Positions 1 through 64,000 of a stretch of 64,000 nucleotides of DNA are shown piece after piece. Numbering within the stretch: position 1 is the stretch's first letter; the number at the start of each line of letters is the position of its first letter. The notes below the pieces were generated by a model, which had not been told where the DNA came from, ran no database searches, and was given only the letters and a program-made list of their open reading frames with translations. Source of the DNA: Nocardia wallacei (lineage in GTDB: Bacteria > Actinomycetota > Actinomycetes > Mycobacteriales > Mycobacteriaceae); the NCBI RefSeq assembly GCF_014466955.1, contig NZ_AP023396.1, positions 5,518,001 to 5,582,000 of the forward strand, read 5' to 3'. The position numbers were made by a program, and so were the translations under genes.

Positions 1-399
1 CGGCGCCGCCTTCCCCATCTCCGCCACCACGGCCGCGGTGTTGGCGGCATTGGGCACCAGGAACAGTTCGTCGTCGCCGACGTAGTACGCGATCAGATCA
101 TCGATCACCCCGCCCCGCGGCGTACAGCACAACGTGTACTGCGCCTTCCCCGGCCGGATCCGCCCCAGATCATTGGTCAGCACCGAGTTCACGAACTCCG
201 CCGCCCCCACCCCGCGCACGGTCGCCTTCCCCAGATGACTCACATCGAACAACCCGACCGCGGTCCGCACGGCCGTATGCTCCGCCACCGTCCCCCCGTA
301 CTGCACCGGCATCTCCCACCCCCCGAACGGCGCAAAACTCGCCCCCAACTCCACATGCACGTCATGGATCGGGCCCCGCAGCAGCATCGAGTCACTCAC
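1..399 (-). CDS. gcvT: Aminomethyltransferase GcvT, N-terminal part (runs off window)
   Basis: The reverse strand encodes 133 residues from a GTG start at 399, and the frame is still open at base 1, so the C-terminal part lies outside the window. The visible protein reads as the folate-binding N-terminus of the glycine cleavage T protein, which moves the methylene group from the lipoyl-bound aminomethyl intermediate to tetrahydrofolate. Typical family stretches are visible: [14 protein letters not shown], the [10 protein letters not shown] block, the DVSHLGK segment and [13 protein letters not shown]. In M. tuberculosis gcvT sits just before pepB, as it does here. Its lipoylated partner GcvH depends on the LipA/LipB enzymes encoded about 11 kb away. 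The assignment is secure; the start could also be the ATG four codons further in. Confidence 0.95.
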
Positions 400-485
400 C
401 CGAGCGAGCTTATCGAGTGCATTCCTCCGGTACTCGGGCAGCGCGATCAACCGGTGTGGCACGCACCGGCGGCGCTCAGCTGGAG

Positions 486-588
486 AACCACAGGGGCAGC
501 ACCCACCGGGAGCCATCAACCGGGAAACCGAACGGGTGATACCCACCAGGAGCCCTCAATTCGGGAACCACATGGGATAGAGGGTGGG
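486..588. repeat. 40-bp tandem repeat covering the 3' end of the GNAT gene
   Basis: Units beginning with AACC start at 486, 526 and 566, an exact 40-bp step. The first two are about 80 percent alike by eye and share the core ACCCACC(G/A)GGAGCC; the third is only a partial match. The third unit contains the last codons and stop of the acetyltransferase gene that ends at 556, and a copy of a Trp-Phe-stop-like end recurs near 476. This looks like slippage-type duplication of the gene's 3' end. Confidence 0.6.
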
Positions 589-1170
589 GCCGTTCTCCGG
601 AAGTGCGATCGGGTCGCCCTGGTGGGCGAAACCGTGGCGGGCGTAGAGGCGGGCGGAGCGTTCGGTGCTGGCTTCGAGGTAGGCGGGAAGGCCGTCGCTC
701 GCCGTGGCTTTCACGCGGGCCTCGACGATGGCTCCGCCCGCGCCCGAGCCGCGGTGCCGCGGAAGAGTGACGATCGCCTGGAGGTAGCGGTGCGGGAACT
801 GGGTGGGGTGGCGTTCGGCGATGGCGGCGGTGACGGCCGCCATGCGGCGGAACGGCGGGAGCGGAGTGTTCTCGAACAGGTGCCGCGCCTCCTGCGCCTC
901 CTGCCGGACCCGGTCGAGATCCGGCAGCGTCTGCCACAGCGATACCGACCAGATGTCGTCGCCGGCGCCGGCCACCCAGATCTCGTCGTCGCGCAGGGCG
1001 CGGGCGACCACCTCGGGCACGTACTCCGCGCGGAAGCGCTCGGCGATGTCCGGGTGGCCGTCCAGCACCCATGCCGAGACCGCCTCGTCGGCGCTCGCTT
1101 CGGCGAATACGCGCGCCACCGTCTCGGCCTCCGCCGGTTCCGCGCGGCGCACCGTGAGCTGTGTCTGCAT
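556..1170 (-). CDS. GNAT-family N-acetyltransferase
   Basis: This 204-residue protein has the layout of a single-domain GCN5-related acetyltransferase: a beta-strand start (LTVRRAEPAEAETVARVF), a long helical middle, and near the C-terminus the acetyl-CoA loop region (LPRHRGSGAGGAIVEA) followed by YLEASTERSARLYARHGF, the usual motif B. The substrate cannot be read from the sequence. The frame is open further upstream, but I place the start at the ATG at 1170 because GGGAGG lies 4 bases before it and because upstream residues do not look protein-like. The gene is divergent from a TetR regulator at 1258, whose candidate operator lies between them. Its 3' end sits inside a 40-bp tandem duplication. 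Confidence 0.85.
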   Translation of the reverse strand: MQTQLTVRRAEPAEAETVARVFAEASADEAVSAWVLDGHPDIAERFRAEYVPEVVARALRDDEIWVAGAGDDIWSVSLWQTLPDLDRVRQEAQEARHLFENTPLPPFRRMAAVTAAIAERHPTQFPHRYLQAIVTLPRHRGSGAGGAIVEARVKATASDGLPAYLEASTERSARLYARHGFAHQGDPIALPENGPTLYPMWFPN

Positions 1171-1238
1171 TTGACCTCCCGAAAGTGAACACTGTGCTTG
1201 TTCGCCAACATATGGGGCGGCTAGCGGTGATACGAGTA

Positions 1239-1266
1239 TTTCGTCACACTGCAATGTGTGATGAAA
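1239..1266. promoter_or_regulatory. Candidate TetR operator over the regulator's own start codon
   Basis: The core is TCACAC, 6 bases, GTGTGA at 1244-1261, a perfect inverted repeat. Allowing one mismatch, it extends outward through TTTC and GAAA to 28 bp, with 10 of 11 arm pairs matching. The right arm covers both possible start codons of the TetR gene (GTG 1258, ATG 1261). It lies 69 bases upstream of the divergent GNAT start, so one dimer could control both genes. This is an inference from symmetry and position. Confidence 0.65.
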
Positions 1267-2139
1267 ACGGCCTGCGCGGTGTGCGGTGGCGAGCTGCCGC
1301 AACCGCGGCGTGGCCGCCGACGCCGGTACTGCTCACGCGCGTGTCAGGCCCGCGCTTACCGCGCGCGCCGCGACACCGCCGCGATACCGCCGCGCCGGGC
1401 CCGGCCGCGACGGCTCACGACGGTCGGAATCGTCCGCGCCGCAGTGGAATTGGCCGATCGCGACGGCCTGTCCGCCCTGTCCATGCGTCGGCTCGCCACC
1501 GAATTGCAGGTCGCGACCGCCGCCCTGTACCGCCACTTCCCCGATCGCGACACCCTGCTCGCCGAGATGGCGGAACTGGTCATCGCCGAAATACCGCCGC
1601 CGCCAACGGATCTCGTAGGCTGGCGGGAACGCATCGGCTACGAGGCCCGGGGGGAATGGCAGCTCTACCGGCGACATCCGTGGATGCTGCCGGTCCTCGC
1701 ACGGACCCAGCCGCCGGTGGGACCGGCCCTGCTCGACAGTCTGGAAAGGTTCTTCGCCGCCTTCGAAGGGCCGGACATCGACCGCGATGCTGTGCTCTCG
1801 ATCTACCTGTCGGTCTCCGGTCTGGTCCAGGGCCTCGCGCTGCTCCCCGCCTCCGAACGCGCCGGATCGGCCGAGACCTTCCGCGCCACGGCCCTCGAGC
1901 TGGTCTTCGCGCACACCTACCCGACTCTGTCCCGTTACTTCGCCGCGCCGACCGACAGCATCGACCTGGATTTCGACCGGCTGTTCGAGGACGCCCTTGC
2001 CCTGCTCCTCGACGGCATCGCGGCCCGGCGCCCGCCCACCGGAAACGGCCGATCGGAGGCGCCCACCGCGCCGCGCGGCGCCGTCGGAAGCGCGCCGCCG
2101 GCACCCTGCCCGACGCTCACAAATCCGCCCGACCAGTAG
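1258..2139 (+). CDS. TetR-family regulator with N-terminal four-cysteine (zinc-ribbon-like) motif
   Basis: The 293-residue protein carries a TetR helix-turn-helix at about residues 56-105 ([36 protein letters not shown]) and a C-terminal domain of the TetR_C all-alpha type. Unusually, the first 40 residues hold Cys6-x2-Cys9 and Cys25-x3-Cys29 in a very basic stretch ending [14 protein letters not shown], the kind of small zinc-binding module seen at the ends of actinobacterial DNA-binding proteins. The C-terminal 45 residues are Pro/Ala/Arg-rich and probably disordered. The start is the GTG at 1258 or the ATG at 1261; no ribosome site is visible, so the message may be leaderless. A 28-bp inverted repeat overlaps the start, suggesting self-repression. 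The ligand is unknown. Confidence 0.85.
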
Positions 2140-2149
2140 CCTTGTCCGC

Positions 2150-3658
2150 ATGACAGCTGTTGCAGATCGTTCGCTCGGACCGGAACTGGCACGCACCGTA
2201 GACATCGGCGCCGACACCGATGTGCTCGTCATCGGGCTCGTGACGACCGACGACGGACCGGCGGTCACCCCGGACGACGCGTTCGAGGACGTGCTGAGCG
2301 CGGAGGTCCGCGCGGCGCTGACCGAGCAGTTGCGGGCCGTCGGCGCGAAGGGCAAGGCCGAGGAGCTGACCCGTATCCCCGCCCCCGCGGGCCTGGGCGT
2401 CACCAGCGTGCTCGCAGTGGGGCTGGGCGCGGCGGACAAGCTCGACGCGGAGCAGATCCGCAAGTCGGCCGGGGTCGCGGCGCGCGCGCTCGCCGGCGTG
2501 GACACCGCCACCACCACACTGTCGGGGCTGGATCTGGGCGCCGCGGCCGAGGGCTTCTACCTCGGCGCCTACACCTTCACCCCGTTCCGCTCGGGCAAGT
2601 CCGCGCCCAAGCCGGACGAACAGCCGGTGCGGCGCATCGAGTTCCTCGTTCCCGAGCCGGATTTCGGGGAAGAGGCGCTGTTCCGGGCGCAGTGCACCGC
2701 GGAGGCCGTCGCCACCGCCCGCGACTTCGTCAACACCCCGCCCAGTCACCTCTACCCCGCCGAATTCGCCTCGCGCGCACAGCAACTGGCCGAGGCCGCC
2801 GGGCTGGAAGTCGAGGTGCTCGATGAAAAGGCGCTGGAGGCACAGGGTTTCGGTGGCATCATCGGTGTCGGCAAGGGTTCCTCCCGGCCGCCGCGGCTGA
2901 TCCGCATCACCCACCGCGGCGGCGCGAAGAAGGTCGCCCTGATCGGCAAGGGCGTCACCTTCGACACCGGCGGCATCTCCATCAAGCCCGCCGCCAACAT
3001 GGAGAACATGACCTCGGACATGGGCGGGGCGGCCGCGGTCATCGCGACCGTGCTGCTGGCGGCGCGGCTGAGCCTGCCGATCACGGTGACGGCCACCGTG
3101 CCGATGGCGGAGAACATGCCCTCGGCCACGGCCCAGCGGCCCGGTGACGTGCTGACCCAGTACGGCGGCACCACTGTCGAGGTGATCAACACCGATGCCG
3201 AGGGACGGCTCATCCTGGCCGACGCCATGGTGCGCGCGGGCGAGGACGAGCCCGACTATCTCATCGACGTCGCCACCCTGACCGGCGCGCAACTGGTCGC
3301 GCTGGGCACCCGGACCCCGGGCGTGATGGGCACCGACGAGTTCCGCGACCGCGTGGCCCGCATCTCCCAGGAGGTCGGCGAGAACGGCTGGGCCATGCCG
3401 CTTCCCGCCGAGCTGCGCACCGACCTCAACTCGAAGATCGCCGATCTGGCCAATGTGACCCCGCACCGCAACGGCGGCATGCTCGCGGCCGGTCTCTATC
3501 TGAAGGAGTTCGTCCCCGAGGGCGTCGAGTGGGCCCACCTCGACGTCGCCGGCCCCGCCTACAACACCGGCGGCCCCTTCGGCTACATCGGCAAGGGCGG
3601 CACCGGCGTCCCCGTCCGCACCCTCATCGCCGTCCTGGACGACATCGCCGCCGAGTAG
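2150..3658 (+). CDS. pepA: Leucyl aminopeptidase (M17 family)
   Basis: This 502-residue protein is a cytosolic M17 aminopeptidase, which removes N-terminal residues from peptides using two metal ions; the length matches the family. The catalytic C-terminal domain shows the metal-ligand Lys in [15 protein letters not shown] (Lys267) and the signature NTDAEGR at 347-353. The N-terminal macro-like domain is the variable half. I choose the ATG at 2150, the first that gives an aligned N-terminus ([13 protein letters not shown]); no Shine-Dalgarno is evident, so it may be leaderless. It starts 11 bases after the TetR stop. A strong hairpin follows at 3665-3735. Equivalent to M. tuberculosis pepB (Rv2213), which has the same neighbours. 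Confidence 0.96.
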
Positions 3659-3664
3659 CCCCTC

Positions 3665-3735
3665 GGCCCGCGCGGACACCTCGTGGTCGAGACGGCGCAG
3701 TCCGCCACGTCGAGGTGGAAGTATCCGCGCGGGCC
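3665..3735 (+). terminator. Long hairpin downstream of pepA
   Basis: The 12-base arms GGCCCGCGCGGA (3665-3676) and TCCGCGCGGGCC (3724-3735) are perfectly complementary. A second pair, CACCTCG (3677-3683) and CGAGGTG (3711-3717), continues the stem after a small bulge. There is no U-tract, as is common in actinobacteria. It probably ends pepA transcription and may also serve the convergent AraC gene. Confidence 0.7.
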
Positions 3736-3934
3736 GGGCCTTTCCCGTCGCCAGTCACACGAACACCACGCCGAGTGAAGTCGGATAGGGTCGGTGCGGG
3801 CGAGTGGCTGCCCGATACGGTCGGATGCGTGAACGGAAGAGTCACCGCTCGAGCGGGCCGATGTGGCTGGTGCGGAGCACTTTCGCGGCGACAGGCGCCC
3901 GGCGCGCGAGTGGGAGACCTCCCGTGGCAGGAGC

Positions 3935-4855
3935 TCAGGAGGCGTGGCGGCGGGAGTGGCGGTAGGCCGTCGGCGCTTGGCCGTGCACGCGTTTGAAGGC
4001 GCGGGAGAAGGCGAATTCGGAGGCGTAGCCGATGCTGCGAGCCACCGCTGCGACGGAGTCGGGGGTGTCGCGCAGGCGGCGGGCGGCCAGTTCCATGCGC
4101 CAGCGGGCGAGGTAGGTCAGGGGCGGTTCGCCGACGAGGGTGGTGAAGCGGCGGGCCAGGGTGGCGCGGGAGATCCGGACGCGGTCGGCCAGCTCGGCGA
4201 CTGTCCACGGGTGCGAAGGGTTTTCGTGCAGCAGGGCCATGACCCGCGCGATCTCGGGGTCGCGCAACGCCAGCAGCCAGGACGCCGCCGCCTCGGTGCG
4301 CGACTCCGTCCACGCCCGCAGCGCGTGGATGAACAGCACATCGACCAGCCGGTCGACCACGGTCTGCGTGCCGGGCCGCTCCGCGCCCACCTCGGCGGCC
4401 AGCAGGGTCAGGGTGGCGGCCAGTTCCGGCCGGTGCGCGGCCTGTTCCGACGACAGGTGCACCACCGGCGGCAGCAGGGTGAACAACGGATGCGAGCCGT
4501 AGTTGTCGTAATGGTAAGCGCCGCAGACGGTTCGGGTGCTGGGGCCGGGACCGTCCAGCACGATGGCCCGGCGGCCGGGCGGCGGAGCGATCCGCTGATA
4601 CGGCGTGAGCGGCGCATCCGGCGCGCTCGCCAGCGCGTGCCCGCCGCCGGTGGGCAGCAGCACGAAATCACCGGTCGCCAGGGGCAACGGCGCGAAACCC
4701 GGTCGCAGCAGCCAGCAATCGCCCGCCACGACCGCATGGAAGGCCGCCATCGGCACCTCGTCCAGCCGCACACCCCACGACCCCGCCGCGGTCAACTGGG
4801 CCAGGACCACACCACCCACTCCGGTCGCGGCCAGCACGTCGGTCAGCACATCCAC
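3935..4855 (-). CDS. AraC-family regulator with cupin-type N-terminus
   Basis: The 306-residue protein has an N-terminal cupin-like sensor of the AraC-binding type (VRLDEVPMAAFHAVVAGDCWLL, ATGDFVLLPTGGGHAL) and two AraC helix-turn-helices from about residue 205 (HPWTVAELADRVRISRATLARRF and DSVAAVARSIGYASEFAFSRAFKRVHGQAP). It starts with GTG at 4855 and is divergent from a peroxiredoxin-like gene 84 bases away, which is the usual arrangement for an AraC activator and its target. The natural inducer cannot be read. Family confidence is high; the regulatory link to the peroxiredoxin is inferred from position only. Confidence 0.92.
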   Translation of the reverse strand: MDVLTDVLAATGVGGVVLAQLTAAGSWGVRLDEVPMAAFHAVVAGDCWLLRPGFAPLPLATGDFVLLPTGGGHALASAPDAPLTPYQRIAPPPGRRAIVLDGPGPSTRTVCGAYHYDNYGSHPLFTLLPPVVHLSSEQAAHRPELAATLTLLAAEVGAERPGTQTVVDRLVDVLFIHALRAWTESRTEAAASWLLALRDPEIARVMALLHENPSHPWTVAELADRVRISRATLARRFTTLVGEPPLTYLARWRMELAARRLRDTPDSVAAVARSIGYASEFAFSRAFKRVHGQAPTAYRHSRRHAS

Positions 4856-4939
4856 GACACCAGTGTATGAGACGCGCTGCTATCCATTCGCGACGCAGGG
4901 TCATGGCCGCGGCGACCGTGCGGACATACCGTCGAGGAC

Positions 4940-5584
4940 ATGCCAGAAAGCTACTCGCACAACCTGATTCGATTCCAGGAACAGTACGCCGCCATCCTGC
5001 CGGAAGAGCTGCTGCAGCAAGCACAGCAGCACGCCGAAAGTCTCAGCGGTCTCGGCTCCGACGCCCTCACCACCGGCGCACTCGCTCCGGACTTCACCCG
5101 CACCGATCAGCGCGGCACACCCTTCACCCTCACCGACGCGTTGCGCGAGGGTCCGGTCGTGCTGACCTTCTACCGCGGCGGCTGGTGCCCGTACTGCAAT
5201 GTGCAGCTGCACACGCTGCAACAGGCCCTTCCGGAGTTCCGCGCCCACGGCGCCCGGCTGGTGGCGATCTCACCGGAGCCGCCGGACGATTCGCTCACCA
5301 CCGCCGAACGCCACGCCCTGGAGTTCGACGTGCTCTTCGACGACCGCAACGGCGTGGCCCGCGCATTCGGACTGGTGTTCACCGTGCCCGAGGATGTTCG
5401 AGAGCTGTACCGGACAGCGGGCGCCGATCTCACCGCCACCAACGACGAACTGCCGATCCCCGCAACCTATGTCATCGACACCGATCGCCGCATCCGCTAC
5501 GCCCACGTCGACGGCGACTACCGGCACCGCGCGGAAGCCGCCGACATCCTCACCGCCCTGAGCGAACGAGCCTCGGCCACATAG
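4940..5584 (+). CDS. Peroxiredoxin-like protein (AhpC/TSA family)
   Basis: This 214-residue cytosolic protein has a helical N-terminus (1-45) followed by a thioredoxin-fold AhpC/TSA domain. The active site reads FYRGGWCPYCN with Cys83 and Cys86, the form typical of peroxiredoxin-like proteins that reduce peroxides using a CxxC pair. Later blocks (LVAISPEPPDD, VLFDDRNGVARAFGLVF, LPIPATYVIDTDRRIRYAHVDGDYRHR) agree with the family. It starts at ATG 4940 and is probably controlled by the divergent AraC regulator. The last six codons and stop are the first unit of the 37-38 bp tandem repeat that follows. Whether it is a true peroxidase is untested. Confidence 0.88.
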   Translation: MPESYSHNLIRFQEQYAAILPEELLQQAQQHAESLSGLGSDALTTGALAPDFTRTDQRGTPFTLTDALREGPVVLTFYRGGWCPYCNVQLHTLQQALPEFRAHGARLVAISPEPPDDSLTTAERHALEFDVLFDDRNGVARAFGLVFTVPEDVRELYRTAGADLTATNDELPIPATYVIDTDRRIRYAHVDGDYRHRAEAADILTALSERASAT

Positions 5585-5755
5585 AGCATGGTGGACTCAC
5601 ACCTCGAGCCTCGGCCACACCCCCGTCGTGGACTCACACCTCGAGCCTCGGCCACACCCCCGTCGTGGACTCACACCTCGAGCCTCCGCCACGCCCCCAT
5701 GGTGGACTGACACCGCCGCGAGCTTCCGCCCAACCCCGCGTCGCGGACTGACGCC
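5567..5755. repeat. 37-40 bp tandem repeat beginning inside the peroxiredoxin 3' end
   Basis: Units beginning CGAGCCTCGGCCAC start at 5567, 5605, 5642, 5679 and (degenerate, CGAGCTTCCGCC) 5719, giving steps of 38, 37, 37 and 40 bases. Units two and three are identical. The first unit contains the last codons and stop of the peroxiredoxin gene. The array runs up to the stop codon of the convergent gene at 5756. Each unit contains ACCTCGAG, a short self-complementary core. Confidence 0.8.
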
Positions 5756-6094
5756 CTACGGTTCCCCCAATTCCTGTTCCAATGCGCGCTTGCGTTCGAT
5801 GCGGCGACGGGCGTCGAAGTCTCGCATGCGTTGGGGGTAACCGGTGCGGCGGACGTCGTAGACGGGGATGCCGAGGCGGCCGGACAGACGCCGGGCGCCT
5901 TGCTCCCCGACCACCCGCCGCGTCCATTCACCATCCGTGGCAACAAGAACCACCGTGACATCGGTCACGGTGGTTTTCGGTTCCACGTAGGCCTCGACAC
6001 CGATGTGGTTGCGGACCCAATCGTCCAGATAGCGGAAATCGCCGGCACCGGAACCGCCCGGCCCGCTGCGGCGGAAACGATCCAGCAAACCCAT
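5756..6094 (-). CDS. Conserved small protein, function unknown
   Basis: The 112-residue product (MGLLDRFRRSGPGG...) starts at ATG 6094 with a purine-rich GGTGGGGCGGAG stretch just upstream. The first 16 residues are basic and Gly-rich; the rest forms an alternating beta/alpha pattern (TDVTVVLVATDGEWTRRVVGEQGARRLSGRLGIPVYDVRRTGYPQRM) ending in a charged helix rich in Arg and Glu. I recall similar short proteins beside sucB in other actinobacteria, sometimes labelled oxidoreductase without evidence. No catalytic motif is visible. It is divergent from sucB and convergent with the peroxiredoxin array. Confidence 0.7.
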   Translation of the reverse strand: MGLLDRFRRSGPGGSGAGDFRYLDDWVRNHIGVEAYVEPKTTVTDVTVVLVATDGEWTRRVVGEQGARRLSGRLGIPVYDVRRTGYPQRMRDFDARRRIERKRALEQELGEP

Positions 6095-6425
6095 CTCCGC
6101 CCCACCTCCTCGTTCCAAGAACCGGACACGCTCGGACCCGGTCCATCGATACTGCCAGTAGGACGGTGTGCGCGGCGCGAGCCGGGTCCGCCCGCCGCGA
6201 ACGCCACCGGTCCGGACGGGGTAGCACCCCGGACACGGCACGCCCTGTGCTACGCGCCGCGGCGGCGAGTGCAAGGATGGAGACCCGGAACATGAACCAC
6301 ACACGGATCTCCGGTGCCACACAGAATGTTCGGTGGCAGTTCGGGCAGCCGCCGCGATCGCGGTGGGCGCCCGCCGAGAGACGAACTGTTGTAGACCCGT
6401 CGAGCAGTTAGAGGAGTCAACGGAC
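6095..6425. other. Intergenic region between the small gene and sucB
   Basis: 331 bases between two divergent starts. AGGAG at 6412-6416 precedes the sucB ATG. I see no convincing promoter hexamers, inverted repeat or small gene. Open frames running through it have atypical composition and are not supported. Confidence 0.5.
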
Positions 6426-8207
6426 ATGGCCTTCTCCGTCCAGATGCCAGCGCTTGGTGAGAGCGTCACCGAAGGCACCGTGACCAGGTGGCTGAAGCAG
6501 GAAGGAGACACGGTCGAGGTCGACGAGCCCCTGCTCGAAGTCTCCACCGACAAGGTCGACACCGAGATCCCCTCACCGGCCGCCGGCGTGCTGACCAAGA
6601 TCGTGGCCCAGGAGGACGACGTCGTCGAGGTCGGCGGCGAGCTCGGCGTGATCGGTGAGGCCGGCGAGGCCCCCGCAGCCGAGCCGGCCCCTGCCCCCGA
6701 AGCCGCCGCCCCGGCACCCGCCCCCGAGCCCGCACCGGCTCCCGCGGCCGCCGCCCCCGCTGCGGCGCCCGCACCGGCGTCGGCCCCCGCGCAGTCCGCC
6801 GCGAGCGGCACCCCGGTGAAGATGCCCGAGCTGGGCGAGTCGGTCACCGAGGGCACCGTGACGCGCTGGCTCAAGCAGGTCGGCGAGCAGGTCGAGGTGG
6901 ACGAGCCGCTGCTGGAGGTGTCCACCGACAAGGTCGACACCGAGATCCCGTCGCCGGTGGCCGGCACACTGCTGGAGATCAGCGCGAACGAGGACGACGT
7001 CGTGGCCGTCGGCGGCCAGCTCGGCGTCATCGGAAGCGGTTCCCCCGCCGCTGCTCCCGCGCCAGCCCCGGCCCCCGCACCGGCGCCCGCGGCTCCGGCT
7101 CCGGCGCCCGCGCCGCAACCGGCACCCGCACCCGCCGCGCAGCAGGCACCGGCACTGCAACCCGCCGCCGCGCAGCAGGCGCCCGCGCCCCGGCCCGCCC
7201 CTCAGCAGGCTCCGGCACAGCCGCCCGCTCCGGCCGCCTCCGGCGGCAACGGCGAGGCTCCGTACGTGACCCCGCTGGTCCGCAAGCTGGCCGCCGAGAA
7301 CAACGTCGACCTCGCATCGGTCAAGGGCTCGGGCGTGGGCGGCCGCATCCGCAAGCAGGACGTGCTCGCCGCCGCCGAGAGCAGCAAGCCCGCGGCGGCA
7401 CCCCAGCCCGCCGCCGCACCGGCCGCGGCCCCGGCGCAGTCCTCCGCTCCCGCCGCCTCGGTCGGTGTCCGGCCGCAGCTGCAGGCGCTGCGCGGCACGG
7501 TCCAGAAGGCCAGCCGCATCCGCCAGATCACCGCGGTCAAGACCCGCGAATCGCTGCAGGCCACCGCGCAGCTGACGCAGACCCACGAGGCCGACGTCAC
7601 CAATATCGCGGCGCTGCGGGCCCGCGCCAAGGACGCGTTCAAGGAGCGCGAGGGCGTCAACCTGACGTTCCTGCCGTTCTTCGCCAAGGCCGCGGTCGAG
7701 GCGCTGGGCGTGCACCCGAACATCAACGCCTCCTACAACGAGGACACCAAGGAGATCACCTACCACTCGGCCGTGCACCTGGGCATCGCGGTGGACACCG
7801 AGCAGGGCCTGCTCTCCCCGGTCATCCACAACGCCAGTGACCTGTCGCTGGCCGGCCTGGCGCGCGCCATCGCCGACATCGCCAACCGGGCCCGCACGGG
7901 CGGCCTGAAGCCGGACGAGCTGGCCGGTGGCACCTTCACGATCACCAATATCGGCAGCCAGGGCGCGCTGTTCGACACCCCGATCCTGGTGCCGCCGCAG
8001 TCGGCGATGCTGGGCACGGGCGCGATCGTGAAGCGGCCGGTGGCGATCGCCGACAACGGCAACGAGTTCATCGGCATCCGCTCGATGTGCTACCTGCCGC
8101 TGACCTACGATCACCGCCTGATCGACGGCGCCGACGCGGGCCGCTTCCTCACCACCATCCGGCACCGGCTGGAGGAAGCCGCGTTCGAGGCCGACCTGGG
8201 CCTGTAA
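6426..8207 (+). CDS. sucB: Dihydrolipoamide acyltransferase E2 with two lipoyl domains
   Basis: This 593-residue protein is the core acyltransferase of a 2-oxoacid dehydrogenase complex; the M. tuberculosis orthologue DlaT serves pyruvate dehydrogenase and peroxynitrite reductase. Domains in order: lipoyl domain 1 (lipoylated Lys43 in VSTDKVDTE), an Ala/Pro linker, lipoyl domain 2 (Lys169 in the same motif), a long Ala/Pro/Gln linker, an E3-binding domain ([24 protein letters not shown], about 278-317), another linker, and the catalytic domain ending with [14 protein letters not shown], the conserved HxxxDG. Both lipoyl-lysines depend on LipB/LipA encoded 3.5-5 kb downstream. The start is ATG 6426 after AGGAG. 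Confidence 0.97.
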
Positions 8208-8226
8208 CAGGAGACTCGGTGACCGC

Positions 8227-8408
8227 ATGAAGGTTGTGATCGCAGGGTCCCCCAGGATGAGCGGGACGGCCCGATGGAGGTCGTGATCGCCGGATCGTCC
8301 GGGATGAGCGGGACGACGCTATGAAGGTCGTGGTCGCGGGATTCTCCGTGAGCGGGACGGCCCGATGAAGGTCGTGATCGCCGGATCCTCCGGGTTGATC
8401 GGGACGGC
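8227..8408 (+). repeat. Four 44-47 bp copies of the epimerase gene's own start
   Basis: The first 45 or so bases of the gene at 8365 (ATGAAGGTCGTGATCGCCGG...) occur three more times directly upstream, with start codons at 8227, 8274 and 8321 (steps 47, 47, 44). Each copy is an in-frame mini-ORF encoding a beta-alpha start like MKVVIAGS. Copy 2 (16 codons) and copy 3 (15 codons) each end in TGA overlapping the next copy's ATG as ATGA; copy 1 (19 codons) stops inside copy 2. A partial duplication of the gene's 5' end explains this. Confidence 0.85.
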
Positions 8409-9264
8409 TCTGGTGGCGGCGCTGCGACGGGACGGGCACGAGGTGGCTCGCCTGGTGCGCCGCCCCGCGGCCGGTCCCGACGAGTTCTCCTGGGATCCGG
8501 TCCGCGCCCGGGTGCCGCAGCCGGCGCTGCGGGACACGGACGCGGTGGTCAACCTCTGCGGCGCCGGTCTCGGGTCCCGGCGCTGGACCGGCAGCTTCAA
8601 GCAGGAGCTGCGCGACAGTCGCCTCACGCCCACCGACGTGCTCGCCGAGGCGGTCGCCGCCGCGGGGGTGCCGACGCTGGTCAACGCCAGCGGCGCGCAC
8701 TACTACGGCGGTGCCACCGGCGACCGCGTGATGACCGAATCCGATTCCGCCGGAACGGGTTTCCTCGCCACCCTGTGCCGCGACTGGGAGGGTGCGACGC
8801 AGCCCGCGGCGGAGGCGGGCGCGCGTGTGGTGTTGCTTCGCAGCGCCGTCGTGCTGGCCCGCCGCGGCGGCCTGCTGGGCATGCTGCAGCCGCTGTACTC
8901 GCTGGGTCTGGGCGGCCGATTGGGCAACGGCCGCCAGTACCTGCCGTGGATCTCGCTCGACGACGAGATCGGCGGCATCGTGTTCGCCCTCACCCACGAC
9001 ACCGTGTCCGGCCCGGTGAACCTGACCGGCCCCGCCCCGGTGACCAACGCCGAATTCAACCGCGCCCTCGGCCACGCCATGCACCGCCCGGCCCCGTTCG
9101 TCGTCCCCGCCGTCGCCTTGCGCCTGGCCCTCGGCGAGTTCGCCGACGAGGCGATCCTGCACGGTCCCCGCGCCATCCCCACGGTCCTGGAAGCGGCCGG
9201 ATATCGCTTCCAGCACAACACGATCGGCGAGGCCCTGGCCGCGGCCGTAGGCAGATCCGCCTGA
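8365..9264 (+). CDS. NAD(P)-dependent epimerase, TIGR01777/SulA-like (Rv2216 type)
   Basis: The 299-residue protein is an extended short-chain dehydrogenase fold of the TIGR01777 group. It shows the nucleotide-binding [14 protein letters not shown] near the N-terminus, NLCGAGL, the family core [27 protein letters not shown] and a C-terminal DUF1731-like block ([37 protein letters not shown]). Substrate unknown. In M. tuberculosis Rv2216 lies between dlaT and lipB, as here. The start is ATG 8365, the fourth in a ladder of near-identical starts; the ATGA overlap with the upstream mini-ORF suggests that translation may reach it by coupling. Confidence 0.92.
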
Positions 9265-9282
9265 TCCACGGTAATTCCCGGA

Positions 9283-10887
9283 CTATCGGTACAGCCGTTC
9301 GATATCGCGCGCCGCCGCGACGGCCGCCGCCTCCGGATCGCCGCCCGCCACCACCGCGACCTCCATCCGGGCCAGTGCCGCCCAGGTCTGTCTCATCTGC
9401 GGGAACGACGGCATCGGACGACCCCGAGCGCACAGTCGCGCATAATCCGCGACCGCCGGATCGTCGGGTACGCGGTGCGTGCCGACCGGCGCGACCACGT
9501 GCCGGCACAGCGCGTCCATCACGTCGTCGTGCGCGAGGTAGTCGGCGAACAGGTCGAGCGCGGTCACCCGGCTGCGGCCGTGCCGTGCCAGCATGAGCCC
9601 GTGCACCGCGGTGAAGGCCGGTTCCGCCCGCGCTCCGTCGAGTCCGGGCACGGCGCTGACCGCCACCGGAACCTGCGCGGCCCGAATCGGTTTCAGCGCG
9701 TCCGCGGTGGTGACGAGAAACGGCGCGCGGCCGGAGACGAAGAGTTCGAGCGCCTCGGCCTTGCCGACGGAGCGGCGCAGCACGCCCATGCCCGCCTCAC
9801 CCAGTTCGCGCAGGCACTCGAGGGCGGCCACGGATTCCGCGGTGGCCAATCGGACCCGGGAGGTGTCCCAGCCGTCTGCCGTCGTATCGAACAGCCGTCC
9901 CCCGGCACCGGCGAACAGCGGCCACATCTGGAACGGCTCGCCGTCGGCGCCGACCCGCAGGGCGAGCGGCTCACGCACTCGCCCCTCCGCCCGCAACGCC
10001 AGACCGATCTCGAGCAATTCGTCGAGGCTCGACGGCGCGTCCGGGACGAGGTCGGTGTTCCGGAGCAGCGCCGTGGTGTCGATGGTGGTGGGAATCCCGT
10101 AGAGCCGCCCGTCGACGGTGAGCGCCTCCAGCGTCCACGCGGGGAACGCGGCGCGATGGTCGTCGGTCAGCAGGATCGGCGCGATCGAGTTCCGCTCGAT
10201 GAGTTCGCCGATCCAATCGTGCGGGTAGACAGCGGCATCCGCGTCCGGGATGGCCGCCAGCTCGTCGGTGATCCGGTCGAGAGTCAGGGTGCGGCCCTCG
10301 GTGACGAACGAGACGCCGACGCCGTAGGTGTCGCGGAAGTCGTCCTTGAAGTTCGACAGGGCCTCGGACCGTACGCCGTCGGCCACCACGGTCACGTGCG
10401 GCTGCAGTTCCTGCAACCGCCCGTACTGGTTGCGCTGCCAGCGCACCCCGGACGCATCGGTGAAGGTCACCATCACCCGGCGCACCGCGCGCCGCCGCTC
10501 TGCGGGCCCGGCGGAGATCCGGAGGAAGATCGGGTCCGGCGCGGGCGGCACCACCATGTGCTGGATCTTCGCGCCCTCGCCCGTTCCGTCGACCGGCAGG
10601 ATCGTCGCGTACAGCTGATACACGGGCGCCTCGGAGGCATTGCGCACGAAGACACCCGGCTCACCGTCCGCGTTCTCGCCCCACCACGCCGAGATCCGCG
10701 CGGCCTGGCTGCGACGTTCGAATAGATCCTGCTTCTCCCGGCGTTCGGCATCGACCCGATCGCGCTCCGACTCGATCCCATAGGTGCGCCTGGCCACGAC
10801 GACCGCGATCGAGGCGAACACGAGCGCCAGCAGTGACCCGGCCCCCTGCATCCACTCCGGCGCCTGCTCCACCACCCCCGCGGCCAT
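9283..10887 (-). CDS. Membrane-anchored protein with solute-binding-protein-like domain, probably facing the cytoplasm
   Basis: 534 residues, ATG 10887 after AGGAG. One hydrophobic segment (about 15-32, GAGSLLALVFASIAVVV) is followed by basic and charged residues forming a short coiled coil (ARRTYGIESERDRVDAERREKQDLFERRSQ), then a beta-rich domain (62-160, VFVRNASEAPVYQLYATILPV ... VMVTFTDASGVRWQRNQYGRL), then a type-1 extracellular solute-binding fold (about 165-534, with GIPTTIDTTALLRNTDLV, FQMWPLFAGAGG, APFLVTTADA). No signal peptide or lipobox is present, and the charge pattern puts the C-terminal side inside the cell, where such a fold cannot feed an ABC importer. No permease genes are nearby. 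Possibly a sensor; function unknown. Confidence 0.75.
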   Translation of the reverse strand: MAAGVVEQAPEWMQGAGSLLALVFASIAVVVARRTYGIESERDRVDAERREKQDLFERRSQAARISAWWGENADGEPGVFVRNASEAPVYQLYATILPVDGTGEGAKIQHMVVPPAPDPIFLRISAGPAERRRAVRRVMVTFTDASGVRWQRNQYGRLQELQPHVTVVADGVRSEALSNFKDDFRDTYGVGVSFVTEGRTLTLDRITDELAAIPDADAAVYPHDWIGELIERNSIAPILLTDDHRAAFPAWTLEALTVDGRLYGIPTTIDTTALLRNTDLVPDAPSSLDELLEIGLALRAEGRVREPLALRVGADGEPFQMWPLFAGAGGRLFDTTADGWDTSRVRLATAESVAALECLRELGEAGMGVLRRSVGKAEALELFVSGRAPFLVTTADALKPIRAAQVPVAVSAVPGLDGARAEPAFTAVHGLMLARHGRSRVTALDLFADYLAHDDVMDALCRHVVAPVGTHRVPDDPAVADYARLCARGRPMPSFPQMRQTWAALARMEVAVVAGGDPEAAAVAAARDIERLYR

Positions 10888-11117
10888 GTGCTACTCCTGC
10901 CGTGCTGCCCGGACGACCTCCCTGCATCTTGGGTCCTGCGGCGCGTACTGTCCACCGAGTCGGAAGATCCTCCGGCGCAACGACACTCACAGCACACGTC
11001 GGCAACCCCGCCCGTCCGGACCTACTCCCAGATCAGCGGGCCGCGACCGACCCGGACCACTGCGGATCGCCGCGCACCGCTACCGTTTTCCCGGTGGGTG
11101 AGAACGGAGCGGTCGGT

Positions 11118-11660
11118 GTGGTGATCCGGGATGCGCGGGAGACCGATCTGCCGGAGATCCTGGCGATCCACAACCACGCCATCGCCGCGACGACCGCGAT
11201 CTGGGACACCGAGACGGTCGGGCTCGAGGAACGGCGCGCATGGTTGCGCGAGCGCCGGGCCGGTAGCTACCCCGTGCTCGTCGGGGAGATCGACGGCGCG
11301 GTCGCGGGATACGCGAGTTACTCGCAGTGGCGGCCGAAATCGGGCTACCGGCAGACCGTGGAGAATTCGGTGTACGTCGCCGACAGCTATCAGCGCCGCG
11401 GCGTCGCCACCGCCCTGCTGACGGAGTTGCTGGCGCGGGCCGAGCGGTCCGGCCGGGTGCACGCGGTGATCGCCGCGATCGAGTCCGCCAACACCACCTC
11501 GATCACGCTGCACCAGCGGTTCGGCTTCCGGGTCATGGGCGAATTGCCCGAGGTGGGACAGAAATTCGGCCGCTGGCTGGATTTGACGTTGATGCAGTTG
11601 ACACTGCCCGCCGACCCTGTCCCCGAGGCCGGTAACCATGGCGTAACCTCGCTCTGGTGA
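11118..11660 (+). CDS. Phosphinothricin-acetyltransferase-type GNAT enzyme
   Basis: The 180-residue product is a single GNAT domain of the PAT/YncA group, which acetylates small amines such as phosphinothricin or methionine sulfoximine. Visible features are [20 protein letters not shown] at the start, [50 protein letters not shown] (motif A with the Q/RxxGxG/A loop) and the motif B end [32 protein letters not shown] choose GTG 11118, 8 bases after GGAG; GTG 11121 and 11094 are alternatives. The stop overlaps the lipB start by four bases (GTGA), so the two are translationally coupled. Confidence 0.88.
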
Positions 11661-12478
11661 GCGAGCCTGCCAGCGCACCTTCCACCCGGGGCGAGCCTAC
11701 GAGCAAACCCGCGCCGCCCGGCGTCGCGGCCACCGACGGCCACCGCGCCGCACGCTCGGCCCGCTACGACGACGCCCCCGTGCTCGTCGAGCATCTGGGC
11801 CTCATCGACTATCACAGCGCGTGGGACATTCAGCGCACCATCGCCGCGGAGCGAGCCGAGGGCCGCGGCCAGGATCGGCTGCTGCTGCTCGAGCACCCCT
11901 CGGTGTTCACCGCCGGCCGCCGCACCGAACCGGGTGACCTGCCGCTCGACGGCAGCCCGGTGGTCCGGGTCGACCGCGGCGGCAAGATCACCTGGCACGG
12001 CCCCGGGCAATTGGTCGGCTACCCCATCGTGCGTCTGGCCGAGCCGGTCGACGTCGTCGATTACGTGCGCCGCTTGGAGGAGGCCCTCATCGCCGTGTGC
12101 ACCGGCTTCGGCGTCGACTGTGGCCGGGTGTCGGGCCGCTCCGGTGTCTGGGTGCCGGCGACGGCCGCGCAGCCGGAACGGAAGGTCGCGGCGATCGGCG
12201 TGCGGGTGCAGCGCGGCGTCGCCCTGCACGGCATCGCCTTGAACTGCAATTCCGCCCTGGAAGGCTTCGAGACGATAGTGCCCTGCGGCATCCACGACGC
12301 CGGGGTGACGACACTGAGCCGAGAGCTGGGCCGCGAGGTCACCGTCACCGAGGCCCTCACGCTGGTCTCGGATGCGATCCTGCGCGCGCTCGACGGCACG
12401 CTGCCCGTCGCCGACCACGATGTAGCCCGGGTCACACCCCTCGCTACCGGGAACGGAGCACCCGTCGAGGCCGAATGA
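11657..12478 (+). CDS. lipB: Octanoyltransferase LipB
   Basis: LipB transfers octanoyl groups from acyl carrier protein to the lipoyl domains of E2 and GcvH proteins, the first step of lipoate synthesis. This 273-residue form has a disordered N-terminal extension of about 40 residues before the core ([21 protein letters not shown]). The core shows [39 protein letters not shown], the catalytic Lys in [10 protein letters not shown] and the catalytic Cys in [15 protein letters not shown]. The GTG start at 11657 overlaps the preceding acetyltransferase stop; lipA follows 21 bases downstream. A later in-frame start could remove part of the extension. Confidence 0.96.
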
Positions 12479-12499
12479 TCACGGCGTAGCATCGGTTCG

Positions 12500-13555
12500 G
12501 TGACCTCCGTCGACACCCCGACATCGAACCGCTCGGCACCACAGCACGCCGCAGCGCCCAACGGCCGCAAGCTGCTTCGCATCGAGGCCCGCAACGCGGA
12601 GACCCCGATCGAGCGCAAGCCGTCGTGGATCCGCACCCGCGCCACCATGGGCCCGGAGTACTCGGAACTCAAGGGCCTGGTCAAACGCGAAGGGCTGCAC
12701 ACGGTCTGCGAGGAGGCGGGCTGTCCCAACATCTTCGAATGCTGGGAGGACCGCGAGGCCACCTTCCTCATCGGCGGCGAGCAGTGCACCCGGCGCTGCG
12801 ACTTCTGCCAGATCGACACCGGCAAACCGGCCGCGCTGGATCGCGACGAGCCGCGCCGCGTCGCCGAGAGCGTGCAGACCATGGGGCTGCGCTACTCGAC
12901 CATCACCGGTGTCGCGCGCGACGATCTCGAGGACGGCGGCGCCTGGCTGTACGCCGAGACGGTGCGCGCCATCAAGCGGCTCAACCCGCACACCGGCGTG
13001 GAGCTGCTGATCCCCGACTTCAACGCGATTCCCGAGCAGCTGGCCGAGGTGTTCTCCGCCCGGCCGGAGGTGCTGGCGCACAACGTGGAAACGGTGCCCC
13101 GGGTCTTCAAGCGCATCCGCCCCGCCTTCCGCTACGAGCGGTCGCTGCGGGTCATCACCGCCGCCCGCGAGGCCGGGCTGGTCACCAAGTCCAACCTGAT
13201 CCTCGGCATGGGCGAGACCCCGGAGGAGGTCACGCAGGCGATGCGCGACCTGCACGAGGCCGGGTGCGACATCCTCACCATCACCCAGTACCTGCGGCCC
13301 TCGCCGCGGCACCATCCGGTCGAGCGCTGGGTGAAGCCGGAGGAGTTCGTCGAGCACTCCCGGGCCGCCGAGGAGATGGGTTTCGCCGGTGTCATGGCCG
13401 GGCCGCTGGTCCGTTCCTCCTACCGCGCGGGCCGGTTGTACGCCCAGGCCATGCAGCGCCACGGCCGCGAGCTGCCCGCCGAGATGGCCCACCTCGGCGA
13501 CGAGAGCACCGCCGCGCAGGAGGCCACCTCGGTGCTGGCCCGCTTCGGTTCCTGA
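12500..13555 (+). CDS. lipA: Lipoyl synthase LipA (radical SAM)
   Basis: LipA inserts two sulfur atoms into protein-bound octanoyl groups, finishing the lipoyl cofactor. Both iron-sulfur clusters are visible: the auxiliary site Cys70-x4-Cys75-x5-Cys81 ([12 protein letters not shown]) and the radical SAM site Cys96-x3-Cys100-x2-Cys103 (CTRRCDFC). The C-terminal [10 protein letters not shown] holds the Ser that ligates the auxiliary cluster in known LipA proteins. Length 351 residues with a short disordered N-terminus. Start GTG 12500, in an operon with lipB. The products act on SucB and on glycine-cleavage GcvH, linking the first part of the window functionally. Confidence 0.97.
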
Positions 13556-13615
13556 CCCCGGCCGGGATCTGACGAATCGCTGACAGGCCGCGGCCTCCGG
13601 TGGGAAGCTCGGACT

Positions 13616-15814
13616 ATGGCCGAGCGAGCGAGCACATCGGCAGGCGCCAACGGCGCGACCATCACGGCCGAGCGCCCCGACACGATCCGCAACGTCGTCC
13701 TGGTCGGCCAGAGCGGCTCGGGCAAGACCACGGTGGTCGAGGCCCTCGCCGTCGCCACCGGTGCGGTCACCCGGGCCGGCCGGGTCGAGGACGGCACGTG
13801 CGTCTCCGACTACGACGACATCGAACAGCGACAACACCGGTCCGTCCAGCTGTCGGTGGTACCGATCGGCTGGGACGGAATCAAGATAAACCTGCTCGAC
13901 ACACCGGGTTACGCCGATTTCGTCGGGGAGCTGAGGGCCGGTCTGCGCGCCGCGGACGCGGCCCTTTTCGTCGTCTCGGCCGCCGCGGGCGCGGCGGGGG
14001 TGGGCGGGCAGACGATGGCGCTGTGGGAGGAGTGCGCGAGCGTCGGCATGCCGCGCGCGCTGGTGATCACCCATCTCGACGCGGCCCGCGCCGATTTCGA
14101 CGAGATCACCGCGACCTGCCGCGAGCTGCTCGGCGGCGGCGCGGCGGAAAGCATGCTGCCGCTGCACCTTCCGGTGTACGGGCCGCGGGGCGCCGACGGG
14201 CACCGGCCCGTGACCGGCCTGATCGACCTGCTGAGCACGCACGTCTTCGACTATTCGCAGGGTGCGCACACCCAGGCCGAGACCACCCCGGACCAGGCGG
14301 CGCTGATCGACGAGGCGCGCGGACGGCTCATCGAGGGCATCATCGCCGAGAGCGAGGACGAGACCCTCATGGATCGCTACCTCGAAGGCGCGGAGATCGA
14401 TCTCACCACCCTGGTCACCGATCTGGAGCGGGCCGTGGCGCGCGGCACCTTCCATCCCGTCCTGATCGCGGCGCCGCCGCCGGAGGGCGCCCGCGAGGGG
14501 CTGGGCATGGTCGAGATCCTGGAGCTGATCACGCGCGGATTCCCTACTCCCGCAGAGCATCCCGTGTCGGCGTCGGGGCTCGACGGTCAGCGCCCCGCCC
14601 CGCTGTCCTGCGATCCGGACGGCCCGCTGGCGGCGGAGGTCATCCGCACCGCATCCGATCCGTACGTCGGGCGGCTGTCGCTGGTGCGGGTGTTCTCCGG
14701 GACGCTGCGCGCCGACGAGACCGTGCACGTCTGCGGGCACGGCCCGGTCCAGGAGCGCAATCACGACATCGACGAACGGGTGGGCGCGGTGTCGCTGCCG
14801 TTCGGCAAGCAGCAGCGCCCGCTGGGCCGGGCCATCGCCGGGGACATCGCCTGCGTGAGCAAGCTCGGCCACGCCGAGACCGGTGACACGCTGTCGGCCA
14901 AGGACACTCCGCTGCTCATCGAGCCGTGGCGGATGCCGGAACCGTTGCTGCCGGTGGCCATTCGCGCGCACGGCAAGGCCGACGAGGACAAGCTGTCGCA
15001 GGGACTGGCGCGGCTGGTCGCGGAGGATCCGGCGGTGCGACTGGAACAGAACGGCCAGACCCGTCAGCTGGTGCTGTGGTGCCTGGGCGAGGCGCACCGG
15101 GAGGTCGCGCTGGAACGGCTGCGGTCGCGGTTCGGCGTACAGGTGGACACGATCGAGCACCGGGTCGCGCTGCGCGAGACGTTCGCCACCACCGCCTCCG
15201 GGCGCGGGCGTCACGTCAAACAGTCCGGCGGGCACGGCCAGTACGCCATCTGCGAGATCGAAGTGGCGCCGCTGCCGGAGGGCTCGGGCATCGAGTTCGT
15301 CGACAAGGTGGTGGGCGGGGTCGTGCCGCGGCAATTCATTCCGTCGGTCGAGAAGGGCGTGCGAGCGCAGGCGGCCAAGGGGGTGGCTACCGGATATCCG
15401 CTGGTGGATGTGCGGGTGACACTGTTCGACGGCAAGGCGCATTCGGTCGACTCCTCCGACGCCGCCTTCCAGACCGCGGGTGCGCTGGCGTTGCGGGAGG
15501 CCGCCGCGGCCGCGCGCATCAGCCTGCTGGAACCGATCGCCGAGGTGGCGGTCACCGTCTCCGACGATTACGTCGGCGCCGTACTGAGCGATCTGTCGAG
15601 CCGCCGCGGCCGCGTCCTCGGCACCGAACCGACCACCGGGGCGCGCACCGTGATTCGCGCCGAGGTCCCCGAAATCGAACTCAGCCGCTACGCCATCGAT
15701 CTGCGTTCGCTCGCGCACGGCAGCGCCCAGTTCACCCGCGCCTACCTCCGCCACGAGCCGATGCCCGCGCAACGCGCCGAGGCCCTGCGAGCCGAGTCGA
15801 ACAACTCGGGCTGA
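13616..15814 (+). CDS. fusA2: Elongation factor G-like GTPase (EF-G2 type)
   Basis: A 732-residue translational GTPase of the EF-G-like group (FusA2 in mycobacteria, where it is a second, non-essential EF-G-like protein of uncertain role). The G domain shows G1 GQSGSGKT at 31-38, G3 DTPGY, and at the G4 position THLD (152-155) instead of NKxD. Domain II, and the domain III-V blocks LWCLGEAHREVALERL, GGHGQYAICEIEVAPL, VGGVVPRQFIPSVEKGV and RGRVLGTEP are present, so the protein is full length. There is no second elongation-factor gene nearby. The start is ATG 13616. The altered G4 may change nucleotide specificity or reduce GTPase activity. Confidence 0.9.
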   Translation: MAERASTSAGANGATITAERPDTIRNVVLVGQSGSGKTTVVEALAVATGAVTRAGRVEDGTCVSDYDDIEQRQHRSVQLSVVPIGWDGIKINLLDTPGYADFVGELRAGLRAADAALFVVSAAAGAAGVGGQTMALWEECASVGMPRALVITHLDAARADFDEITATCRELLGGGAAESMLPLHLPVYGPRGADGHRPVTGLIDLLSTHVFDYSQGAHTQAETTPDQAALIDEARGRLIEGIIAESEDETLMDRYLEGAEIDLTTLVTDLERAVARGTFHPVLIAAPPPEGAREGLGMVEILELITRGFPTPAEHPVSASGLDGQRPAPLSCDPDGPLAAEVIRTASDPYVGRLSLVRVFSGTLRADETVHVCGHGPVQERNHDIDERVGAVSLPFGKQQRPLGRAIAGDIACVSKLGHAETGDTLSAKDTPLLIEPWRMPEPLLPVAIRAHGKADEDKLSQGLARLVAEDPAVRLEQNGQTRQLVLWCLGEAHREVALERLRSRFGVQVDTIEHRVALRETFATTASGRGRHVKQSGGHGQYAICEIEVAPLPEGSGIEFVDKVVGGVVPRQFIPSVEKGVRAQAAKGVATGYPLVDVRVTLFDGKAHSVDSSDAAFQTAGALALREAAAAARISLLEPIAEVAVTVSDDYVGAVLSDLSSRRGRVLGTEPTTGARTVIRAEVPEIELSRYAIDLRSLAHGSAQFTRAYLRHEPMPAQRAEALRAESNNSG

Positions 15815-15863
15815 GGCCCCCCGCGTCCCCCCGCCGAAGCGACCGGGCATTCCCGATATCCTG

Positions 15864-16613
15864 GTGTCCATGGCAGCAGGTAAGGGCGGGAAGCCGTCCA
15901 AGGAAGCGAAGGCCGCGGCGAAGGCGGCGCGCAAGCAGGCGTCGAAGGAGCGGCGCCAGCAGCTCTGGCAGGCGTTCAACATGCAGCGCAAGGAAGACAA
16001 GCTGCTGCTGCCGCTGATGCTCGGCGCGTTCCTCGGCATCGCCGTGGTGCTGTTCGTGATCGGCCTGTTCGTGCACCTGCAGTGGTTCTTCCTGCCGGTG
16101 GGTCTGCTGCTGGGCGCGCTGGTGGCGTTCATCATCTTCGGTCGCCGGGTACAGCGCAACGTGTACGCCAAGGCGGAGGGCCAGGCGGGCGCCGCCGCCT
16201 GGGTGCTGGACAATCTGCAGGGCAAGTGGCGTGTCACCCAGGGCGTCGCGGCGACCACTCAGCTCGACGCCGTGCACCGGGTGATCGGCCTGCCGGGTGT
16301 CATCCTGGTCGCCGAGGGTTCTCCGTCGCGCCTGAAATCCCTGCTGGCGCAAGAGAAGAAGAAGACCGCCCGGCTCGTCGGCGATACTCCGATCTACGAC
16401 GTCGTCATCGGCAACGAGGAGGGCCAGGTCCCGCTCAAGGGCCTGCAGCGCTACCTCACCAAGCTCCCCCGCAATATCGACACCAAGCGCATGGACCTCA
16501 TCGAGGGCCGCCTCTCGGCGCTCGCGACCCGCGGCGGCCCCGCTCTGCCGAAAGGCCCGCTGCCAAGCGGCGCGAAGATGCGTGGAATGCAGCGCACGAT
16601 CCGCCGCCGCTGA
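15864..16613 (+). CDS. DUF4191 membrane protein (Rv2219 type)
   Basis: About 249 residues. The N-terminal 40 residues are Lys/Ala-rich and probably helical (KEAKAAAKAARKQASKERRQQLWQAFNMQRKEDK). Two adjacent transmembrane helices follow (LLLPLMLGAFLGIAVVLFVIGLF and FFLPVGLLLGALVAFIIFG, about 49-90), then a cytoplasmic C-terminal domain of mixed secondary structure ending in a basic tail. This is the actinobacterial DUF4191 family; its place between lipA and glnA1 matches M. tuberculosis Rv2219. No function is known. The start is GTG 15864 or ATG 15870. A clear terminator follows at 16625. Confidence 0.9.
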   Translation: MSMAAGKGGKPSKEAKAAAKAARKQASKERRQQLWQAFNMQRKEDKLLLPLMLGAFLGIAVVLFVIGLFVHLQWFFLPVGLLLGALVAFIIFGRRVQRNVYAKAEGQAGAAAWVLDNLQGKWRVTQGVAATTQLDAVHRVIGLPGVILVAEGSPSRLKSLLAQEKKKTARLVGDTPIYDVVIGNEEGQVPLKGLQRYLTKLPRNIDTKRMDLIEGRLSALATRGGPALPKGPLPSGAKMRGMQRTIRRR

Positions 16614-16624
16614 AATCTCGCGTC

Positions 16625-16656
16625 AGGCCCGCGTCGAGTACTGCAGACGCGGGCCT
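16625..16656 (+). terminator. Terminator after the DUF4191 gene
   Basis: AGGCCCGCGTC (16625-16635) and GACGCGGGCCT (16646-16656) form a perfect 11-bp stem with a 10-base loop, followed by TCGT. It lies 11 bases after the stop codon. Confidence 0.85.
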
Positions 16657-16769
16657 TCGTATGCCGTCCTGGCGCTTCAGGACGCTGGGCTTCACAATGC
16701 CTGCCCGGCACTCCGCACTCCGACTTCGTATGTCGCGGAACTCCCTCGGTGGAGCGAGCATGCACGCGG

Positions 16770-17228
16770 TCAGCGGGCGCGGACGAGGGCGGTGCCGGTG
16801 GCGCGGTCGTGCATGCCGCGGCCGTCGGAGTCGGTGAACAGGGCGGGCACCACGAAGATCAGCAGCACCTGCCGGGCCAGGGCGCGCACGAATCCGACCG
16901 TGGCCTCGGCATCGATCCGGATCACCCGCAGGCGCAGGAAATACTGCCCCGGAGTGAACCCGAACAACGTCACCGTGACGACACCGATCACGAACCACAC
17001 CAGCAGCGTGAGCGTGTTGATCGACCCGCCCCGCGCGATGATCGCGGCGATCCCCATGGCGATGAACCAGTCGACGAACAGCGCGACGATCCGCCGCAGC
17101 AATGACACCAGCGACCCGGCGCCGTCTTTCGGCAGCCCCAGCAGCTCCCCCGGATATTCGCCCGCACCCGGCTGGTCCGGGTCGGCCGCATCGGGTCCGG
17201 ACAACCAGGAACCGGTGATTCGCGCCAT
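16770..17228 (-). CDS. RDD-family membrane protein
   Basis: The 152-residue protein starts at ATG 17228. After a soluble 40-residue N-terminus it has the RDD-type core: LLRRIVALFVDWFIAMGIAAII (with the Arg and Asp of the family name), a second helix LTLLVWFVIGVVTVTLFGFTPGQYFLRLRVIRID, and a third helix FVRALARQVLLIFVVPALF followed by DGRGMHDRATGTALVRAR, a normal RDD ending. Such proteins are small membrane proteins of poorly known role. The M. tuberculosis counterpart Rv2219A is likewise between Rv2219 and glnA1. It reads away from glnA1. Confidence 0.9.
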   Translation of the reverse strand: MARITGSWLSGPDAADPDQPGAGEYPGELLGLPKDGAGSLVSLLRRIVALFVDWFIAMGIAAIIARGGSINTLTLLVWFVIGVVTVTLFGFTPGQYFLRLRVIRIDAEATVGFVRALARQVLLIFVVPALFTDSDGRGMHDRATGTALVRAR

Positions 17229-17513
17229 GCCCCCAGCTTAGGCCGCGGGTCGGAGTCGACCGCATCACACCCGGGGGGCATCGCCCACGCGGTGCGCTGT
17301 CTCCGCGCGACTCACGAGCCGATGGTTGCGCGCGGGAAGCTCTCCGCCCCGGACACCGCGCGCGGGGTGGTTCTCAACACATGTTCGCCGGGTCTTCGCG
17401 CACACCGGTATCCGGGTAATGGCAGGATATGCGTGCTGGTCGGGCGTCGATCGGCCCCGGGCGCGGTATCGATCCGCTCGGTCCGGGGCAGACGCCTGCG
17501 GCTAGCAGTACGT
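17229..17513. other. Upstream part of the RDD-glnA1 intergenic region
   Basis: 285 bases with no supported gene. It must hold promoters for both the divergent RDD gene and glnA1. I cannot point to convincing -35/-10 pairs; the recognisable element is the GlnR box just downstream at 17514. Confidence 0.5.
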
Positions 17514-17551
17514 GTAACACTGGCGAAACACAGTCTTGATTGTCGGGAAAC
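17514..17551 (+). promoter_or_regulatory. GlnR binding box upstream of glnA1
   Basis: GTAAC (17514-17518), six bases, GAAAC (17525-17529), six bases, TTGAT (17536-17540, degenerate), six bases, GAAAC (17547-17551). This is the a-b-a-b arrangement with 6-base spacing described for the nitrogen regulator GlnR in Streptomyces and mycobacteria, with three good half-sites of four. It ends 74 bases before the glnA1 start, a normal activation position. Confidence 0.8.
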
Positions 17552-17625
17552 ACCGCGTCCATAGCGTTCATCTGCGACACCCAGCAATCGGCACAGGCTG
17601 GGAACCGATCCGTAAGGAGTACTAA

Positions 17626-19062
17626 GTGGCGTTCAGCACGGCCGACGAGGTCATCAAGTACATCAAGGAGGAGGAGCTGGAGTACGTCGACGTCCGGTTC
17701 ACCGACCTCCCGGGTGTGCAGCAGCACTTCTCGATCCCGGCGAAGGCGTTCACCGCCGACCTGGCCGAGGAGGGCCTGGCATTCGACGGATCGTCGGTGC
17801 GCGGTTTCCAGTCGATCGACGAGTCGGACATGTTGCTGCTGCCCGACTTCAGCACCGCGCGCGTGGACCCGTTCCGGGCGGCGAAGACGCTGAACATGAA
17901 CTTCTTCGTGCACGACCCGTTCACCCGCGAGGCCTACAGCCGCGACCCGCGCAACGTCGCCCGCAAGGCCGAGGAGTACCTGCGCAGCACCGGCATCGCC
18001 GACACCGCGTACTTCGGCCCCGAGGCGGAGTTCTACATCTTCGACTCGATCCGCTACGACTCGGCGATGAACGGCTCCTTCTACGAGATCGAGTCGGTCT
18101 CGGGTTCGTGGAACACCGGCGCGGAGTTCAACCCGGACGGCACCCTCAACCGCGGCTACAAGGTCCGCAACAAGGGCGGCTACTTCCCGGTCGCTCCGTA
18201 CGACCACTACGTCGACCTGCGCGACAAGATCTCGACCAACCTGCAGAACGCCGGCTTCGAGCTGGAGCGCGGCCACCACGAGGTGGGCACCGCCGGACAG
18301 GCCGAGATCAACTACAAGTTCGACACCCTGCTGGCCGCCGCCGACGACCTGCAGCTGTTCAAGTACATCGTCAAGAACACCGCGTGGGCCGAGGGCAAGA
18401 CCGTCACCTTCATGCCGAAGCCGCTGTTCGGCGACAACGGCTCGGGCATGCACGTGCACCAGTCGCTGTGGAAGGACGGCAAGCCGCTGTTCCACGACGA
18501 GGCCGGCTACGGCGGGCTGTCGGATCTGGCACGGCACTACATCGCCGGCATCCTGCACCACGCGCCGTCGCTGCTGGCGTTCACCAACCCGACGGTGAAC
18601 TCCTACCACCGCCTGGTCCCGGGCTTCGAGGCCCCGATCAACCTGGTGTACTCGCAGCGCAACCGCTCCGCGGCCGTGCGCATCCCGGTCACCGGTAACA
18701 ACCCGAAGGCCAAGCGCCTCGAGTTCCGCGCGCCGGACTCCTCGGGCAACCCGTACCTGGCCTTCGCCGCCATGATGATGGCCGGCCTGGACGGCATCAA
18801 GCGCAAGCTCGAGCCCGCGGCCCCGGTCGACAAGGACCTCTACGAGCTCCCGCCGGAGGAGGCCAAGAACATCCCGCAGGCCCCCACCAGCCTGGCGTCG
18901 GTCATCGACAAGCTGGAAGAGGACCACGAGTACCTCACCGAGGGCAACGTCTTCACCGAGGATCTGATCGAAACCTGGATCACCATCAAGCGCGAGCAGG
19001 AGATCGCCCCGGTCAACCTGCGCCCGCACCCCTACGAGTTCGAGCTGTACTTCGACGTGTAA
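17626..19062 (+). CDS. glnA1: Glutamine synthetase type I
   Basis: The 478-residue protein is the main ammonia-assimilating glutamine synthetase (glutamate + ammonia + ATP to glutamine), a cytosolic dodecamer. Visible signatures: [17 protein letters not shown], the metal-binding [10 protein letters not shown], the ATP-binding [18 protein letters not shown], the NRSAAVRIP loop and Tyr406 in DLYELPPEE, the position adenylylated by GlnE in related enzymes. GlnE is encoded 20 kb away in this window, so reversible adenylylation is expected. The GTG start at 17626 follows AAGGAG. A GlnR box upstream predicts nitrogen control, and a terminator hairpin lies 25 bases after the stop. Confidence 0.98.
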
Positions 19063-19083
19063 GTCGTCGTACCGCAAGCATTC

Positions 19084-19992
19084 TCACGGAGCCCCAGCCG
19101 AGTCCGGCTGGGGCTCCGGCGTTCCCGGAGCGCCTGTGGTGTTCGCCGAAGCCGTCCACAATGCTGCCTGTAGCCGCGGATCATGGGACCGCGCGGCGGA
19201 TTGCACGACCTCCGGATGTCCGCGGATCTCGAAGAGTCCGCCGGGACCGTAGTACTCGCCGCCGCGGGCGGTGGGGTCGGTGGCGGCGCGCAGGGTCGGC
19301 AGCGCACCCATGGCCGGGGTGCGGCCGAACAGCTTGGCAATGGCCAGGTTCGGGATGCGGAACCACGGTGGGGAATACCGGAAGACCTCGGTACTCGCGC
19401 CGCCGGGGTGGGCGGCCAGCGCGGCCACCGGGCGGCCCGCCGCGCGCAGCCTGCGATCCAGTTCGTAGGTGAACAGCAGGTTGGCAAGCTTGGAATCCGC
19501 GTATGGGCTGATGCCGCAAGGCTTTCCGGTCTCGTCGAAGCGTCCGAAGCGATGTCCGATGCTGCTCACGGTGACGACGCGACCGCCCGGCGCGAGCAGG
19601 TCCAGCAGCAGGACGGTGAGCGCGAAGTGGCCGATGTGGTTGATGCCGAACTGAACCTCGAGGCCGTCGGCGGTGTGACCGTCCAAGCCCGTGACTCCGG
19701 CATTGTTGATCAGCAGGTCGATCCGATCGTGGCGCCGGATCTCGGCGGCCGCCGTGCGGACGGATTCCAGCGACCCCAGGTCGAGCCGCACCGTCTCGAC
19801 CGTCGCGCCCGGCGCCGCCGCGCGGATGCGCCGGGCCGCGTCGGCCGCCCGCTCGGGGTCGCGGCAGGCCAGCAGGACCGTCGCGCCCCTGGCCGCGAGC
19901 GCCCGTGCCGTCTCGTACCCGATTCCGGTATTCGCGCCGGTCACCACCGCGACCCGGCCGCGTTGATCCGGCATGTCCGCCTCTGTCCACAT
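19084..19992 (-). CDS. Short-chain dehydrogenase/reductase (retinol-dehydrogenase-like SDR)
   Basis: This 302-residue classical SDR has the NAD(P)-binding VVTGANTGIGYETARAL, LLACRDPERAADAARRI, the DLGSLESVR adenine-pocket block, LLINNAGV and the catalytic YxxxK in YADSKLANLL, with SSIGHRFGRFD before it. The pattern matches the WWOX/retinol dehydrogenase-like group often labelled oxidoreductase; substrate unknown. I use ATG 19992, which has AGGAG 6 bases upstream; an upstream ATG would extend into the operator. The last codons overlap the glnA1 terminator. A divergent TetR gene and two identical-type operators lie upstream, so it is very likely that regulator's target. Confidence 0.9.
   Translation of the reverse strand: MWTEADMPDQRGRVAVVTGANTGIGYETARALAARGATVLLACRDPERAADAARRIRAAAPGATVETVRLDLGSLESVRTAAAEIRRHDRIDLLINNAGVTGLDGHTADGLEVQFGINHIGHFALTVLLLDLLAPGGRVVTVSSIGHRFGRFDETGKPCGISPYADSKLANLLFTYELDRRLRAAGRPVAALAAHPGGASTEVFRYSPPWFRIPNLAIAKLFGRTPAMGALPTLRAATDPTARGGEYYGPGGLFEIRGHPEVVQSAARSHDPRLQAALWTASANTTGAPGTPEPQPDSAGAP
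19088..19117 (+). terminator. glnA1 terminator, inside the 3' end of the convergent SDR gene
   Basis: GGAGCCCCAGCCG and CGGCTGGGGCTCC form a perfect 13-bp stem with a 4-base loop (AGTC). It sits 25 bases after the glnA1 stop and is encoded within the final codons of the SDR gene on the other strand. Confidence 0.85.
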
Positions 19993-20005
19993 GTCCGCTC
20001 CTAAG

Positions 20006-20046
20006 ATGAACCAACTGTTCATATTAAAAATGAACTACTCGTTCAT
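20006..20046. promoter_or_regulatory. Two 17-bp operators between SDR and TetR genes
   Basis: ATGAAC-N5-GTTCAT occurs twice, at 20006-20022 and 20030-20046, centre to centre 24 bases. Both are perfect in the 6-base arms. They lie between the divergent SDR start (19992) and TetR start (20083), in an AT-rich stretch that probably contains both promoters. Binding by the adjacent TetR protein is the simplest reading. Confidence 0.85.
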
Positions 20047-20082
20047 GTATTGTCAAGAGCGACCGACGACAGGGAGCTTCCG

Positions 20083-20670
20083 ATGACCGCACGAACGCCG
20101 CGCCGGGCCGACGCGCAACGCAATCGGGAGGCGATCCTGCGCGCTGCCCGCGACCTCGTGATCGCTCGCGGGCCGCAGGTCGGCATGGACGAGATCGCTT
20201 CCGCCGCAAGCGTTGCCGTCGGCACGCTGTACCGGCACTATCCGACGAAGCAGGACCTGATCGAGGCGATCGTCACCGAACTCGAAGCCCGGATCTCCGC
20301 CTCGCTGGACGACGCGGCCGCTCGCGTGCGCGCCCGCGAATCCACCGCGCTGGACGAGATCGTCCGCCTGCTCCACCAGGTCACGGTCGAACTGCGTGAG
20401 GAGCGGCTACTCCGGCACACCGTCACCGACCATGCGGGCGATGCCCTGCACCGGCTCCGGAACAATGCCGCCGCGGCGGTCGCACGGCTGATCGCCGCCG
20501 CCCATCGCGACCACAGCCTTTACGCCGATGTCACGGTCGACGACGTGATCCTCCTGCTCACCACCGCGCCGGACGACAACGCCACGCGCGCAACACAATC
20601 CCGCTGGCTGACCCTCGCGCGCCGCGCGCTGTCCCCCGAGCCGGACCAGGCTTCGGGCACACAGCAATGA
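20083..20670 (+). CDS. TetR-family regulator of the divergent SDR gene
   Basis: The 195-residue protein has a standard TetR N-terminal DNA-binding domain (RNREAILRAARDLVIARGPQVGMDEIASAASVAVGTLYRHYPTKQDLIEAI) and an all-helical ligand domain of the TetR_C type found in SDR-linked regulators. I choose ATG 20083, with GGGAG 6 bases before it, over an earlier open frame. It is divergent from the SDR at 19992 with two strong palindromes between, so it probably represses both genes and responds to the SDR substrate or a related compound. A 49-bp minisatellite begins three bases after its stop. Confidence 0.92.
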   Translation: MTARTPRRADAQRNREAILRAARDLVIARGPQVGMDEIASAASVAVGTLYRHYPTKQDLIEAIVTELEARISASLDDAAARVRARESTALDEIVRLLHQVTVELREERLLRHTVTDHAGDALHRLRNNAAAAVARLIAAAHRDHSLYADVTVDDVILLLTTAPDDNATRATQSRWLTLARRALSPEPDQASGTQQ

Positions 20671-20672
20671 AC

Positions 20673-21512
20673 TCCCGAGGTTCACGACTCAGCGCTCCAG
20701 ATGCGGGTTCAGCGGTCGAGGCCCCGCAATCCACGACCCGGCACTACAGGTGCGGGCACAGCGGTCGAGGCCCCGCAATCCACGACCCGGCACTACAGGT
20801 GCGGGCACAGCGGTCGAGGCCCCGCAATCCACGACCCGGCACTACAGGTGCGGGCACAGCGGTCGAGGCCCCGCAATCCACGACCCGGCACTACAGGTGC
20901 GGGCACAGCGGTCGAGGCCCCGCAATCCACGACCCGGCACTACAGGTGCGGGCACAGCGGTCGAGGCCCCGCAATCCACGACCCGGCACTACAGGTGCGG
21001 GCACAGCGGTCGAGGCCCCGCAATCCACGACCCGGCACTACAGGTGCGGGCACAGCGGTCGAGGCCCCGCAATCCACGACCCGGCACTACAGGTGCGGGC
21101 ACAGCGGTCGAGGCCCCGCAATCCACGACCCGGCACTACAGGTGCGGGCACAGCGGTCGAGGCCCCGCAATCCACGACCCGGCACTACAGGTGCGGGCAC
21201 AGCGGTCGAGGCCCCGCAATCCACGACCCGGCACTACAGGTGCGGGCACAGCGGTCGAGGCCCCGCAATCCACGACCCGGCACTACAGGTGCGGGCACAG
21301 CGGTCGAGGCCCCGCAATCCACGACCCGGCACTACAGGTGCGGGCACAGCGGTCGAGGCCCCGCAATCCACGACCCGGCACTACAGGTGCGGGCACAGCG
21401 GTCGAGGCCCCGCAATCCACGACCCGGCACTACAGGTGCGGGCTCAACGGTCGAGGCCCCGCAATCCACGACCCCGGGTATTTCAGGTGCGGGCTCAGCG
21501 GTCGAGGTGCGG
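20673..21512. repeat. 49-bp minisatellite, about 16 units
   Basis: Units starting GCGGTCGAGG recur every 49 bases from 20712 to 21447. About 14 appear identical (20712-21397); the last two carry changes, and a partial unit starts at 21498. A degenerate unit lies at 20673-20711, directly after the TetR stop. Each unit can fold as CCCG-G-CAC, five bases, GTG-CGGG, with one bulge. There are no variable spacers, so it is not CRISPR. Because 49 is 1 modulo 3, all three plus frames stay open through the array; the minus strand contains TAG once per unit. Exact copy number in an assembly is uncertain. Confidence 0.95.
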
Positions 21513-21830
21513 ATGGCAGCCGAGGGAGGCGCTGTACACGGCCGGGCGACGATCGGCGGCGGGGCGGGGCGTGCGCTCGGCACCACGGAACCGGCCGAGC
21601 GCGCGGCGGGCACGGTCACCGAGCGCGGGCAGCGAGGGACGGTTTTCGAAATGCGGAAGATGAACGTGGATCACAACAAACTCCCTTCACCGCCAACCGA
21701 GCGAGACCCCCATTCTTCCACCAATAGGTGGTCCGCACCGTCAATTTTCCCGCCCTTGCCGACCCCGAGATAGGGTGAGATGATTCGGTAGTAACTTTCT
21801 CATGTTGTCTAGTGGTCAGAGGAGATCACC
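21513..21830. other. Region between minisatellite and DUF2236 gene
   Basis: About 320 bases. The first half is GC-rich and featureless; from about 21630 it becomes more AT-rich (ACAACAAACTCCCTTC, CAATTTTCCC, GTAACTTTCTCATGTTG), which is the likely promoter region of the downstream gene. GAGGAG precedes the ATG at 21831. No gene is supported here. Confidence 0.5.
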
Positions 21831-22742
21831 ATGACCGCGTCGGTAGCCCGGATCGACCGCACCGCCAGCGAACTTCCGCCCCGGCAGCCCTTCCGCCCGG
21901 GTACCAAGATGTGGGACGAGACGGGGCTGATCACCTTCTCGCTCACCGCCGGTTCGGCGTTCCTGCTGCAGACCATGGAGCCCACCATCGCCGCGGTCGT
22001 GGACGAGCACTCGACCTTCCGTACCGATCCGATGGGCCGTGCCACGCGCAGCCTCGCCTCGGTGATGATGTGGATCTACGGCGGCGAGGAGGCGCTGGCC
22101 GAGGCGGACCGGCTGCGCAAGATGCACGCGACGCTGAACACGGTCGACGCCGCGGGCGTCCAGCACAAGGCGCTGTCGTCCGGTCCGTGGGCGTGGGTGC
22201 TGCACACCGGCACATTCGCCTTCACCGAGGGCAACCGATACTTCACCCGCAAGCCACTCACCGCCGCGGAGAAGGACGAGTACTACCGCGAGACCGTGCA
22301 GTTGATGCGCAATTTCTCGGTGCCGCCCAAGGAGATTCCGGCGACCTTCGGCGATTGGCAGAAGTGGTTCGACGAGATGGTCGACAACCATCTGGTGGCA
22401 ACCGATGTCGCCCACGACTACCTGCGAGTCATCCGCCATATCGCCCCGCCGACCTTCCTGCCGCGCGTGCTGGCGCCGCTGTGGCGGGCCGTCACCGCGC
22501 CGATCGGCCGCATGCAGTACTTCTGCACCGTCGGCACCACCCCGGAATCGGCCCGCCGCAAACTCGGTCTCACCTGGACCCCCGCCGATGAACGCAAACT
22601 CCGCGTACTCGGCTGGGTCATCGGCCGCACAGTACCGATGCTCCCCGAGCGGATCCGCTACTTCCCCATCGCCTACGAGGCCCGGCGTCTGGAACGCGAC
22701 CGCGCCCGGCTGCGGAAGATGATCGACCTGCGCCCGCGCTGA
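21831..22742 (+). CDS. DUF2236 (MpaB/Lcp-like) oxygenase-family protein
   Basis: The 303-residue protein reads as the DUF2236 family, now grouped with MpaB and rubber-oxygenase-like heme proteins. Supporting blocks are a long all-helical architecture, GTKMWDETGLITFSLTAGSAFLLQTMEP near the start, RKMHATLNTVDAAGVQHKALSSGPWAWVLHTGTFAFTEGNRYF in the middle (conserved HxxL and His residues) and a C-terminal basic helix YEARRLERDRARLRKMIDLRPR. Many actinobacteria carry several copies with unknown substrates. Start ATG 21831 with GAGGAG just upstream. It is followed by an M20 hydrolase 92 bases downstream, possibly co-transcribed. Confidence 0.85.
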   Translation: MTASVARIDRTASELPPRQPFRPGTKMWDETGLITFSLTAGSAFLLQTMEPTIAAVVDEHSTFRTDPMGRATRSLASVMMWIYGGEEALAEADRLRKMHATLNTVDAAGVQHKALSSGPWAWVLHTGTFAFTEGNRYFTRKPLTAAEKDEYYRETVQLMRNFSVPPKEIPATFGDWQKWFDEMVDNHLVATDVAHDYLRVIRHIAPPTFLPRVLAPLWRAVTAPIGRMQYFCTVGTTPESARRKLGLTWTPADERKLRVLGWVIGRTVPMLPERIRYFPIAYEARRLERDRARLRKMIDLRPR

Positions 22743-22834
22743 CGCGACGACGCGGCGCGGTGGTGCTTCGCCGCCGGGGCGCACGTGCTGAACAATGCAA
22801 CGGTGACAGTTTCCTCTCTCGAGCGTGGTAACCG

Positions 22835-24196
22835 ATGACCAGCACGCCCGCGGCGACCGGCGTAGACGACCGGACCGCCGAACGGCTGGCCGCGGCGCTG
22901 CGCTGTGCGACCGTCTCCTCCGACACCGGTCCCGCGTCCTGCGCGGCCGAGGCCGAGTTCGACAAGCTGGCCGCACATCTGGAGCAGTGCTTCCCGCTGG
23001 TGCACGCGGAGCTGGAGCTCACCCGTTTCGGCCACAGCCGCCTGTATCGCTGGGCGGGCGCCGAAACCGGCACGGCGGCGATTCTGCTGGCGCATCTGGA
23101 CGTGGTGCCCGTGGACGACGAGCAGCGCTGGACCCATCCGCCGTTCGCGGGCGCGGTGGACGACGAGTTCGTGTGGGGTCGCGGCGCCATCGACGACAAG
23201 AGCCGGGTACTGGCGATCCTGGAAGCCGTCGAGGCGGCGCTGGCCGCGGGCCGCCGGCCGGACCGGACGATCTTTCTCGCCTTCGGCCACGACGAGGAGG
23301 CGCTCGGCTGCGAGGGCGCCGCCCGGATGGCCGCGCATCTGCGTTCGCTGCGGGTGCGGGCGGATCTGCTGATCGACGAGGGCGGCGTGGTGACCGACGG
23401 CATTGCGCCGGGCGTGCGGCGCCCCACCGCCTTTCTGATGCTCGGCGAAAAAGGCTGGGCGACAGTGCGTCTGGCCGTGACCGACCCCGGCGGGCATTCC
23501 TCGATGCCCGGCCGCCAGACCGCGGTCGGGCGGATCGCGCGGGCGGTGGCGCGGCTGCAGGACCGGCCGATGCCCCTGCGCATGCCACCGGTGACCGCGG
23601 ACATGCTCACCCGCATCCGCCCTGCCCTGTCCACGCTCCCCCGCGCGGCGCTGGGCCTGCTGCCGCAGGCGAACGCCGCGGTGACACGGCTGATGGCGGC
23701 GCGACCGCAGACCGAGGCGCTGGTGCGCACCACCACGGCGCCGACCGTCATCCGCGGCGGCGTGAAGGCGAACGTCCTGCCCCAGTCGGCGGAGGCGTTG
23801 GTGAATTTCCGCATTCTGCCCGGAGATTCGGTGGCCGGGGTGCTCGAGCACTGCCGCCGCGTGGTGCGCGACAGCGGAATCGACCTCGAGCTGGTGGGAA
23901 TGTCGTCGGAGCCCTCGGACATCACCGGGCCCGGCCCCGCCTTCGAGATCGTCGCCGACATCGCCCGCGCCGTGGTGCCCGGTGCGGTCGTCACCACCGG
24001 AATCGTCCCCGGCGCCACCGACTCTCGCTATTACGACGGCCTCGCCGCCACCCGCTGCAATTTCGCCCCGGTCATCCTCGACGCCGCGGACCTGAAACGC
24101 ATCCACGGCACGGACGAACGCCTCTCCCGCACCAACTACGCCCGTCTCATCGACTTCAACCGACGCCTGATGGACCACTACACCCGCCGGACGTAA
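22835..24196 (+). CDS. M20-family metallohydrolase (PM20D1-like carboxypeptidase)
   Basis: A 453-residue zinc-dependent M20/M25/M40 enzyme. The metal site and catalytic residues are visible: ILLAHLDVVPVDDE (His87, Asp89), WGRGAIDDKSRVLAILEAVEA, FLAFGHDEEALGCEGAARM with the Asp-Glu-Glu cluster, and the closing TGIVPGATDSRYYDGLA. The dimerisation domain is the central GWATVRLAVTDPGGHSSMP. The length and the absence of a signal peptide suggest a cytosolic amidase or dipeptidase such as the N-acyl amino acid hydrolases; the exact substrate is unknown. The start ATG 22835 has only a weak ribosome site. Confidence 0.92.
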   Translation: MTSTPAATGVDDRTAERLAAALRCATVSSDTGPASCAAEAEFDKLAAHLEQCFPLVHAELELTRFGHSRLYRWAGAETGTAAILLAHLDVVPVDDEQRWTHPPFAGAVDDEFVWGRGAIDDKSRVLAILEAVEAALAAGRRPDRTIFLAFGHDEEALGCEGAARMAAHLRSLRVRADLLIDEGGVVTDGIAPGVRRPTAFLMLGEKGWATVRLAVTDPGGHSSMPGRQTAVGRIARAVARLQDRPMPLRMPPVTADMLTRIRPALSTLPRAALGLLPQANAAVTRLMAARPQTEALVRTTTAPTVIRGGVKANVLPQSAEALVNFRILPGDSVAGVLEHCRRVVRDSGIDLELVGMSSEPSDITGPGPAFEIVADIARAVVPGAVVTTGIVPGATDSRYYDGLAATRCNFAPVILDAADLKRIHGTDERLSRTNYARLIDFNRRLMDHYTRRT

Positions 24197-24369
24197 CCCG
24201 CCGACCGAACTCGTACCGGGACTCGGCAGGCACGGCCCCCGGCATTTCGCCTGGCTCACACTCCCCGAGACGAATCGGTAGACGATCGGCATGTCCCGCG
24301 CACCTGCACCTCGGGCCGACCGGAACGTGCGAGACTGGGCGGCGGTGCGGGGCGGCGGACGGAGGAACG

Positions 24370-25206
24370 ATGACGCGGACCGAAACCGGGGAGTTCGAGG
24401 GGCGGGGCGGGACCGTGTTCTGGCGGGCCTGGCTGCCGGATGAACAGGCGCGGGGAGTCGTCGTGCTCGTGCACGGCGTGGCCGAGCACTCCGGGCGCTA
24501 CGAGCATGTCGGCAAATGGCTGGCGGACAACGGCTTTGCCGTATACGCCCCCGACCACATCGGACACGGCCGCTCCGCCGGAGCCAAGGCGAACATCGAT
24601 TCGGTCGACGGTGCGGCCGACAATGTCGCGACGCTCCTCCGAACCGCGAGCGCCGCGCACCCCGACGTGCCGAAATTCCTTGTCGCGCACAGCATGGGCA
24701 GTCTGATCACGCTCTACCTCGCCACCCGCGCGCCCCTGGACGTGGCGGGCATCGCGGTATCGGCGCCCCCACTGGTCATCTCCGCGGGCAATCCGCTGCA
24801 ACGGCTGCTGGCTCCGGTACTGAGCCGGCTGACGCCGGGACTCGGTGTGCTGCAACTGGATTCATCCGCGATCAGCCGCGACCCGGAGGTGGTCCGCGCC
24901 TACGACGAGGATCCACTCGTATTCCGCGGCAAACTCCCCGCCCGCACCGGCGCGGAAATCCTCCGGGCCACCGAGATCGTGTCCCACCGCCTGGACCGCC
25001 TCACCGTCCCCACCCTCGTCCTGCACGGCACCGCCGACGCCCTCGCCGCCCCGGACAGCGCCGACCTCATCGAACAGCACGCAGCCACCCCCGACCTCAC
25101 CGTCAACCGCTACCCCGGCCTCTACCACGAAGTCTTCAACGAGCCGGAACAAGAAACCGTCCTCACCGACCTCACCACCTGGCTACACCAGCACCTACCC
25201 GCCTGA
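24370..25206 (+). CDS. Monoacylglycerol lipase-type alpha/beta hydrolase
   Basis: This 278-residue protein resembles mycobacterial monoacylglycerol lipase Rv0183, which cleaves monoglycerides outside or at the cell surface. The oxyanion block VVLVHGVAEHSGRYEHVGKWL, the YAPDHIGHGRS segment and the nucleophile elbow AHSMGS (Ser108) are clear. The family more often has GHSMG; here the first Gly is Ala. The rest of the triad is Asp223 in HGTADALAAPD and His253 in GLYHEVFNE. No signal peptide is visible. The start is ATG 24370 with GGAGG 5 bases before it. Confidence 0.92.
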   Translation: MTRTETGEFEGRGGTVFWRAWLPDEQARGVVVLVHGVAEHSGRYEHVGKWLADNGFAVYAPDHIGHGRSAGAKANIDSVDGAADNVATLLRTASAAHPDVPKFLVAHSMGSLITLYLATRAPLDVAGIAVSAPPLVISAGNPLQRLLAPVLSRLTPGLGVLQLDSSAISRDPEVVRAYDEDPLVFRGKLPARTGAEILRATEIVSHRLDRLTVPTLVLHGTADALAAPDSADLIEQHAATPDLTVNRYPGLYHEVFNEPEQETVLTDLTTWLHQHLPA

Positions 25207-25382
25207 GCGGCGTACCCGCCCGAGAACGCGCGATCGGCGGACGCCATGTTGTGCCTGGGTGGTGCGTTGATCGCCCCGGGCGAACTACTCGGCCTCGCCC
25301 GCCATCGCACGATCCCCAATCGGCCCGTAAGATGACCGGAACTGTTCAGCTGGTGGCAACCGGGCGCTGCTAGCGTGCGCGC

Positions 25383-26108
25383 GTGCCTGCACGCTTGGTG
25401 GTGAGTGTCCATGACGTGGCTCCGGCGACCGCTGCCGAGACCGAACGGTGGTGTGCGGATGCCGATGCGTTCGGAATTCCGGTGTCGCTGTTGGTGATTC
25501 CGGGGCCGTGGCGGGGAACGAGTTTGGCCGACGCGCCGGAGTACGCGACATTTCTGCGGGCGCGACGTGCGCGCGGTGACGAGATCATGGTGCACGGCTG
25601 GGAGCATCGAGCGCTGGGAACGGGTCCGTTGCCGCGGCGCGCGATCGCCCGGCTGGTCGCTCGCGGGGCCGCCGAATTCGCCGCGCTCGACGCCGAGGCG
25701 GCCGAGATGCGGCTGCGCCGCGCCACCACGGTGATGGGCGAGTTGGGCTTGAACAGCACGGGATTCACCCCGCCCGGCTGGCTGGCGTCGCCCGCTGCCG
25801 AGCAGTCCTTGCGGCGGGCGGGGTTCTCGCACACCACGGATCATTTCGGCGTGCGAGACCTCCGCTCCGGCAGACGAATCCGTGGATTCGCCCTTTCCCA
25901 GCGCCCGGGTGGCGGCGGGGAGCGCACCGCGGCGCGGCTGATGCAGACGCTCTCCCGGCGGACCGCGGCCCGCGGCGGTTTCGTCCGCATCGCACTACAT
26001 CCCGACGACCTCCACCGCCCCGCCCTGCGCGAGGCCGCCCTCCGCGCGATCGACGCGGCACTCTCGGCGGGCGCGAACGCCACCACCTACGCCGAGGTGA
26101 TCGGGTGA
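25383..26108 (+). CDS. DUF2334 polysaccharide-deacetylase-like protein
   Basis: A 241-residue single-domain protein of the DUF2334 family, a branch of the carbohydrate esterase 4 (NodB) superfamily. The first metal motif is SVHDVAPATAAETE, and the second is DEIMVHGWEHRALG; later TGFTPPGWLASPAAEQSLRRAGF and RIALHPDDLHRPALREAALRAI fit the fold's remaining active-site strands. No signal peptide is seen, so it may act inside the cell. The start is GTG 25383. A glycosyltransferase gene follows after a terminator-like hairpin; deacetylase plus GT4 suggests glycan or glycolipid modification, an inference. Confidence 0.85.
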   Translation: MPARLVVSVHDVAPATAAETERWCADADAFGIPVSLLVIPGPWRGTSLADAPEYATFLRARRARGDEIMVHGWEHRALGTGPLPRRAIARLVARGAAEFAALDAEAAEMRLRRATTVMGELGLNSTGFTPPGWLASPAAEQSLRRAGFSHTTDHFGVRDLRSGRRIRGFALSQRPGGGGERTAARLMQTLSRRTAARGGFVRIALHPDDLHRPALREAALRAIDAALSAGANATTYAEVIG

Positions 26109-26170
26109 CCTCCCGCGCCGGGCGCCCGACACCGCTCGTCCGGGCACCTGCGGGGCGCCGGAGAGAACCC

Positions 26171-26197
26171 GGCCCCGAGCACCTACGACTCGGGGCC
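26171..26197 (+). terminator. Hairpin between DUF2334 and glycosyltransferase genes
   Basis: GGCCCCGAG (26171-26179) and CTCGGGGCC (26189-26197) form a perfect 9-bp stem with a 9-base loop, followed by ATCTGTT. It implies the glycosyltransferase at 26308 has its own promoter. Confidence 0.75.
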
Positions 26198-26307
26198 ATC
26201 TGTTCCGCGCGTCCTCGAAATCTCGTGCGCACCAGCCGACGCCGATGCGCGCGTCGCCGGTCTGTCTTCAGTGGGACACGATCGGGTTCGGCGTCAGGGG
26301 TCCGCTG

Positions 26308-27438
26308 ATGCGGATAGTCCAGCTGGCGAACTTCTACACCCCCGCCTCGGGTGGTCTGCGTACCTGCGTCGACGAGATCGGGCGCGGGTATGTGGCCGCC
26401 GGGCATGAGCGCGTGCTGGTGGTACCGGGGTTGGTCGATGCGGACGAGCACACGGCGGCGGGACGTCGAATCACCGTGCGGGGGCCACGTTTCGGCAGCG
26501 CCGGGTATCACGTGCTCACCGCCCGGCGCACCCGCCCACTCCTGCGGCACCTGCGGCCGGACGTGCTGGAGTGCAGCGACAAGCTGAGTATGCGGTGGCT
26601 CGCGCCGTGGGCCCGGCGAACCGGTGTGCCGCTGGTCCTGTTCTCGCACGAGCGCATCGACGCCATCCTGCGGACCCGTGTGCCACCGGGATTCCCGCTC
26701 GTCACCGCCGCCGACCTGGCCAATCGGCGGCTCGCGGCCCGGGTGGAGCGCATCGTCGTCACCTCCGAGTTCGCCCGCGCCGAGTTCACCCGCATCGGCG
26801 CCCGCAATGTGCACCGCATTCCGCTGGGCGTGGACCTCGACACCTTCCGGCCGGCAGCTACCTCGACGGCCGAACGTGGCAGGCCGACGACCGAATCCGG
26901 TAAGCCACAGCTGATCCTGGTGAGCCGACTGTCCCGCGAGAAGCACCCCGAGCGCGCGATCGAAGCGCTACAGTTGCTGCGGCACAAGGGAATCGACGCC
27001 GACCTCACCGTGGTCGGCGACGGTCCCCTCCGCGCGGACCTCGAGCATCTCGCCGCCGGACTACCGGTGCGCTTCCAGGGCCATGTCCCCGGTCGAAAAG
27101 CGGTGGCGGACATGATCGCCGCGGCGGATATCGCCTTGTGCCCCTCTCCCGCGGAAACATTCGGCCTGGCCGTGCTGGAAGCCCTCGCCTGTGGCACCCC
27201 TGTGGTCGTTCCGCACGCGGGCGCTGCCCGCGAACTCCTCGGCAGCCCGGGGTCCGGCCTCGCATGTGACGGCACCCCAGCAGGTCTCGCGACCGCGACG
27301 CGCGACCTGCTGTCCCTCCCCCTCGCACAACGCCGCCGCGCCGCCCGCCACAGCGCCGAACGCTTTCCTTGGTCGCGCACGGTCACCGGAATGCTGGACC
27401 TCTACGAGAACTTCGAACCTGCCCTACGCTCCGCCTGA
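26308..27438 (+). CDS. GT4-family glycosyltransferase
   Basis: The 376-residue protein is a GT-B fold retaining glycosyltransferase of family 4. The N-terminal acceptor half begins MRIVQLANFYTPASGGLRTCVDEIG with the Gly-rich loop. The donor half shows HRIPLGVDLDTFRP, LILVSRLSREKHPERAIEALQLL, VVGDGPLRADLE and the nucleotide-sugar E-x7-E in CPSPAETFGLAVLEALACGTPVVVPHAGAARELL. It resembles actinobacterial mannosyltransferases of phosphatidylinositol mannoside type, but donor and acceptor cannot be read. I choose ATG 26308, where the fold begins. It ends 38 bases before the convergent PPOX gene. Confidence 0.9.
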   Translation: MRIVQLANFYTPASGGLRTCVDEIGRGYVAAGHERVLVVPGLVDADEHTAAGRRITVRGPRFGSAGYHVLTARRTRPLLRHLRPDVLECSDKLSMRWLAPWARRTGVPLVLFSHERIDAILRTRVPPGFPLVTAADLANRRLAARVERIVVTSEFARAEFTRIGARNVHRIPLGVDLDTFRPAATSTAERGRPTTESGKPQLILVSRLSREKHPERAIEALQLLRHKGIDADLTVVGDGPLRADLEHLAAGLPVRFQGHVPGRKAVADMIAAADIALCPSPAETFGLAVLEALACGTPVVVPHAGAARELLGSPGSGLACDGTPAGLATATRDLLSLPLAQRRRAARHSAERFPWSRTVTGMLDLYENFEPALRSA

Positions 27439-27476
27439 CGATCCGCACGCAGGTGGTGACGGCGATGCGGGCCCGG

Positions 27477-27875
27477 CTACTCGCCGCCACGACTCGTGAA
27501 GTCGAAGGATCCGCCGTCGATACCCCAGGAGATGATGCGGTCCGGGTGAATCCGGATCACCGCCCGCTCCTGGGGCGGGAACGGCGGCTCCTCGTCCGCG
27601 AGCGCCACGGCCGTGCCCCGCACCTCGATACCGCGAATCACGTACGGCTCCAGGGAAACCTGCTGGTCGACAACGAACGACACCCGGCTGCCCGCCTCGA
27701 CGTTGCGATACTTCCGGCTGGCACGCATCCGCATTCCCCCGATATCGATCGTGCCGTCGGCGTTCACCCGGTAATTGGTCGGGTTGTTCTGCACGACACC
27801 GTCGGGCGAGACGGTCGCCAGCCGGCCGATCCCGGCCTCCGCGAGGAACTGCTGTTCGTTGCTGGTGAAGGTCAT
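27477..27875 (-). CDS. PPOX-class F420-dependent oxidoreductase
   Basis: A 132-residue split beta-barrel flavin/F420-binding protein of the pyridoxamine-5'-phosphate oxidase-like class. Visible blocks are FLAEAGIGRLATVSPDGVVQNNPTNYRV at the start, the RASRKYRNVEAGSRVSFVVDQQ central motif of this F420-dependent group, VRGIEVRGTAVAL and the C-terminal IRIHPDRIISWGID. Such enzymes reduce or oxidise small substrates with coenzyme F420, which Nocardia and mycobacteria make. ATG 27875 follows AGGAG at 8 bases. Two palindromes of one type lie at 27900-27965, upstream of the gene, suggesting control by a repressor not encoded next to it. Confidence 0.9.
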   Translation of the reverse strand: MTFTSNEQQFLAEAGIGRLATVSPDGVVQNNPTNYRVNADGTIDIGGMRMRASRKYRNVEAGSRVSFVVDQQVSLEPYVIRGIEVRGTAVALADEEPPFPPQERAVIRIHPDRIISWGIDGGSFDFTSRGGE

Positions 27876-27899
27876 GTCGGTTACTCCTAGGCTCCAATT

Positions 27900-27965
27900 T
27901 CTAGCGTCGCTAGAATGTAGAGCGACAGTAACATCCCCTCGGCCACGTTGTCTAGCGCTGCTAGG
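27900..27965. promoter_or_regulatory. Paired CTAGC-N3-GCTAG palindromes upstream of the PPOX gene
   Basis: TCTAGCGTCGCTAGA at 27900-27914 is a perfect 15-bp palindrome; TCTAGCGCTGCTAGG at 27951-27965 is the same type with mismatched outer base. They are 51 bases apart, flanking the expected promoter of the PPOX gene (start 27875). No regulator gene is adjacent. A MarR- or TetR-type repressor encoded elsewhere would be the obvious binder. Confidence 0.75.
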
Positions 27966-27967
27966 TC

Positions 27968-28879
27968 TTACGCCCGGCCGCGCACGCCCACCGGGTCTCC
28001 CGCCCCGGCGGCCCCGACCGGTGTATCGCGTTCGTCATGCAGCGTGGGCGAATTCGCCAGCAGGACGACACCGCCGATCACCGTGACGGCAGCGGCCGTG
28101 AGAGGCAACGCCCGCGGGTAGGCCGAGGCGGTGAACAATGTGAGCCCCGCGGCGTAGCTGAGGACCGGATCGGTGATCGTCATGGTGGTGAGCGCGGTGG
28201 GGAGCGACCCGCGGGCGAAGGCCTCCTGGGTGAGGATGCCGCCGATCACGGTGGAGAACGGCACCCCGAGCCACGCCCAATGTGGTTGCGGCAGCGCGGG
28301 AGTCGCGACAGCCATCAGCACGGCGGTGGCGGCGAAGCACCATCCCGCCGCCACCGCCGTCAGCGCCGAACGCCACTGGGTGCCGCCGAACACCCGGCCC
28401 GCGACCAGCAGCACAGCCACCGCCACAAGGACGAGGCACCCGGCGATCGGCAGCCGGTCCGCACGCACCGGTCCCACCGGAACGGATTGCGCCACCAGCA
28501 TTGTCAGCCCGCAGCACACCGCGACGGTGCCCGCCCAGTCGCGGGCCAGCAGCCGGATCCGGCGCCGCCGAGCCGCGAACGGCAGCGCGAACAGCAACTG
28601 CACCACCAGCAATGCCTGCACCGTCGAAATCGACCCGTACCGCAAAGCGACCGCGTGGCACAGGAATCCGGCGGCACTGCACGCCTGCCCGAGCAGCCAG
28701 CGCCGGTTGGTCAGCAGGGTCCGCGCGATCCCGGCCACGGCCAGCGGCCCGGACGCCGACTCCACGGCGAGCGCCGCTCCGCGCACACTGCCCTGCTGCC
28801 ACGCCGCCGACACCGCGAACAACAGGGCGGCCGGCAACGCCGCAGCGCTACCGGCCGCCCACGGCCCGAGTGTCAGCAC
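27968..28879 (-). CDS. DMT-superfamily (EamA-like) membrane protein
   Basis: A 303-residue integral membrane protein with about nine to ten hydrophobic helices in two similar halves, as in drug/metabolite transporters of the EamA type. Sample helices are AALPAALLFAVSAAWQQG at the start, ALLVVQLLFALPFAARR, GTVAVCCGLTMLVAQSVPV, LVLVAVAVLLVAGRVF, AAGWCFAATAVLMAVATP and ALPLTAAAVTVIGGVVLLA near the end. The C-terminal tail is soluble and Asp/Gly-rich. The start is GTG 28879. The substrate is unknown; in actinobacteria this group is annotated simply as DMT family transporter. Confidence 0.82.
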   Translation of the reverse strand: MLTLGPWAAGSAAALPAALLFAVSAAWQQGSVRGAALAVESASGPLAVAGIARTLLTNRRWLLGQACSAAGFLCHAVALRYGSISTVQALLVVQLLFALPFAARRRRIRLLARDWAGTVAVCCGLTMLVAQSVPVGPVRADRLPIAGCLVLVAVAVLLVAGRVFGGTQWRSALTAVAAGWCFAATAVLMAVATPALPQPHWAWLGVPFSTVIGGILTQEAFARGSLPTALTTMTITDPVLSYAAGLTLFTASAYPRALPLTAAAVTVIGGVVLLANSPTLHDERDTPVGAAGAGDPVGVRGRA

Positions 28880-28935
28880 AGGCCCATCCTCGGCGTGTCC
28901 GGTGAATCCGGAGTGTCGCCGGAATGGACCCTGGG

Positions 28936-30390
28936 CTACTTGTAGGTCGCCAGGCAGGCGCCCTCACCATCGAGCACCCCGGTCCGGAACGCCTCCAGCC
29001 GCTGGTAGCCGCCCGGCACCAGCTTGCCGTCCACGTCACTGGCCGCGAGACCGTCGGACAGCAGGCCCGACACGGCGGCATCCAGGTCCCCGGACGTCAG
29101 CCGCGGATCGCTGGCCGGGTCGCTCAGCTTGGTGGTGATCACCCCCGACAGGCACGCCGTGCGCAGGCCCGCGGACTCCGCGCCGGACAGCGGCAGGTTG
29201 CGCTCCTTCTCCACGGCGAGCGCATAGCGCGAGATGAACACCAGGAAGGCGTTGTAATTGCCTTCCACCACCGCCGACAGCGGTTCGTCCGCGCCCGGCA
29301 ACGCCCCGGCTCGCGCGGCCAGTCCCGGCACATTGGCGCCGATCTTGTTGGCGGCGGGGCAGTACGAGACCGGCTCCACCGCGGTGTCCTGCGGGCAGTT
29401 CCGCACGATGCCGGAGTAGTCGTACTGCGGCGGCTGCGCCAGCGGGTAGATACGGCCCAGCGCCTGGGCGACCAGATCGAGCGACGCGTTGTCGACCGGC
29501 AGCTGGTTCTCCTGGTCGTCCTCCTCGAAGCTGGTCGGCAGTCCGCCGCGACGCTCCTTGATCTCCTTCTTGTTGATCGTCTTGCAGCCTTCGGTGCCGT
29601 CCTGCCAGCCGATCTGCACCGCGGTCACCCGCTCGAACGCCGAACCGTGCGAGTTGTTCCTACCCTCCGGATCGTGATCGCGGACGGCGACCGCCGCACC
29701 CAGCACCCCGTTGAGCCCGTCGGTGGTGTTGAGGGTGAAGTGCGCCGAGCCGCCCTCCGCCACCCGACGCAGGAACACCCCGGCGAAGCAGTCGGCCTGC
29801 TGCTCCAATACCAGTGTGGGAGTGAAGAATCCGTTCAACCGGGCCTGATCCTGCAGCGAATGACCGTACTCGTGGGCGAGCACCATCACCACCGCCATCT
29901 TCCCGTACTTGTCGGTGATCAGCGGCAGCAGTTTGCCGCGGTCCCAGCCGATGGTCTTGTCCAGCTTGCAGTACGCCGCGTTGACCATGCGGTAGGTCGT
30001 CGACTTGCAGAATTTCACCGCCTGCTCCTCGGGAGCGCGCGCGTCCCAGGAGATGAAGCGGTCCACGGGTTTGAACGTGCCCTTGAAGAACTTCGGATAC
30101 TCGGCGCCCCAGTACTCCTGGAGATCCGCCAGCGTATTCAGCGCCAGCCGGTCCATCTCCCCGCCGTCGCCGTTCTCCGCCTGCAGCGGCGCGTCCGGCA
30201 CGCCCGAGCGAGGGCCGCTGGGCCCGTTGCCCTGGGTCGCGCCGGCGACCTCCCACGGGTCACCGGAGTCGGTGACCCCCGCCTGCTGGACCGCGGTGCC
30301 CGTCGACTCTCCGCCGCATCCGGCCAGCGCCGCGACCAGCACGAGCAGTCCCGCGAGTGCCACGAACCGCGGCCGTATGTGTCGTATCAA
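28936..30390 (-). CDS. Lipoprotein neutral zinc metallopeptidase
   Basis: A 484-residue exported lipoprotein. I choose the unusual TTG start at 30390 because GGGGAGG lies 8 bases upstream and it yields a classic signal peptide (MIRHIRPRFVALAGLLVLVAALAGC) with lipobox LAGC; GTG 30417 and an ATG further up are alternatives that add non-signal residues. The zinc motif is His173-Glu-Tyr-Gly-His177 in VLAHEYGHSLQDQ, followed by LVLEQQADCFAGVFLRRV, whose Glu is the probable third ligand. This matches the putative neutral zinc metallopeptidase family of actinobacteria. Eight cysteines suggest disulfides. It probably works at the outer face of the membrane; its substrate is unknown. Confidence 0.88.
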   Translation of the reverse strand: MIRHIRPRFVALAGLLVLVAALAGCGGESTGTAVQQAGVTDSGDPWEVAGATQGNGPSGPRSGVPDAPLQAENGDGGEMDRLALNTLADLQEYWGAEYPKFFKGTFKPVDRFISWDARAPEEQAVKFCKSTTYRMVNAAYCKLDKTIGWDRGKLLPLITDKYGKMAVVMVLAHEYGHSLQDQARLNGFFTPTLVLEQQADCFAGVFLRRVAEGGSAHFTLNTTDGLNGVLGAAVAVRDHDPEGRNNSHGSAFERVTAVQIGWQDGTEGCKTINKKEIKERRGGLPTSFEEDDQENQLPVDNASLDLVAQALGRIYPLAQPPQYDYSGIVRNCPQDTAVEPVSYCPAANKIGANVPGLAARAGALPGADEPLSAVVEGNYNAFLVFISRYALAVEKERNLPLSGAESAGLRTACLSGVITTKLSDPASDPRLTSGDLDAAVSGLLSDGLAASDVDGKLVPGGYQRLEAFRTGVLDGEGACLATYK

Positions 30391-30552
30391 ATTGTTCGCC
30401 TCCCCGATTACCGTCACGCACCCGGACCACGACGATCCGGTTCCGCGCCAGCGGTTCCCCCGTCTCCGAGCGCCCACATCGTAATCGCTTGCCACGCCGT
30501 TGGCGCAACGTCGCCTCGACACCCAGGTGCGGGAAGTTCGGCGTTTCGGGGT

Positions 30553-31779
30553 TCACGCCAGCCGGGAGGCGCGCGCGTTCAGATATCGCTGCTGCGGGAG
30601 GCTTCTCGCGCGCGCCGCCGCCGCGCGGTAGGCGGCTCGGGCGCCGTCGCGATCACCGAGCATCTCGCGCAGATGCCCTCGCACGGCATCGACGCGGTGG
30701 TCGTCCGGCAGTCGTTCGGCGACCTGCTCGACCAGAGCCAGGCCCGCGGCGGGTGTGCGGGACATCGCCACGGCGACGGCGTAATTCAGCAGCACCATCG
30801 GATTGTCGCCGAACTCCAGAAGCCGCTCGTACAGCAGCGTGATCTGCGGCCAATCGGTCGAGGCGTAGTCCGGTGCCTCGTCGTGCAGCGCGGCGACAGC
30901 AGCCTGCAATTGGTAAGGGCCGACGGGACCCTGCGGCAACGCGGCAGTGATCAGCTCGACACCCTCGGCGATATCTCGTGCGCGCCAACGGCTCCGGTCC
31001 TGCTCCTGCATGGGAATCAGCTCGCCCGCGGGGCCGGTTCGCGCCGGGCGGCGGGCATCGGTCAGCACCATCAGCGCCAGCAGACCCGCGACCTCGCTCT
31101 CGCCCGGCAGCAGGCGATTCAGGAGCCGGGTCAAACGGATTGCCTCCGAGGACAATTCGGATCGATGCAGATCCGCACCGGACGTCGCCGCGTACCCCTC
31201 GGTGAAGATCAGATACAGCACGTGCAGGACCGCCGCGAGCCGTTCGTCGCGTTCGGCCGGCGAGGGCGCGGCGAAACGGATCCCGCTCTCGGCGATCACC
31301 TTCTTGGCCCGGGTGATGCGCCGGGTCATCGTCGCCTCGGACACCAGGAAGGCACGGGCGATCTCCGCGGTGGTGAGGCCGCCGACGGCGCGCAACGTCA
31401 GCGCGATCTGCGAGGACGCGGACAGCGCCGGATGGCAGCACATGAACAGCAGGATCAGCGTGTCGTCGGCGTCGGCAGGCCGGTCGGCCGCCGGTGCCAG
31501 CCATTCCTCCGGCAATCGCCGGTGCACCACGGCATCCTCGCGCGCTCGCCGCGCCTGCTCGCTGCGCAGCAGATCGGTGAGCCGCCGCGCGCCGACGGTG
31601 ATCAGCCAGCTCAACGGCCGCTCCGGCAGCCCCTCCGCCGGCCAGCCGGTGGCGGCCGCGAGCAGCGCCTCCTGCACCGCGTCCTCGGCAGCGTCGAAAT
31701 GCCCGAACCGGCGCACCAGCGCGCCGAGGACCTGCGGCGCCAGTTCGCGCAGCAGGTCGTCGAACTCGGTGCGGGACAT
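30553..31779 (-). CDS. ECF sigma factor of the ECF42 group (DUF6596)
   Basis: A 408-residue RNA polymerase sigma factor. Sigma region 2 is visible in LLRELAPQVLGALVRRFGHFDAAEDAVQEALLAAATGWPAEGLPERPLSWLITVGARRLTDLLR, and region 4 in ALTLRAVGGLTTAEIARAFLVSEATMTRRITRAKKVI. The long C-terminal TPR-like extension (from about 190, LHVLYLIFTEGYAATSG ... LLYERLLEFGDNPMVLLNYAVAVAMS) is the DUF6596 type that defines ECF42 and is thought to control activity in place of an anti-sigma factor. Its ATG overlaps the stop of the YCII gene by one base, the usual ECF42 arrangement. Targets in Streptomyces include YCII/DGPF proteins. Confidence 0.93.
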   Translation of the reverse strand: MSRTEFDDLLRELAPQVLGALVRRFGHFDAAEDAVQEALLAAATGWPAEGLPERPLSWLITVGARRLTDLLRSEQARRAREDAVVHRRLPEEWLAPAADRPADADDTLILLFMCCHPALSASSQIALTLRAVGGLTTAEIARAFLVSEATMTRRITRAKKVIAESGIRFAAPSPAERDERLAAVLHVLYLIFTEGYAATSGADLHRSELSSEAIRLTRLLNRLLPGESEVAGLLALMVLTDARRPARTGPAGELIPMQEQDRSRWRARDIAEGVELITAALPQGPVGPYQLQAAVAALHDEAPDYASTDWPQITLLYERLLEFGDNPMVLLNYAVAVAMSRTPAAGLALVEQVAERLPDDHRVDAVRGHLREMLGDRDGARAAYRAAAARARSLPQQRYLNARASRLA

Positions 31780-32183
31780 CAGATCTCGTCCGCGGACTCC
31801 ATGATGGGCCGGACGTCGGCGTAGGCGCGGTCGTAGGCTTGCTGCGGCGCCGGGCAGCCCCGCAGCCGCGCCGCGATCTCGGTGGCGCGGTCGAAGCTCT
31901 CGCACTCGACGATCCAGTATCCGGCCAGTACCTCCTGGGTCTCGGCGTAGGGGCCGTCGGTGACGAACGCCGCGCCGTCGCGGTTGCCGACGCGGCGGGT
32001 GTGCACCGGGGCGGCCAGGCCACGGGTCTCCACCAGCTCGCCGGACTCCTCCAGTTCCCGGTTGAACGCGGTCATGAACTCGGTCATCTTCGCGAAATCC
32101 TCCGGGGTCCAGGCGGATTCGCCGCTGCCGCCCATGCCGTCGTAGTCCTGCTGCGAGCCGTAGCTGAGGATCATGTACTTCAC
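31779..32183 (-). CDS. YCII/DGPF-domain protein, partner of the ECF42 sigma factor
   Basis: A 134-residue protein with the YCII-related fold: MKYMILSYGSQQDYDG, a helix WTPEDFAKMTEFMTAFNRELEESGELVETRGL, then the DGPF-like motif FVTDGPYAETQEVLAGYWIVECESFDRATEIAARL. I set the start at GTG 32183, which has GGAG 6 bases before it, rather than GTG 32189, which touches that site. Its stop overlaps the sigma-factor start (TGATG), giving coupled translation. DGPF proteins are near-universal partners of ECF42 sigma factors; their biochemical role is unknown. A divergent TetR gene starts 146 bases away. Confidence 0.9.
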   Translation of the reverse strand: MKYMILSYGSQQDYDGMGGSGESAWTPEDFAKMTEFMTAFNRELEESGELVETRGLAAPVHTRRVGNRDGAAFVTDGPYAETQEVLAGYWIVECESFDRATEIAARLRGCPAPQQAYDRAYADVRPIMESADEI

Positions 32184-32291
32184 GGTCACTCCTTTCGACC
32201 GGCGCCCCGTCGGCGCCTCTCACCGGGTACGTCGGAGCTGTCCCTCAGTTTCGGACATCGCACGGCGGAACGCACGGAACAATTTTCTTAT

Positions 32292-32337
32292 GGAACTCAC
32301 GGTTCCGTATGTGCTAGGTTTCGGAACCGTGAGTTCC
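32292..32337. promoter_or_regulatory. Mirror pair of GGAAC-N5-GTTCC operators at the TetR start
   Basis: GGAACTCACGGTTCC (32292-32306) and GGAACCGTGAGTTCC (32323-32337) are each palindromes and are also exact reverse complements of each other, so the whole 46-base element has two-fold symmetry about 32314. The second copy contains the GTG start of the TetR gene (32329). The site lies 109 bases upstream of the divergent YCII-sigma operon, so that operon could be co-regulated. Confidence 0.85.
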
Positions 32338-32928
32338 GAAACTTCGCCGCCGCGGCCGGGCCGCCCGTTGTCCGGCGACACCGACCGGGCGGTGCGAGAG
32401 GCCACGCTCGCGCTGCTGGCCGAGGTCGGTTACGCCGGGCTGCGGGTGCAGGACGTGGCCGACCGGGCCGGGGTCGGCAAGGCCGCGCTGTACCGGCGCT
32501 GGCCGTCGAAGGCCGCGCTGGCGCTGCATCACCTCATCGGCGATCTGCGTCCGCGCGAGTATCGCGACACCGGCAGTCTGCGTGGTGACCTGCGGGAGGT
32601 GGCAACGGATTTCGTCACGCGCATGGCCCATCCGCGGGTGCGAGCGGTGCTGCCGGAGATCCTGGTCGACCTGCTGCGCGACCGCTCGCTGCAGAGCGTT
32701 TTCGAACAGGTCTGCCTGCTGCCGGAGCAGGAACTCATCCGCCGGGTCGCCGTGCGGGCGGTACAGCGTGGCGAACTCGCCGCGCTGCCCGACTTGCGGT
32801 GGGCACACGCACAATTCGCCGGGCCGCTGTTCCTGTGGCTGCATCTGCTCGGCGGTGACGACTCGGGCCTGGTGGATCGAGTCGCGAATACGGTGGCGGC
32901 CGCCTGGCTGCATCCTGAGGAGTACTGA
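32329..32928 (+). CDS. TetR-family regulator, co-transcribed with DoxX
   Basis: A 199-residue TetR protein with the DNA-binding domain GDTDRAVREATLALLAEVGYAGLRVQDVADRAGVGKAALYRRWPSKAALALHHLI and a C-terminal domain of the TetR_C type (REVATDFVTRMAHPRVRAVLPEILVDLLRDR). The frame is open further upstream, but the GTG at 32329 gives the family N-terminus (VSSETSPPRPGRPLSGDT). This start lies inside the second copy of a symmetric operator, strongly suggesting self-repression and perhaps a leaderless message. The stop overlaps the DoxX ATG by one base (TGATG), so DoxX is its co-expressed partner. Confidence 0.92.
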   Translation: MSSETSPPRPGRPLSGDTDRAVREATLALLAEVGYAGLRVQDVADRAGVGKAALYRRWPSKAALALHHLIGDLRPREYRDTGSLRGDLREVATDFVTRMAHPRVRAVLPEILVDLLRDRSLQSVFEQVCLLPEQELIRRVAVRAVQRGELAALPDLRWAHAQFAGPLFLWLHLLGGDDSGLVDRVANTVAAAWLHPEEY

Positions 32929-33287
32929 TGAACATCTGGTTGTGGGTGGGGCAGATCGTCCTCGCCGCTTCCTTCATTCTCGGCGGACTCGCCAAGGTCG
33001 CCGTACCCGAGGACAAGCTGCGCGGCGCGATGCCGTGGGTCGACGACCTGTCACAGCGCGCGGTGACCGGGATCGGCGTGGTCGAAGTGGTGGGTGGCGC
33101 CGGTGTCGTGCTGCCCTGGGCGACCGGCATCGCGACGATCCTCACCCCGGTCGCGGCGGTGGGGCTGGCGCTGGTGATGGTCGGCGGGTTCGCCACGCAC
33201 CTCCGCCGCGCCGAGTACGGCCGTTCGCTGTCGAACGTCGTGTTGTTCGTGATCGCGGTCCTGGTCGCGGTCGGCCGGTTCACCTGA
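32928..33287 (+). CDS. DoxX-family membrane protein
   Basis: The 119-residue protein has four transmembrane helices (IWLWVGQIVLAASFILGGLAKVA, AVTGIGVVEVVGGAGVVLPWATGI, ILTPVAAVGLALVMVGGFATHLRR, LSNVVLFVIAVLVAVGRF) with the DoxX-type GGLAKV after the first. DoxX-like proteins are small redox-associated membrane proteins of mostly unknown role; some mycobacterial members act with superoxide detoxification. It is translationally coupled to the TetR gene. Its last 8 bases overlap the 3' end of the convergent repeat protein gene. Confidence 0.9.
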   Translation: MNIWLWVGQIVLAASFILGGLAKVAVPEDKLRGAMPWVDDLSQRAVTGIGVVEVVGGAGVVLPWATGIATILTPVAAVGLALVMVGGFATHLRRAEYGRSLSNVVLFVIAVLVAVGRFT

Positions 33288-35973
33288 CAAGTTGCGAACC
33301 GGACTCCGGGGCAACGTATTTCGGCACGGCCTCGGCCAGTGCGTCGTGCAGGACCGTGGCCGTCTTCCCGGCGCGTTTGCCGTGCAGTACCACCTCGGTG
33401 AACCCGTCGACGAGCGCCTGGGCGGGATCGAGCGGGTTGTAACTGCCGCCGAGCAGGGAGTCGGTGAGCGCGGTCTGCCACGCCTTCTCGTGCGCTTTGA
33501 AGCCCCCGGCCCGGTCGAGGGCGTGACCGTATTCCTTGACGACGGCCGCGTACACGGCACGCTCGAACTTGCGTCTGGACCACCGCCGTCGCGGTTGCTC
33601 GGACTCTTCCGGCCGGATCACGGTTCGATCCAGCACGAGCCAGAAACCGCCGCTGTCCTCGGTACCCGGCCCGGGTCCGGTCCGCTGCACCGCGGCACCG
33701 CCGGGCTCACCGATCTCGATGCCGCGCAACGGAATCGGATACTTCGCATGCAGATCGTCGAGCGCCGACGCGATCACGCGAGCCGTACGTGGATCGAGCC
33801 CGTCCCGATCACATCCGATGATCTCGAGACTGCGGACAGGCGGCTCCTGCCGAGGGTCCGGCAGCGGGTCCGTAGGCAGTTGCGGCGGTTGCCGCAGCAC
33901 AGGTTGCGACCCCGACTCCGCTGCCACGGGTTCGCCCACCGAAGGTTCGGTGGATCGCGGTCCGGCCGACCGAGGCCGAGGCCGCAACAGATCCGCCGAC
34001 GAAGGATCGGCCAACACCGGACCACCCCGAACCTGCGAGCCCGCCGCCGAAGGCCGCGGCCGCAAGAGGTCGGCCGAGGACGGATCCGCCAACACCGGAC
34101 CACCACCAACCCCAACCTCGGCCCGCGAATCGCTCACCACAGGGCGGGGACGCAGCAGATCGGTCGAGGAGGGATCCGCCAGCAGGGGACCACCGACCGC
34201 ACCTGCTTTCGACCGCGATTCCGTCAGCACAGGACCGAGTACCTCTGCTTGCGATTGCGTCTCCGCCACCATCGGGGGCACAGCACTATGAGGGTCGTCC
34301 GCTGTCCGCGATTGCGGTACCCGAGGGCGAGGCCGCAGCAACTCCGCCGACGATGGGTCCGCCAGCACCGGACCGCTGGGGACACCTGCCTCCGAACGCG
34401 CCTCCCTCGACACGGGGCGCGACCGCAGGAGCTCGTCCGACGACGGATCGGGCAGCACCGGACCACCCGGGACGCCGGTCTCCGACCGAGGTTCCTGCGG
34501 CGCGGACCGAGGCCGCAAGAGGTCCGCCGAGGACGGATCGGGCAGCACCGGACCGCTACGCACACCTGTCGGCGGTCCGGATTCCTCGAACGAAGGTCCG
34601 GGCGGCGCGGCGTTCGTGAGCGACGGGGTCACAGGGATCGCCTCGGCGCGCTGTTCCGAAGGCCGTTTCCTCGAAACAGGCTGGGGCCGGGGAACATCCA
34701 CCGACGCCGGTTCGGCAGGCACGGGCTCGGGTGGGGGAGGCTGCGGCGCCGGTGTCCGGGCTCGCGGCGGTCGCTTGGGCGGGGGCTGGGCCGACAGCCG
34801 GCCGGTCTGCAGACGGCCGGGCGGCAGGGGCTTGGCGGTGCCGTACGCGTGGGTGTGCCGTGGATCCGGCTTGCGTACCGGCTGCGGTGGTGAGACAGGT
34901 TGTCCTGACGGCGAATCGGTGTCGGTAGCGGGAACGGATGCCGAAGCCGTCGAGGGCTGGGCCGCTGATGCCGGATTCGAACGGACAGAACGTTTGGTCC
35001 ACGGCGTCGGGCCGGGCTTCCCGGCCCGCGTACCGGAGGACGAAGTAGCGACAGCATCCTGACCCGGCGCAGCCTCCGCCCTTGCCCTCCGCACTCGCTG
35101 CCCCGTCACCTCCGACCCCGCCCGCTGAACCGGCACGGTCCCATGCGCCGCCGTGCCCAGCATCCGCCGCCGCTCCGCGACATCCGACAACGCCGACTGC
35201 TCCACCACCACCCGTCGCGTAGCACCGGTCCATGCGTACCCCGGCCCCACACTCGACATCGACTCCCCCGCCGAATCCCGCCCCTGTGCATCCGCCAGCG
35301 CACCTTCGACGGCCGAATCCCCCACCACCACATGCGACAACACACCCTCGACCCCTGAATCCCGCGCAGCCGCATCCGGCAACCCACCCCCTACCGCCGA
35401 ATCCCCCACCACCGCATGCGACAACACACCCTCGACCGCCGAATCCCGCGCGGCCGCTTCCGGCGACCGACCCTCGACCGCCGAATCCTGTGCCGCTGCA
35501 ACGGGTAACGCGCTCCCCACCGCCGCACCCGACGCCGAGCTCCGCGCCACGACGGGCTGCGCCGAATCCCGCGCCGAGTCCTGCCCCGCTGCGCCCGGCG
35601 ACCACATCTCCCTCGCCCCTGCGTGCGGCGACGGATATTTCGCCGCGACGCCCGGTATCGCCCCGTGCGTCGCCGGGTCCGAGCTCGCTTCCCGCGCCGC
35701 CGAACCCAACATCGCCCGCGGGTTCACGATGCCGGGAAGCCGCCCCCGCGTCACCCCACTCGGTGGCGCTGCCCTTTCCGCCGAGCCGGGCATCACTCCC
35801 GACGGAGCCGTACCTGTCTCCACAGGCGCCCGAGCCTCGCCCAGATGAGTTTCGGCGGCGGCGATGGCCTCCTTCAAACCGTCGACGGTCCGCGAGGCCT
35901 GGGCGATGAGCTGCTCCAACGTCGCCACCAGCGCACGCAATGTGTCCGTGTCGGACTGCGGGTGCTGGCTCAC
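33280..35973 (-). CDS. Large low-complexity repeat protein with degenerate zincin-like C-terminal domain
   Basis: 897 residues from a GTG start at 35973 preceded by AGGAG. Residues 10-47 form a helix (TLRALVATLEQLIAQASRTVDGLKEAI). Residues 50-300 are Ala/Ser/Gly-rich with imperfect repeats around RDSAVEGVLSHAVVGDSAV; 300-470 is Pro/Arg-rich. From about 470 to 665 the unit GPVLADPSSADLLRPRP occurs six times with variation. The folded C-terminal domain (about 705-897) begins VRSLEIIGCDRDGLDPRT and includes AAVVKEYGHALDRAGGF, which looks like a zinc-protease HExxH whose first His is Lys (KEYGH). No signal peptide or membrane helix is seen. I know no named family; the layout recalls surface or conflict-system effectors. 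Function unknown. Confidence 0.75.
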   Translation of the reverse strand: MSQHPQSDTDTLRALVATLEQLIAQASRTVDGLKEAIAAAETHLGEARAPVETGTAPSGVMPGSAERAAPPSGVTRGRLPGIVNPRAMLGSAAREASSDPATHGAIPGVAAKYPSPHAGAREMWSPGAAGQDSARDSAQPVVARSSASGAAVGSALPVAAAQDSAVEGRSPEAAARDSAVEGVLSHAVVGDSAVGGGLPDAAARDSGVEGVLSHVVVGDSAVEGALADAQGRDSAGESMSSVGPGYAWTGATRRVVVEQSALSDVAERRRMLGTAAHGTVPVQRAGSEVTGQRVRRARAEAAPGQDAVATSSSGTRAGKPGPTPWTKRSVRSNPASAAQPSTASASVPATDTDSPSGQPVSPPQPVRKPDPRHTHAYGTAKPLPPGRLQTGRLSAQPPPKRPPRARTPAPQPPPPEPVPAEPASVDVPRPQPVSRKRPSEQRAEAIPVTPSLTNAAPPGPSFEESGPPTGVRSGPVLPDPSSADLLRPRSAPQEPRSETGVPGGPVLPDPSSDELLRSRPVSREARSEAGVPSGPVLADPSSAELLRPRPRVPQSRTADDPHSAVPPMVAETQSQAEVLGPVLTESRSKAGAVGGPLLADPSSTDLLRPRPVVSDSRAEVGVGGGPVLADPSSADLLRPRPSAAGSQVRGGPVLADPSSADLLRPRPRSAGPRSTEPSVGEPVAAESGSQPVLRQPPQLPTDPLPDPRQEPPVRSLEIIGCDRDGLDPRTARVIASALDDLHAKYPIPLRGIEIGEPGGAAVQRTGPGPGTEDSGGFWLVLDRTVIRPEESEQPRRRWSRRKFERAVYAAVVKEYGHALDRAGGFKAHEKAWQTALTDSLLGGSYNPLDPAQALVDGFTEVVLHGKRAGKTATVLHDALAEAVPKYVAPESGSQLVR

Positions 35974-36241
35974 CGATCTCTCCTGCTCGTTTCACCGCTC
36001 CAGCACCGGCCAACAAGACCGATGCCACCGGCGGCGAGAACTACTTTCCCACGCCCGGCGCGACTCAGCCTCACCAACAGCGAGGATGGCTGTGTCATGC
36101 CCACGATCGATCGAATCATCGAAACGTCATCCGCGCCAACAGCAGCGGCACGGAGCCGTATGGCCGGGCTGTTCGATCCCATGCTGTTCAGGCTGGGTGA
36201 CTCCTACGGCCGATCGCGCAGTCGGCACCATGTCCCGTGTC
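35974..36241. other. Intergenic region upstream of the repeat-protein gene
   Basis: 268 bases (318 to the next gene). It holds the promoter of the repeat protein on the minus strand, with AGGAG at its start. Open plus-strand frames across it give Arg/Ser-rich products without family features. Nothing else is supported until the hairpin at 36242. Confidence 0.45.
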
Positions 36242-36282
36242 GGGAAGGCAATGGCCCGAAGGGGTTCGGCCATTGCCTTCCC
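36242..36282 (-). terminator. Terminator of the small Ala-rich gene
   Basis: GGGAAGGCAATGGCC (36242-36256) and GGCCATTGCCTTCCC (36268-36282) form a perfect 15-bp stem with an 11-base loop, 9 bases after the stop of the gene ending at 36292 (minus strand). Very strong; it may act in both directions. Confidence 0.88.
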
Positions 36283-36291
36283 GGCGACACA

Positions 36292-36690
36292 TCAGGCGGC
36301 CAGGGCCGCGGTGATCTTGCGGGCCATCTCGGCCGCCGCCGGGCCGGGCTGCCCCTGCCGCGTCCGGGTCGCGGACTCCACCGCGACGGTGACCGTGCCG
36401 CGGAAGTTGTCGGCCTCCGCCGGGTCCTGCCGCTCGAGCAGGTTCACGGCCGCGGCCAGGGCGGGGAGAACCTGGTCGGCGAGTTCGGCGACAGTCTTTC
36501 CGGTCAGCTTGATGTCCTTGGACTTCGCCGCGAGCACGTGCCCGGTCAATCCGGTCGCCGACGCCAGTGCGAGGGTGCCGTCCGTCGCCGCCCGGTGCGA
36601 GGATCCGCCCGCGGCCGCCATCAGCGTGACCGCGCCGTAGGCGGCGACGCGCAGGGTGGACTTGTCCTGGTCGGTCAGGGTGATGGTCAT
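36292..36690 (-). CDS. Conserved Ala-rich small protein, function unknown
   Basis: 132 residues from ATG 36690 with AAGGAG 8 bases upstream. The sequence is helical and Ala/Thr-rich: MTITLTDQDKSTLRVAAYGAVTLMAAAGGSSHRAATDGTLALAS, a Lys-rich middle AAKSKDIKLTGKTVAELADQVLPALAAAVNLLERQ, and an ending ARTRQG-like region with AAAEMARKITAALAA. No signal peptide, cysteine or recognised catalytic motif. I recall similar short proteins in other actinobacteria but no assigned role. It has its own good ribosome site and a perfect terminator, so it is a real single-gene unit. Confidence 0.75.
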   Translation of the reverse strand: MTITLTDQDKSTLRVAAYGAVTLMAAAGGSSHRAATDGTLALASATGLTGHVLAAKSKDIKLTGKTVAELADQVLPALAAAVNLLERQDPAEADNFRGTVTVAVESATRTRQGQPGPAAAEMARKITAALAA

Positions 36691-36944
36691 GGTGTGTACT
36701 CCTTCATCGTCGGTGCCGCCCGGATCCTCTGTGGCCCGGCCGTTTTGTTCGATGTACACACTGTCGCCGCCCCGGCTGACAGCCCCCTGACGCCGACCTG
36801 ACACCTCCCCTGACACGGATGACGGAGCTGGAAACGGTGGATGGACGGCGACCTCAGCGCACGGGAGCGGGCACGAGTGAGAGCATCGACCGCGGCGGGG
36901 GGTGTCGTCCTTGGTTACGTCGACTTCCGGATCGGAGACGATCC

Positions 36945-37391
36945 CTACTGCACGCAGAATTCGTTGCCGTGCGGGTCGGCCATGGTGGTCCAGGCGCCGC
37001 CGAGGTTGCCGTCGTAGAGGCGGCGGGCGCCGAGTTGTTCCAGGCGCGCCACCTCGGCCGCGCGGCGGTCGGGGCCTACCTCGAGGTCCAGGTGCAGGCG
37101 GTTCTTGGCGGTCTTGGGCTCGGGGACGCGCTGGAAGACGATGCGGTCGCCGCGCGCGATCCCGGTCTCCGGGTCCACCTCGGCCCGCGGTTCGCAAATC
37201 GCGGCGAAGTCCAGCCAATAGAGCCGGTCCGCCACGCGCACCACGCGATCGGCCTCGAGTTCGGCCGTGTCGACCATGCGCCGCAGCAGCGGCGTGTGGT
37301 TCTCCACGACATATCCGAGAGCCTCCGCCCAGAACCGGGCCAATTCGTTGGGATCGGGTGTATCGATGACAACCTGGTAGCGAGTGGTCAT
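36945..37391 (-). CDS. VOC-family (glyoxalase-like) protein
   Basis: A 148-residue vicinal-oxygen-chelate fold protein of the Glyoxalase_6 type. The two beta-alpha-beta3 modules are visible: YQVVIDTPDPNELARFWAEALGYVVE and NRLHLDLEVGPDRRAAEVARLEQLGARRL, ending GGAWTTMADPHGNEFCVQ, the typical VOC closing motif with its metal-ligand Glu. These proteins range from lyases to resistance binding proteins; substrate not inferable. I choose ATG 37391 with GAGGAG 5 bases before it. Confidence 0.88.
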   Translation of the reverse strand: MTTRYQVVIDTPDPNELARFWAEALGYVVENHTPLLRRMVDTAELEADRVVRVADRLYWLDFAAICEPRAEVDPETGIARGDRIVFQRVPEPKTAKNRLHLDLEVGPDRRAAEVARLEQLGARRLYDGNLGGAWTTMADPHGNEFCVQ

Positions 37392-37513
37392 ACCGCTCCT
37401 CGACGACGACATGCGTGAATGTCGTTCCACTCAACCATCATTCCGCGGAGCGATGTGCCGAGTCCTGCCGTGGATCACACCGAGCGGGCGCACGCTCCGC
37501 AGACCAGGCGGAC

Positions 37514-38890
37514 TCAGTCCTGCTTGCGGTGCGGTACGAACTCCAAGGTCAGCAGAGCCGCTGCGGTGAAGACGATTTCGCGCCAGCGGATGAGGACGAA
37601 GCGGTCGTCACCGAAGGAGTTGAACTTGCGCAGGAAGCGATACAGCGACTCCAGGCGGATCAGCGGGTCCAGGGTGCGGGCGGCGACGTAGACGGCCTGG
37701 CGGGAGCGGGTGCGCTCCTTCTCGGCGAACAGCTCGGGAAATGCCGCGAAGGCCAGGGAGATACGCTGGACGCCCTTGTCCCGCCCGTAGTCGACCAAGT
37801 CCACGATCATGCGCTCGTCCAGGCCGTTCGGCGCGTCCTTGCGGCGCCACGGCACGTCCAGGCTCAGCTCGGTGCCGCCGTTGGACTCGCCGTAGCGCTG
37901 GAACCCGACCACCCGGCCGTCCGCGTCGCGCGCGATGACCAGCAGCATCCCGGGGTGCCGTCCGTCGAGCAGGTGGTCGAGGATCATCGAGAAGCCGCGC
38001 GTCTGATGACCCTTGCCCCACTCGTCCACGATGTCGAGCAGCGTCGAGCGCAACGGCGCACCGATCTCGATCTCCTTGACGATCTCGGTGCTCACCCCGA
38101 AATTGCGCGTACGGCTGACCGCCTGGCGCAGATTACGGAACTTGCGGCCCACCATGTCGAAGTGCTCGACATCGATGACCACGTCGCGGCCGATCGGAAT
38201 CGCCCGTAGCCCGTGATGGTCCACCGCCCGGCCGCGCCACAGCTCGGTCAGCTCCGGGCTGGCGCCGAGTACCGCGATGCGCCAGCCGTGACTCATCGCG
38301 AACTCGGAGAACTCGCTGATCAAAGCGGGAAAATCGGCGCGGTTGCCGACCGGGTCACCGGCCACCACCGCGATGCCGAACCGGGCCCGATAGCCCACGG
38401 CAGCGGTCGAATTGGCGTTGAAGAAGTACGACTTCGCCGAATGCAGGGCGAAGGGCGCCAGCGGATCTCCGACGGTCCGATCGACCAGCGCCGCCACCCG
38501 ATACTGCTGATCAGGCTGCGGGCGCGAGTTCTGCGGCAGCATCAGGATGAACCCGGTCGAGGCCAGGCAGACGAAGCCGACGCCGGGGTGCCCGTTGTGG
38601 TAGGCGATATTGGAGACGCCGAGCACCAGCACCGCCACCGTGAAATGCGGCAGCGTCAGGGGCCGCCGCAGGTGCAGCCCGCGCGCCACGAACAGCCCAG
38701 ACAGCGACACGGCCACGAACCAGCCGTGATCGACGCCCTCGCGCGACGCCCGGTCGGCCGCGTACACCAGCACCACGCCGACGAGCACCAGCACCACGAT
38801 CAGCGGCACCCGCACCGCGCGCGTGGGCGACAGCGCCGCATCCCGGTAGGTCTTCCGGTAACCGGCGACGGCAGAGTTCAGTTCGGGCAC
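37514..38890 (-). CDS. DUF2156 membrane protein (MprF C-terminal-like)
   Basis: About 458 residues if started at GTG 38890; the frame is open to 39094, so the start is uncertain. Four hydrophobic helices at the N-terminus (PLIVVLVLVGVVLVYAADRA, WFVAVSLSGLFVARGL, FTVAVLVLGVSNIAYH, VGFVCLASTGFILML) precede a cytosolic GNAT-like domain of the DUF2156/phosphatidylglycerol lysyltransferase C-terminal type (HSAKSYFFNANSTAAVGYRARFGIAVVAGDPVG, GRKFRNLRQAVSRTRNFGVSTEIV, FQRYGESNGGTELSLDVPWRR, LDERMIVDLVDYGRDKG). This domain uses aminoacyl-tRNA to modify lipids in MprF and LysX relatives. With only four helices there is no full flippase. Lipid or membrane modification is likely. Confidence 0.82.
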   Translation of the reverse strand: MPELNSAVAGYRKTYRDAALSPTRAVRVPLIVVLVLVGVVLVYAADRASREGVDHGWFVAVSLSGLFVARGLHLRRPLTLPHFTVAVLVLGVSNIAYHNGHPGVGFVCLASTGFILMLPQNSRPQPDQQYRVAALVDRTVGDPLAPFALHSAKSYFFNANSTAAVGYRARFGIAVVAGDPVGNRADFPALISEFSEFAMSHGWRIAVLGASPELTELWRGRAVDHHGLRAIPIGRDVVIDVEHFDMVGRKFRNLRQAVSRTRNFGVSTEIVKEIEIGAPLRSTLLDIVDEWGKGHQTRGFSMILDHLLDGRHPGMLLVIARDADGRVVGFQRYGESNGGTELSLDVPWRRKDAPNGLDERMIVDLVDYGRDKGVQRISLAFAAFPELFAEKERTRSRQAVYVAARTLDPLIRLESLYRFLRKFNSFGDDRFVLIRWREIVFTAAALLTLEFVPHRKQD

Positions 38891-39226
38891 GTCGGAGCCC
38901 CCGGCCACACGCCCACGAACATCCTCGTCATGTCCGTCCTCCCGCTGATCGCGTCCTGCACCACAAGCATGCAGAACAAACGTTCCGGTCGGTAATGCCG
39001 AGCGCGACGAGACCCACAGCGATACGGTCTCACCCGCGAGGCATTCCCCCGGATCGGCATCCACCCGAATCATAGGATGAATCCGACGGCGCAACGCGCA
39101 CGTAATTCAACGGATACTCCCCCGCCGGTGTTCCCGCAATGGGTTTATGCCTTGTGCCACACCGCGATCCGCCGATCGCGTGACGTACCGATTTCCGCAG
39201 GTCGGTAGGCCGTGCGCCTCCGCACC
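38891..39226. other. Region between glnE and the DUF2156 gene
   Basis: 336 bases between the glnE stop and the proposed start of the DUF2156 gene. The part nearest 38890 is open in that gene's frame and might be coding if it starts earlier. The rest (39100-39226) is of ordinary composition with no hairpin strong enough to call a terminator. Confidence 0.4.
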
Positions 39227-42200
39227 TCAGCTCCCGAACACGCGCTCCACGACGAATTTGGCGCGCCTCGTCACCCGCATGTAGTGGTCGAGGAATTCAC
39301 TGCCGTCGTCGTTGGGCCACCCGGCGACCTTGGCTACCGCCGATAGTAGGCGTCCCGGGCCGGGCAGCTGATCGGCCGGCTTGCCGCGGACCAGGACCAG
39401 GGCATTGCGGGCACGGGTCGCGGTCAGCCAGGCGTCGCGCAGCAGCTCCACGTCATCGGCGCCGAGCAGATCGGCGCGCTCGATGGCGTCCAGGGACTCC
39501 AGCGTGGACGTGTTGTGCAGTTCGGGCACCTCGTGGGCGTGGCGCAACTGCATCAGCTGGACGGTCCATTCGATGTCGGCGAGACCGCCGCGACCCAGCT
39601 TGGTGTGCGTGGCGGGATTGGCGCCACGCGGCAGCCGCTCGGAGTCGACGCGGGCCTTGATCCGGCGGATCTCGCGCACCGCCTCCGCGGACACCCCGCC
39701 CTCGGGATAACGCACCTGGTCGATCATGTGCAGAAACCGCACGCCCAGCTCCTGATCACCGGCGATCTGGTGGGCGCGCAGCAGCGCCTGCACCTCCCAC
39801 GGTTGAGCCCACTGCTGATAGTAGGCCTGATAAGCGGCCAGCGTGCGCACGAGCGGACCGTTGCGGCCCTCCGGGCGCAAGCCCGCGTCGACCTGCAGCG
39901 GCGGATCGGTGCTCGGCGCGCCCAGCAGCCGCTGCACCTGTTCGGCGACGCCGATCGCCCACTTCACCGCGACCGTCTCGTCCGCGCCGGACCGCGGGTC
40001 GCAGACGAACAGCACGTCGGCGTCGGAGCCGTAGCCCAGTTCCTTGCCGCCGAGCCGGCCCATGCCGATGACCGCGATGTCGGCGGGCGCGGGCACGCCC
40101 GATTCGGCCTCGCTCGCCCGGATCACCGCCAGCAGCGCGGCCTCGAGCACCGCGACCCACACCGACGACAGCGCGTTGCACACCCGCGGCACCTCGAGCA
40201 TGCCCAGCACATCGGCCGACGCGACGCGGGCCAGTTCGTGGCGCCGCAGCGAGCGGGCGGTGGCGATCGCGCGCTTGGGATCGTCGTAGCGGGCCGCACC
40301 GGCGAGGATGCCCGTGCGCACGTCATAGAGCTTGGGCGACAGCAGTAATGGGCCCGTGGGTCCGTCGGCGAACATGCGGATCGTCTCGGGGGCGTTGATC
40401 AGCAGGTCCGGCAGATAGGCCGAGGAGCCGAGCACGATCATCAACCGCTCGGCGACGGCGCCCTCGTCGCGCAGTTCGCGCAGGAACCAGGTCTGGGACT
40501 CGAGGCCCTCCGAGATCCGGCGGTAGGCCAGCAGGCCCTGATCGGGATTGGGGGTCTCGCCCAGCCATTCCAGCAGCGTCGGCAGCAGCAGCGCTTGGAT
40601 GCGGCCCTTGCGGCCGACCTCGCCGGTGAGTGCCTTGAGGTGACCGAGGGCGTTCTCCGGTGCGGCGTAGCCGAGCGCGGCCAGCTGTCTTACCGCCGCC
40701 TGCGGGCTCAGCCGCAGCGCGGCCGCGTCCAGGCGGGCGACCGATTCCAGCAACGGCCGGTAGAACAGCTTGGCGTGCAGGCGCCGCACGCGCAGCCCGT
40801 TGCGTTTGATCTCGCTGCGCAGCACGCCCACCGCGTCCTGACGGCCGTCGGGGCGCATGTGCGCCGCGCGCGCCAGCCAGCGCATACCCTCCTCGTCGTC
40901 GGGGGCGGGCAGGGTGTGGGTGCGCTTGAGCCGCTGCAGCTGCAGCCGGTGCTCGAGCAGGCGCAGGAACTCGTAGGAGGCGGTGAGGTTCGCGGCGTCG
41001 TCGCGGCCCACGTAGCCGCCGGCGGCCAGCGCGGTCAGCGCCTCCACCGTGCCCTGCACGTGCAGCGACTCATCGGCCTTGCCGTGCACCAATTGCAGGA
41101 GCTGCACGGCGAATTCGACGTCGCGCAGGCTGCCGTGGCCCAGCTTCAGCTCGCGCTCGCGCAGATCCGCCGGGACCAGGTCCTCGACGCGGCGGCGCAT
41201 GGTCTGCACGTCCGCGACGAAATCCGGCCGCTCCGAGGCATTCCAGACCATCGGCATGACCGCCGCCCGGTACCGCTCGCCGAGCTCCAGGTCACCGGTG
41301 GCGGGGCGATTCTTCAACAGCGCCTGGAACTCCCAGGTGCGCGCCCACCGCTTGTAGTAGGCGAGGTGCGACTCGAGCGTGCGGACCAGCGCGCCCGCCT
41401 TGCCCTCCGGCCGCAGCGCGGCGTCCACCTCGAAGAAGGCGTTCCCGGCGACCGTCATCAACTCGGCCGCGAGCCGGGTCGCGGTGTGGTCGGCGGGCTC
41501 GGCGACGAACACCACGTCCACATCGGACACGTAATTCAGTTCGCGCGCACCGCATTTGCCCATCGCGATCACCGCGAGCCGCACCGGTACCGGCCCGTCC
41601 GGGCACACCCGCGCCACCGCGACCGACAGCGCCGCGGTCAGCGCCGCATCCGCCAGGTCGGTGAGATGGCGGCCGACCCGCTGGTACGGCAGCACCGGTT
41701 CATCCTCCACGGTGGCGGCCAGGTCGTGCGCGGCCAGCAGCATCAGCTGATCCCGATACCGCTTGCGCAACAACGCGATTGCCTCGGGGCCCGCGACGGA
41801 TGCGCGGTACAGCGTAGCGGTGGTGTGCTCCGTGGTTCCACGGGCGACCGCCTCCTGGCTCGCGTGCTGCGCCGGGGGCGTCTGCTCTCCGGTCCCGCGA
41901 GCCTGGACCGGCTCGCCCGCGGACCCCGCCGAGGACGTCCGATCCACGGGTCCGCGCTCCGCCCCCGCGGGCTGGGGGCCGGGTTCGGGCACGGCCCCGA
42001 CAGCGTCGAGGAGGTCCGCGACGAGTTCGGCGGGCGTGGGCAATTCCGTGCGGCGCAACAGTTTCCAGGTATCCGGTTCGGCTACCAGGTGGTCGGCGAA
42101 CGCGCTGGAGGAACCGATCAGCGCGAACAGCCTGCCGCGCACAGAGATCTCGGTGCGCAGCGCCTCGTCCAGTTCGTCCCAGCCGGGGCCGAGCCGTTCG

Positions 42201-42385
42201 CGCAATCGCACCAGTGTCAGTAACGCCAGGTCGGCATCGGGGGCGCGCGAGAGCGCCCACAACAGTGGAATGCTTTCGACGTTGTCCCACGCCAATTCTC
42301 GCAGCGAATCGGCGGCCGTCGGTTCGAGCAGCCCGAGCCGACCGGCGCCGGGCACCGCGGGACGGGCAGTCGGTGGCCGTACCAT
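39227..42385 (-). CDS. glnE: Glutamine synthetase adenylyltransferase/adenylyl-removase
   Basis: GlnE adds and removes AMP from glutamine synthetase in response to nitrogen status. This 1052-residue protein has both nucleotidyltransferase halves: the N-terminal adenylyl-removase with [14 protein letters not shown] and the C-terminal adenylyltransferase with [15 protein letters not shown], each with GxDxD-type metal residues, and the duplicated motif [39 protein letters not shown] / [39 protein letters not shown]. An Ala/Pro-rich insertion near residues 140-190 makes it longer than the M. tuberculosis protein. Start ATG 42385. It lies 95 bases after glnA2, as in mycobacteria, where glnE is essential. 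Confidence 0.97.
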
Positions 42386-42480
42386 GCCCCACAAATTACA
42401 GGGTCGGCGGCGGCAGCCGAGCACACATCCCGGGGAACGGAGAAAGTGTTCTCGGTTCGTGCCGCGGCCGGACACCTACC

Positions 42481-43821
42481 TCACAGATCCAGGTATTCCT
42501 GGAGTTCCCACTGCGTGATCTGGGCGCGGTAGCCCGCCCACTCCCGGCGCTTGTTGCGCAGGAAGAAGTCGAACACGTGCTCGCCGAGGGTCTCCGCGAC
42601 CAACTCCGAGCGCTCCATCGCCTTGAGCGCCTCGTCCAGGCTGCCCGGCAGTTCCTTGAAGCCCATGGCGCGGCGCTCGGCGGTGGTCAGCGACCACACG
42701 TCGTCCTCGGCCTCCGGCGGCAGCGTGTAGCCCTTCTCGATGCCGCGCAACCCGGCGGCCAGCAGCACCGCGAACGACAGATACGGGTTGCAGGCCGAAT
42801 CGGGGCTGCGGATCTCGACGCGCCGCGAGGACTGCTTGTTCGGCGTGTACATCGGCACCCGCACCAGCGCCGAGCGGTTGGACCGGCCCCAGGAGGCCGC
42901 CGTTGGCGCCTCGCCACCGTGGATCAGGCGCTTGTAGGAGTTGACCCACTGGTTGGTCACCGCGCTGATCTCGTTGGCGTGCTCCAGGATTCCCGCGATG
43001 AACGCCCGCGCGGTCTCGGAGAGGTTGTTCGGATCGTCCGGGTCGGCGAAGGCGTTCTGCTCACCCTCGAACAGGCTCATGTGCGTGTGCATCGCCGAAC
43101 CCGGGTGCGCGGCGAAGGGCTTGGGCATGAAGGTCGCGCGCACGCCCTCGTCGATGGCCACCTCCTTGATGAGGTAGCGGAACGTCATCACGTTGTCGGC
43201 CATCGACAGCGCGTCGGCGTAGCGCAGGTCGATCTCCTGCTGGCCGGGCGCGCCCTCGTGATGGCTGAACTCCACCGAGATGCCCATCGACTCCAGCGCG
43301 TCGATGGCGTGGCGGCGGAAGTTCGGGGCCTCGTTGTGCACGGCCTGGTCGAAGAAGCCGCCCTTGTCCACCGGGATCGGGTCGCCCTTGGTGTCCATTT
43401 CGGCCTTCACCAGGAAGAATTCGATCTCGGGATGCACGTAGCAACTGAAGCCGAGATCACCGGCCTTGTTCAGCTGCCGCCGCAGCACGTGCCGCGGGTC
43501 GGCCCACGACGGCGAGCCGTCGGGCATCGCGATATCGCAGAACATGCGCGCGGAGTGCTGATGTCCCTTGCTGGACGCCCACGGCAGCACCTGGAACGTC
43601 GACGGGTCCGGCCGGGCGACCATATCCGCCTCGGACACGCGGGCGAAGCCCTCGATGGCCGAACCGTCGAACCCGATGCCCTCCTCGAAGGCACCCTCCA
43701 GTTCGGCGGGCGCGATCGCGACCGACTTCAGATACCCCAGCACGTCGGTGAACCAGAGTCGTACGAAGCGGATGTCCCGCTCCTCGAGCGTCCGCAGCAC
43801 GAATTCCTTCTGGCGATCCAT
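42481..43821 (-). CDS. glnA2: Type I glutamine synthetase homologue GlnA2
   Basis: A 446-residue member of the glutamine synthetase I family. FDGSAIEGFARVSEADMVARPD, YVHPEIEFFLVKAE, HHEGAPGQQEIDLRYADALSMADNVMTFRY, TFMPKPFAAHPGSAMHTHMSLFEGEQNAF and NRSALVRVPMY are intact. The Tyr adenylylation segment of GlnA1 is replaced (KGYTLPPEAEDDVWSL), so GlnE control of this paralogue is unlikely. Related GlnA2 proteins in mycobacteria are dispensable, and in Streptomyces paralogues act on polyamines; either role is possible. Start ATG 43821. Upstream on the minus strand is GTAAC-N6-TTAAC, too weak to call a GlnR site. Confidence 0.95.
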   Translation of the reverse strand: MDRQKEFVLRTLEERDIRFVRLWFTDVLGYLKSVAIAPAELEGAFEEGIGFDGSAIEGFARVSEADMVARPDPSTFQVLPWASSKGHQHSARMFCDIAMPDGSPSWADPRHVLRRQLNKAGDLGFSCYVHPEIEFFLVKAEMDTKGDPIPVDKGGFFDQAVHNEAPNFRRHAIDALESMGISVEFSHHEGAPGQQEIDLRYADALSMADNVMTFRYLIKEVAIDEGVRATFMPKPFAAHPGSAMHTHMSLFEGEQNAFADPDDPNNLSETARAFIAGILEHANEISAVTNQWVNSYKRLIHGGEAPTAASWGRSNRSALVRVPMYTPNKQSSRRVEIRSPDSACNPYLSFAVLLAAGLRGIEKGYTLPPEAEDDVWSLTTAERRAMGFKELPGSLDEALKAMERSELVAETLGEHVFDFFLRNKRREWAGYRAQITQWELQEYLDL

Positions 43822-43879
43822 ACGCGCGAGCGTAAGCACCCGGCGTTAAATCCGTGTTACATAGCCATTGTCAGGCAAA

Positions 43880-45436
43880 TTAACCGCATGTGAGACCGGC
43901 CGGAGGCTCGGTCAGATCGATGAGGTAGCCGATCACGGCGTCGTCCACGCACGGCACGCCGCCGGACAGGAACGCCGTGTGGCGGGTGCCCTTGTTGGTG
44001 ATCAGCGCCGCGTTCAGCTCCTTGGCCAGGTTCACCCCCGCCTCGTAGGGCGTCGCCGGATCCTGGGTGGTGGAGACGACGACCGTCTTCGGCAGTCCCG
44101 ACACGGTGATGTTGTGCGGGGTGGACGAACTCGGCACCGGCCAGAACGCGCACAGCTCGAGCGGCGCCTGCCCGCTGGCGTGGCCGTCGTCCAGGAACGG
44201 GGCGACCTTGCGGTATTCGGCGTCCTGTTTGTCGGCCACCGCGCGGTCCTTGACGGCCGGGTCGTCCACGCAGTGGATGGCCATGAACGCGTCCTGGGAG
44301 TTGTCGTAGGTGCCGTCCTGGCGGCGACCGTCGTAGAGGTCGGCCAGGCGCAGCAGGATGTCGCCCTGGCCGGTGGCGAGCTGGGACAGCCCGGCGCTCA
44401 GCACATTCCAGTTGTCCTCTGCGTAGAGGGTGTTCTGCACGCCGGTGATCGCGTCGCCGTAGGTGAGCGGGCGGCCGTCGTCGGTGGCCGCCGGATGGTC
44501 CCACAGCGGGCCGACCAGGGCCTGGAACCTCGCTACCGCCTGCGCCGGGTCCGCGCCGAGCGGGCAGTCCGGCTGCCGCGCGCAGTCGGCGGCGTATTCG
44601 TTGAACGCCCGCTGGAAACCGGCTGCCTGCTGCACCGATTCCTGCACCGGATCGGCGTCGGGATCGAGTGCGCCGTCGAGGACCAGAGCGCGTACCCGGT
44701 CCGGGAACTTCTCGGCGTAGGACGACCCCAGGCGGGTGCCGTAGGAGTAGCCGACGTAGTTGAGCTTCTCGTCGCCGAGCACCGCGCGGATCACGTCCAT
44801 GTCCTGCACCACCTCCCGGGTGCCGACGTGGGCGAGGAAGTCGTTGCCGGTGCGCTCGGTGCAACGGGCGGCGAACTGCTTGTTCTCCTCCTCGGCCGCC
44901 GCGATGCCGCCGGGGCTGTTGTCCTTCGGCGGTTCGGCGCGCTCGTCGTCCCATTCCTCGGCGGTCATGCACGAGATCAGCGGCGTGGACGCGCCGACGC
45001 CGCGCGGGTCGAAACCGATGCGGTCGAAGCGCTCCGCGAGCGGGGTGTCCTGGCCCTGCTGCGACATCCACAGGCCCGGCTGACCCGGCCCACCCGGATT
45101 GAACAGCAGCGAGCCGATGCGCTGGCCGGTCGCCTTGATCCGGGAGATCGCGATCTGCGCGGTCGCGCCGTCGGGCCGGGCGTAGTCGACCGGCACGGTG
45201 ACCCGGGTGCACTCGGCCGACTTGGGGAAGCGGTCGGTCCCGTCGCCGAAGTTGTCGCAGCCGCCCCACTGCGGCGCCTGGGTGTAGAACTTCTCCAGAT
45301 TCGCCGGGGACGGCGTCACCGCCGAGGGCGTGGTGATGTCGTCGTTCGACGAAGTGGAGCAGGCGGTGACCACCAACGGGGTCACGCACATCAGGGCCAC
45401 CGCGGCGAGGAGACGGCCGGTTCGCGACAAGGGCAT
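43880..45436 (-). CDS. TAP-like lipoprotein hydrolase (CaeA/Hip1 type)
   Basis: A 518-residue exported alpha/beta hydrolase. The signal peptide MPLSRTGRLLAAVALMCVTPLVVTAC has lipobox VTAC. The catalytic elbow is GYSYGT (Ser231), with RIGFDPRGVGASTP and LFNPGGPGQPG before it and the C-terminal TAP-like block PKTVVVSTTQDPATPYEAGVNLA and RHTAFLSGG. M. tuberculosis has a tandem pair here (Rv2223c and Rv2224c, the latter the CaeA/Hip1 serine protease of the cell envelope); only one copy is present in this window, so which paralogue it matches is uncertain. Its many cysteines fit an extracytoplasmic location. Start ATG 45436. Confidence 0.93.
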   Translation of the reverse strand: MPLSRTGRLLAAVALMCVTPLVVTACSTSSNDDITTPSAVTPSPANLEKFYTQAPQWGGCDNFGDGTDRFPKSAECTRVTVPVDYARPDGATAQIAISRIKATGQRIGSLLFNPGGPGQPGLWMSQQGQDTPLAERFDRIGFDPRGVGASTPLISCMTAEEWDDERAEPPKDNSPGGIAAAEEENKQFAARCTERTGNDFLAHVGTREVVQDMDVIRAVLGDEKLNYVGYSYGTRLGSSYAEKFPDRVRALVLDGALDPDADPVQESVQQAAGFQRAFNEYAADCARQPDCPLGADPAQAVARFQALVGPLWDHPAATDDGRPLTYGDAITGVQNTLYAEDNWNVLSAGLSQLATGQGDILLRLADLYDGRRQDGTYDNSQDAFMAIHCVDDPAVKDRAVADKQDAEYRKVAPFLDDGHASGQAPLELCAFWPVPSSSTPHNITVSGLPKTVVVSTTQDPATPYEAGVNLAKELNAALITNKGTRHTAFLSGGVPCVDDAVIGYLIDLTEPPAGLTCG

Positions 45437-45596
45437 ACGGACGATCCAACCAGACGAAGCTGTGTGATGAATTGCATGGTCGGCGAGCCTTAAACGGGGT
45501 GTCGGGCCGGTGGCACACTGGACGGGTCCGCAAGGGACGAGTCACGACAACCCGGGGACCCGTACGGGCCTCGAGGAGACGACGAAAGGGACGATG

Positions 45597-46451
45597 ATGT
45601 CCGCATCCGAAAAGTCCGCCGAAACCGCTGCCTACGGCGCCGCACCGACAACTTCCCGACGGAAGACGCGAGTACAGCACCTGCAGCAGCTGAAGGCCGC
45701 GGGCGAGAGGTGGTCCATGCTCACCGCCTACGACTACTCCACGGCGAAACTGTTCGAAGAAGCCGGGATTCCGGTGCTGCTGGTCGGCGACTCGGCCGCC
45801 AACGTGGTGTACGGCTACGACACCACCGTGCCGATCACGATCGACGAACTGGTGCCGCTGGTGCGCGGGGTGGTGCGGGGCGCGCCGCACGCGCTGGTGG
45901 TCGCGGACCTGCCGTTCGGCAGCTACGAGGCCTCGCCCGAGCTCGCGCTGGCCTCCGCCACCCGGTTCATGAAGGAGGGCGGCGCACACGCGGTGAAACT
46001 CGAAGGGGGCGAACGGGTTTCCGAGCACATCGCGCGGCTCACCGCCGCCGGCATCCCGGTGATGGCGCACATCGGGTTCACCCCGCAGAGCGTCAACACC
46101 CTCGGCGGATTCCGGGTGCAGGGCCGTGGCGACGGCGCCGAGCAGCTCATCGCCGACGCCATCGCGGTGCAGGAGGCGGGCGCGTTCGCGGTGGTCATGG
46201 AGATGGTGCCCGCCGAACTCGCCGGCCAGGTCACCCGCAAGCTGACCATTCCCACCGTCGGCATCGGCGCCGGCGCGGACTGCGACGCCCAGGTGCTGGT
46301 GTGGCAGGACATGGCCGCCTACACCAGCGGCAAGACCGCCAAGTTCGTCAAGCACTTCGCCCAGCTCGGCGACCAGCTCCGCAACGCCGCGGCAGCCTAC
46401 GCCGACGAGGTCCGCCGCGGGGTCTTCCCCGCCCCCGAACACAGTTTCTGA
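45597..46451 (+). CDS. panB: 3-methyl-2-oxobutanoate hydroxymethyltransferase
   Basis: PanB makes ketopantoate from 2-oxoisovalerate and methylene-tetrahydrofolate, the first step to pantothenate and CoA. The 284-residue protein shows the family motifs [109 protein letters not shown] and [22 protein letters not shown]. Starts ATG 45597 or 45594 are both plausible behind AAAGGG; the N-terminal 20 residues are disordered. M. tuberculosis panB (Rv2225) has the same position next to the TAP-like hydrolases. The panC/panD genes are not in the window. Confidence 0.97.
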
Positions 46452-46792
46452 AGTTTGTCGGCAGGCGTGCTCCGACCGGCGAGTGCACTGTCCGGGGAGA
46501 CGCGGCGGTAGTCGCTGCTGTCCTGACGTGCCTTCCGGTTGCGCGGTGTCGGTCCCGGCCGAGAACATGCCTGGACGAGAACCGGTTCACCGTGCGTCGA
46601 CCACGGCGGCTCCGTCCGGGACGTCGCGGCTTCGTCAGCGGCGGCATGCTCCCCTTCTGTGCCGAAGGCGTGCCGTCGCCGCGTCAATAGCTCGGATCGG
46701 GCAGGGTTGCTCTCCGCGACGGGAACGGCGGCGGCCGGGGATCGGTGGCAGACTCGAAGTCCGACCGAGCACGGAACGAGCAGAGGGAACTG
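46452..46792. other. Intergenic region after panB
   Basis: 341 bases with no supported gene or strong hairpin. The frames across it give Arg/Pro-rich products of no recognisable type. GAGGG lies 6 bases before the lipoprotein ATG at 46793. Confidence 0.45.
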
Positions 46793-47251
46793 ATGTCGCA
46801 GAGCCGTTGGATGACTCGCGGAGCGCTGGGGACGGCCGGGCTGGCCGCCATCGCACTGATCGCCGGATGCGGGGGCGGCGGAACCACCGGATCGCCCGAG
46901 CCCGCCGGATCCAGCGGGTCCGCCACCTCCACGGCCGCGCACGCCAGCGGCTCGGCCACCGCCGGCAAGACGCAGGGCCCGGTCGAGGTCCCCGACCAAG
47001 TCGCCAAGCAGCTGTGCGACCGGATTCAGCCGCAGCTGTCGGACTGGCGGGTGCAGGGCCCCACGCTGGGCCGGGTGGCGCTCAACATCACCGTGCACGA
47101 GTGGGCTGCCTTGAACGGCGGCCTCAATATGCAGGTCCTCGGCGACAAGTCGGTGGTCGACCGTATCACCACCACGTCCTGCCCCGACGTTCGCAGCCAG
47201 GCGCTACAGGCGCTGGAACTGTCCGACCTCGCGGCGGGGATCGCGTTCTGA
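46793..47251 (+). CDS. Small lipoprotein, function unknown
   Basis: A 152-residue exported protein. MSQSRWMTRGALGTAGLAAIALIAGC is a signal peptide with lipobox IAGC, followed by a Gly/Ser/Thr-rich linker (about 27-60) and a folded domain of about 90 residues starting VEVPDQVAKQLCDRIQPQLSDWRVQGPTLGRVALNITVHEW and ending DRITTTSCPDVRSQALQALELSDLAAGIAF. The two cysteines of the domain could form a disulfide. I do not recognise the family; similar lipoproteins occur before S33 peptidases in Nocardia as far as I recall. ATG 46793 has GAGGG upstream. It overlaps the next gene by one base. Confidence 0.75.
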   Translation: MSQSRWMTRGALGTAGLAAIALIAGCGGGGTTGSPEPAGSSGSATSTAAHASGSATAGKTQGPVEVPDQVAKQLCDRIQPQLSDWRVQGPTLGRVALNITVHEWAALNGGLNMQVLGDKSVVDRITTTSCPDVRSQALQALELSDLAAGIAF

Positions 47252-48210
47252 TGCGCACGCTGTACCCGTCGCTGCCGCCACACCGCGAGGGCCTGCTCGA
47301 TGTGGGCGACGGACAGCAGCTGTACTGGGAGGAGAGCGGCAACCCCGACGGCAAGCCGGTGGTGTTCCTGCACGGCGGTCCCGGCGGCGGTACCGCGCCG
47401 TTCCACCGCCAGTTCTTCGACCCGCGCGCGTACCGGATCGTGCTGTTCGACCAGCGTGGTTGCGGCCGGTCGGTGCCGCACGTCGCCGACGGCGCGAGCC
47501 TGGAGACCAACACCACCTGGCATCTGGTCGCCGACATCGAGAAGTTGCGCACGCATCTGGGCATCGAACGCTGGCAGGTGTTCGGCGGCTCGTGGGGTTC
47601 GACGCTGGCGCTGGCCTACGCGCAGACCCACCCCGATCGTGTCACCGAGCTGGTGCTGCGCGGCATTTTCCTGTTGCGGCGCAAGGAGATCGACTGGTAC
47701 TACAACGGCGCCGCCGGTTACGTCTATCCTGACGAGTGGGAGAAGTTCCTGGCCGCGGTGCCGGAATCCGAACGCCGGGGAGATCTCGTGAGTGCCTACC
47801 ATCGCCTGCTGCACTCCCCCGATCCCGACGTGTACGTCCCGGCCGCCGTCGCCTGGTCGAGCTGGGAGGGGGCGACGAGTTCGCTGCGGCCGCAACCGGA
47901 TCGGGTCGCCGAGACCGCCGAGCACCGGTTCGCGCTGGCGTTCGCGCGCATCGAGAATCACTACTTCATGCACGGGGGCTTCCTCGACGAGGGGCAGCTG
48001 CTGCGCGACATCGACCGCATCGCCCACATTCCCGGCGTGATCGTGCAGGGCCGCCACGACATCGTGTGCCCTGCGGTGAGTGCGTGGGATCTGCATCGCG
48101 TGTGGCCGAACTCGACCCTGCACCTCGTCGCCGACGCCGGTCACGCCGCCAGTGAGCCGGGCATCACGCACCACCTGGTGGAAGCCACCGACAAGTTCCG
48201 GAGTACCTGA
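47251..48210 (+). CDS. pip: Proline iminopeptidase (S33)
   Basis: A 319-residue cytosolic alpha/beta hydrolase that removes N-terminal proline from peptides. The family start LYPSLPPHREGLLDVGDGQQLYWEESGNPDGKPVVFLHGGPGGG (oxyanion HGGPGGG), DQRGCGRS and the nucleophile motif VFGGSWGSTLALAYAQTHPDRV are clear. The helical cap contains RRKEIDWYYNGAAGYVYPDEWEKFL, typical of bacterial Pip, and the C-terminus supplies the acid (QGRHDIVCP) and His (DAGHAASEPG). The length is normal. Its ATG overlaps the lipoprotein stop and its own stop overlaps the CHAD start, both as TGATG, so the three genes are translationally coupled. Confidence 0.94.
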   Translation: MRTLYPSLPPHREGLLDVGDGQQLYWEESGNPDGKPVVFLHGGPGGGTAPFHRQFFDPRAYRIVLFDQRGCGRSVPHVADGASLETNTTWHLVADIEKLRTHLGIERWQVFGGSWGSTLALAYAQTHPDRVTELVLRGIFLLRRKEIDWYYNGAAGYVYPDEWEKFLAAVPESERRGDLVSAYHRLLHSPDPDVYVPAAVAWSSWEGATSSLRPQPDRVAETAEHRFALAFARIENHYFMHGGFLDEGQLLRDIDRIAHIPGVIVQGRHDIVCPAVSAWDLHRVWPNSTLHLVADAGHAASEPGITHHLVEATDKFRST

Positions 48211-49079
48211 TGCGCACCGCAACCGGCCCCGCTCTCCGCGCCGCTCTCGACGAGGACGTGGACCGGTTGCTGTCGGCCGAACCCGAGGTCCGTGCCGACG
48301 CCCACGACTCGGTGCACCAGATGCGCGTCGCGACCAGGCGGCTGCGCAGTGTGCTGCGATCGTATCGGGATGTCTTCCGCCGCAAGGAGATAGACGAGAT
48401 TCGCGAGGAATTGCGCTGGCTCGCCGGGCTTCTCGGTGTGGCCCGCGACGCCGAGGTGCGTGCCGAACGGTTCGCGGCACTGGCCGCGGAACAGTCCGGT
48501 GAGCAGCGGCGCGTCTGCCGCCGACTGGTGACGGTGGAACGCCACCGGTACGCCGAGGCCCATCGCGAGGTGCTGCGCGCACTCGACGGCGAGCGCTACC
48601 GGCGCTTGCGGAGACGGCTGAAGGCGCTGCGCCGCGACCCCCCGCTGCGCCGCAAACGCGTCCGCGCCGACGCCACCCGGACGTTCTCCGGTGTACTGCG
48701 CGACGACTTCCGGCGGGTGCGCCGTCTGGTGCGCGCAGAGGAGACGGTCGAGCCCGCCGACCGCGTCGAGCATCTGCACGAGATCCGCAAGGCCGCCAAG
48801 CGTTTACGGTATTCCGCGGACGCCGCCGTCCCGGTCCTAAACGGCCCCGCCGAGGAGCTGTCCGCCCGCGCCAAGAAACTCCAGACCGTCCTCGGCGACC
48901 ACCGCGACGCGATCGAGGCCATGACCACCATCCGCGCCCGCGCCGCCGCGGCCTCCACCCGCGGCATCGTCACCGCCGACTACGACCGCCTCTACGACGC
49001 CGAATCCGACGCCGCCCGCAAGGCCCTGGACCAATACCCCGCCGCCACCGAATTCCTCCGCCACAAATACGGCCACTGA
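48210..49079 (+). CDS. CHAD-domain protein (polyphosphate-binding helical protein)
   Basis: A 289-residue helical protein with two CHAD halves. Conserved His residues in VHQMRVATRRLRSVLRSY and HLHEIRKAAKRLRYSADAA, with strings of Arg/Lys, make the basic channel that binds inorganic polyphosphate in this family. Other CHAD blocks are ELRWLAGLLGVARDAEV and KKLQTVLGDHRDAIEAMTTI. The M. tuberculosis neighbour of panB (Rv2226) fuses CYTH and CHAD; here the CYTH domain is missing and only CHAD remains. It is coupled to pip by one-base overlap. Likely cytosolic and polyphosphate-associated. Confidence 0.9.
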   Translation: MRTATGPALRAALDEDVDRLLSAEPEVRADAHDSVHQMRVATRRLRSVLRSYRDVFRRKEIDEIREELRWLAGLLGVARDAEVRAERFAALAAEQSGEQRRVCRRLVTVERHRYAEAHREVLRALDGERYRRLRRRLKALRRDPPLRRKRVRADATRTFSGVLRDDFRRVRRLVRAEETVEPADRVEHLHEIRKAAKRLRYSADAAVPVLNGPAEELSARAKKLQTVLGDHRDAIEAMTTIRARAAAASTRGIVTADYDRLYDAESDAARKALDQYPAATEFLRHKYGH

Positions 49080-49421
49080 CTTCCGGCCCACCGCCCCCAG
49101 CCCACTCCCCGCGGCCACACGCGTCCGCTCCCCGCGGCTGCACGGCACGAGTCGCACGCCCAAGGCTGCACGCGGGGCCTTCTGCCGACGGGGATGCACG
49201 GGTTGCACTCCCTCATGGCTCACGCGGTGCCATTTCACGGCCGCACCAGTCCTCGTGCCAGCGGCTGCACGGGTGCAGTCCACACGGCTGGACGGTGAGT
49301 GGCTCGTGAGGACGGTGGTTCGGGGGCGGGGCGTGTTTCGGTGCTTGCGTGCCGGGTAGCGCCGCGGTGTAGGGGCAAGTGCGTAGTGGGCGGCTTGCCG
49401 GACCATGGAGGGAGCGAGCGG
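49080..49421. other. Intergenic region with imperfect GGCTGCACG repeats
   Basis: 342 bases, no supported gene. GGCTGCACG or near variants recur at about 49137, 49170, 49195 and 49264, with irregular spacing of roughly 25-70 bases, so this may be a worn tandem repeat. GGAGG lies 10 bases before the SDR ATG at 49422. Confidence 0.4.
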
Positions 49422-50261
49422 ATGGGATTCGCCGAGCAGCAGCAGGATGTTCCCGGTGTGCAGTCGGCGATGGAGCCGGTGCCCGACTGCGGTGAACACA
49501 GTTATCGCGGTAGCGGGAAGCTCACCGGCAAGGCGGCGGTCGTCACCGGGGCCGACAGTGGCATCGGGCGTGCGGTGGCCATCGCCTTCGCCCGTGAGGG
49601 CGCGGACGTCCTGATCTCGTACCTGAACGAGCACGAGGACGCCAAGGAGGTCGCCGAGCTGGTGCGGGAGGCGGGGCGCACCGCCGTGCCCGTGGCCGGT
49701 GACGTGTCCGATCCCGCGCACTGCCAGGCGCTGATCGATACCGCGGTCGCGGAGTTCGGCAAGATCGACATCCTGGTCAGCAACGCCGCCTACCAGATGA
49801 CGCACGAGACCATCGAGGAGATCAGCACCGAGGAGTTCGACTACACCTACCGGGTGAACGTCGGCGCCTACTTCGCCCTGGTGAAGGCCGCGCTGCCGCA
49901 CATGCCGCCGGGTGGGGCGATCATCGGCAGCTCCTCGGTCAACTCCGATATGCCCTCGCCGACGCTGGCGCCCTACGCCGCCACCAAGGCGGCGATCGCC
50001 AACCTGTCCGCCAGCCTGGCACAGCTGTTGGGGCCCAAGGGGATCCGGGTCAACAGCGTGGCGCCGGGACCGATCTGGACGCCGCTGATCCCGTCGACCA
50101 TGCCGCCGGAGAAGGTGGCGAAATTCGGCGACGACACTCCACTGGGCCGGGCCGGGCAGCCCGCCGAACTCGCGCCCGCGTACGTGCTGCTCGCGAGCGA
50201 CGAGGGCAGTTACATCTCCGGCGCTCGCCTCGCCGTCACCGGCGGCCGGCCCATTCTGTGA
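49422..50261 (+). CDS. Short-chain dehydrogenase of the general-stress (glucose/ribitol-like) type
   Basis: A 279-residue SDR of the YhdF/YhxC group, common in stress regulons of Gram-positive bacteria. After a 30-residue N-terminal arm (QQDVPGVQSAMEPVPDCGEHSYRGSGKL, typical of this group) it shows VVTGADSGIGRAVAIAFAREGADVLISYLNEHEDA, LVSNAAYQM (variant of NNAG), the active-site Ser in IIGSSSVNSD and YAATKAAIANLS (YxxxK), then RVNSVAPGPIWTPLIPSTM. Substrate probably a sugar or small polyol; unknown. ATG 49422 follows GGAGG at 10 bases. A DUF5709-like acidic gene follows 34 bases later, probably co-transcribed. Confidence 0.92.
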   Translation: MGFAEQQQDVPGVQSAMEPVPDCGEHSYRGSGKLTGKAAVVTGADSGIGRAVAIAFAREGADVLISYLNEHEDAKEVAELVREAGRTAVPVAGDVSDPAHCQALIDTAVAEFGKIDILVSNAAYQMTHETIEEISTEEFDYTYRVNVGAYFALVKAALPHMPPGGAIIGSSSVNSDMPSPTLAPYAATKAAIANLSASLAQLLGPKGIRVNSVAPGPIWTPLIPSTMPPEKVAKFGDDTPLGRAGQPAELAPAYVLLASDEGSYISGARLAVTGGRPIL

Positions 50262-50295
50262 ATCACCCGGCGGACCGAATACGGAGGTGGTAGTC

Positions 50296-50706
50296 ATGAC
50301 CGATCCACAGGACACCTGGGACCCGCCGCAGGACACCGGCGCGCCCGACTCGGTGGAAACCGATCCCGGTGCGCTGAACAGCGCGGAGGATCTCGACGAG
50401 GACCGTCTGCAGTCCGACCCGCTCGAAGCGGGCATGGATCCCCCGGAACGCTGGTCGGAGGCCGACCGTTACGGCACGACGCCGTGGGAGGAAGCCCACG
50501 ACCGGCCGCTGCGCGACCGCCTCGCCGAAGAACAACCCGACACCGAGCCGTCGCCGCCGGAGGAGGACACGCGCCCGGCGGAGGTCGACGCCATCGACAT
50601 CCCCGACGGCGTGCCGGACAGCTACGACGAGGAACTCGGAACCTCCTCCGATGTGGCCGGAGGCTCTGTCGCCCAGGGCATTCGAACTCCCGAACCGCCG
50701 GACTGA
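50296..50706 (+). CDS. Acidic DUF5709-like protein
   Basis: A 136-residue strongly acidic, Pro/Asp/Glu-rich and probably disordered protein. Segments such as SAEDLDEDRLQSDPLEAGMDPPERWSEADRYGTTPWEEAHDRPLRDRLAEEQPD match the actinobacterial DUF5709 family. No catalytic or membrane features. GGAGG is 8 bases before the ATG at 50296, and a long terminator follows the stop. It sits 34 bases after a stress-type SDR, and DUF5709 proteins are often found with stress genes; co-expression is likely. Confidence 0.85.
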   Translation: MTDPQDTWDPPQDTGAPDSVETDPGALNSAEDLDEDRLQSDPLEAGMDPPERWSEADRYGTTPWEEAHDRPLRDRLAEEQPDTEPSPPEEDTRPAEVDAIDIPDGVPDSYDEELGTSSDVAGGSVAQGIRTPEPPD

Positions 50707-50723
50707 ACGCGACTCGTCCGTGA

Positions 50724-50763
50724 TTCGGCCCGCGCGGCGACAGTTGTCGCGGCGCGGGCCGAA
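50724..50763. terminator. Bidirectional terminator between DUF5709 and nuclease genes
   Basis: TTCGGCCCGCGC (50724-50735) pairs with GCGCGGGCCGAA (50752-50763), and GCGACA (50737-50742) with TGTCGC (50745-50750), giving an 18-bp stem with one mismatch and a 2-base loop. It separates two convergent genes and would serve both. Confidence 0.88.
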
Positions 50764-50828
50764 AGCCTCACTGCGGCAGCGACTCTCGGCGTGCGGTTGC
50801 GGCATGTCGGGGACGGCATCATAGCCGC

Positions 50829-51857
50829 TCAGTCGCGGGTGCGTTCCCGTCTGCCGCGCTCCCTTTCCCGTTCCTCCCTGCCACCGCGCGTCCGGCCCGC
50901 TTGTGGCGGTTCACGGTGCGGCGCTTCGTTTCCGGGTGTAGGGCGACTGACATGCACGATGTCCGCTACCTCGCGGACCATCTCCCCGGGCCGTCCGGTC
51001 GCCGCCGCTTCCCGCGCCCGCCGGGCCTGCTCCGCGAGCCGATCGGCCGCCTCCCGCTGCCGCTGCCGCTCCATCTCATCGGCCTCGGCACGTTCCCTCT
51101 GCTTCACCTTCTCGGCCGCATCCGCTTCCTCCCGCGCCCGCACCGAGTTTTCGACATTCGTCTCTCGATCCCGGGAGAACAATGCCCGGTACTTCTCCGC
51201 GAACTCCCGCACCACCCGATCAGCCGCTTCCTTCTGAACCCGCGCACGCTCCTCGCGAGCTTCCCGCTCACGCTCGGCCCTTCCCCGCGCCTCCTTCGCC
51301 TCGGCTTCTCTCCGACGTACGATCTCCCGGATATTCGCAAGTCGTTTACGAGCTCGATCGGCACGATCCAACTCGTAGACCCGGATCAATTCAAGCTGCT
51401 TCGCGGCAATAGATTGACCGAGTTTCATCGCACGTAGGGCATCGTCGCGCGAAATGACTTCGTGCCGAAATCGCCCAGGGAAGTCACGGGCCATGCTCGA
51501 CATCTCTTCCTGAATAGTCCTCGGAACGGCCTCCCCCGACACGGTCTCCCAGCCGCTGTGCGTAAGCTGCCCGATTTCGAGCGCTGATCGCTCTTTCTCC
51601 AGTTGCCTATAGGTCTCGCGTTCGTTGAGCCGTCCCGATTTGCGCTCCATAGAACGCGTTCCCCTGCCGTCCGTCTTCGCATTGTCCAGAACGCGCGAAC
51701 CTTTAGGGGTTTCCATCTTGAATTGCCGGACCCAACCCCGTTCTGCGGTTTCACCGCGTTCGTGCGCCCTGCCCAGCTCGAAGTACAGACCTTTCTCGTA
51801 GTTAGAGAGATTTCGCCGGAACTTGTCGTACTCGTCATCGGGCACGGTTGTATCCAC
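50829..51857 (-). CDS. PD-(D/E)XK-like nuclease domain with long coiled-coil tail
   Basis: 342 residues from GTG 51857 (GTG 51845 possible). Residues 20-145 form a compact domain: GLYFELGRAHERGETAERGWVRQFKMET, then RVLDNAKTDGRGTRSMERKSGRL, which gives Asp58, then Glu71-x-Lys73, the D...ExK spacing of a PD-(D/E)XK nuclease, and TYRQLEKERSALEIGQLTHSGWETV and FPGRFRHEVISRDDALRAMKLGQ. Residues 150-300 are a continuous Arg/Glu/Ala-rich coiled coil; the end is Arg/Glu-rich. No signal peptide. It is the last gene of a four-gene operon and is preceded by a possible immunity gene. The DNA is visibly less GC-rich than its surroundings. Nuclease activity and toxin role are inferred, not shown. Confidence 0.65.
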   Translation of the reverse strand: MDTTVPDDEYDKFRRNLSNYEKGLYFELGRAHERGETAERGWVRQFKMETPKGSRVLDNAKTDGRGTRSMERKSGRLNERETYRQLEKERSALEIGQLTHSGWETVSGEAVPRTIQEEMSSMARDFPGRFRHEVISRDDALRAMKLGQSIAAKQLELIRVYELDRADRARKRLANIREIVRRREAEAKEARGRAEREREAREERARVQKEAADRVVREFAEKYRALFSRDRETNVENSVRAREEADAAEKVKQRERAEADEMERQRQREAADRLAEQARRAREAAATGRPGEMVREVADIVHVSRPTPGNEAPHREPPQAGRTRGGREERERERGRRERTRD

Positions 51858-51887
51858 CCCCCGTCAATACTTCCCGACGAACTCTTC

Positions 51888-52379
51888 CTATCCCTTGCGG
51901 GTTTTCTGTATATCTCGAAGCGCTGCGGTGATAACGTAATCTGCCATCTCGGCATCACGGCGGAACAAATAGTCCGTCATCGACAGGACGCTCATGACTT
52001 CTTCGCCGTCACCGTACTGCACTGCAGGACTGAAGTCGGTATACAAAGGTGCACTGCTCCATTGAGGGCGGTTGGTCCATGCCATTCCGGCCCGGCGTAT
52101 AAAACATTCGCCATAGAACCGGATGAATTGATCCGCAGCGTCCCGGTTTTCGGCGGCGCGCAATCCATGACTGTCACCGAAGTATTCTTTCGATGCTTGA
52201 AGTATCGCCACCGTCAGTGGACTGTTCCACCACGCTTCAGAATAGCCAGCGATTCCGGGAACCGTCTCGGTGAGAAATTTGCGAACCTGCGATTCCATAT
52301 GATCGGACGCAACCCAATCCAAGAACGCTTGTGTCTTGGCATCGAATTCGATGTCGAAACCGAGTTGTTCGTCGCTCAT
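51888..52379 (-). CDS. Unrecognised protein, possible immunity partner of the nuclease-like gene
   Basis: 163 residues from ATG 52379 with AGGGGA upstream. Helical and acidic: MSDEQLGFDIEFDAKTQAFLDWVASDHMESQVRKFLTETVPG, then an aromatic-rich middle (YSEAWWNSPLTVAILQASKEYFGD) and AAENRDAADQFIRFYGECFIRRAGMAWTNRPQWSSAPLYTDFSPAVQYGDGEEVMSVLSM. The last part resembles immunity proteins found next to bacterial nuclease toxins, as I remember them. It lies 30 bases upstream of the PD-(D/E)XK-like gene on the same strand and shares its low GC. A scrap of its first 12 codons is duplicated at 54425. Function unproven. Confidence 0.6.
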   Translation of the reverse strand: MSDEQLGFDIEFDAKTQAFLDWVASDHMESQVRKFLTETVPGIAGYSEAWWNSPLTVAILQASKEYFGDSHGLRAAENRDAADQFIRFYGECFIRRAGMAWTNRPQWSSAPLYTDFSPAVQYGDGEEVMSVLSMTDYLFRRDAEMADYVITAALRDIQKTRKG

Positions 52380-52416
52380 CGTTTCCCCTCGCGTCGGCTG
52401 TACCGGTGTGCGGAGC

Positions 52417-52629
52417 CTATCGGGTCCGGCCCGAATCGGGCCTGATCCGCCCGGCCTCGACCAGCGCCCGGAACGCGGCCCGCTTGCGGGGGCAGTCGCC
52501 CACGCTGCACTCCACATGCATCTGCATGATCGCGTGGGCATGATCGAGTGTCAGCGGTCCGATCGGGGCGTTGTGGGTCCACCAGAGGGCCGACAACTCC
52601 CGACGGGGCGACGCCGGGTCGTCGGTCAC
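52417..52629 (-). CDS. Small conserved operon protein with paired Cys, unknown
   Basis: 70 residues from GTG 52629. It reads VTDDPASPRRELSALWWTHNAPIGPLTLDHAHAIMQMHVECSVGDCPRKRAAFRALVEAGRIRPDSGRTR. The LDHAHAIMQMHVECSVGDCPRK block has two Cys and three His that might bind a metal. I recall close relatives in many Nocardia and Streptomyces genomes next to XRE-TPR regulators. Its start overlaps the stop of the preceding gene by four bases (GTGA), so the pair is translationally coupled. The 3' end of a second, degraded copy lies at 54480-54510. Confidence 0.7.
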   Translation of the reverse strand: MTDDPASPRRELSALWWTHNAPIGPLTLDHAHAIMQMHVECSVGDCPRKRAAFRALVEAGRIRPDSGRTR

Positions 52630-52934
52630 GCGAACACCCCTTCCCGAATCAGCGTCCAGCGAGCGAAACTCAGTCGCGGAGAGACTGTTTCGATTTCCGC
52701 GAGGTACAGAATGCCGTTCACCTCCAGCGGGCTCAGATGCTGCGGGGACGGGGTGATCACCACGTCCACGTCGGCGGCACGTACCTGGTCGGCAAGCGGG
52801 ACGAGCGACGGCTCGGGCCAGACGACCACATAGCCGAGGTGCCGTGCCATACGTTGTACCTGGGCTCGGTCCCACATCGGCGCGTCGGATACTTCCGGAT
52901 CGATCCATCCCAGCGCGGTCGGTCGAAATCTCAT
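52626..52934 (-). CDS. Resolvase-like (degenerate) small protein
   Basis: 102 residues from ATG 52934, with GGGAGG 10 bases upstream. The central part, WDRAQVQRMARHLGYVVVWPEPSLVPLADQVRAADVDVVITPSPQHLSPLEVNGILYLAEIETVSPRLSFARW, has the strand-helix order of a serine-recombinase N-terminal domain (V.aadVDvVit.s..hL), but the catalytic Ser and Arg residues are not there. I therefore read it as a non-catalytic relative. It is the first gene of the minus-strand operon and is divergent from the XRE regulator at 53152. The relation to resolvases is an inference from pattern alone. Confidence 0.6.
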   Translation of the reverse strand: MRFRPTALGWIDPEVSDAPMWDRAQVQRMARHLGYVVVWPEPSLVPLADQVRAADVDVVITPSPQHLSPLEVNGILYLAEIETVSPRLSFARWTLIREGVFA

Positions 52935-53070
52935 ACTCGGCACTCCCTCCCGTTGTCGGTGTCGGAGGCGTCACAGCGGGGGAGCCGGACGGGCGATCTG
53001 CCGGGCTACAACCCCTGTGTGAAGCCGAAACCGACGCTAGAACCGGCGGGAACGACCGAGTGACAGTGCG

Positions 53071-53151
53071 GTGACAGCTGTCCGGGCAGTGGAGTGGTCG
53101 GTACGCTCGTGGTCAGAGCGTGTTTCCTCCCGACGTGCTGGAGTGGTGGCA
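53071..53151 (+). promoter_or_regulatory. Conserved leader of XRE regulator, copy 1
   Basis: From GTGACAGCT (53071) to the start at 53152 the sequence matches 54589-54670 upstream of the paralogue almost base for base, with about five substitutions and one extra base in copy 2. It holds the ribosome site GGAG and probably the promoter or an operator. Conservation over a non-coding 80 bases suggests shared control, perhaps by the XRE proteins themselves. Confidence 0.6.
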
Positions 53152-54318
53152 GTGACGACAACCGGTAAGCGAATAGCCGCCGAACGAAAGCTCGCTGGCC
53201 TGAAACAGATACAGCTGGCGCAGCGGACGAACTACAGCTTGTCCATGGTTCGCGCGGTCGAGCAGGGCCGGGAACCTGCTTCGCCCGCGTTCATCGCCGC
53301 CGCTGCTCGGGTACTGCGGGTAGAGCCCGAGTTGCTGACCGGCGTCCCCTATCGCGACACCATCGAGCAGGACGGGCCGCTCGAGGGTTCTGTCGAGCTT
53401 CGAACCATCCTCGCCGAGGGCAGCTACGTTGAGCCACTGGAGCCTTTGCCGTTGGTGCGGTTACAGGCAGAACTCGACGACATCGACCGGGTGTACTTTG
53501 CCGACAAGGGCAGGGTGGCGCTCGCTCGGCTGCCGGAGGTAATCAGACGGTTGTACGGGGCGTTGCACACCGAAAGCGACCCCGCCCCCGTGTACACCAC
53601 GCTCGCGCAAGCGTTTCTTACCGCTGAGCGATTGTGTCGCCGCTTCGGATTCACCAGCCTCGCTCCCACGGTCATAGACCGGCTGGAGTGGGCGGCAGAA
53701 CGAGCCGACGATCCCCTGTACGTACCGCAATCGCTCATCAAACGCGCACGTGTTCTCATGTATTACGACCGTGCCGACGTAGGGCTGAAGCTGATTGAAC
53801 GCGGACTGAACGCGATCGAGGGCACAGGCGAAGGCGTGGATGCCGTGCGCGGTTCCGCACACCTCACGGGCGCAATCATTGCGGCGCGGGGCTTCCGTCC
53901 CGATACTGCCGAGGAGCACTTGCACGAAGCACGGCGAATCGCCGGACCCATGAAGCACGAAAGCGACGCGTACGGAACGTTGTTCGGCCCCGCGAACGTC
54001 GGGATACATTCGGTCGCCGTAGCGCTCGAAGCCGGAAATCCCGATAAGGCGGCGCGCGAAGGAACACGTCTCGTACTCCCGAAGAAAATCGCCCCGCCCC
54101 GAGCCGGTCACCACTGGCAGGACGTAGCCCGCGCGTGGTTGCTTATCGGACAGCCGGACAAAGCACTTCACTCGCTGAACTTGGCGCGGCGGATCGCTCC
54201 CCAGCAGACGCGGTTGCATCCGTCGGTGCGCGAGACGTTGCACGGGATCGCGTCGGCGCAGCGGCGGCAGTCGGAGACTCTGGTCAGCTTCGCGTCGTGG
54301 GCGGGTGTGGCGCTGTAG
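53152..54318 (+). CDS. XRE-family regulator with TPR-like C-terminus, copy 1
   Basis: 388 residues. The N-terminal XRE helix-turn-helix is at about 4-65 (GKRIAAERKLAGLKQIQLAQRTNYSLSMVRAVEQGREPASPAFIAAAARVL). The rest is an all-helical TPR-like solenoid with repeats around RLCRRFGFTSLAPTVIDRLEWAAERADDPLY, RARVLMYYDRADVGLKLIERGLNAIEG and QDVARAWLLIGQPDKALHSLNLARRIAP. Start GTG 53152 is placed by GGAG 8 bases upstream and by matching the second copy. It is divergent from the four-gene operon and is a natural candidate for its regulator. A closely similar gene follows at 54671; their last 70 or so codons are nearly identical. Confidence 0.88.
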   Translation: MTTTGKRIAAERKLAGLKQIQLAQRTNYSLSMVRAVEQGREPASPAFIAAAARVLRVEPELLTGVPYRDTIEQDGPLEGSVELRTILAEGSYVEPLEPLPLVRLQAELDDIDRVYFADKGRVALARLPEVIRRLYGALHTESDPAPVYTTLAQAFLTAERLCRRFGFTSLAPTVIDRLEWAAERADDPLYVPQSLIKRARVLMYYDRADVGLKLIERGLNAIEGTGEGVDAVRGSAHLTGAIIAARGFRPDTAEEHLHEARRIAGPMKHESDAYGTLFGPANVGIHSVAVALEAGNPDKAAREGTRLVLPKKIAPPRAGHHWQDVARAWLLIGQPDKALHSLNLARRIAPQQTRLHPSVRETLHGIASAQRRQSETLVSFASWAGVAL

Positions 54319-54670
54319 ATCGGAGGCCGGAACGTAGCGCTCGGTCGCAGGCGCGTTCTCGGCCGCATCGCTCCGTTTCCATACCGTGATCGGGAATGTG
54401 CGGCTCGAATATGCGATCCATTGTCATCGAATTCGATGTCGGAACCGAGTCGTTCGTCGCTCATCGTTTCCGCTCATGTCGGCTGTAGCGACCAGCGCCC
54501 GGAACGCTGCCTCCCGTTCGTCGGACTACTACCCTCTGTGATGACGAATCCGGCGCTAGACCCGGCTGGAACCATCGAGGGACAGTACGTGACAGCTATC
54601 CGGGAGAGTGGAGTGGTCGGTACTCTCGTGGTCAGAGCGTGTTTCCTCCCGACGTGCTGGAGTGATGACG
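54319..54670. pseudogene. Remnant of the duplicated operon (immunity-like start and small-gene end)
   Basis: Between the two XRE genes, 54425-54510 matches 52341-52480 in reverse-strand sense: the first codons of the immunity-like gene (MSDERLGSDIEFD...), its ribosome site, then the 3' end of the 70-residue gene, with about 55 bases missing between them. The rest of those genes and the resolvase-like gene are gone. From 54589 the leader of the second XRE gene begins. So this is a decayed copy of the divergent operon, left behind after tandem duplication. Confidence 0.75.
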
Positions 54671-55846
54671 GTGACGACAACCGGTGAGCGGATTGCGGCT
54701 GAGCGTAAGCTCGCCGGCCTGAAACAGATACAGCTCGCGCAGCGGACGAACTACAGCCTGTCCATGATCCGTGCGGTCGAGCAAGGGCGAGAGCCCGCGT
54801 CCGCCGCGTTCATCGCCGCGGCGGCGAAGGCGCTGCACGTCGAGCCCGAGTACCTGACGCAGACGCCTTTCTACGACGTCCTGGAGCAGGACGGCCCACT
54901 CGAGGGCATTGCGGAATTGCGGTCGATTCTCGCGGAAGGCGCTTACGTTCGCCCGGTCGAACCGACTCCCATTGCCGAACTGACCACGGAGATGCAGGGC
55001 GTAGACACGGCTTACCGCAACGACAAGGGCCGCATCGCGCTTCAGCGCATTCCCCCGCTTATCCGGCAGTTGTACGGCGCTCTACATGCCGCACGAACCG
55101 ACTCGGAACGCGGCCGGGTCTACACGCTGCTCTCGGCGGCATACGTCACTACCGAACGGCTGTGCCGCCGGTTCGGATTCACCGCACTGGCACCTGTGGT
55201 TCTGGATCGGCTCGAATGGGCGGCCGAAGGTGCTGATGATCCGCTCTACGTCGCTCAGGCAAAGGTGAAGCGGGCGCGAATCTTGATGTACCACAACGCG
55301 AACGACGTTGGTCTGCGGCTAGTGGAGGACGGGCTGGACCTGATCGAGGGCAATACCGAGCGAGCGAACGCTGTACGTGGCTACGCGCATCTGTGCGGCG
55401 CGATAGTCGCCGCTCGTGGCTTCAACGCCGACACGGCCGTAGCTCACATCGAGAGCGCGCGTCGGCTGGCGTGTGGCTTCGACCGCGAATCCGATTTGTA
55501 CGGAACGCTCTTCGGGCCTGCGAACGTCGGTATTCACTCGGTAGCAGTTGAACTCGAATCCGGAAATCCCGACAAGGCCGCCCGTACGGGGGCCGCGCTC
55601 ACCTTGCCCGACGAGATCGCCCCGCCCCGAGCCGGTCACCACTGGCAGGACGTAGCCCGGGCATGGTTGCTTGTCGGGCAGCCGGACAAAGCACTTCACT
55701 CGCTGAATTTGGCGCGGCGGATCGCTCCCCAGCAGACGCGGTTGCATCCGTCGGTGCGCGAGACGTTGCACGGGATCGCGTCGGCGCAGCGGCGGCAGTC
55801 GGAGACTCTGGTCAGCTTCGCGTCGTGGGCGGGTGTGGCGCTGTAG
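54671..55846 (+). CDS. XRE-family regulator with TPR-like C-terminus, copy 2
   Basis: 391 residues, a paralogue of the gene at 53152. The helix-turn-helix domain (GERIAAERKLAGLKQIQLAQRTNYSLSMIRAVEQGREPASAAFIAAAAKAL) is almost unchanged, so both probably read the same DNA site. The middle (about 75-315) has diverged, while the last 70 or so codons, from IAPPRAGHHWQDVARAWLL to FASWAGVAL, are nearly identical even at third positions. That pattern points to gene conversion or strong selection at the 3' end. I place the start at GTG 54671, equivalent to copy 1; ATG 54665 is possible. It now lacks an intact divergent operon. Confidence 0.88.
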   Translation: MTTTGERIAAERKLAGLKQIQLAQRTNYSLSMIRAVEQGREPASAAFIAAAAKALHVEPEYLTQTPFYDVLEQDGPLEGIAELRSILAEGAYVRPVEPTPIAELTTEMQGVDTAYRNDKGRIALQRIPPLIRQLYGALHAARTDSERGRVYTLLSAAYVTTERLCRRFGFTALAPVVLDRLEWAAEGADDPLYVAQAKVKRARILMYHNANDVGLRLVEDGLDLIEGNTERANAVRGYAHLCGAIVAARGFNADTAVAHIESARRLACGFDRESDLYGTLFGPANVGIHSVAVELESGNPDKAARTGAALTLPDEIAPPRAGHHWQDVARAWLLVGQPDKALHSLNLARRIAPQQTRLHPSVRETLHGIASAQRRQSETLVSFASWAGVAL

Positions 55847-55861
55847 GAACCAGCGAGGCTG

Positions 55862-57309
55862 TCAGTCCTGCGGGAAGGCGAAGGTGACCGTGCGGGTGGT
55901 GGGGTCGGCCGTGATGAGGCGGACTCGGACGTGGCGCCCTTCCGGTGGCGCGCCGAGGCATTTGGCGAGTACCGGGGGTTGGGCGATGAAGACCTCCGCC
56001 GCCCGGGAGCCGTTCGCTTCCCGGACGACGACGGCGTCGAACTCCGTGCCGAGGCGCTCGGCGAGGATCGTGGACTCGGTGAGGTCCAGGCAGGCCCGTT
56101 CGAGCTTGCCCGCCAGGGCGTCGCTGCGGCGCATGGAGTCGGCGACGGCCGTGAGGCCCTCGGTCGCCCACCGCGGGACCGGCGTCCCGGCGCAGCGGGC
56201 CAGGCAGATCTCCGCGACGTAGCGGTCGCCCAGACGTCGCAGCGGCGCCGTGGCGTGGGCGTAGGGCGCACCGATTCCGCTGTGCTGCAGCACATCCGGA
56301 ATGTCCCCGGCGAGCACCGTGTAGGACGCGCCGCGCAGCAGCGAGGTCGCCTCGGACAGAGCACCAGCGCGGCGGGCGAATCGGCGTCCAGCGCGGCCAG
56401 CAGGCGGCCCACAGGCGCGTCGGCGGGCCAGTCCAGCCCGAGGGCGGCGGCGGTGCGGCGCAGCGAGTCGATCGCGGCACGCGGCGGGACGGGCATGGTC
56501 CGCAGCAGGCCGAGTGGCTCGGCGTTGTCGCCGCCGAGCATGATGCGCGCCGCGCACATACCGGTGAGCAGCGAGACCTGCTCGTTCCAGTCGTCGGCGG
56601 CGGTGCGGGGTTCCACGATCAGCTGCCAGCGCGCGGCGTCGTCGGGCGCACGGTCGTGGCTGTCGCGCACCACGGTCTGCGCGGGCAGCCGCAGGCCGAT
56701 CGCGCCGCGGCCCAGTCCGGCCTCGATGCGCAGTCGTCCGAATTCCGGCAGCGCGGCGATCGAGGGGTGCGGACGCCCGGCGTCGGCGTCGGCCTGCACG
56801 CCCGCGTAGTCCAGCCGGGCGCGCGAGCGCACCATGGCGCGCCGCACCGAAACCTGTTGGGGCTCAGCGGATTCGTCGCACTCGATGGTCCACAGCACGG
56901 CGGGCCGCTCGAGATCGGGGAGCAGGCTCGCGGAGCCTTCCGACAACACCTCGGGGTGTAGCGGCACCGTGCCGTCGGGCAGATAGAAGGTCTGGCCCCG
57001 GGACAGCGATTCCCGGGCGAGCGCCCCGTCGGGGGCGACAACGGCGCCGACGTCGGCGATCGCGTACTGCAGCAGGAAGCCGGTGGGGGTGCGTTCGAGA
57101 TACAGCGCCTGGTCCAGATCCAGCGCGCCGGGCGGGTCGATGGTCACCAGCGCAATGTCGGTGCGATCGGCCCGGACGCCCGCGAACGCGTCGACCGCGT
57201 CGCGGGCCTCCGAGACGGCCTCGGACGGATAGTCCGAGGCCAGCCCGAATTCGGTTCGGACGGCGCCGAAATCGACCGGCGCCGACACGATCCTGGGATG
57301 AAGCTCCAC
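55862..57309 (-). pseudogene. RNB-domain ribonuclease (RNase II/R type), frameshifted
   Basis: Two reading frames together encode an RNB protein of about 480 residues. The first, from GTG 57309, gives the catalytic Asp motif TIDPPGALDLDQALYLERTPTGFLLQYAIADVGAVV and FYLPDGTVPLHPEVLSEGSASLLPDLERPA, and runs to about 56360. The second resumes with SEATSLLRGASYTVLAGDIPDVLQHSGIGAPYAHATAPLRRLGDRYV and runs to the stop at 55862. A deletion of one base (or insertion of two) near 56355-56365 joins them in frame. No slippery heptamer is evident there. The gene is therefore broken, or the sequence has an indel error. Intact relatives degrade RNA 3' to 5'. Confidence 0.85.
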
Positions 57310-57323
57310 GCGGGGCGCTGAAA

Positions 57324-57656
57324 CTACTGCAGCGCCAGCATGGTGCCGTTCAACTGATCGAACGGCCCGTACACCGTGAACACGACCCGGCCGTCCGGGT
57401 ACTGCGACGACAGCCCCGACGCGGCGTCGAGCGCCTTGCCGAAGGACGACGCCGACGGATGCGGCAGACCGGAGATCGCCTGGCCGATGTGCGACTGGTG
57501 CACCCACTGGGTGTCCCCGTGATTGAGGTCGACCTGCACCCCACCCGGCAGCGGAGTCACCGCGACCGCGTTGGCGGACCCGGCCCCCAGCACACCGATA
57601 ACCGAAGCAGCACCGGCGATCATCGCACCGGCAACCAGCTTGCGAACTACTCGCAT
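57324..57656 (-). CDS. Small secreted protein, function unknown
   Basis: 110 residues from ATG 57656. MRVVRKLVAGAMIAGAASVIGVLGAGSANA is a clear Sec signal peptide with an Ala-x-Ala cleavage site. The mature 80 residues (VAVTPLPGGVQVDLNHGDTQWVHQSHIGQAISGLPHPSASSFGKALDAASGLSSQYPDGRVVFTVYGPFDQLNGTMLALQ) have no Cys and no catalytic motif. I recall paralogous families of such short secreted proteins in Nocardia, without known role. A weak ribosome site AGGTT is present. It ends 15 bases before the RNB gene start on the same strand. Confidence 0.78.
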   Translation of the reverse strand: MRVVRKLVAGAMIAGAASVIGVLGAGSANAVAVTPLPGGVQVDLNHGDTQWVHQSHIGQAISGLPHPSASSFGKALDAASGLSSQYPDGRVVFTVYGPFDQLNGTMLALQ

Positions 57657-58244
57657 AGAGATAGAACCTGCTTTCCGACGTTCGTTGACACCCACAGCCC
57701 CGTTGCCACCCCCAGCAACGGAACCTTCCAACGCGCAACACTTTATGACGTCGATCACCTATACGGCCAGTTGAAGACCGATAGTCACCTCGAAAACACC
57801 GACCGCGGCGCGGTTCTCCCCCTATATGGCCGGTTTCCGCGACGACGGCCCGGCGCGTCGGGCGTGGCGGGACCAGCGGGCATGGGGTACCTGCGGTCAC
57901 ACGAACCCGGACCGTGAGGACCGGACGGTCGACTTTCGTGCGACCACCACACCCCGCCTCGCCTCATATGCCACATGCTCCCCATTGGTCGCAACCTGGC
58001 AACCACCGTGGCCGAGCGACAGCCGAGAGCGGTCGGCTATGAAATCCGGGCCCTCCGGAGTTTCCGGACAGACGGGACAGGTGCCACGAACCGCCGCGAT
58101 CCCCCGGCCAAAGACCGATTTCCGCTGGTAGTGCGCCGGGTCGCGGTCGCTGTTACTGTGACCCGAGCGCGTCAGGGACGTCTGTTCCCTCAGTCGTGCG
58201 CGCAATTGTCACCATCGTCGAGAAACAAGGGAGTTCCGCACCGT
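57657..58244. other. Long intergenic region after the secreted-protein gene
   Basis: 588 bases. The first 170 bases upstream of 57656 are comparatively AT-rich and include TATAGG and ATATAGG on the minus strand near 57770 and 57830, possible promoter elements for the secreted protein. The remainder has several open frames without family features or ribosome sites. I see no RNA gene or clear repeat. Confidence 0.45.
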
Positions 58245-58340
58245 ATGTCGTCCATCGTCTACGACTACCTGTTGCCGCTGCTCGGGCCCGAGCAGGCCGC
58301 CTACTGGGCACAGATCCTGGTGATCAGCCCGGCGGGCTGA
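58245..58340 (+). CDS. Possible 31-residue hydrophobic peptide
   Basis: ATG 58245 opens MSSIVYDYLLPLLGPEQAAYWAQILVISPAG, then TGA. AGGGAG lies 11 bases upstream, a long but usable spacing. The peptide is mostly hydrophobic with a charged middle. Its composition is unlike random GC-rich frames, and TACTGT about 85 bases upstream could be a -10. It might be a real small protein or a leader. I cannot name a family; treat as tentative. Confidence 0.3.
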   Translation: MSSIVYDYLLPLLGPEQAAYWAQILVISPAG

Positions 58341-58749
58341 GGACGTCCCAGCTCCGGCCGGCGATCGCGCCGGCCGCGCGGCGGTACCCGAATCCGGGTG
58401 CCGCCGTTGCTGTTTTCGGCCCCACCAAGATTGCAATTCGAACGCGGACCGGTCCAGGTCCGGTTACGCGCCGAACCGCGCTGCCCCGCATCGCGATACC
58501 CGAACCGCCGGGAATTCCTCCGGGTGCCGACCCGTTCGACCACGGAACTCTTTCGCTCCCTGCCGAATTGACCGGACCGATGCCGGACAGCAGACCGTTC
58601 CGTCCGTGATATGTAAACGAAACACGCAGCGGCGCCGAGTGATTCGAGGTTCTCCAGTCCGCTCCACTTGTCGGACCACCCGAGTAGCGTGGCAATTACC
58701 AGCGCCCCATCGCGAGTTCGCGGGGCCGTGTTCCAGAGGCGGAAGGGCC
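58341..58749. other. Region upstream of the toroid membrane protein
   Basis: 409 bases without a supported gene. The part around 58605-58630 is AT-rich (GATATGTAAACGAAACAC). It probably holds the promoter of the gene at 58750, preceded by GGAAGG. No repeat or RNA structure stands out. Confidence 0.45.
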
Positions 58750-60063
58750 GTGTCGAACATTGACGAGCGCATCCGGATGGCGGTGGAATGGCTGCGTGGC
58801 AGCCAGCTTCCGCATCCCAGCGGCGGCGCAGGCTGGGGCTGGATTCCCGACGTGCCGCCGAACCCGCAGAACACCGCCGAGGTGGTCTGCGTACTGCACC
58901 GCGCCGGCTGCGAGATCCCCCGTGCCGCAAAGGTTGCCGCGCTGGTCCGGGCCACCGTGGTGGAGCGCCCGATCGGCGACGAATGGTATTTCCGCACCCC
59001 GATAGACGTGGCCTGGCGCATCCGCGCGCTGCGTTGCCTCGAGGTCGAGGAGACCGATCCCGGACTCCTCGGCGCGCTCCGATCGCTGCTGGATCAACAG
59101 GATTCGGAGACCGGCGGGTGGCGCATGTCCGGCTTCCTCGGCCCGGTCTCGGTGACCGCGACGGCCGCGGCGGTGCAGGCCCTGATCGGCGGCGGTGGCT
59201 TCGACGGCGAACGGCACCAGGCGATTTCGCGCGGGATCGCGTTCCTGGTGTCGTCGGTGTTCCAGGAGCCGCGAACGCTGCCGATGTACGCGGCGGCGCA
59301 CATCGCCACCGTGCTGTCGCGCCCGGAGATCGCCGAGATCGGTGACAAGCGCGCCGAACGAGCCTGCACGCTGGCGGTCAAGCGGCTGCTGACGGGCCTG
59401 CGCCGCGACGAATGCGAGATCGACACCGAGATCTTCCGCCGCGACGACCTGGTCGATACGTGGCGGCACCTCACCCTGCATCTGGCCGTCGCCGCCGTGG
59501 TGTCCGCCGACAGCCGCACCATCTTCGATCCCGCCGTCCGCGCCGGAATCGTCGAACTGCTGGAGATGCAGGAGGTGGACGCGCTGGCCATCTACCGCGG
59601 CGGGTTCCGCATCTCCTCCGAGGGGCCGGTCACCTCCTACGCCACCACGCAGGCGCTGGAGGCGCTGCTGCAGGTGCGCCCGGCGATCAACGAACGGGTC
59701 AACCCGGCGAAGGTGTACGACGAGATCTGCCGTGCCGACGGCGCCCACCACACCGACCCGCAGGCCGTGGCGACCGTGCGCGGCCGCCGCATGCTGATGA
59801 ATTCCACTGCGGGGGTGGCCCTGCTGCTGCTCGGGGCCGCCGCCGGGGCCACGGTATTCGCGCTGGCCGTGGGCTTCGATCAGGCGCTCGGCAAGATCGG
59901 CAGCCGCGCGCTGGTGGTGTGGGGTACGGCGCTCATCGCGTCCGGCACCTACTGCGGACTCGCCACCAGGTTTCCGCGGCTGCCGAAACGGCGGGTGGCC
60001 GGCGCGGTGTTCGCCGCGTACACCGCGCTGGTGCTGCCGGTGATCAGCTTCCTGCTCGCGTAG
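58750..60063 (+). CDS. Alpha/alpha-toroid (terpene-cyclase/prenyltransferase-repeat) protein with C-terminal membrane helices
   Basis: 437 residues from GTG 58750. Residues 1-345 show helical repeats of the prenyltransferase/squalene-cyclase type: IRMAVEWLRGSQLPHPSGGAGWGWIPDVPPNPQNTAEVVCVLHRAG, ALRSLLDQQDSETGGWRMSGFLGPVSVTATAAAVQALIGGGGF, and GGFRISSEGPVTSYATTQALEALLQVRP. The W/GGW-type turns are there, but the DxDD acid motif of squalene cyclases is not. Three hydrophobic helices close the protein (AGVALLLLGAAAGATVFALAVGF, IGSRALVVWGTALIASGTY, RRVAGAVFAAYTALVLPVISFLLA). Likely a membrane-anchored binding or regulatory scaffold rather than a cyclase. It is followed 4 bases later by a DMT transporter. 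Confidence 0.75.
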   Translation: MSNIDERIRMAVEWLRGSQLPHPSGGAGWGWIPDVPPNPQNTAEVVCVLHRAGCEIPRAAKVAALVRATVVERPIGDEWYFRTPIDVAWRIRALRCLEVEETDPGLLGALRSLLDQQDSETGGWRMSGFLGPVSVTATAAAVQALIGGGGFDGERHQAISRGIAFLVSSVFQEPRTLPMYAAAHIATVLSRPEIAEIGDKRAERACTLAVKRLLTGLRRDECEIDTEIFRRDDLVDTWRHLTLHLAVAAVVSADSRTIFDPAVRAGIVELLEMQEVDALAIYRGGFRISSEGPVTSYATTQALEALLQVRPAINERVNPAKVYDEICRADGAHHTDPQAVATVRGRRMLMNSTAGVALLLLGAAAGATVFALAVGFDQALGKIGSRALVVWGTALIASGTYCGLATRFPRLPKRRVAGAVFAAYTALVLPVISFLLA

Positions 60064-60067
60064 TCAC

Positions 60068-60934
60068 GTGCGCGCCCCACTGGTCCCGGTCGCCCTCATG
60101 GTGGCGGTGACCTGTCTGTGGGGCACCTCCAGCGCGCTGCTGGCCGTGCTGGCGGCCCCGGCCACCGCGGGGCTGGTGGCGCTCGGCGGCGCGGTGACGC
60201 TGCTGTTGCTGGCGTGGTCGCGCGGCGAGCGGCCCTGGGAGACGCTGGCCGCGCAGCCGGCGCTCTACGTCCGATTGGGCGCGCTGGAGACTGCGAATCT
60301 GGCGCTGTATGTGGCGGCGCTGCGGATCGGGCCGCTGCCGGTCGTGGTGGCGCTGCATCTCACGGCCCCGGTGCTGATCATCACGATGGCCCTGGTGCGC
60401 GGCCGCCGTGCGCCGACCGTGCCGGTGCTGCTGGAGCTGATGCTGGTCGCGGTGGCGATATGGCTGGTCACGGGGAGTCGGCCGGAGGCCGGGGCGGGCG
60501 GGTTCGCGGTGGCCGGGTGCCTGCTGGCGCTCGGCAGCGCGGCCTGCGTCGCCGCTCTGGTCAGCCTCGTCGCACGGGAGGCCGGGCCGGGCAGCACGAT
60601 CACCTCGGCCGGTCTGCAACTGCTGCTGGCGGGGGTGGCGAGCAGCCCGCTGCTGGTTGTCGAACCGCCCAGTGCGCGAACGGTTGTCGCGCTGGCCACG
60701 GTGGGCGCGTTGCTGCTCGGTCCGGGGTTCGCGCTCTACTGGCAGGCGCTGCGCTGGCTGGACGCGGCCACGGCCAGCATCATCGGACTCAACGAGGCGG
60801 TGGTGGCGGCGCTGGTCGGCGCGTGGTGCACCGAGACCCGGCTGACCGCCGCGACCGCCGCCGCGGGGGTGCTCATATTGCTGGCAGTCGGGCTGGAGCA
60901 GCGGTCGGCGTCGCGGCGGCGTGTGCCGCCCTGA
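60068..60934 (+). CDS. EamA/DMT-family transporter
   Basis: A 288-residue membrane protein with about ten helices in two EamA halves: VPVALMVAVTCLWGTSSALLAVLA, GLVALGGAVTLLLLAWS, ANLALYVAALRIGPLPVVVALHLTAPVLIITMALV, LLELMLVAVAIWLVTGS, then VAGCLLALGSAACVAALVSLV, LQLLLAGVASSPLLVV, VALATVGALLLGPGFALYWQALRWLDAATASIIGLNEAVVAALVGAW and AGVLILLAVGLEQ. The GTG start is 4 bases after the toroid gene, so the two are co-transcribed. It overlaps the 3' end of trpF on the other strand by 62 bases. Substrate unknown. Confidence 0.88.
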   Translation: MRAPLVPVALMVAVTCLWGTSSALLAVLAAPATAGLVALGGAVTLLLLAWSRGERPWETLAAQPALYVRLGALETANLALYVAALRIGPLPVVVALHLTAPVLIITMALVRGRRAPTVPVLLELMLVAVAIWLVTGSRPEAGAGGFAVAGCLLALGSAACVAALVSLVAREAGPGSTITSAGLQLLLAGVASSPLLVVEPPSARTVVALATVGALLLGPGFALYWQALRWLDAATASIIGLNEAVVAALVGAWCTETRLTAATAAAGVLILLAVGLEQRSASRRRVPP

Positions 60935-61571
60935 CGAATTCGGCGCAGGCGCTCGGGTCCTTGTCGCCGCGTCGACCGTCGACACCGGAGTTGACGTCGA
61001 CCCAGGACGGACGCACCGCCTCGATCGCCGCCGCCACATTGCGCGGGTTGAGCCCGCCGGCCAGCATCACCGGGAAATCCTCGCCCGCGAGCTTGTCCAC
61101 GATGCGGGCGCTGATCGACCAGTCGTGGGTGCGGCCGGTGCCGCCGAGCCGGTGCGCCGAGCGCGAATCCAGCACCACCCCGTCGCAGTCCGGCGCCGCC
61201 TCCACCGCAGCGTCGATCGCCTCGGGGCCGGTGACGTGCACCGCCCGGATCACCCGGCGACCGGCCGCCCCGGCCTTCACCGCGCGCACGGTGTCGAGGG
61301 TGATCAGGCCGTGCAGCTGGATGCAGTCGACGCCGATGTGGTCGGCCAGCCGCAGCACCGCGTCGGCGTCGGTGAGATGGGTGACCAGCACCCGCTCCAC
61401 CGTGGGCGGCACCAGCCGCGACAGGCTGCGGGCCTGCTCCGCGGAGAGCACGTCCTCACTGAAATGTGTTGTGCCCGAGATGAAACCGGCCGCATCGGCA
61501 TCGGCCGCCAACACGGCCCGGAGATCGGATTCGCTCCGGATGCCGCAGATCTTCGCTCGGACGTTGATCAT
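60873..61571 (-). CDS. trpF: Phosphoribosylanthranilate isomerase-like protein TrpF
   Basis: A 232-residue TIM-barrel protein of the TrpF family (step three of tryptophan synthesis). The catalytic Cys9 is in VRAKICGIRSESDLRAVLAADADAAGFI, the QLHG block (DCIQLHGLITLDTV) is intact, the second catalytic Asp is likely in DGVVLDSRSAHRLGGTG, and the phosphate-binding end MLAGGLNPRNVAAAI and WVDVNSGVDG is clear. Many actinobacteria lack TrpF and use the dual enzyme PriA, and no other trp genes are visible here, so a diverged or non-tryptophan role is possible. Start ATG 61571. The 3' end overlaps the DMT gene by 62 bases. Confidence 0.85.
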   Translation of the reverse strand: MINVRAKICGIRSESDLRAVLAADADAAGFISGTTHFSEDVLSAEQARSLSRLVPPTVERVLVTHLTDADAVLRLADHIGVDCIQLHGLITLDTVRAVKAGAAGRRVIRAVHVTGPEAIDAAVEAAPDCDGVVLDSRSAHRLGGTGRTHDWSISARIVDKLAGEDFPVMLAGGLNPRNVAAAIEAVRPSWVDVNSGVDGRRGDKDPSACAEFVRAAHAAATPTAAPARLPAI

Positions 61572-61842
61572 CCGGCACACGATACTGCCTAGTCTGTGCC
61601 GCATCCGGCGGGCTAACGCCGGAGAAGGATCGCTTACTGTTGCCGACGCCGGGCACCGGACCGGCCGTCGTCAGCCGACACCAGCGCCGCCCAGCCCGGG
61701 ACGGCCGCGTCGACGTTGATGCATACCCCCTCAGTATGAATACCCCCAACACCGGGAAGGTATCACGCCCCGATCACAACGCGACAGAGCCTTTCGCCCC
61801 CACCTCGATAGCCTGCCCGTCGCTACGGCACGAAAAGGTGGG
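61572..61842. other. Region between trpF and rnpB
   Basis: 271 bases. It contains the trpF promoter and the end of rnpB (A+G-rich ACCTTTTCG on the minus strand just after the RNA 3' end). No gene is supported. Confidence 0.4.
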
Positions 61843-62266
<424 letters not shown>

Positions 62267-62646
62267 CGCCGCTATTGTGCCGTCCGGGCTCACCGGGCCG
62301 CGCACGACCCCCTGATCACCAGAGATCCTGCCGGTTCTCGGCGTCCCCTGATCCGCTGCCCCAGTATGCGGGCGGCCGGGCGAGACCGGCGCCCGACTCG
62401 GTGCCATGGGCGCAGGTGGCCGGGCGAGACCGACGTTGTTCACTGCCCCATGAAGCAGGCGGCCGGGAGAGGGCGGGTGGGTTGGGGCCGTGGGGGTTTC
62501 GGGTCGTGGGCAGACTGACGACCATTGACTTCTACCCGGGCCGCGACACCCCGAAACCTCGGCACGTCGTGCGGGCCGCCGGACCGGCGATCCGGACAGG
62601 GATCCAGGTCAGCGCTCGATCCCGCAACGAGTTACGGTATTTCGCC
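62267..62646. other. rnpB upstream region
   Basis: 380 bases. On the minus strand CACAAT at 62274-62279 lies about 8 bases before the RNA 5' end and could be its -10. No -35 is convincing. The repeats at 62357-62490 lie in this gap. Open plus-strand frames crossing rnpB into the hydrolase are not supported. Confidence 0.45.
62357..62490. repeat. About 43-bp degenerate tandem repeat
   Basis: Three units start at 62357, 62402 and 62444 (steps 45 and 42), each with TGCC(C)CA..G(C/G)(A/G)GG(C/T)GGCCGGG(C)GAGA. The shared core is GGCCGGGCGAGACCG in units one and two. It lies between rnpB and the hydrolase gene. Confidence 0.6.
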
Positions 62647-63534
62647 ATGGAGCGTGTCGAGGTGGGGTTCCCGTCGGGAAGCGAACAGTGTGCAGCGTGG
62701 CTCTATCGCCCTGACGGTCCGCCGAAGCCGCGGCCGCTGGTGATCATGGCACACGGACTCGGCGCCGATCGGGAAATGGGCCTGGACCGATACGCGCGCC
62801 GCTTCGCCACCGCCGGAATGGGCGTGCTGGTATTCGACTACCGGCACTTCGGCGCCAGCGGCGGCACCCCGCGACAGGTGATCCACATCGGCCGCCAACG
62901 CGAGGACTGGCGGGCCGCCATCGCCTTCGCCCGTACCCTGCGCGGTTTCGACGCGACCCGAATCGCGTTGTGGGGCACCTCGTTCGGCGGCGGGCACGTG
63001 CTGTCCATCGCGCACGAGGACGACTACCTCGCCGCCGTGGTCGCGCAGTGCCCGTTCACCAGCGGCTGGGCCGCGGCGCGGGCGAAGGGGCCGATCAGCC
63101 TGTTCAAGACCGGCACCGTCGCCACCACCGACGTGCTGGTGGGGCCGATCCGGCGCAAACCGGTCGGGGTGCGGCTGGCCGGCCGCAAACGGTCCGCCGC
63201 CTTGATGAGCGCCTCCGACGTGCCCGAGGGTTTCGGGCGGCTGGCCGAGGAGAGCGCGCAGTACCAGCCGAAGGTAGCCGCGCGCATCGGGCTGTCGGTG
63301 CTGTTCGACTCGCCCTGGCGGCGCACCAAGGGCATCAAGGTACCGGTGCTGTACGCCGTCTGCGACAACGACTCGGTCGCCCCGGTCGCGCCCACGCTCA
63401 AGGCCGCCGAGCGCACCAAGCACGCCGTCGTGAAGCGTTACCCCATCGGCCATTTCGACATCTATTTCGACGACTGGTTCGAGAAGGCCGTCTACGACCA
63501 GGCCGACTTCCTGGTCTCGGTGCTGCGGCCCTGA
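62647..63534 (+). CDS. Alpha/beta hydrolase (dienelactone-hydrolase/thioesterase-like)
   Basis: A 295-residue soluble alpha/beta hydrolase. FPSGSEQCAAWLYRPDGPPKPRPLVIMAHGLGADREMGLDRYARRFATAGMGVLVFDYRHFGASGG gives the oxyanion block, GTSFGGG the nucleophile Ser, and CDNDSVAPVAPTLKAAERTKHAVVKRYPIGHFDIYF the acid and His. A cap-like insertion lies between (about 150-220). I place the start at ATG 62647, where the family sequence begins, even though the frame is open much further upstream. Substrate unknown. A GNAT gene follows 10 bases after its stop. Confidence 0.88.
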   Translation: MERVEVGFPSGSEQCAAWLYRPDGPPKPRPLVIMAHGLGADREMGLDRYARRFATAGMGVLVFDYRHFGASGGTPRQVIHIGRQREDWRAAIAFARTLRGFDATRIALWGTSFGGGHVLSIAHEDDYLAAVVAQCPFTSGWAAARAKGPISLFKTGTVATTDVLVGPIRRKPVGVRLAGRKRSAALMSASDVPEGFGRLAEESAQYQPKVAARIGLSVLFDSPWRRTKGIKVPVLYAVCDNDSVAPVAPTLKAAERTKHAVVKRYPIGHFDIYFDDWFEKAVYDQADFLVSVLRP

Positions 63535-63544
63535 CGAGCACGGC

Positions 63545-64000
63545 ATGATCGTGCGGCAGGTCGGCGTCGACGAGTGGCCGGTGGCCCGGATGGCGCGGCT
63601 CGACGCGCTGGCCGGGTCCGCACCGGGCACTTTCTCGCTGTCCTACGGCGAGGCGGCGGAGTGGGACCGGCAGCGGTGGCGGCGGTGGCTGGCCGACCGG
63701 ACGTTCTTCGTCGCCGAATCCGCGTCGGAGGTGCTCGGGTGTGTGGGCGGGGTGACCGAATTCGGTACGCCGACACTGGTTTCGATGTTCGTCACCGCGC
63801 ACGCCCGGGGCACCGGGACATCGGACCGCCTGGTGGAGGCCGTGGTGGACTGGGCGCGCGCGGCGGGGCACGATCGACTGCACCTATGGGTGACGCACGG
63901 CAACAGCCACGCCGAGAAGCTCTATCTCCGGCACGGTTTCGCGCGGTCGGGGCGGAGACGGCCGGGCTCGCCGGCGCAGCCGCGGATCGACTACGAGATG
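63545..64000 (+). CDS. GNAT-family N-acetyltransferase (runs off window)
   Basis: 152 codons from ATG 63545 with no stop before the window edge, so it is partial at the 3' end. The sequence MIVRQVGVDEWPVARMARLDALAGSAPGTF, FFVAESASEVLGCVGGV, then TLVSMFVTAHARGTGTSDRLVEAVVDWARAAGHDRLHLWVTHGNSHAEKLYLRHGF is a clear GNAT core with the acetyl-CoA loop ARGTGTS and motif B. It follows the hydrolase by 10 bases and is probably co-transcribed. Acceptor unknown. Confidence 0.88.
   Translation, partial: MIVRQVGVDEWPVARMARLDALAGSAPGTFSLSYGEAAEWDRQRWRRWLADRTFFVAESASEVLGCVGGVTEFGTPTLVSMFVTAHARGTGTSDRLVEAVVDWARAAGHDRLHLWVTHGNSHAEKLYLRHGFARSGRRRPGSPAQPRIDYEM

Follow-up and report, generated by a model that had tools for sequence, protein, structure and literature searches.

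Among described systems, those closest to the genes reported here are polymorphic toxins and their immunity proteins. In the portion of the survey available to us (PMC3482391), the families Tox-REase-1 to -10 are toxins of the restriction-endonuclease (REase) fold with motifs such as E, D, ExK and Q, accompanied by adjacent immunity genes and by polyimmunity loci or proteins; Imm69 is an alpha+beta immunity family with a conserved W and an hGE motif, and this portion does not mention Nocardia. In Staphylococcus aureus, EsaD/EsaG combines a nuclease toxin exported by the T7SS with strings of immunity paralogues, as described in the accessible part of PMC9484751.

Here, we analysed a 64,000-nucleotide stretch of the Nocardia wallacei genome (the window), in which a gene for a predicted nuclease (nuc) directly follows a gene for a predicted immunity protein (imm). 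Within what the available portion of PMC3482391 covers, the pair shares with the Tox-REase toxins a predicted REase fold, motifs of this kind, adjacent immunity genes and polyimmunity; however, its domain order and gene order are reversed. Imm has a conserved GE and W, to be set beside the W and hGE described for Imm69. A comparison with EsaD/EsaG, by description only and limited to the same part of its source, finds alike the predicted nuclease toxin and the strings of immunity paralogues, whereas EsaD is exported by the T7SS.

More generally, the Nuc domain is homologous to the tip of a type VII polymorphic toxin, and orphan, tandem and multi-domain immunity genes are found in both cases, but the Nocardia protein has no N-terminal trafficking domain, its toxin part is not C-terminal and no WXG100 gene lies at the locus. 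The immunity genes of polymorphic toxins are usually downstream, whereas imm is adjacent but upstream. By gene order (two genes, antidote first, a short gap), the pair is similar to type II toxin-antitoxin modules; it differs from them in that Imm shows no clear DNA-binding domain, in the presence of a separate large XRE-TPR regulator and in polyimmunity. What is new in the Nocardia family is the N-terminal nuclease, the immunity gene in first position, a charged helix where an export domain would be and, usually, a divergent XRE-TPR regulator.

Of 108 sampled Nocardia genomes, 65 have this predicted toxin-immunity family, one of them with as many as 15 matched stretches, and the window proteins are matched by no model of Pfam, NCBIfam and PADLOC. 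'Hypothetical proteins' thus gain a testable function, and one more immunity family is added. The question posed is how a toxin would work without the type VII export domain of its relative and with its polarity reversed.

Layout of the cassette and its surroundings

The host genome is 7.9 Mb in size, and the closest named proteins come from N. wallacei and Nocardia sp. N2S4-5. Four genes follow each other on the minus strand of the window in the order that an earlier sequence-only reading had given, namely resolvase-like, His/Cys, immunity-like and nuclease, and their close spacing was also correctly described. The first, res (52934-52626, 102 aa), encodes a resolvase-like small accessory protein and overlaps by 4 nt with his (52629-52417, 70 aa), which encodes a small His/Cys accessory protein. 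After a gap of 37 nt comes imm (52379-51888, 163 aa), followed by nuc (50829..51845). The frame and the end of nuc at 50829 are as first read, but the family alignment (MPDEYD...) favours the GTG at 51845 (338 aa) as the likely start rather than the GTG at 51857 (342 aa); residue numbers in the text follow the 342-aa frame. The GC content is 54-59% at about 51,250-52,500, the nuc-imm stretch, against 69-72% to the left; on the right side, the regulators have 63-65% and the gene beyond them 73-76%, in accordance with the lower GC noticed earlier.

Divergent from these genes, on the plus strand, lie regA (53146..54318, start approximate), encoding an XRE HTH and TPR-like regulator, and a second copy, regB (54665..55846). 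The two proteins are about 74% identical, which agrees with the proposed duplication in place, and the copied block proved to be larger than claimed. Self-comparison showed that 52336-52402, which covers the start region and beginning of imm, recurs at 54421-54487 (91% over 67 bp) and that 52458-52480, the end of his, recurs at 54489-54511 (96% over 23 bp), leaving a minus-strand remnant at 54421..54511. Since the second regulator copy also holds the imm start and the his end, the duplication probably took in imm5'-his-res-regulator as one block, from which res and most of his would later have disappeared.

Comparison of the flanking genes supports the view that the cassette sits on 6.8 kb of inserted DNA (49080..55861). 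The insertion also contains a hypothetical gene and what we take, by reading, to be an SDR-like gene, and it is bordered by presumed CHAD-like (48210-49079) and RNB-like (from 55862) genes. CHAD-like and RNB-like genes are at most 1.5 kb apart in seven of the nine Nocardia relatives having the RNB gene; at four loci of other genera, they never lie this close.

Inside the insertion, 50287-50706 encodes an acidic hypothetical protein of 139 aa, convergent with nuc. Between the two genes, self-comparison revealed a 40-bp palindrome (50724..50763, 90%), a possible bidirectional terminator. The terminator scan did not detect this palindrome, and the promoter and terminator scan gave nothing above chance level.

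The predicted nuclease and its upstream partner

In Nuc, the nuclease domain is N-terminal (about residues 10-140) and is followed by a long charged helix and an Arg-rich tail. The AF2 model of residues ~6-195 (pLDDT 92.6) has a restriction-endonuclease core with the elements H14-28, E37-45, E48-58, E61-68, H74-89 and E93-101 (model numbering), that is, an alpha-beta-beta-beta-alpha-beta arrangement. Asp58, Glu71 and Lys73, singled out in the sequence-only reading, are invariant in all 51 aligned sequences, and in the model they occupy adjacent strands, with the Asp on one and the (D/E)xK on the next. Having both the core and the site, Nuc is predicted to be a nuclease of the PD-(D/E)XK superfamily, as suggested from the letters alone. 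A coiled coil of 150 residues had also been proposed; the model backs a long helix to about residue 194, where the modelled part ends, and the support stops there. Inspection by eye revealed no export signal, as previously stated, and no Pfam domain was found in the window protein at E up to 1. Pfam restriction-endonuclease and toxin models matched neither this protein nor the 37 family members scanned.

The C-terminal tail (50832..51056, minus strand) has the pattern VADxLxVxRPTPG...REPP...TRGGR...ER in the tail alignment. A search for it that scored no more than 141 candidates in each genome gave ten matches in 40 genomes, all ten at nuc loci, including one in G010 that is a tail at a contig start, and none on non-nuc proteins. 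Since the tail was found in six genomes and nuc in 14 of these 40, it marks part of the nuc family. A 2265-aa open frame (L161, G277:C2, 2518-9315, minus strand) is weakly nuc-like near its C-terminus (E 2.3e-4) and perhaps encodes a large toxin; it was set aside because this match is too weak to build on.

Imm is modelled as mainly helical with a small beta sheet (AF2, pLDDT 90.7) and has 36 database matches. Pfam found no HTH in the window protein, and three of the 36 members were weakly TetR_N-like (best E 0.002). The partnership implied by the term immunity-like is borne out by gene context: imm lies directly upstream of 142 of the 145 listed nuc genes, in 59 Nocardia genomes, the 145 being the best-scoring matches listed (from tables of 150 rows each), with interrupted copies included and weaker matches uncounted. 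Conversely, imm also exists as a solo gene, in tandem, or with two or three domains per ORF (polyimmunity). The true unit is therefore imm-nuc, in which imm is a near-fixed partner of nuc and the reverse does not hold.

Among the listed genes, the sole apparently intact nuc without imm is at L165, where the upstream ORFs, judged by eye, are presumably VOC-like and IS110-transposase-like. At L174, two pairs stand in tandem (imm-nuc-imm-nuc). The genome of the window has two further nuc loci, one open at 4.46 Mb and one at 1.13 Mb with nuc interrupted and imm open. The latter (G000:C1 1,134,072-1,135,600) has the order res-his-imm-nuc again, nuc being broken by a stop and spread over two frames. 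One locus picked up by the imm profile (L123) encodes a nuclease-like protein, but its imm match was judged spurious.

The models of Pfam, NCBIfam and PADLOC matched none of Res, His, Imm and Nuc at E up to 1. No system protein of PADLOC-DB 2.0.0 was matched by the four genes, the regulators hitting HTH models weakly, and across Pfam, NCBIfam, PADLOC and PHROGs the regulators alone gave usable matches, the four proteins and their alignments giving none. A PDB sequence search with profiles of nuc, imm, the tail and the WXG toxin gave no significant match, and no description of the imm-nuc family was found in the open-licence PMC literature. We also considered DUF3806 (PF12713) for Imm and rejected it as a family match, since the model had no match in the host genome at E up to 1 and none in 30 Imm relatives. 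Foldseek gave no significant match of Imm to PDB 3hlz, which we take to be BT_1490, a DUF3805/DUF3806 protein.

A relative of the WXG100 type

Relatives of both proteins lie side by side in G033, a genome of another genus of the same order. At this locus (L093), a gene for a WXG100 protein (PF06013, 1.1e-15) precedes a gene for a 503-aa protein, and an imm homologue (E 1.6e-10) comes next, overlapping or abutting the 503-aa gene depending on the start codon chosen. The 503-aa protein carries a WXG100_2 domain (PF25547, 8.6e-7, above its cut-off), and judging from this domain it would be secreted by type VII. Over its last ~110 residues it can be aligned with the nuclease domain of Nuc, and D, ExK and Q are retained there. 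The similarity has a BLASTP E of 0.003 for the single pair and an hhalign E of 1.1e-7 for the nuc family against the single protein; compared with the WXG100-toxin family (P0157-P0163), which comprises six additional proteins seen without gene context, the nuc family scored 97.7% (E 1.3e-12), and each of four mismatched control pairs had a probability of 0.6% or less. An order-wide nuc search, in which few candidates were scored per genome, did not recover L093. As two independent matches adjoin here, there is little room for chance, at what is a single locus. For both imm and nuc there thus appear to be relatives that together make up a toxin-immunity pair of the usual type VII kind.

At L093, the nuclease is C-terminal, the imm homologue comes after it and a WXG100 gene before it, whereas in Nocardia the nuclease is N-terminal, imm is first and the WXG100 domain and gene are missing. 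WXG100 genes were present in all eight genomes tested, and no contig had one at a distance of 20 kb or less from any of the 17 listed nuc loci, where short contigs narrow the reach. These differences keep us from classing the pair among the classical polymorphic toxins, although its mode of action is probably similar. In our view, nuc and imm are likely to encode a nuclease toxin and the immunity protein that counters it, and to share a common origin with a polymorphic toxin of the type VII (WXG100) kind. The earlier idea of a polymorphic-toxin cassette on mobile DNA gains from this homology and from the 6.8-kb insertion.

Mode of use and competing explanations

In the mechanism that we propose, Nuc would most likely cut DNA at a metal-dependent PD-(D/E)XK site made up of Asp58, Glu71 and Lys73, with Gln85 assisting, and Imm, whose gene precedes nuc in what would be one operon, would bind Nuc and block it. 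A role in assembly, nucleic-acid binding or delivery is probable for the charged helix and the Arg-rich tail, and the divergent XRE-TPR protein would probably govern the promoter between regulator and operon.

Use between cells seems somewhat more likely than use inside the cell; polyimmunity and the WXG100 relative speak for the former, the order of the genes and the lack of an export domain for the latter. Inside the cell, the pair would act in toxin-antitoxin fashion or in abortive infection. Imm would then be an antitoxin of low stability, and Nuc would be freed to cut DNA once phage or stress was sensed by way of the XRE-TPR regulator or the loss of Imm. We give this some weight, though well short of an even chance; it is the inside-cell mode of the same toxin-antidote idea, and its likelihood overlaps with that given above to the toxin-immunity pair. 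An antidote gene in first place, the lack of any export domain found and the lack of a nearby WXG100 gene would suit it. On a predicted viral contig of IMG/VR (L196:2039-3523), moreover, an imm-nuc pair lies ~1.3 kb from an endolysin gene, with minor tail and tape-measure genes near, and the whole of RegA is matched by a phage PHROG family (phrog_5823, 1.2e-61). Since the L196 pair is near the contig end, it may lie just inside or just outside a prophage. However, neither nuc nor imm matched any phage record, the four genes match nothing in PADLOC, solo and multi-domain imm genes are better suited to incoming foreign toxins, and the clearest relative is a toxin of the WXG100 type. Among plasmid records, the sole match was a 2.66-Mb Nocardia farcinica record. 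As single queries, nuc found nothing and imm one locus in viral contigs, and in a genome-contig scan, which reaches close relatives only, nuc found one N. wallacei locus.

For a toxin-immunity pair used between cells, we tentatively envisage a reversed polymorphic toxin, a scheme that we ourselves find rather doubtful. The toxic tip would be N-terminal, and the charged helix, to which some family members add the conserved Arg-rich RPTPG...TRGGR tail, would replace the WXG100 domain as carrier. Export or packaging would follow an undescribed route, for example prophage particles or a C-terminal signal, and imm genes, solo and fused, would be collected against the versions of neighbours.

A divergent XRE-TPR regulator, either NsdA-like or of the window's type, lies within 5 kb upstream in 18 of 26 cassettes. 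RegA matches Pfam HTH_31 (1.5e-9), with TPR_12 under its cut-off. NsdA-type TPR regulators occur at L031:1386-2660 and 14 other loci; the one scanned matches NF053720 (7.5e-98) and the rest cluster with it. The NsdA family is linked to Streptomyces development. The abundance of these regulators, together with SfsA and EndoMS among the structural neighbours of the Nuc fold, would agree with a domesticated nuclease of DNA repair, recombination or development, for which Imm would be a structural partner and not an antidote. We regard this as unlikely, as the family is patchy among the sampled genomes with a high and variable copy number, the cassette is inserted between conserved neighbours, polyimmunity is found, and the host genome itself has an interrupted nuc beside an open imm.

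Accessory genes

The host genome has 11 res matches, two of them at nuc loci, and 25 his matches, with two of the 22 listed ones at nuc loci; neither imm nor nuc was found in the 20 other stretches with res or his. Among 29 cassettes looked at, the 26 whose upstream sequence extends for 4 kb or more were counted (L050, a nuc tail at a contig start, was left out): res is present in nine, his in nine and both in five. At L022, in the host genome, neither was seen. Close spacing, a common low GC and a single strand would fit the earlier proposal that the four genes form one dedicated conflict system, but with res and his mostly elsewhere, this is very improbable. The four genes of the window represent one of the combinations that this modular operon takes, with res and his belonging to a shared pool of exchangeable accessory genes, probably of regulatory role. 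Finally, res-like and his-like domains are joined in single ORFs at L024:1647-2282 and L028:6914-7780, which suggests that the two small proteins act together.
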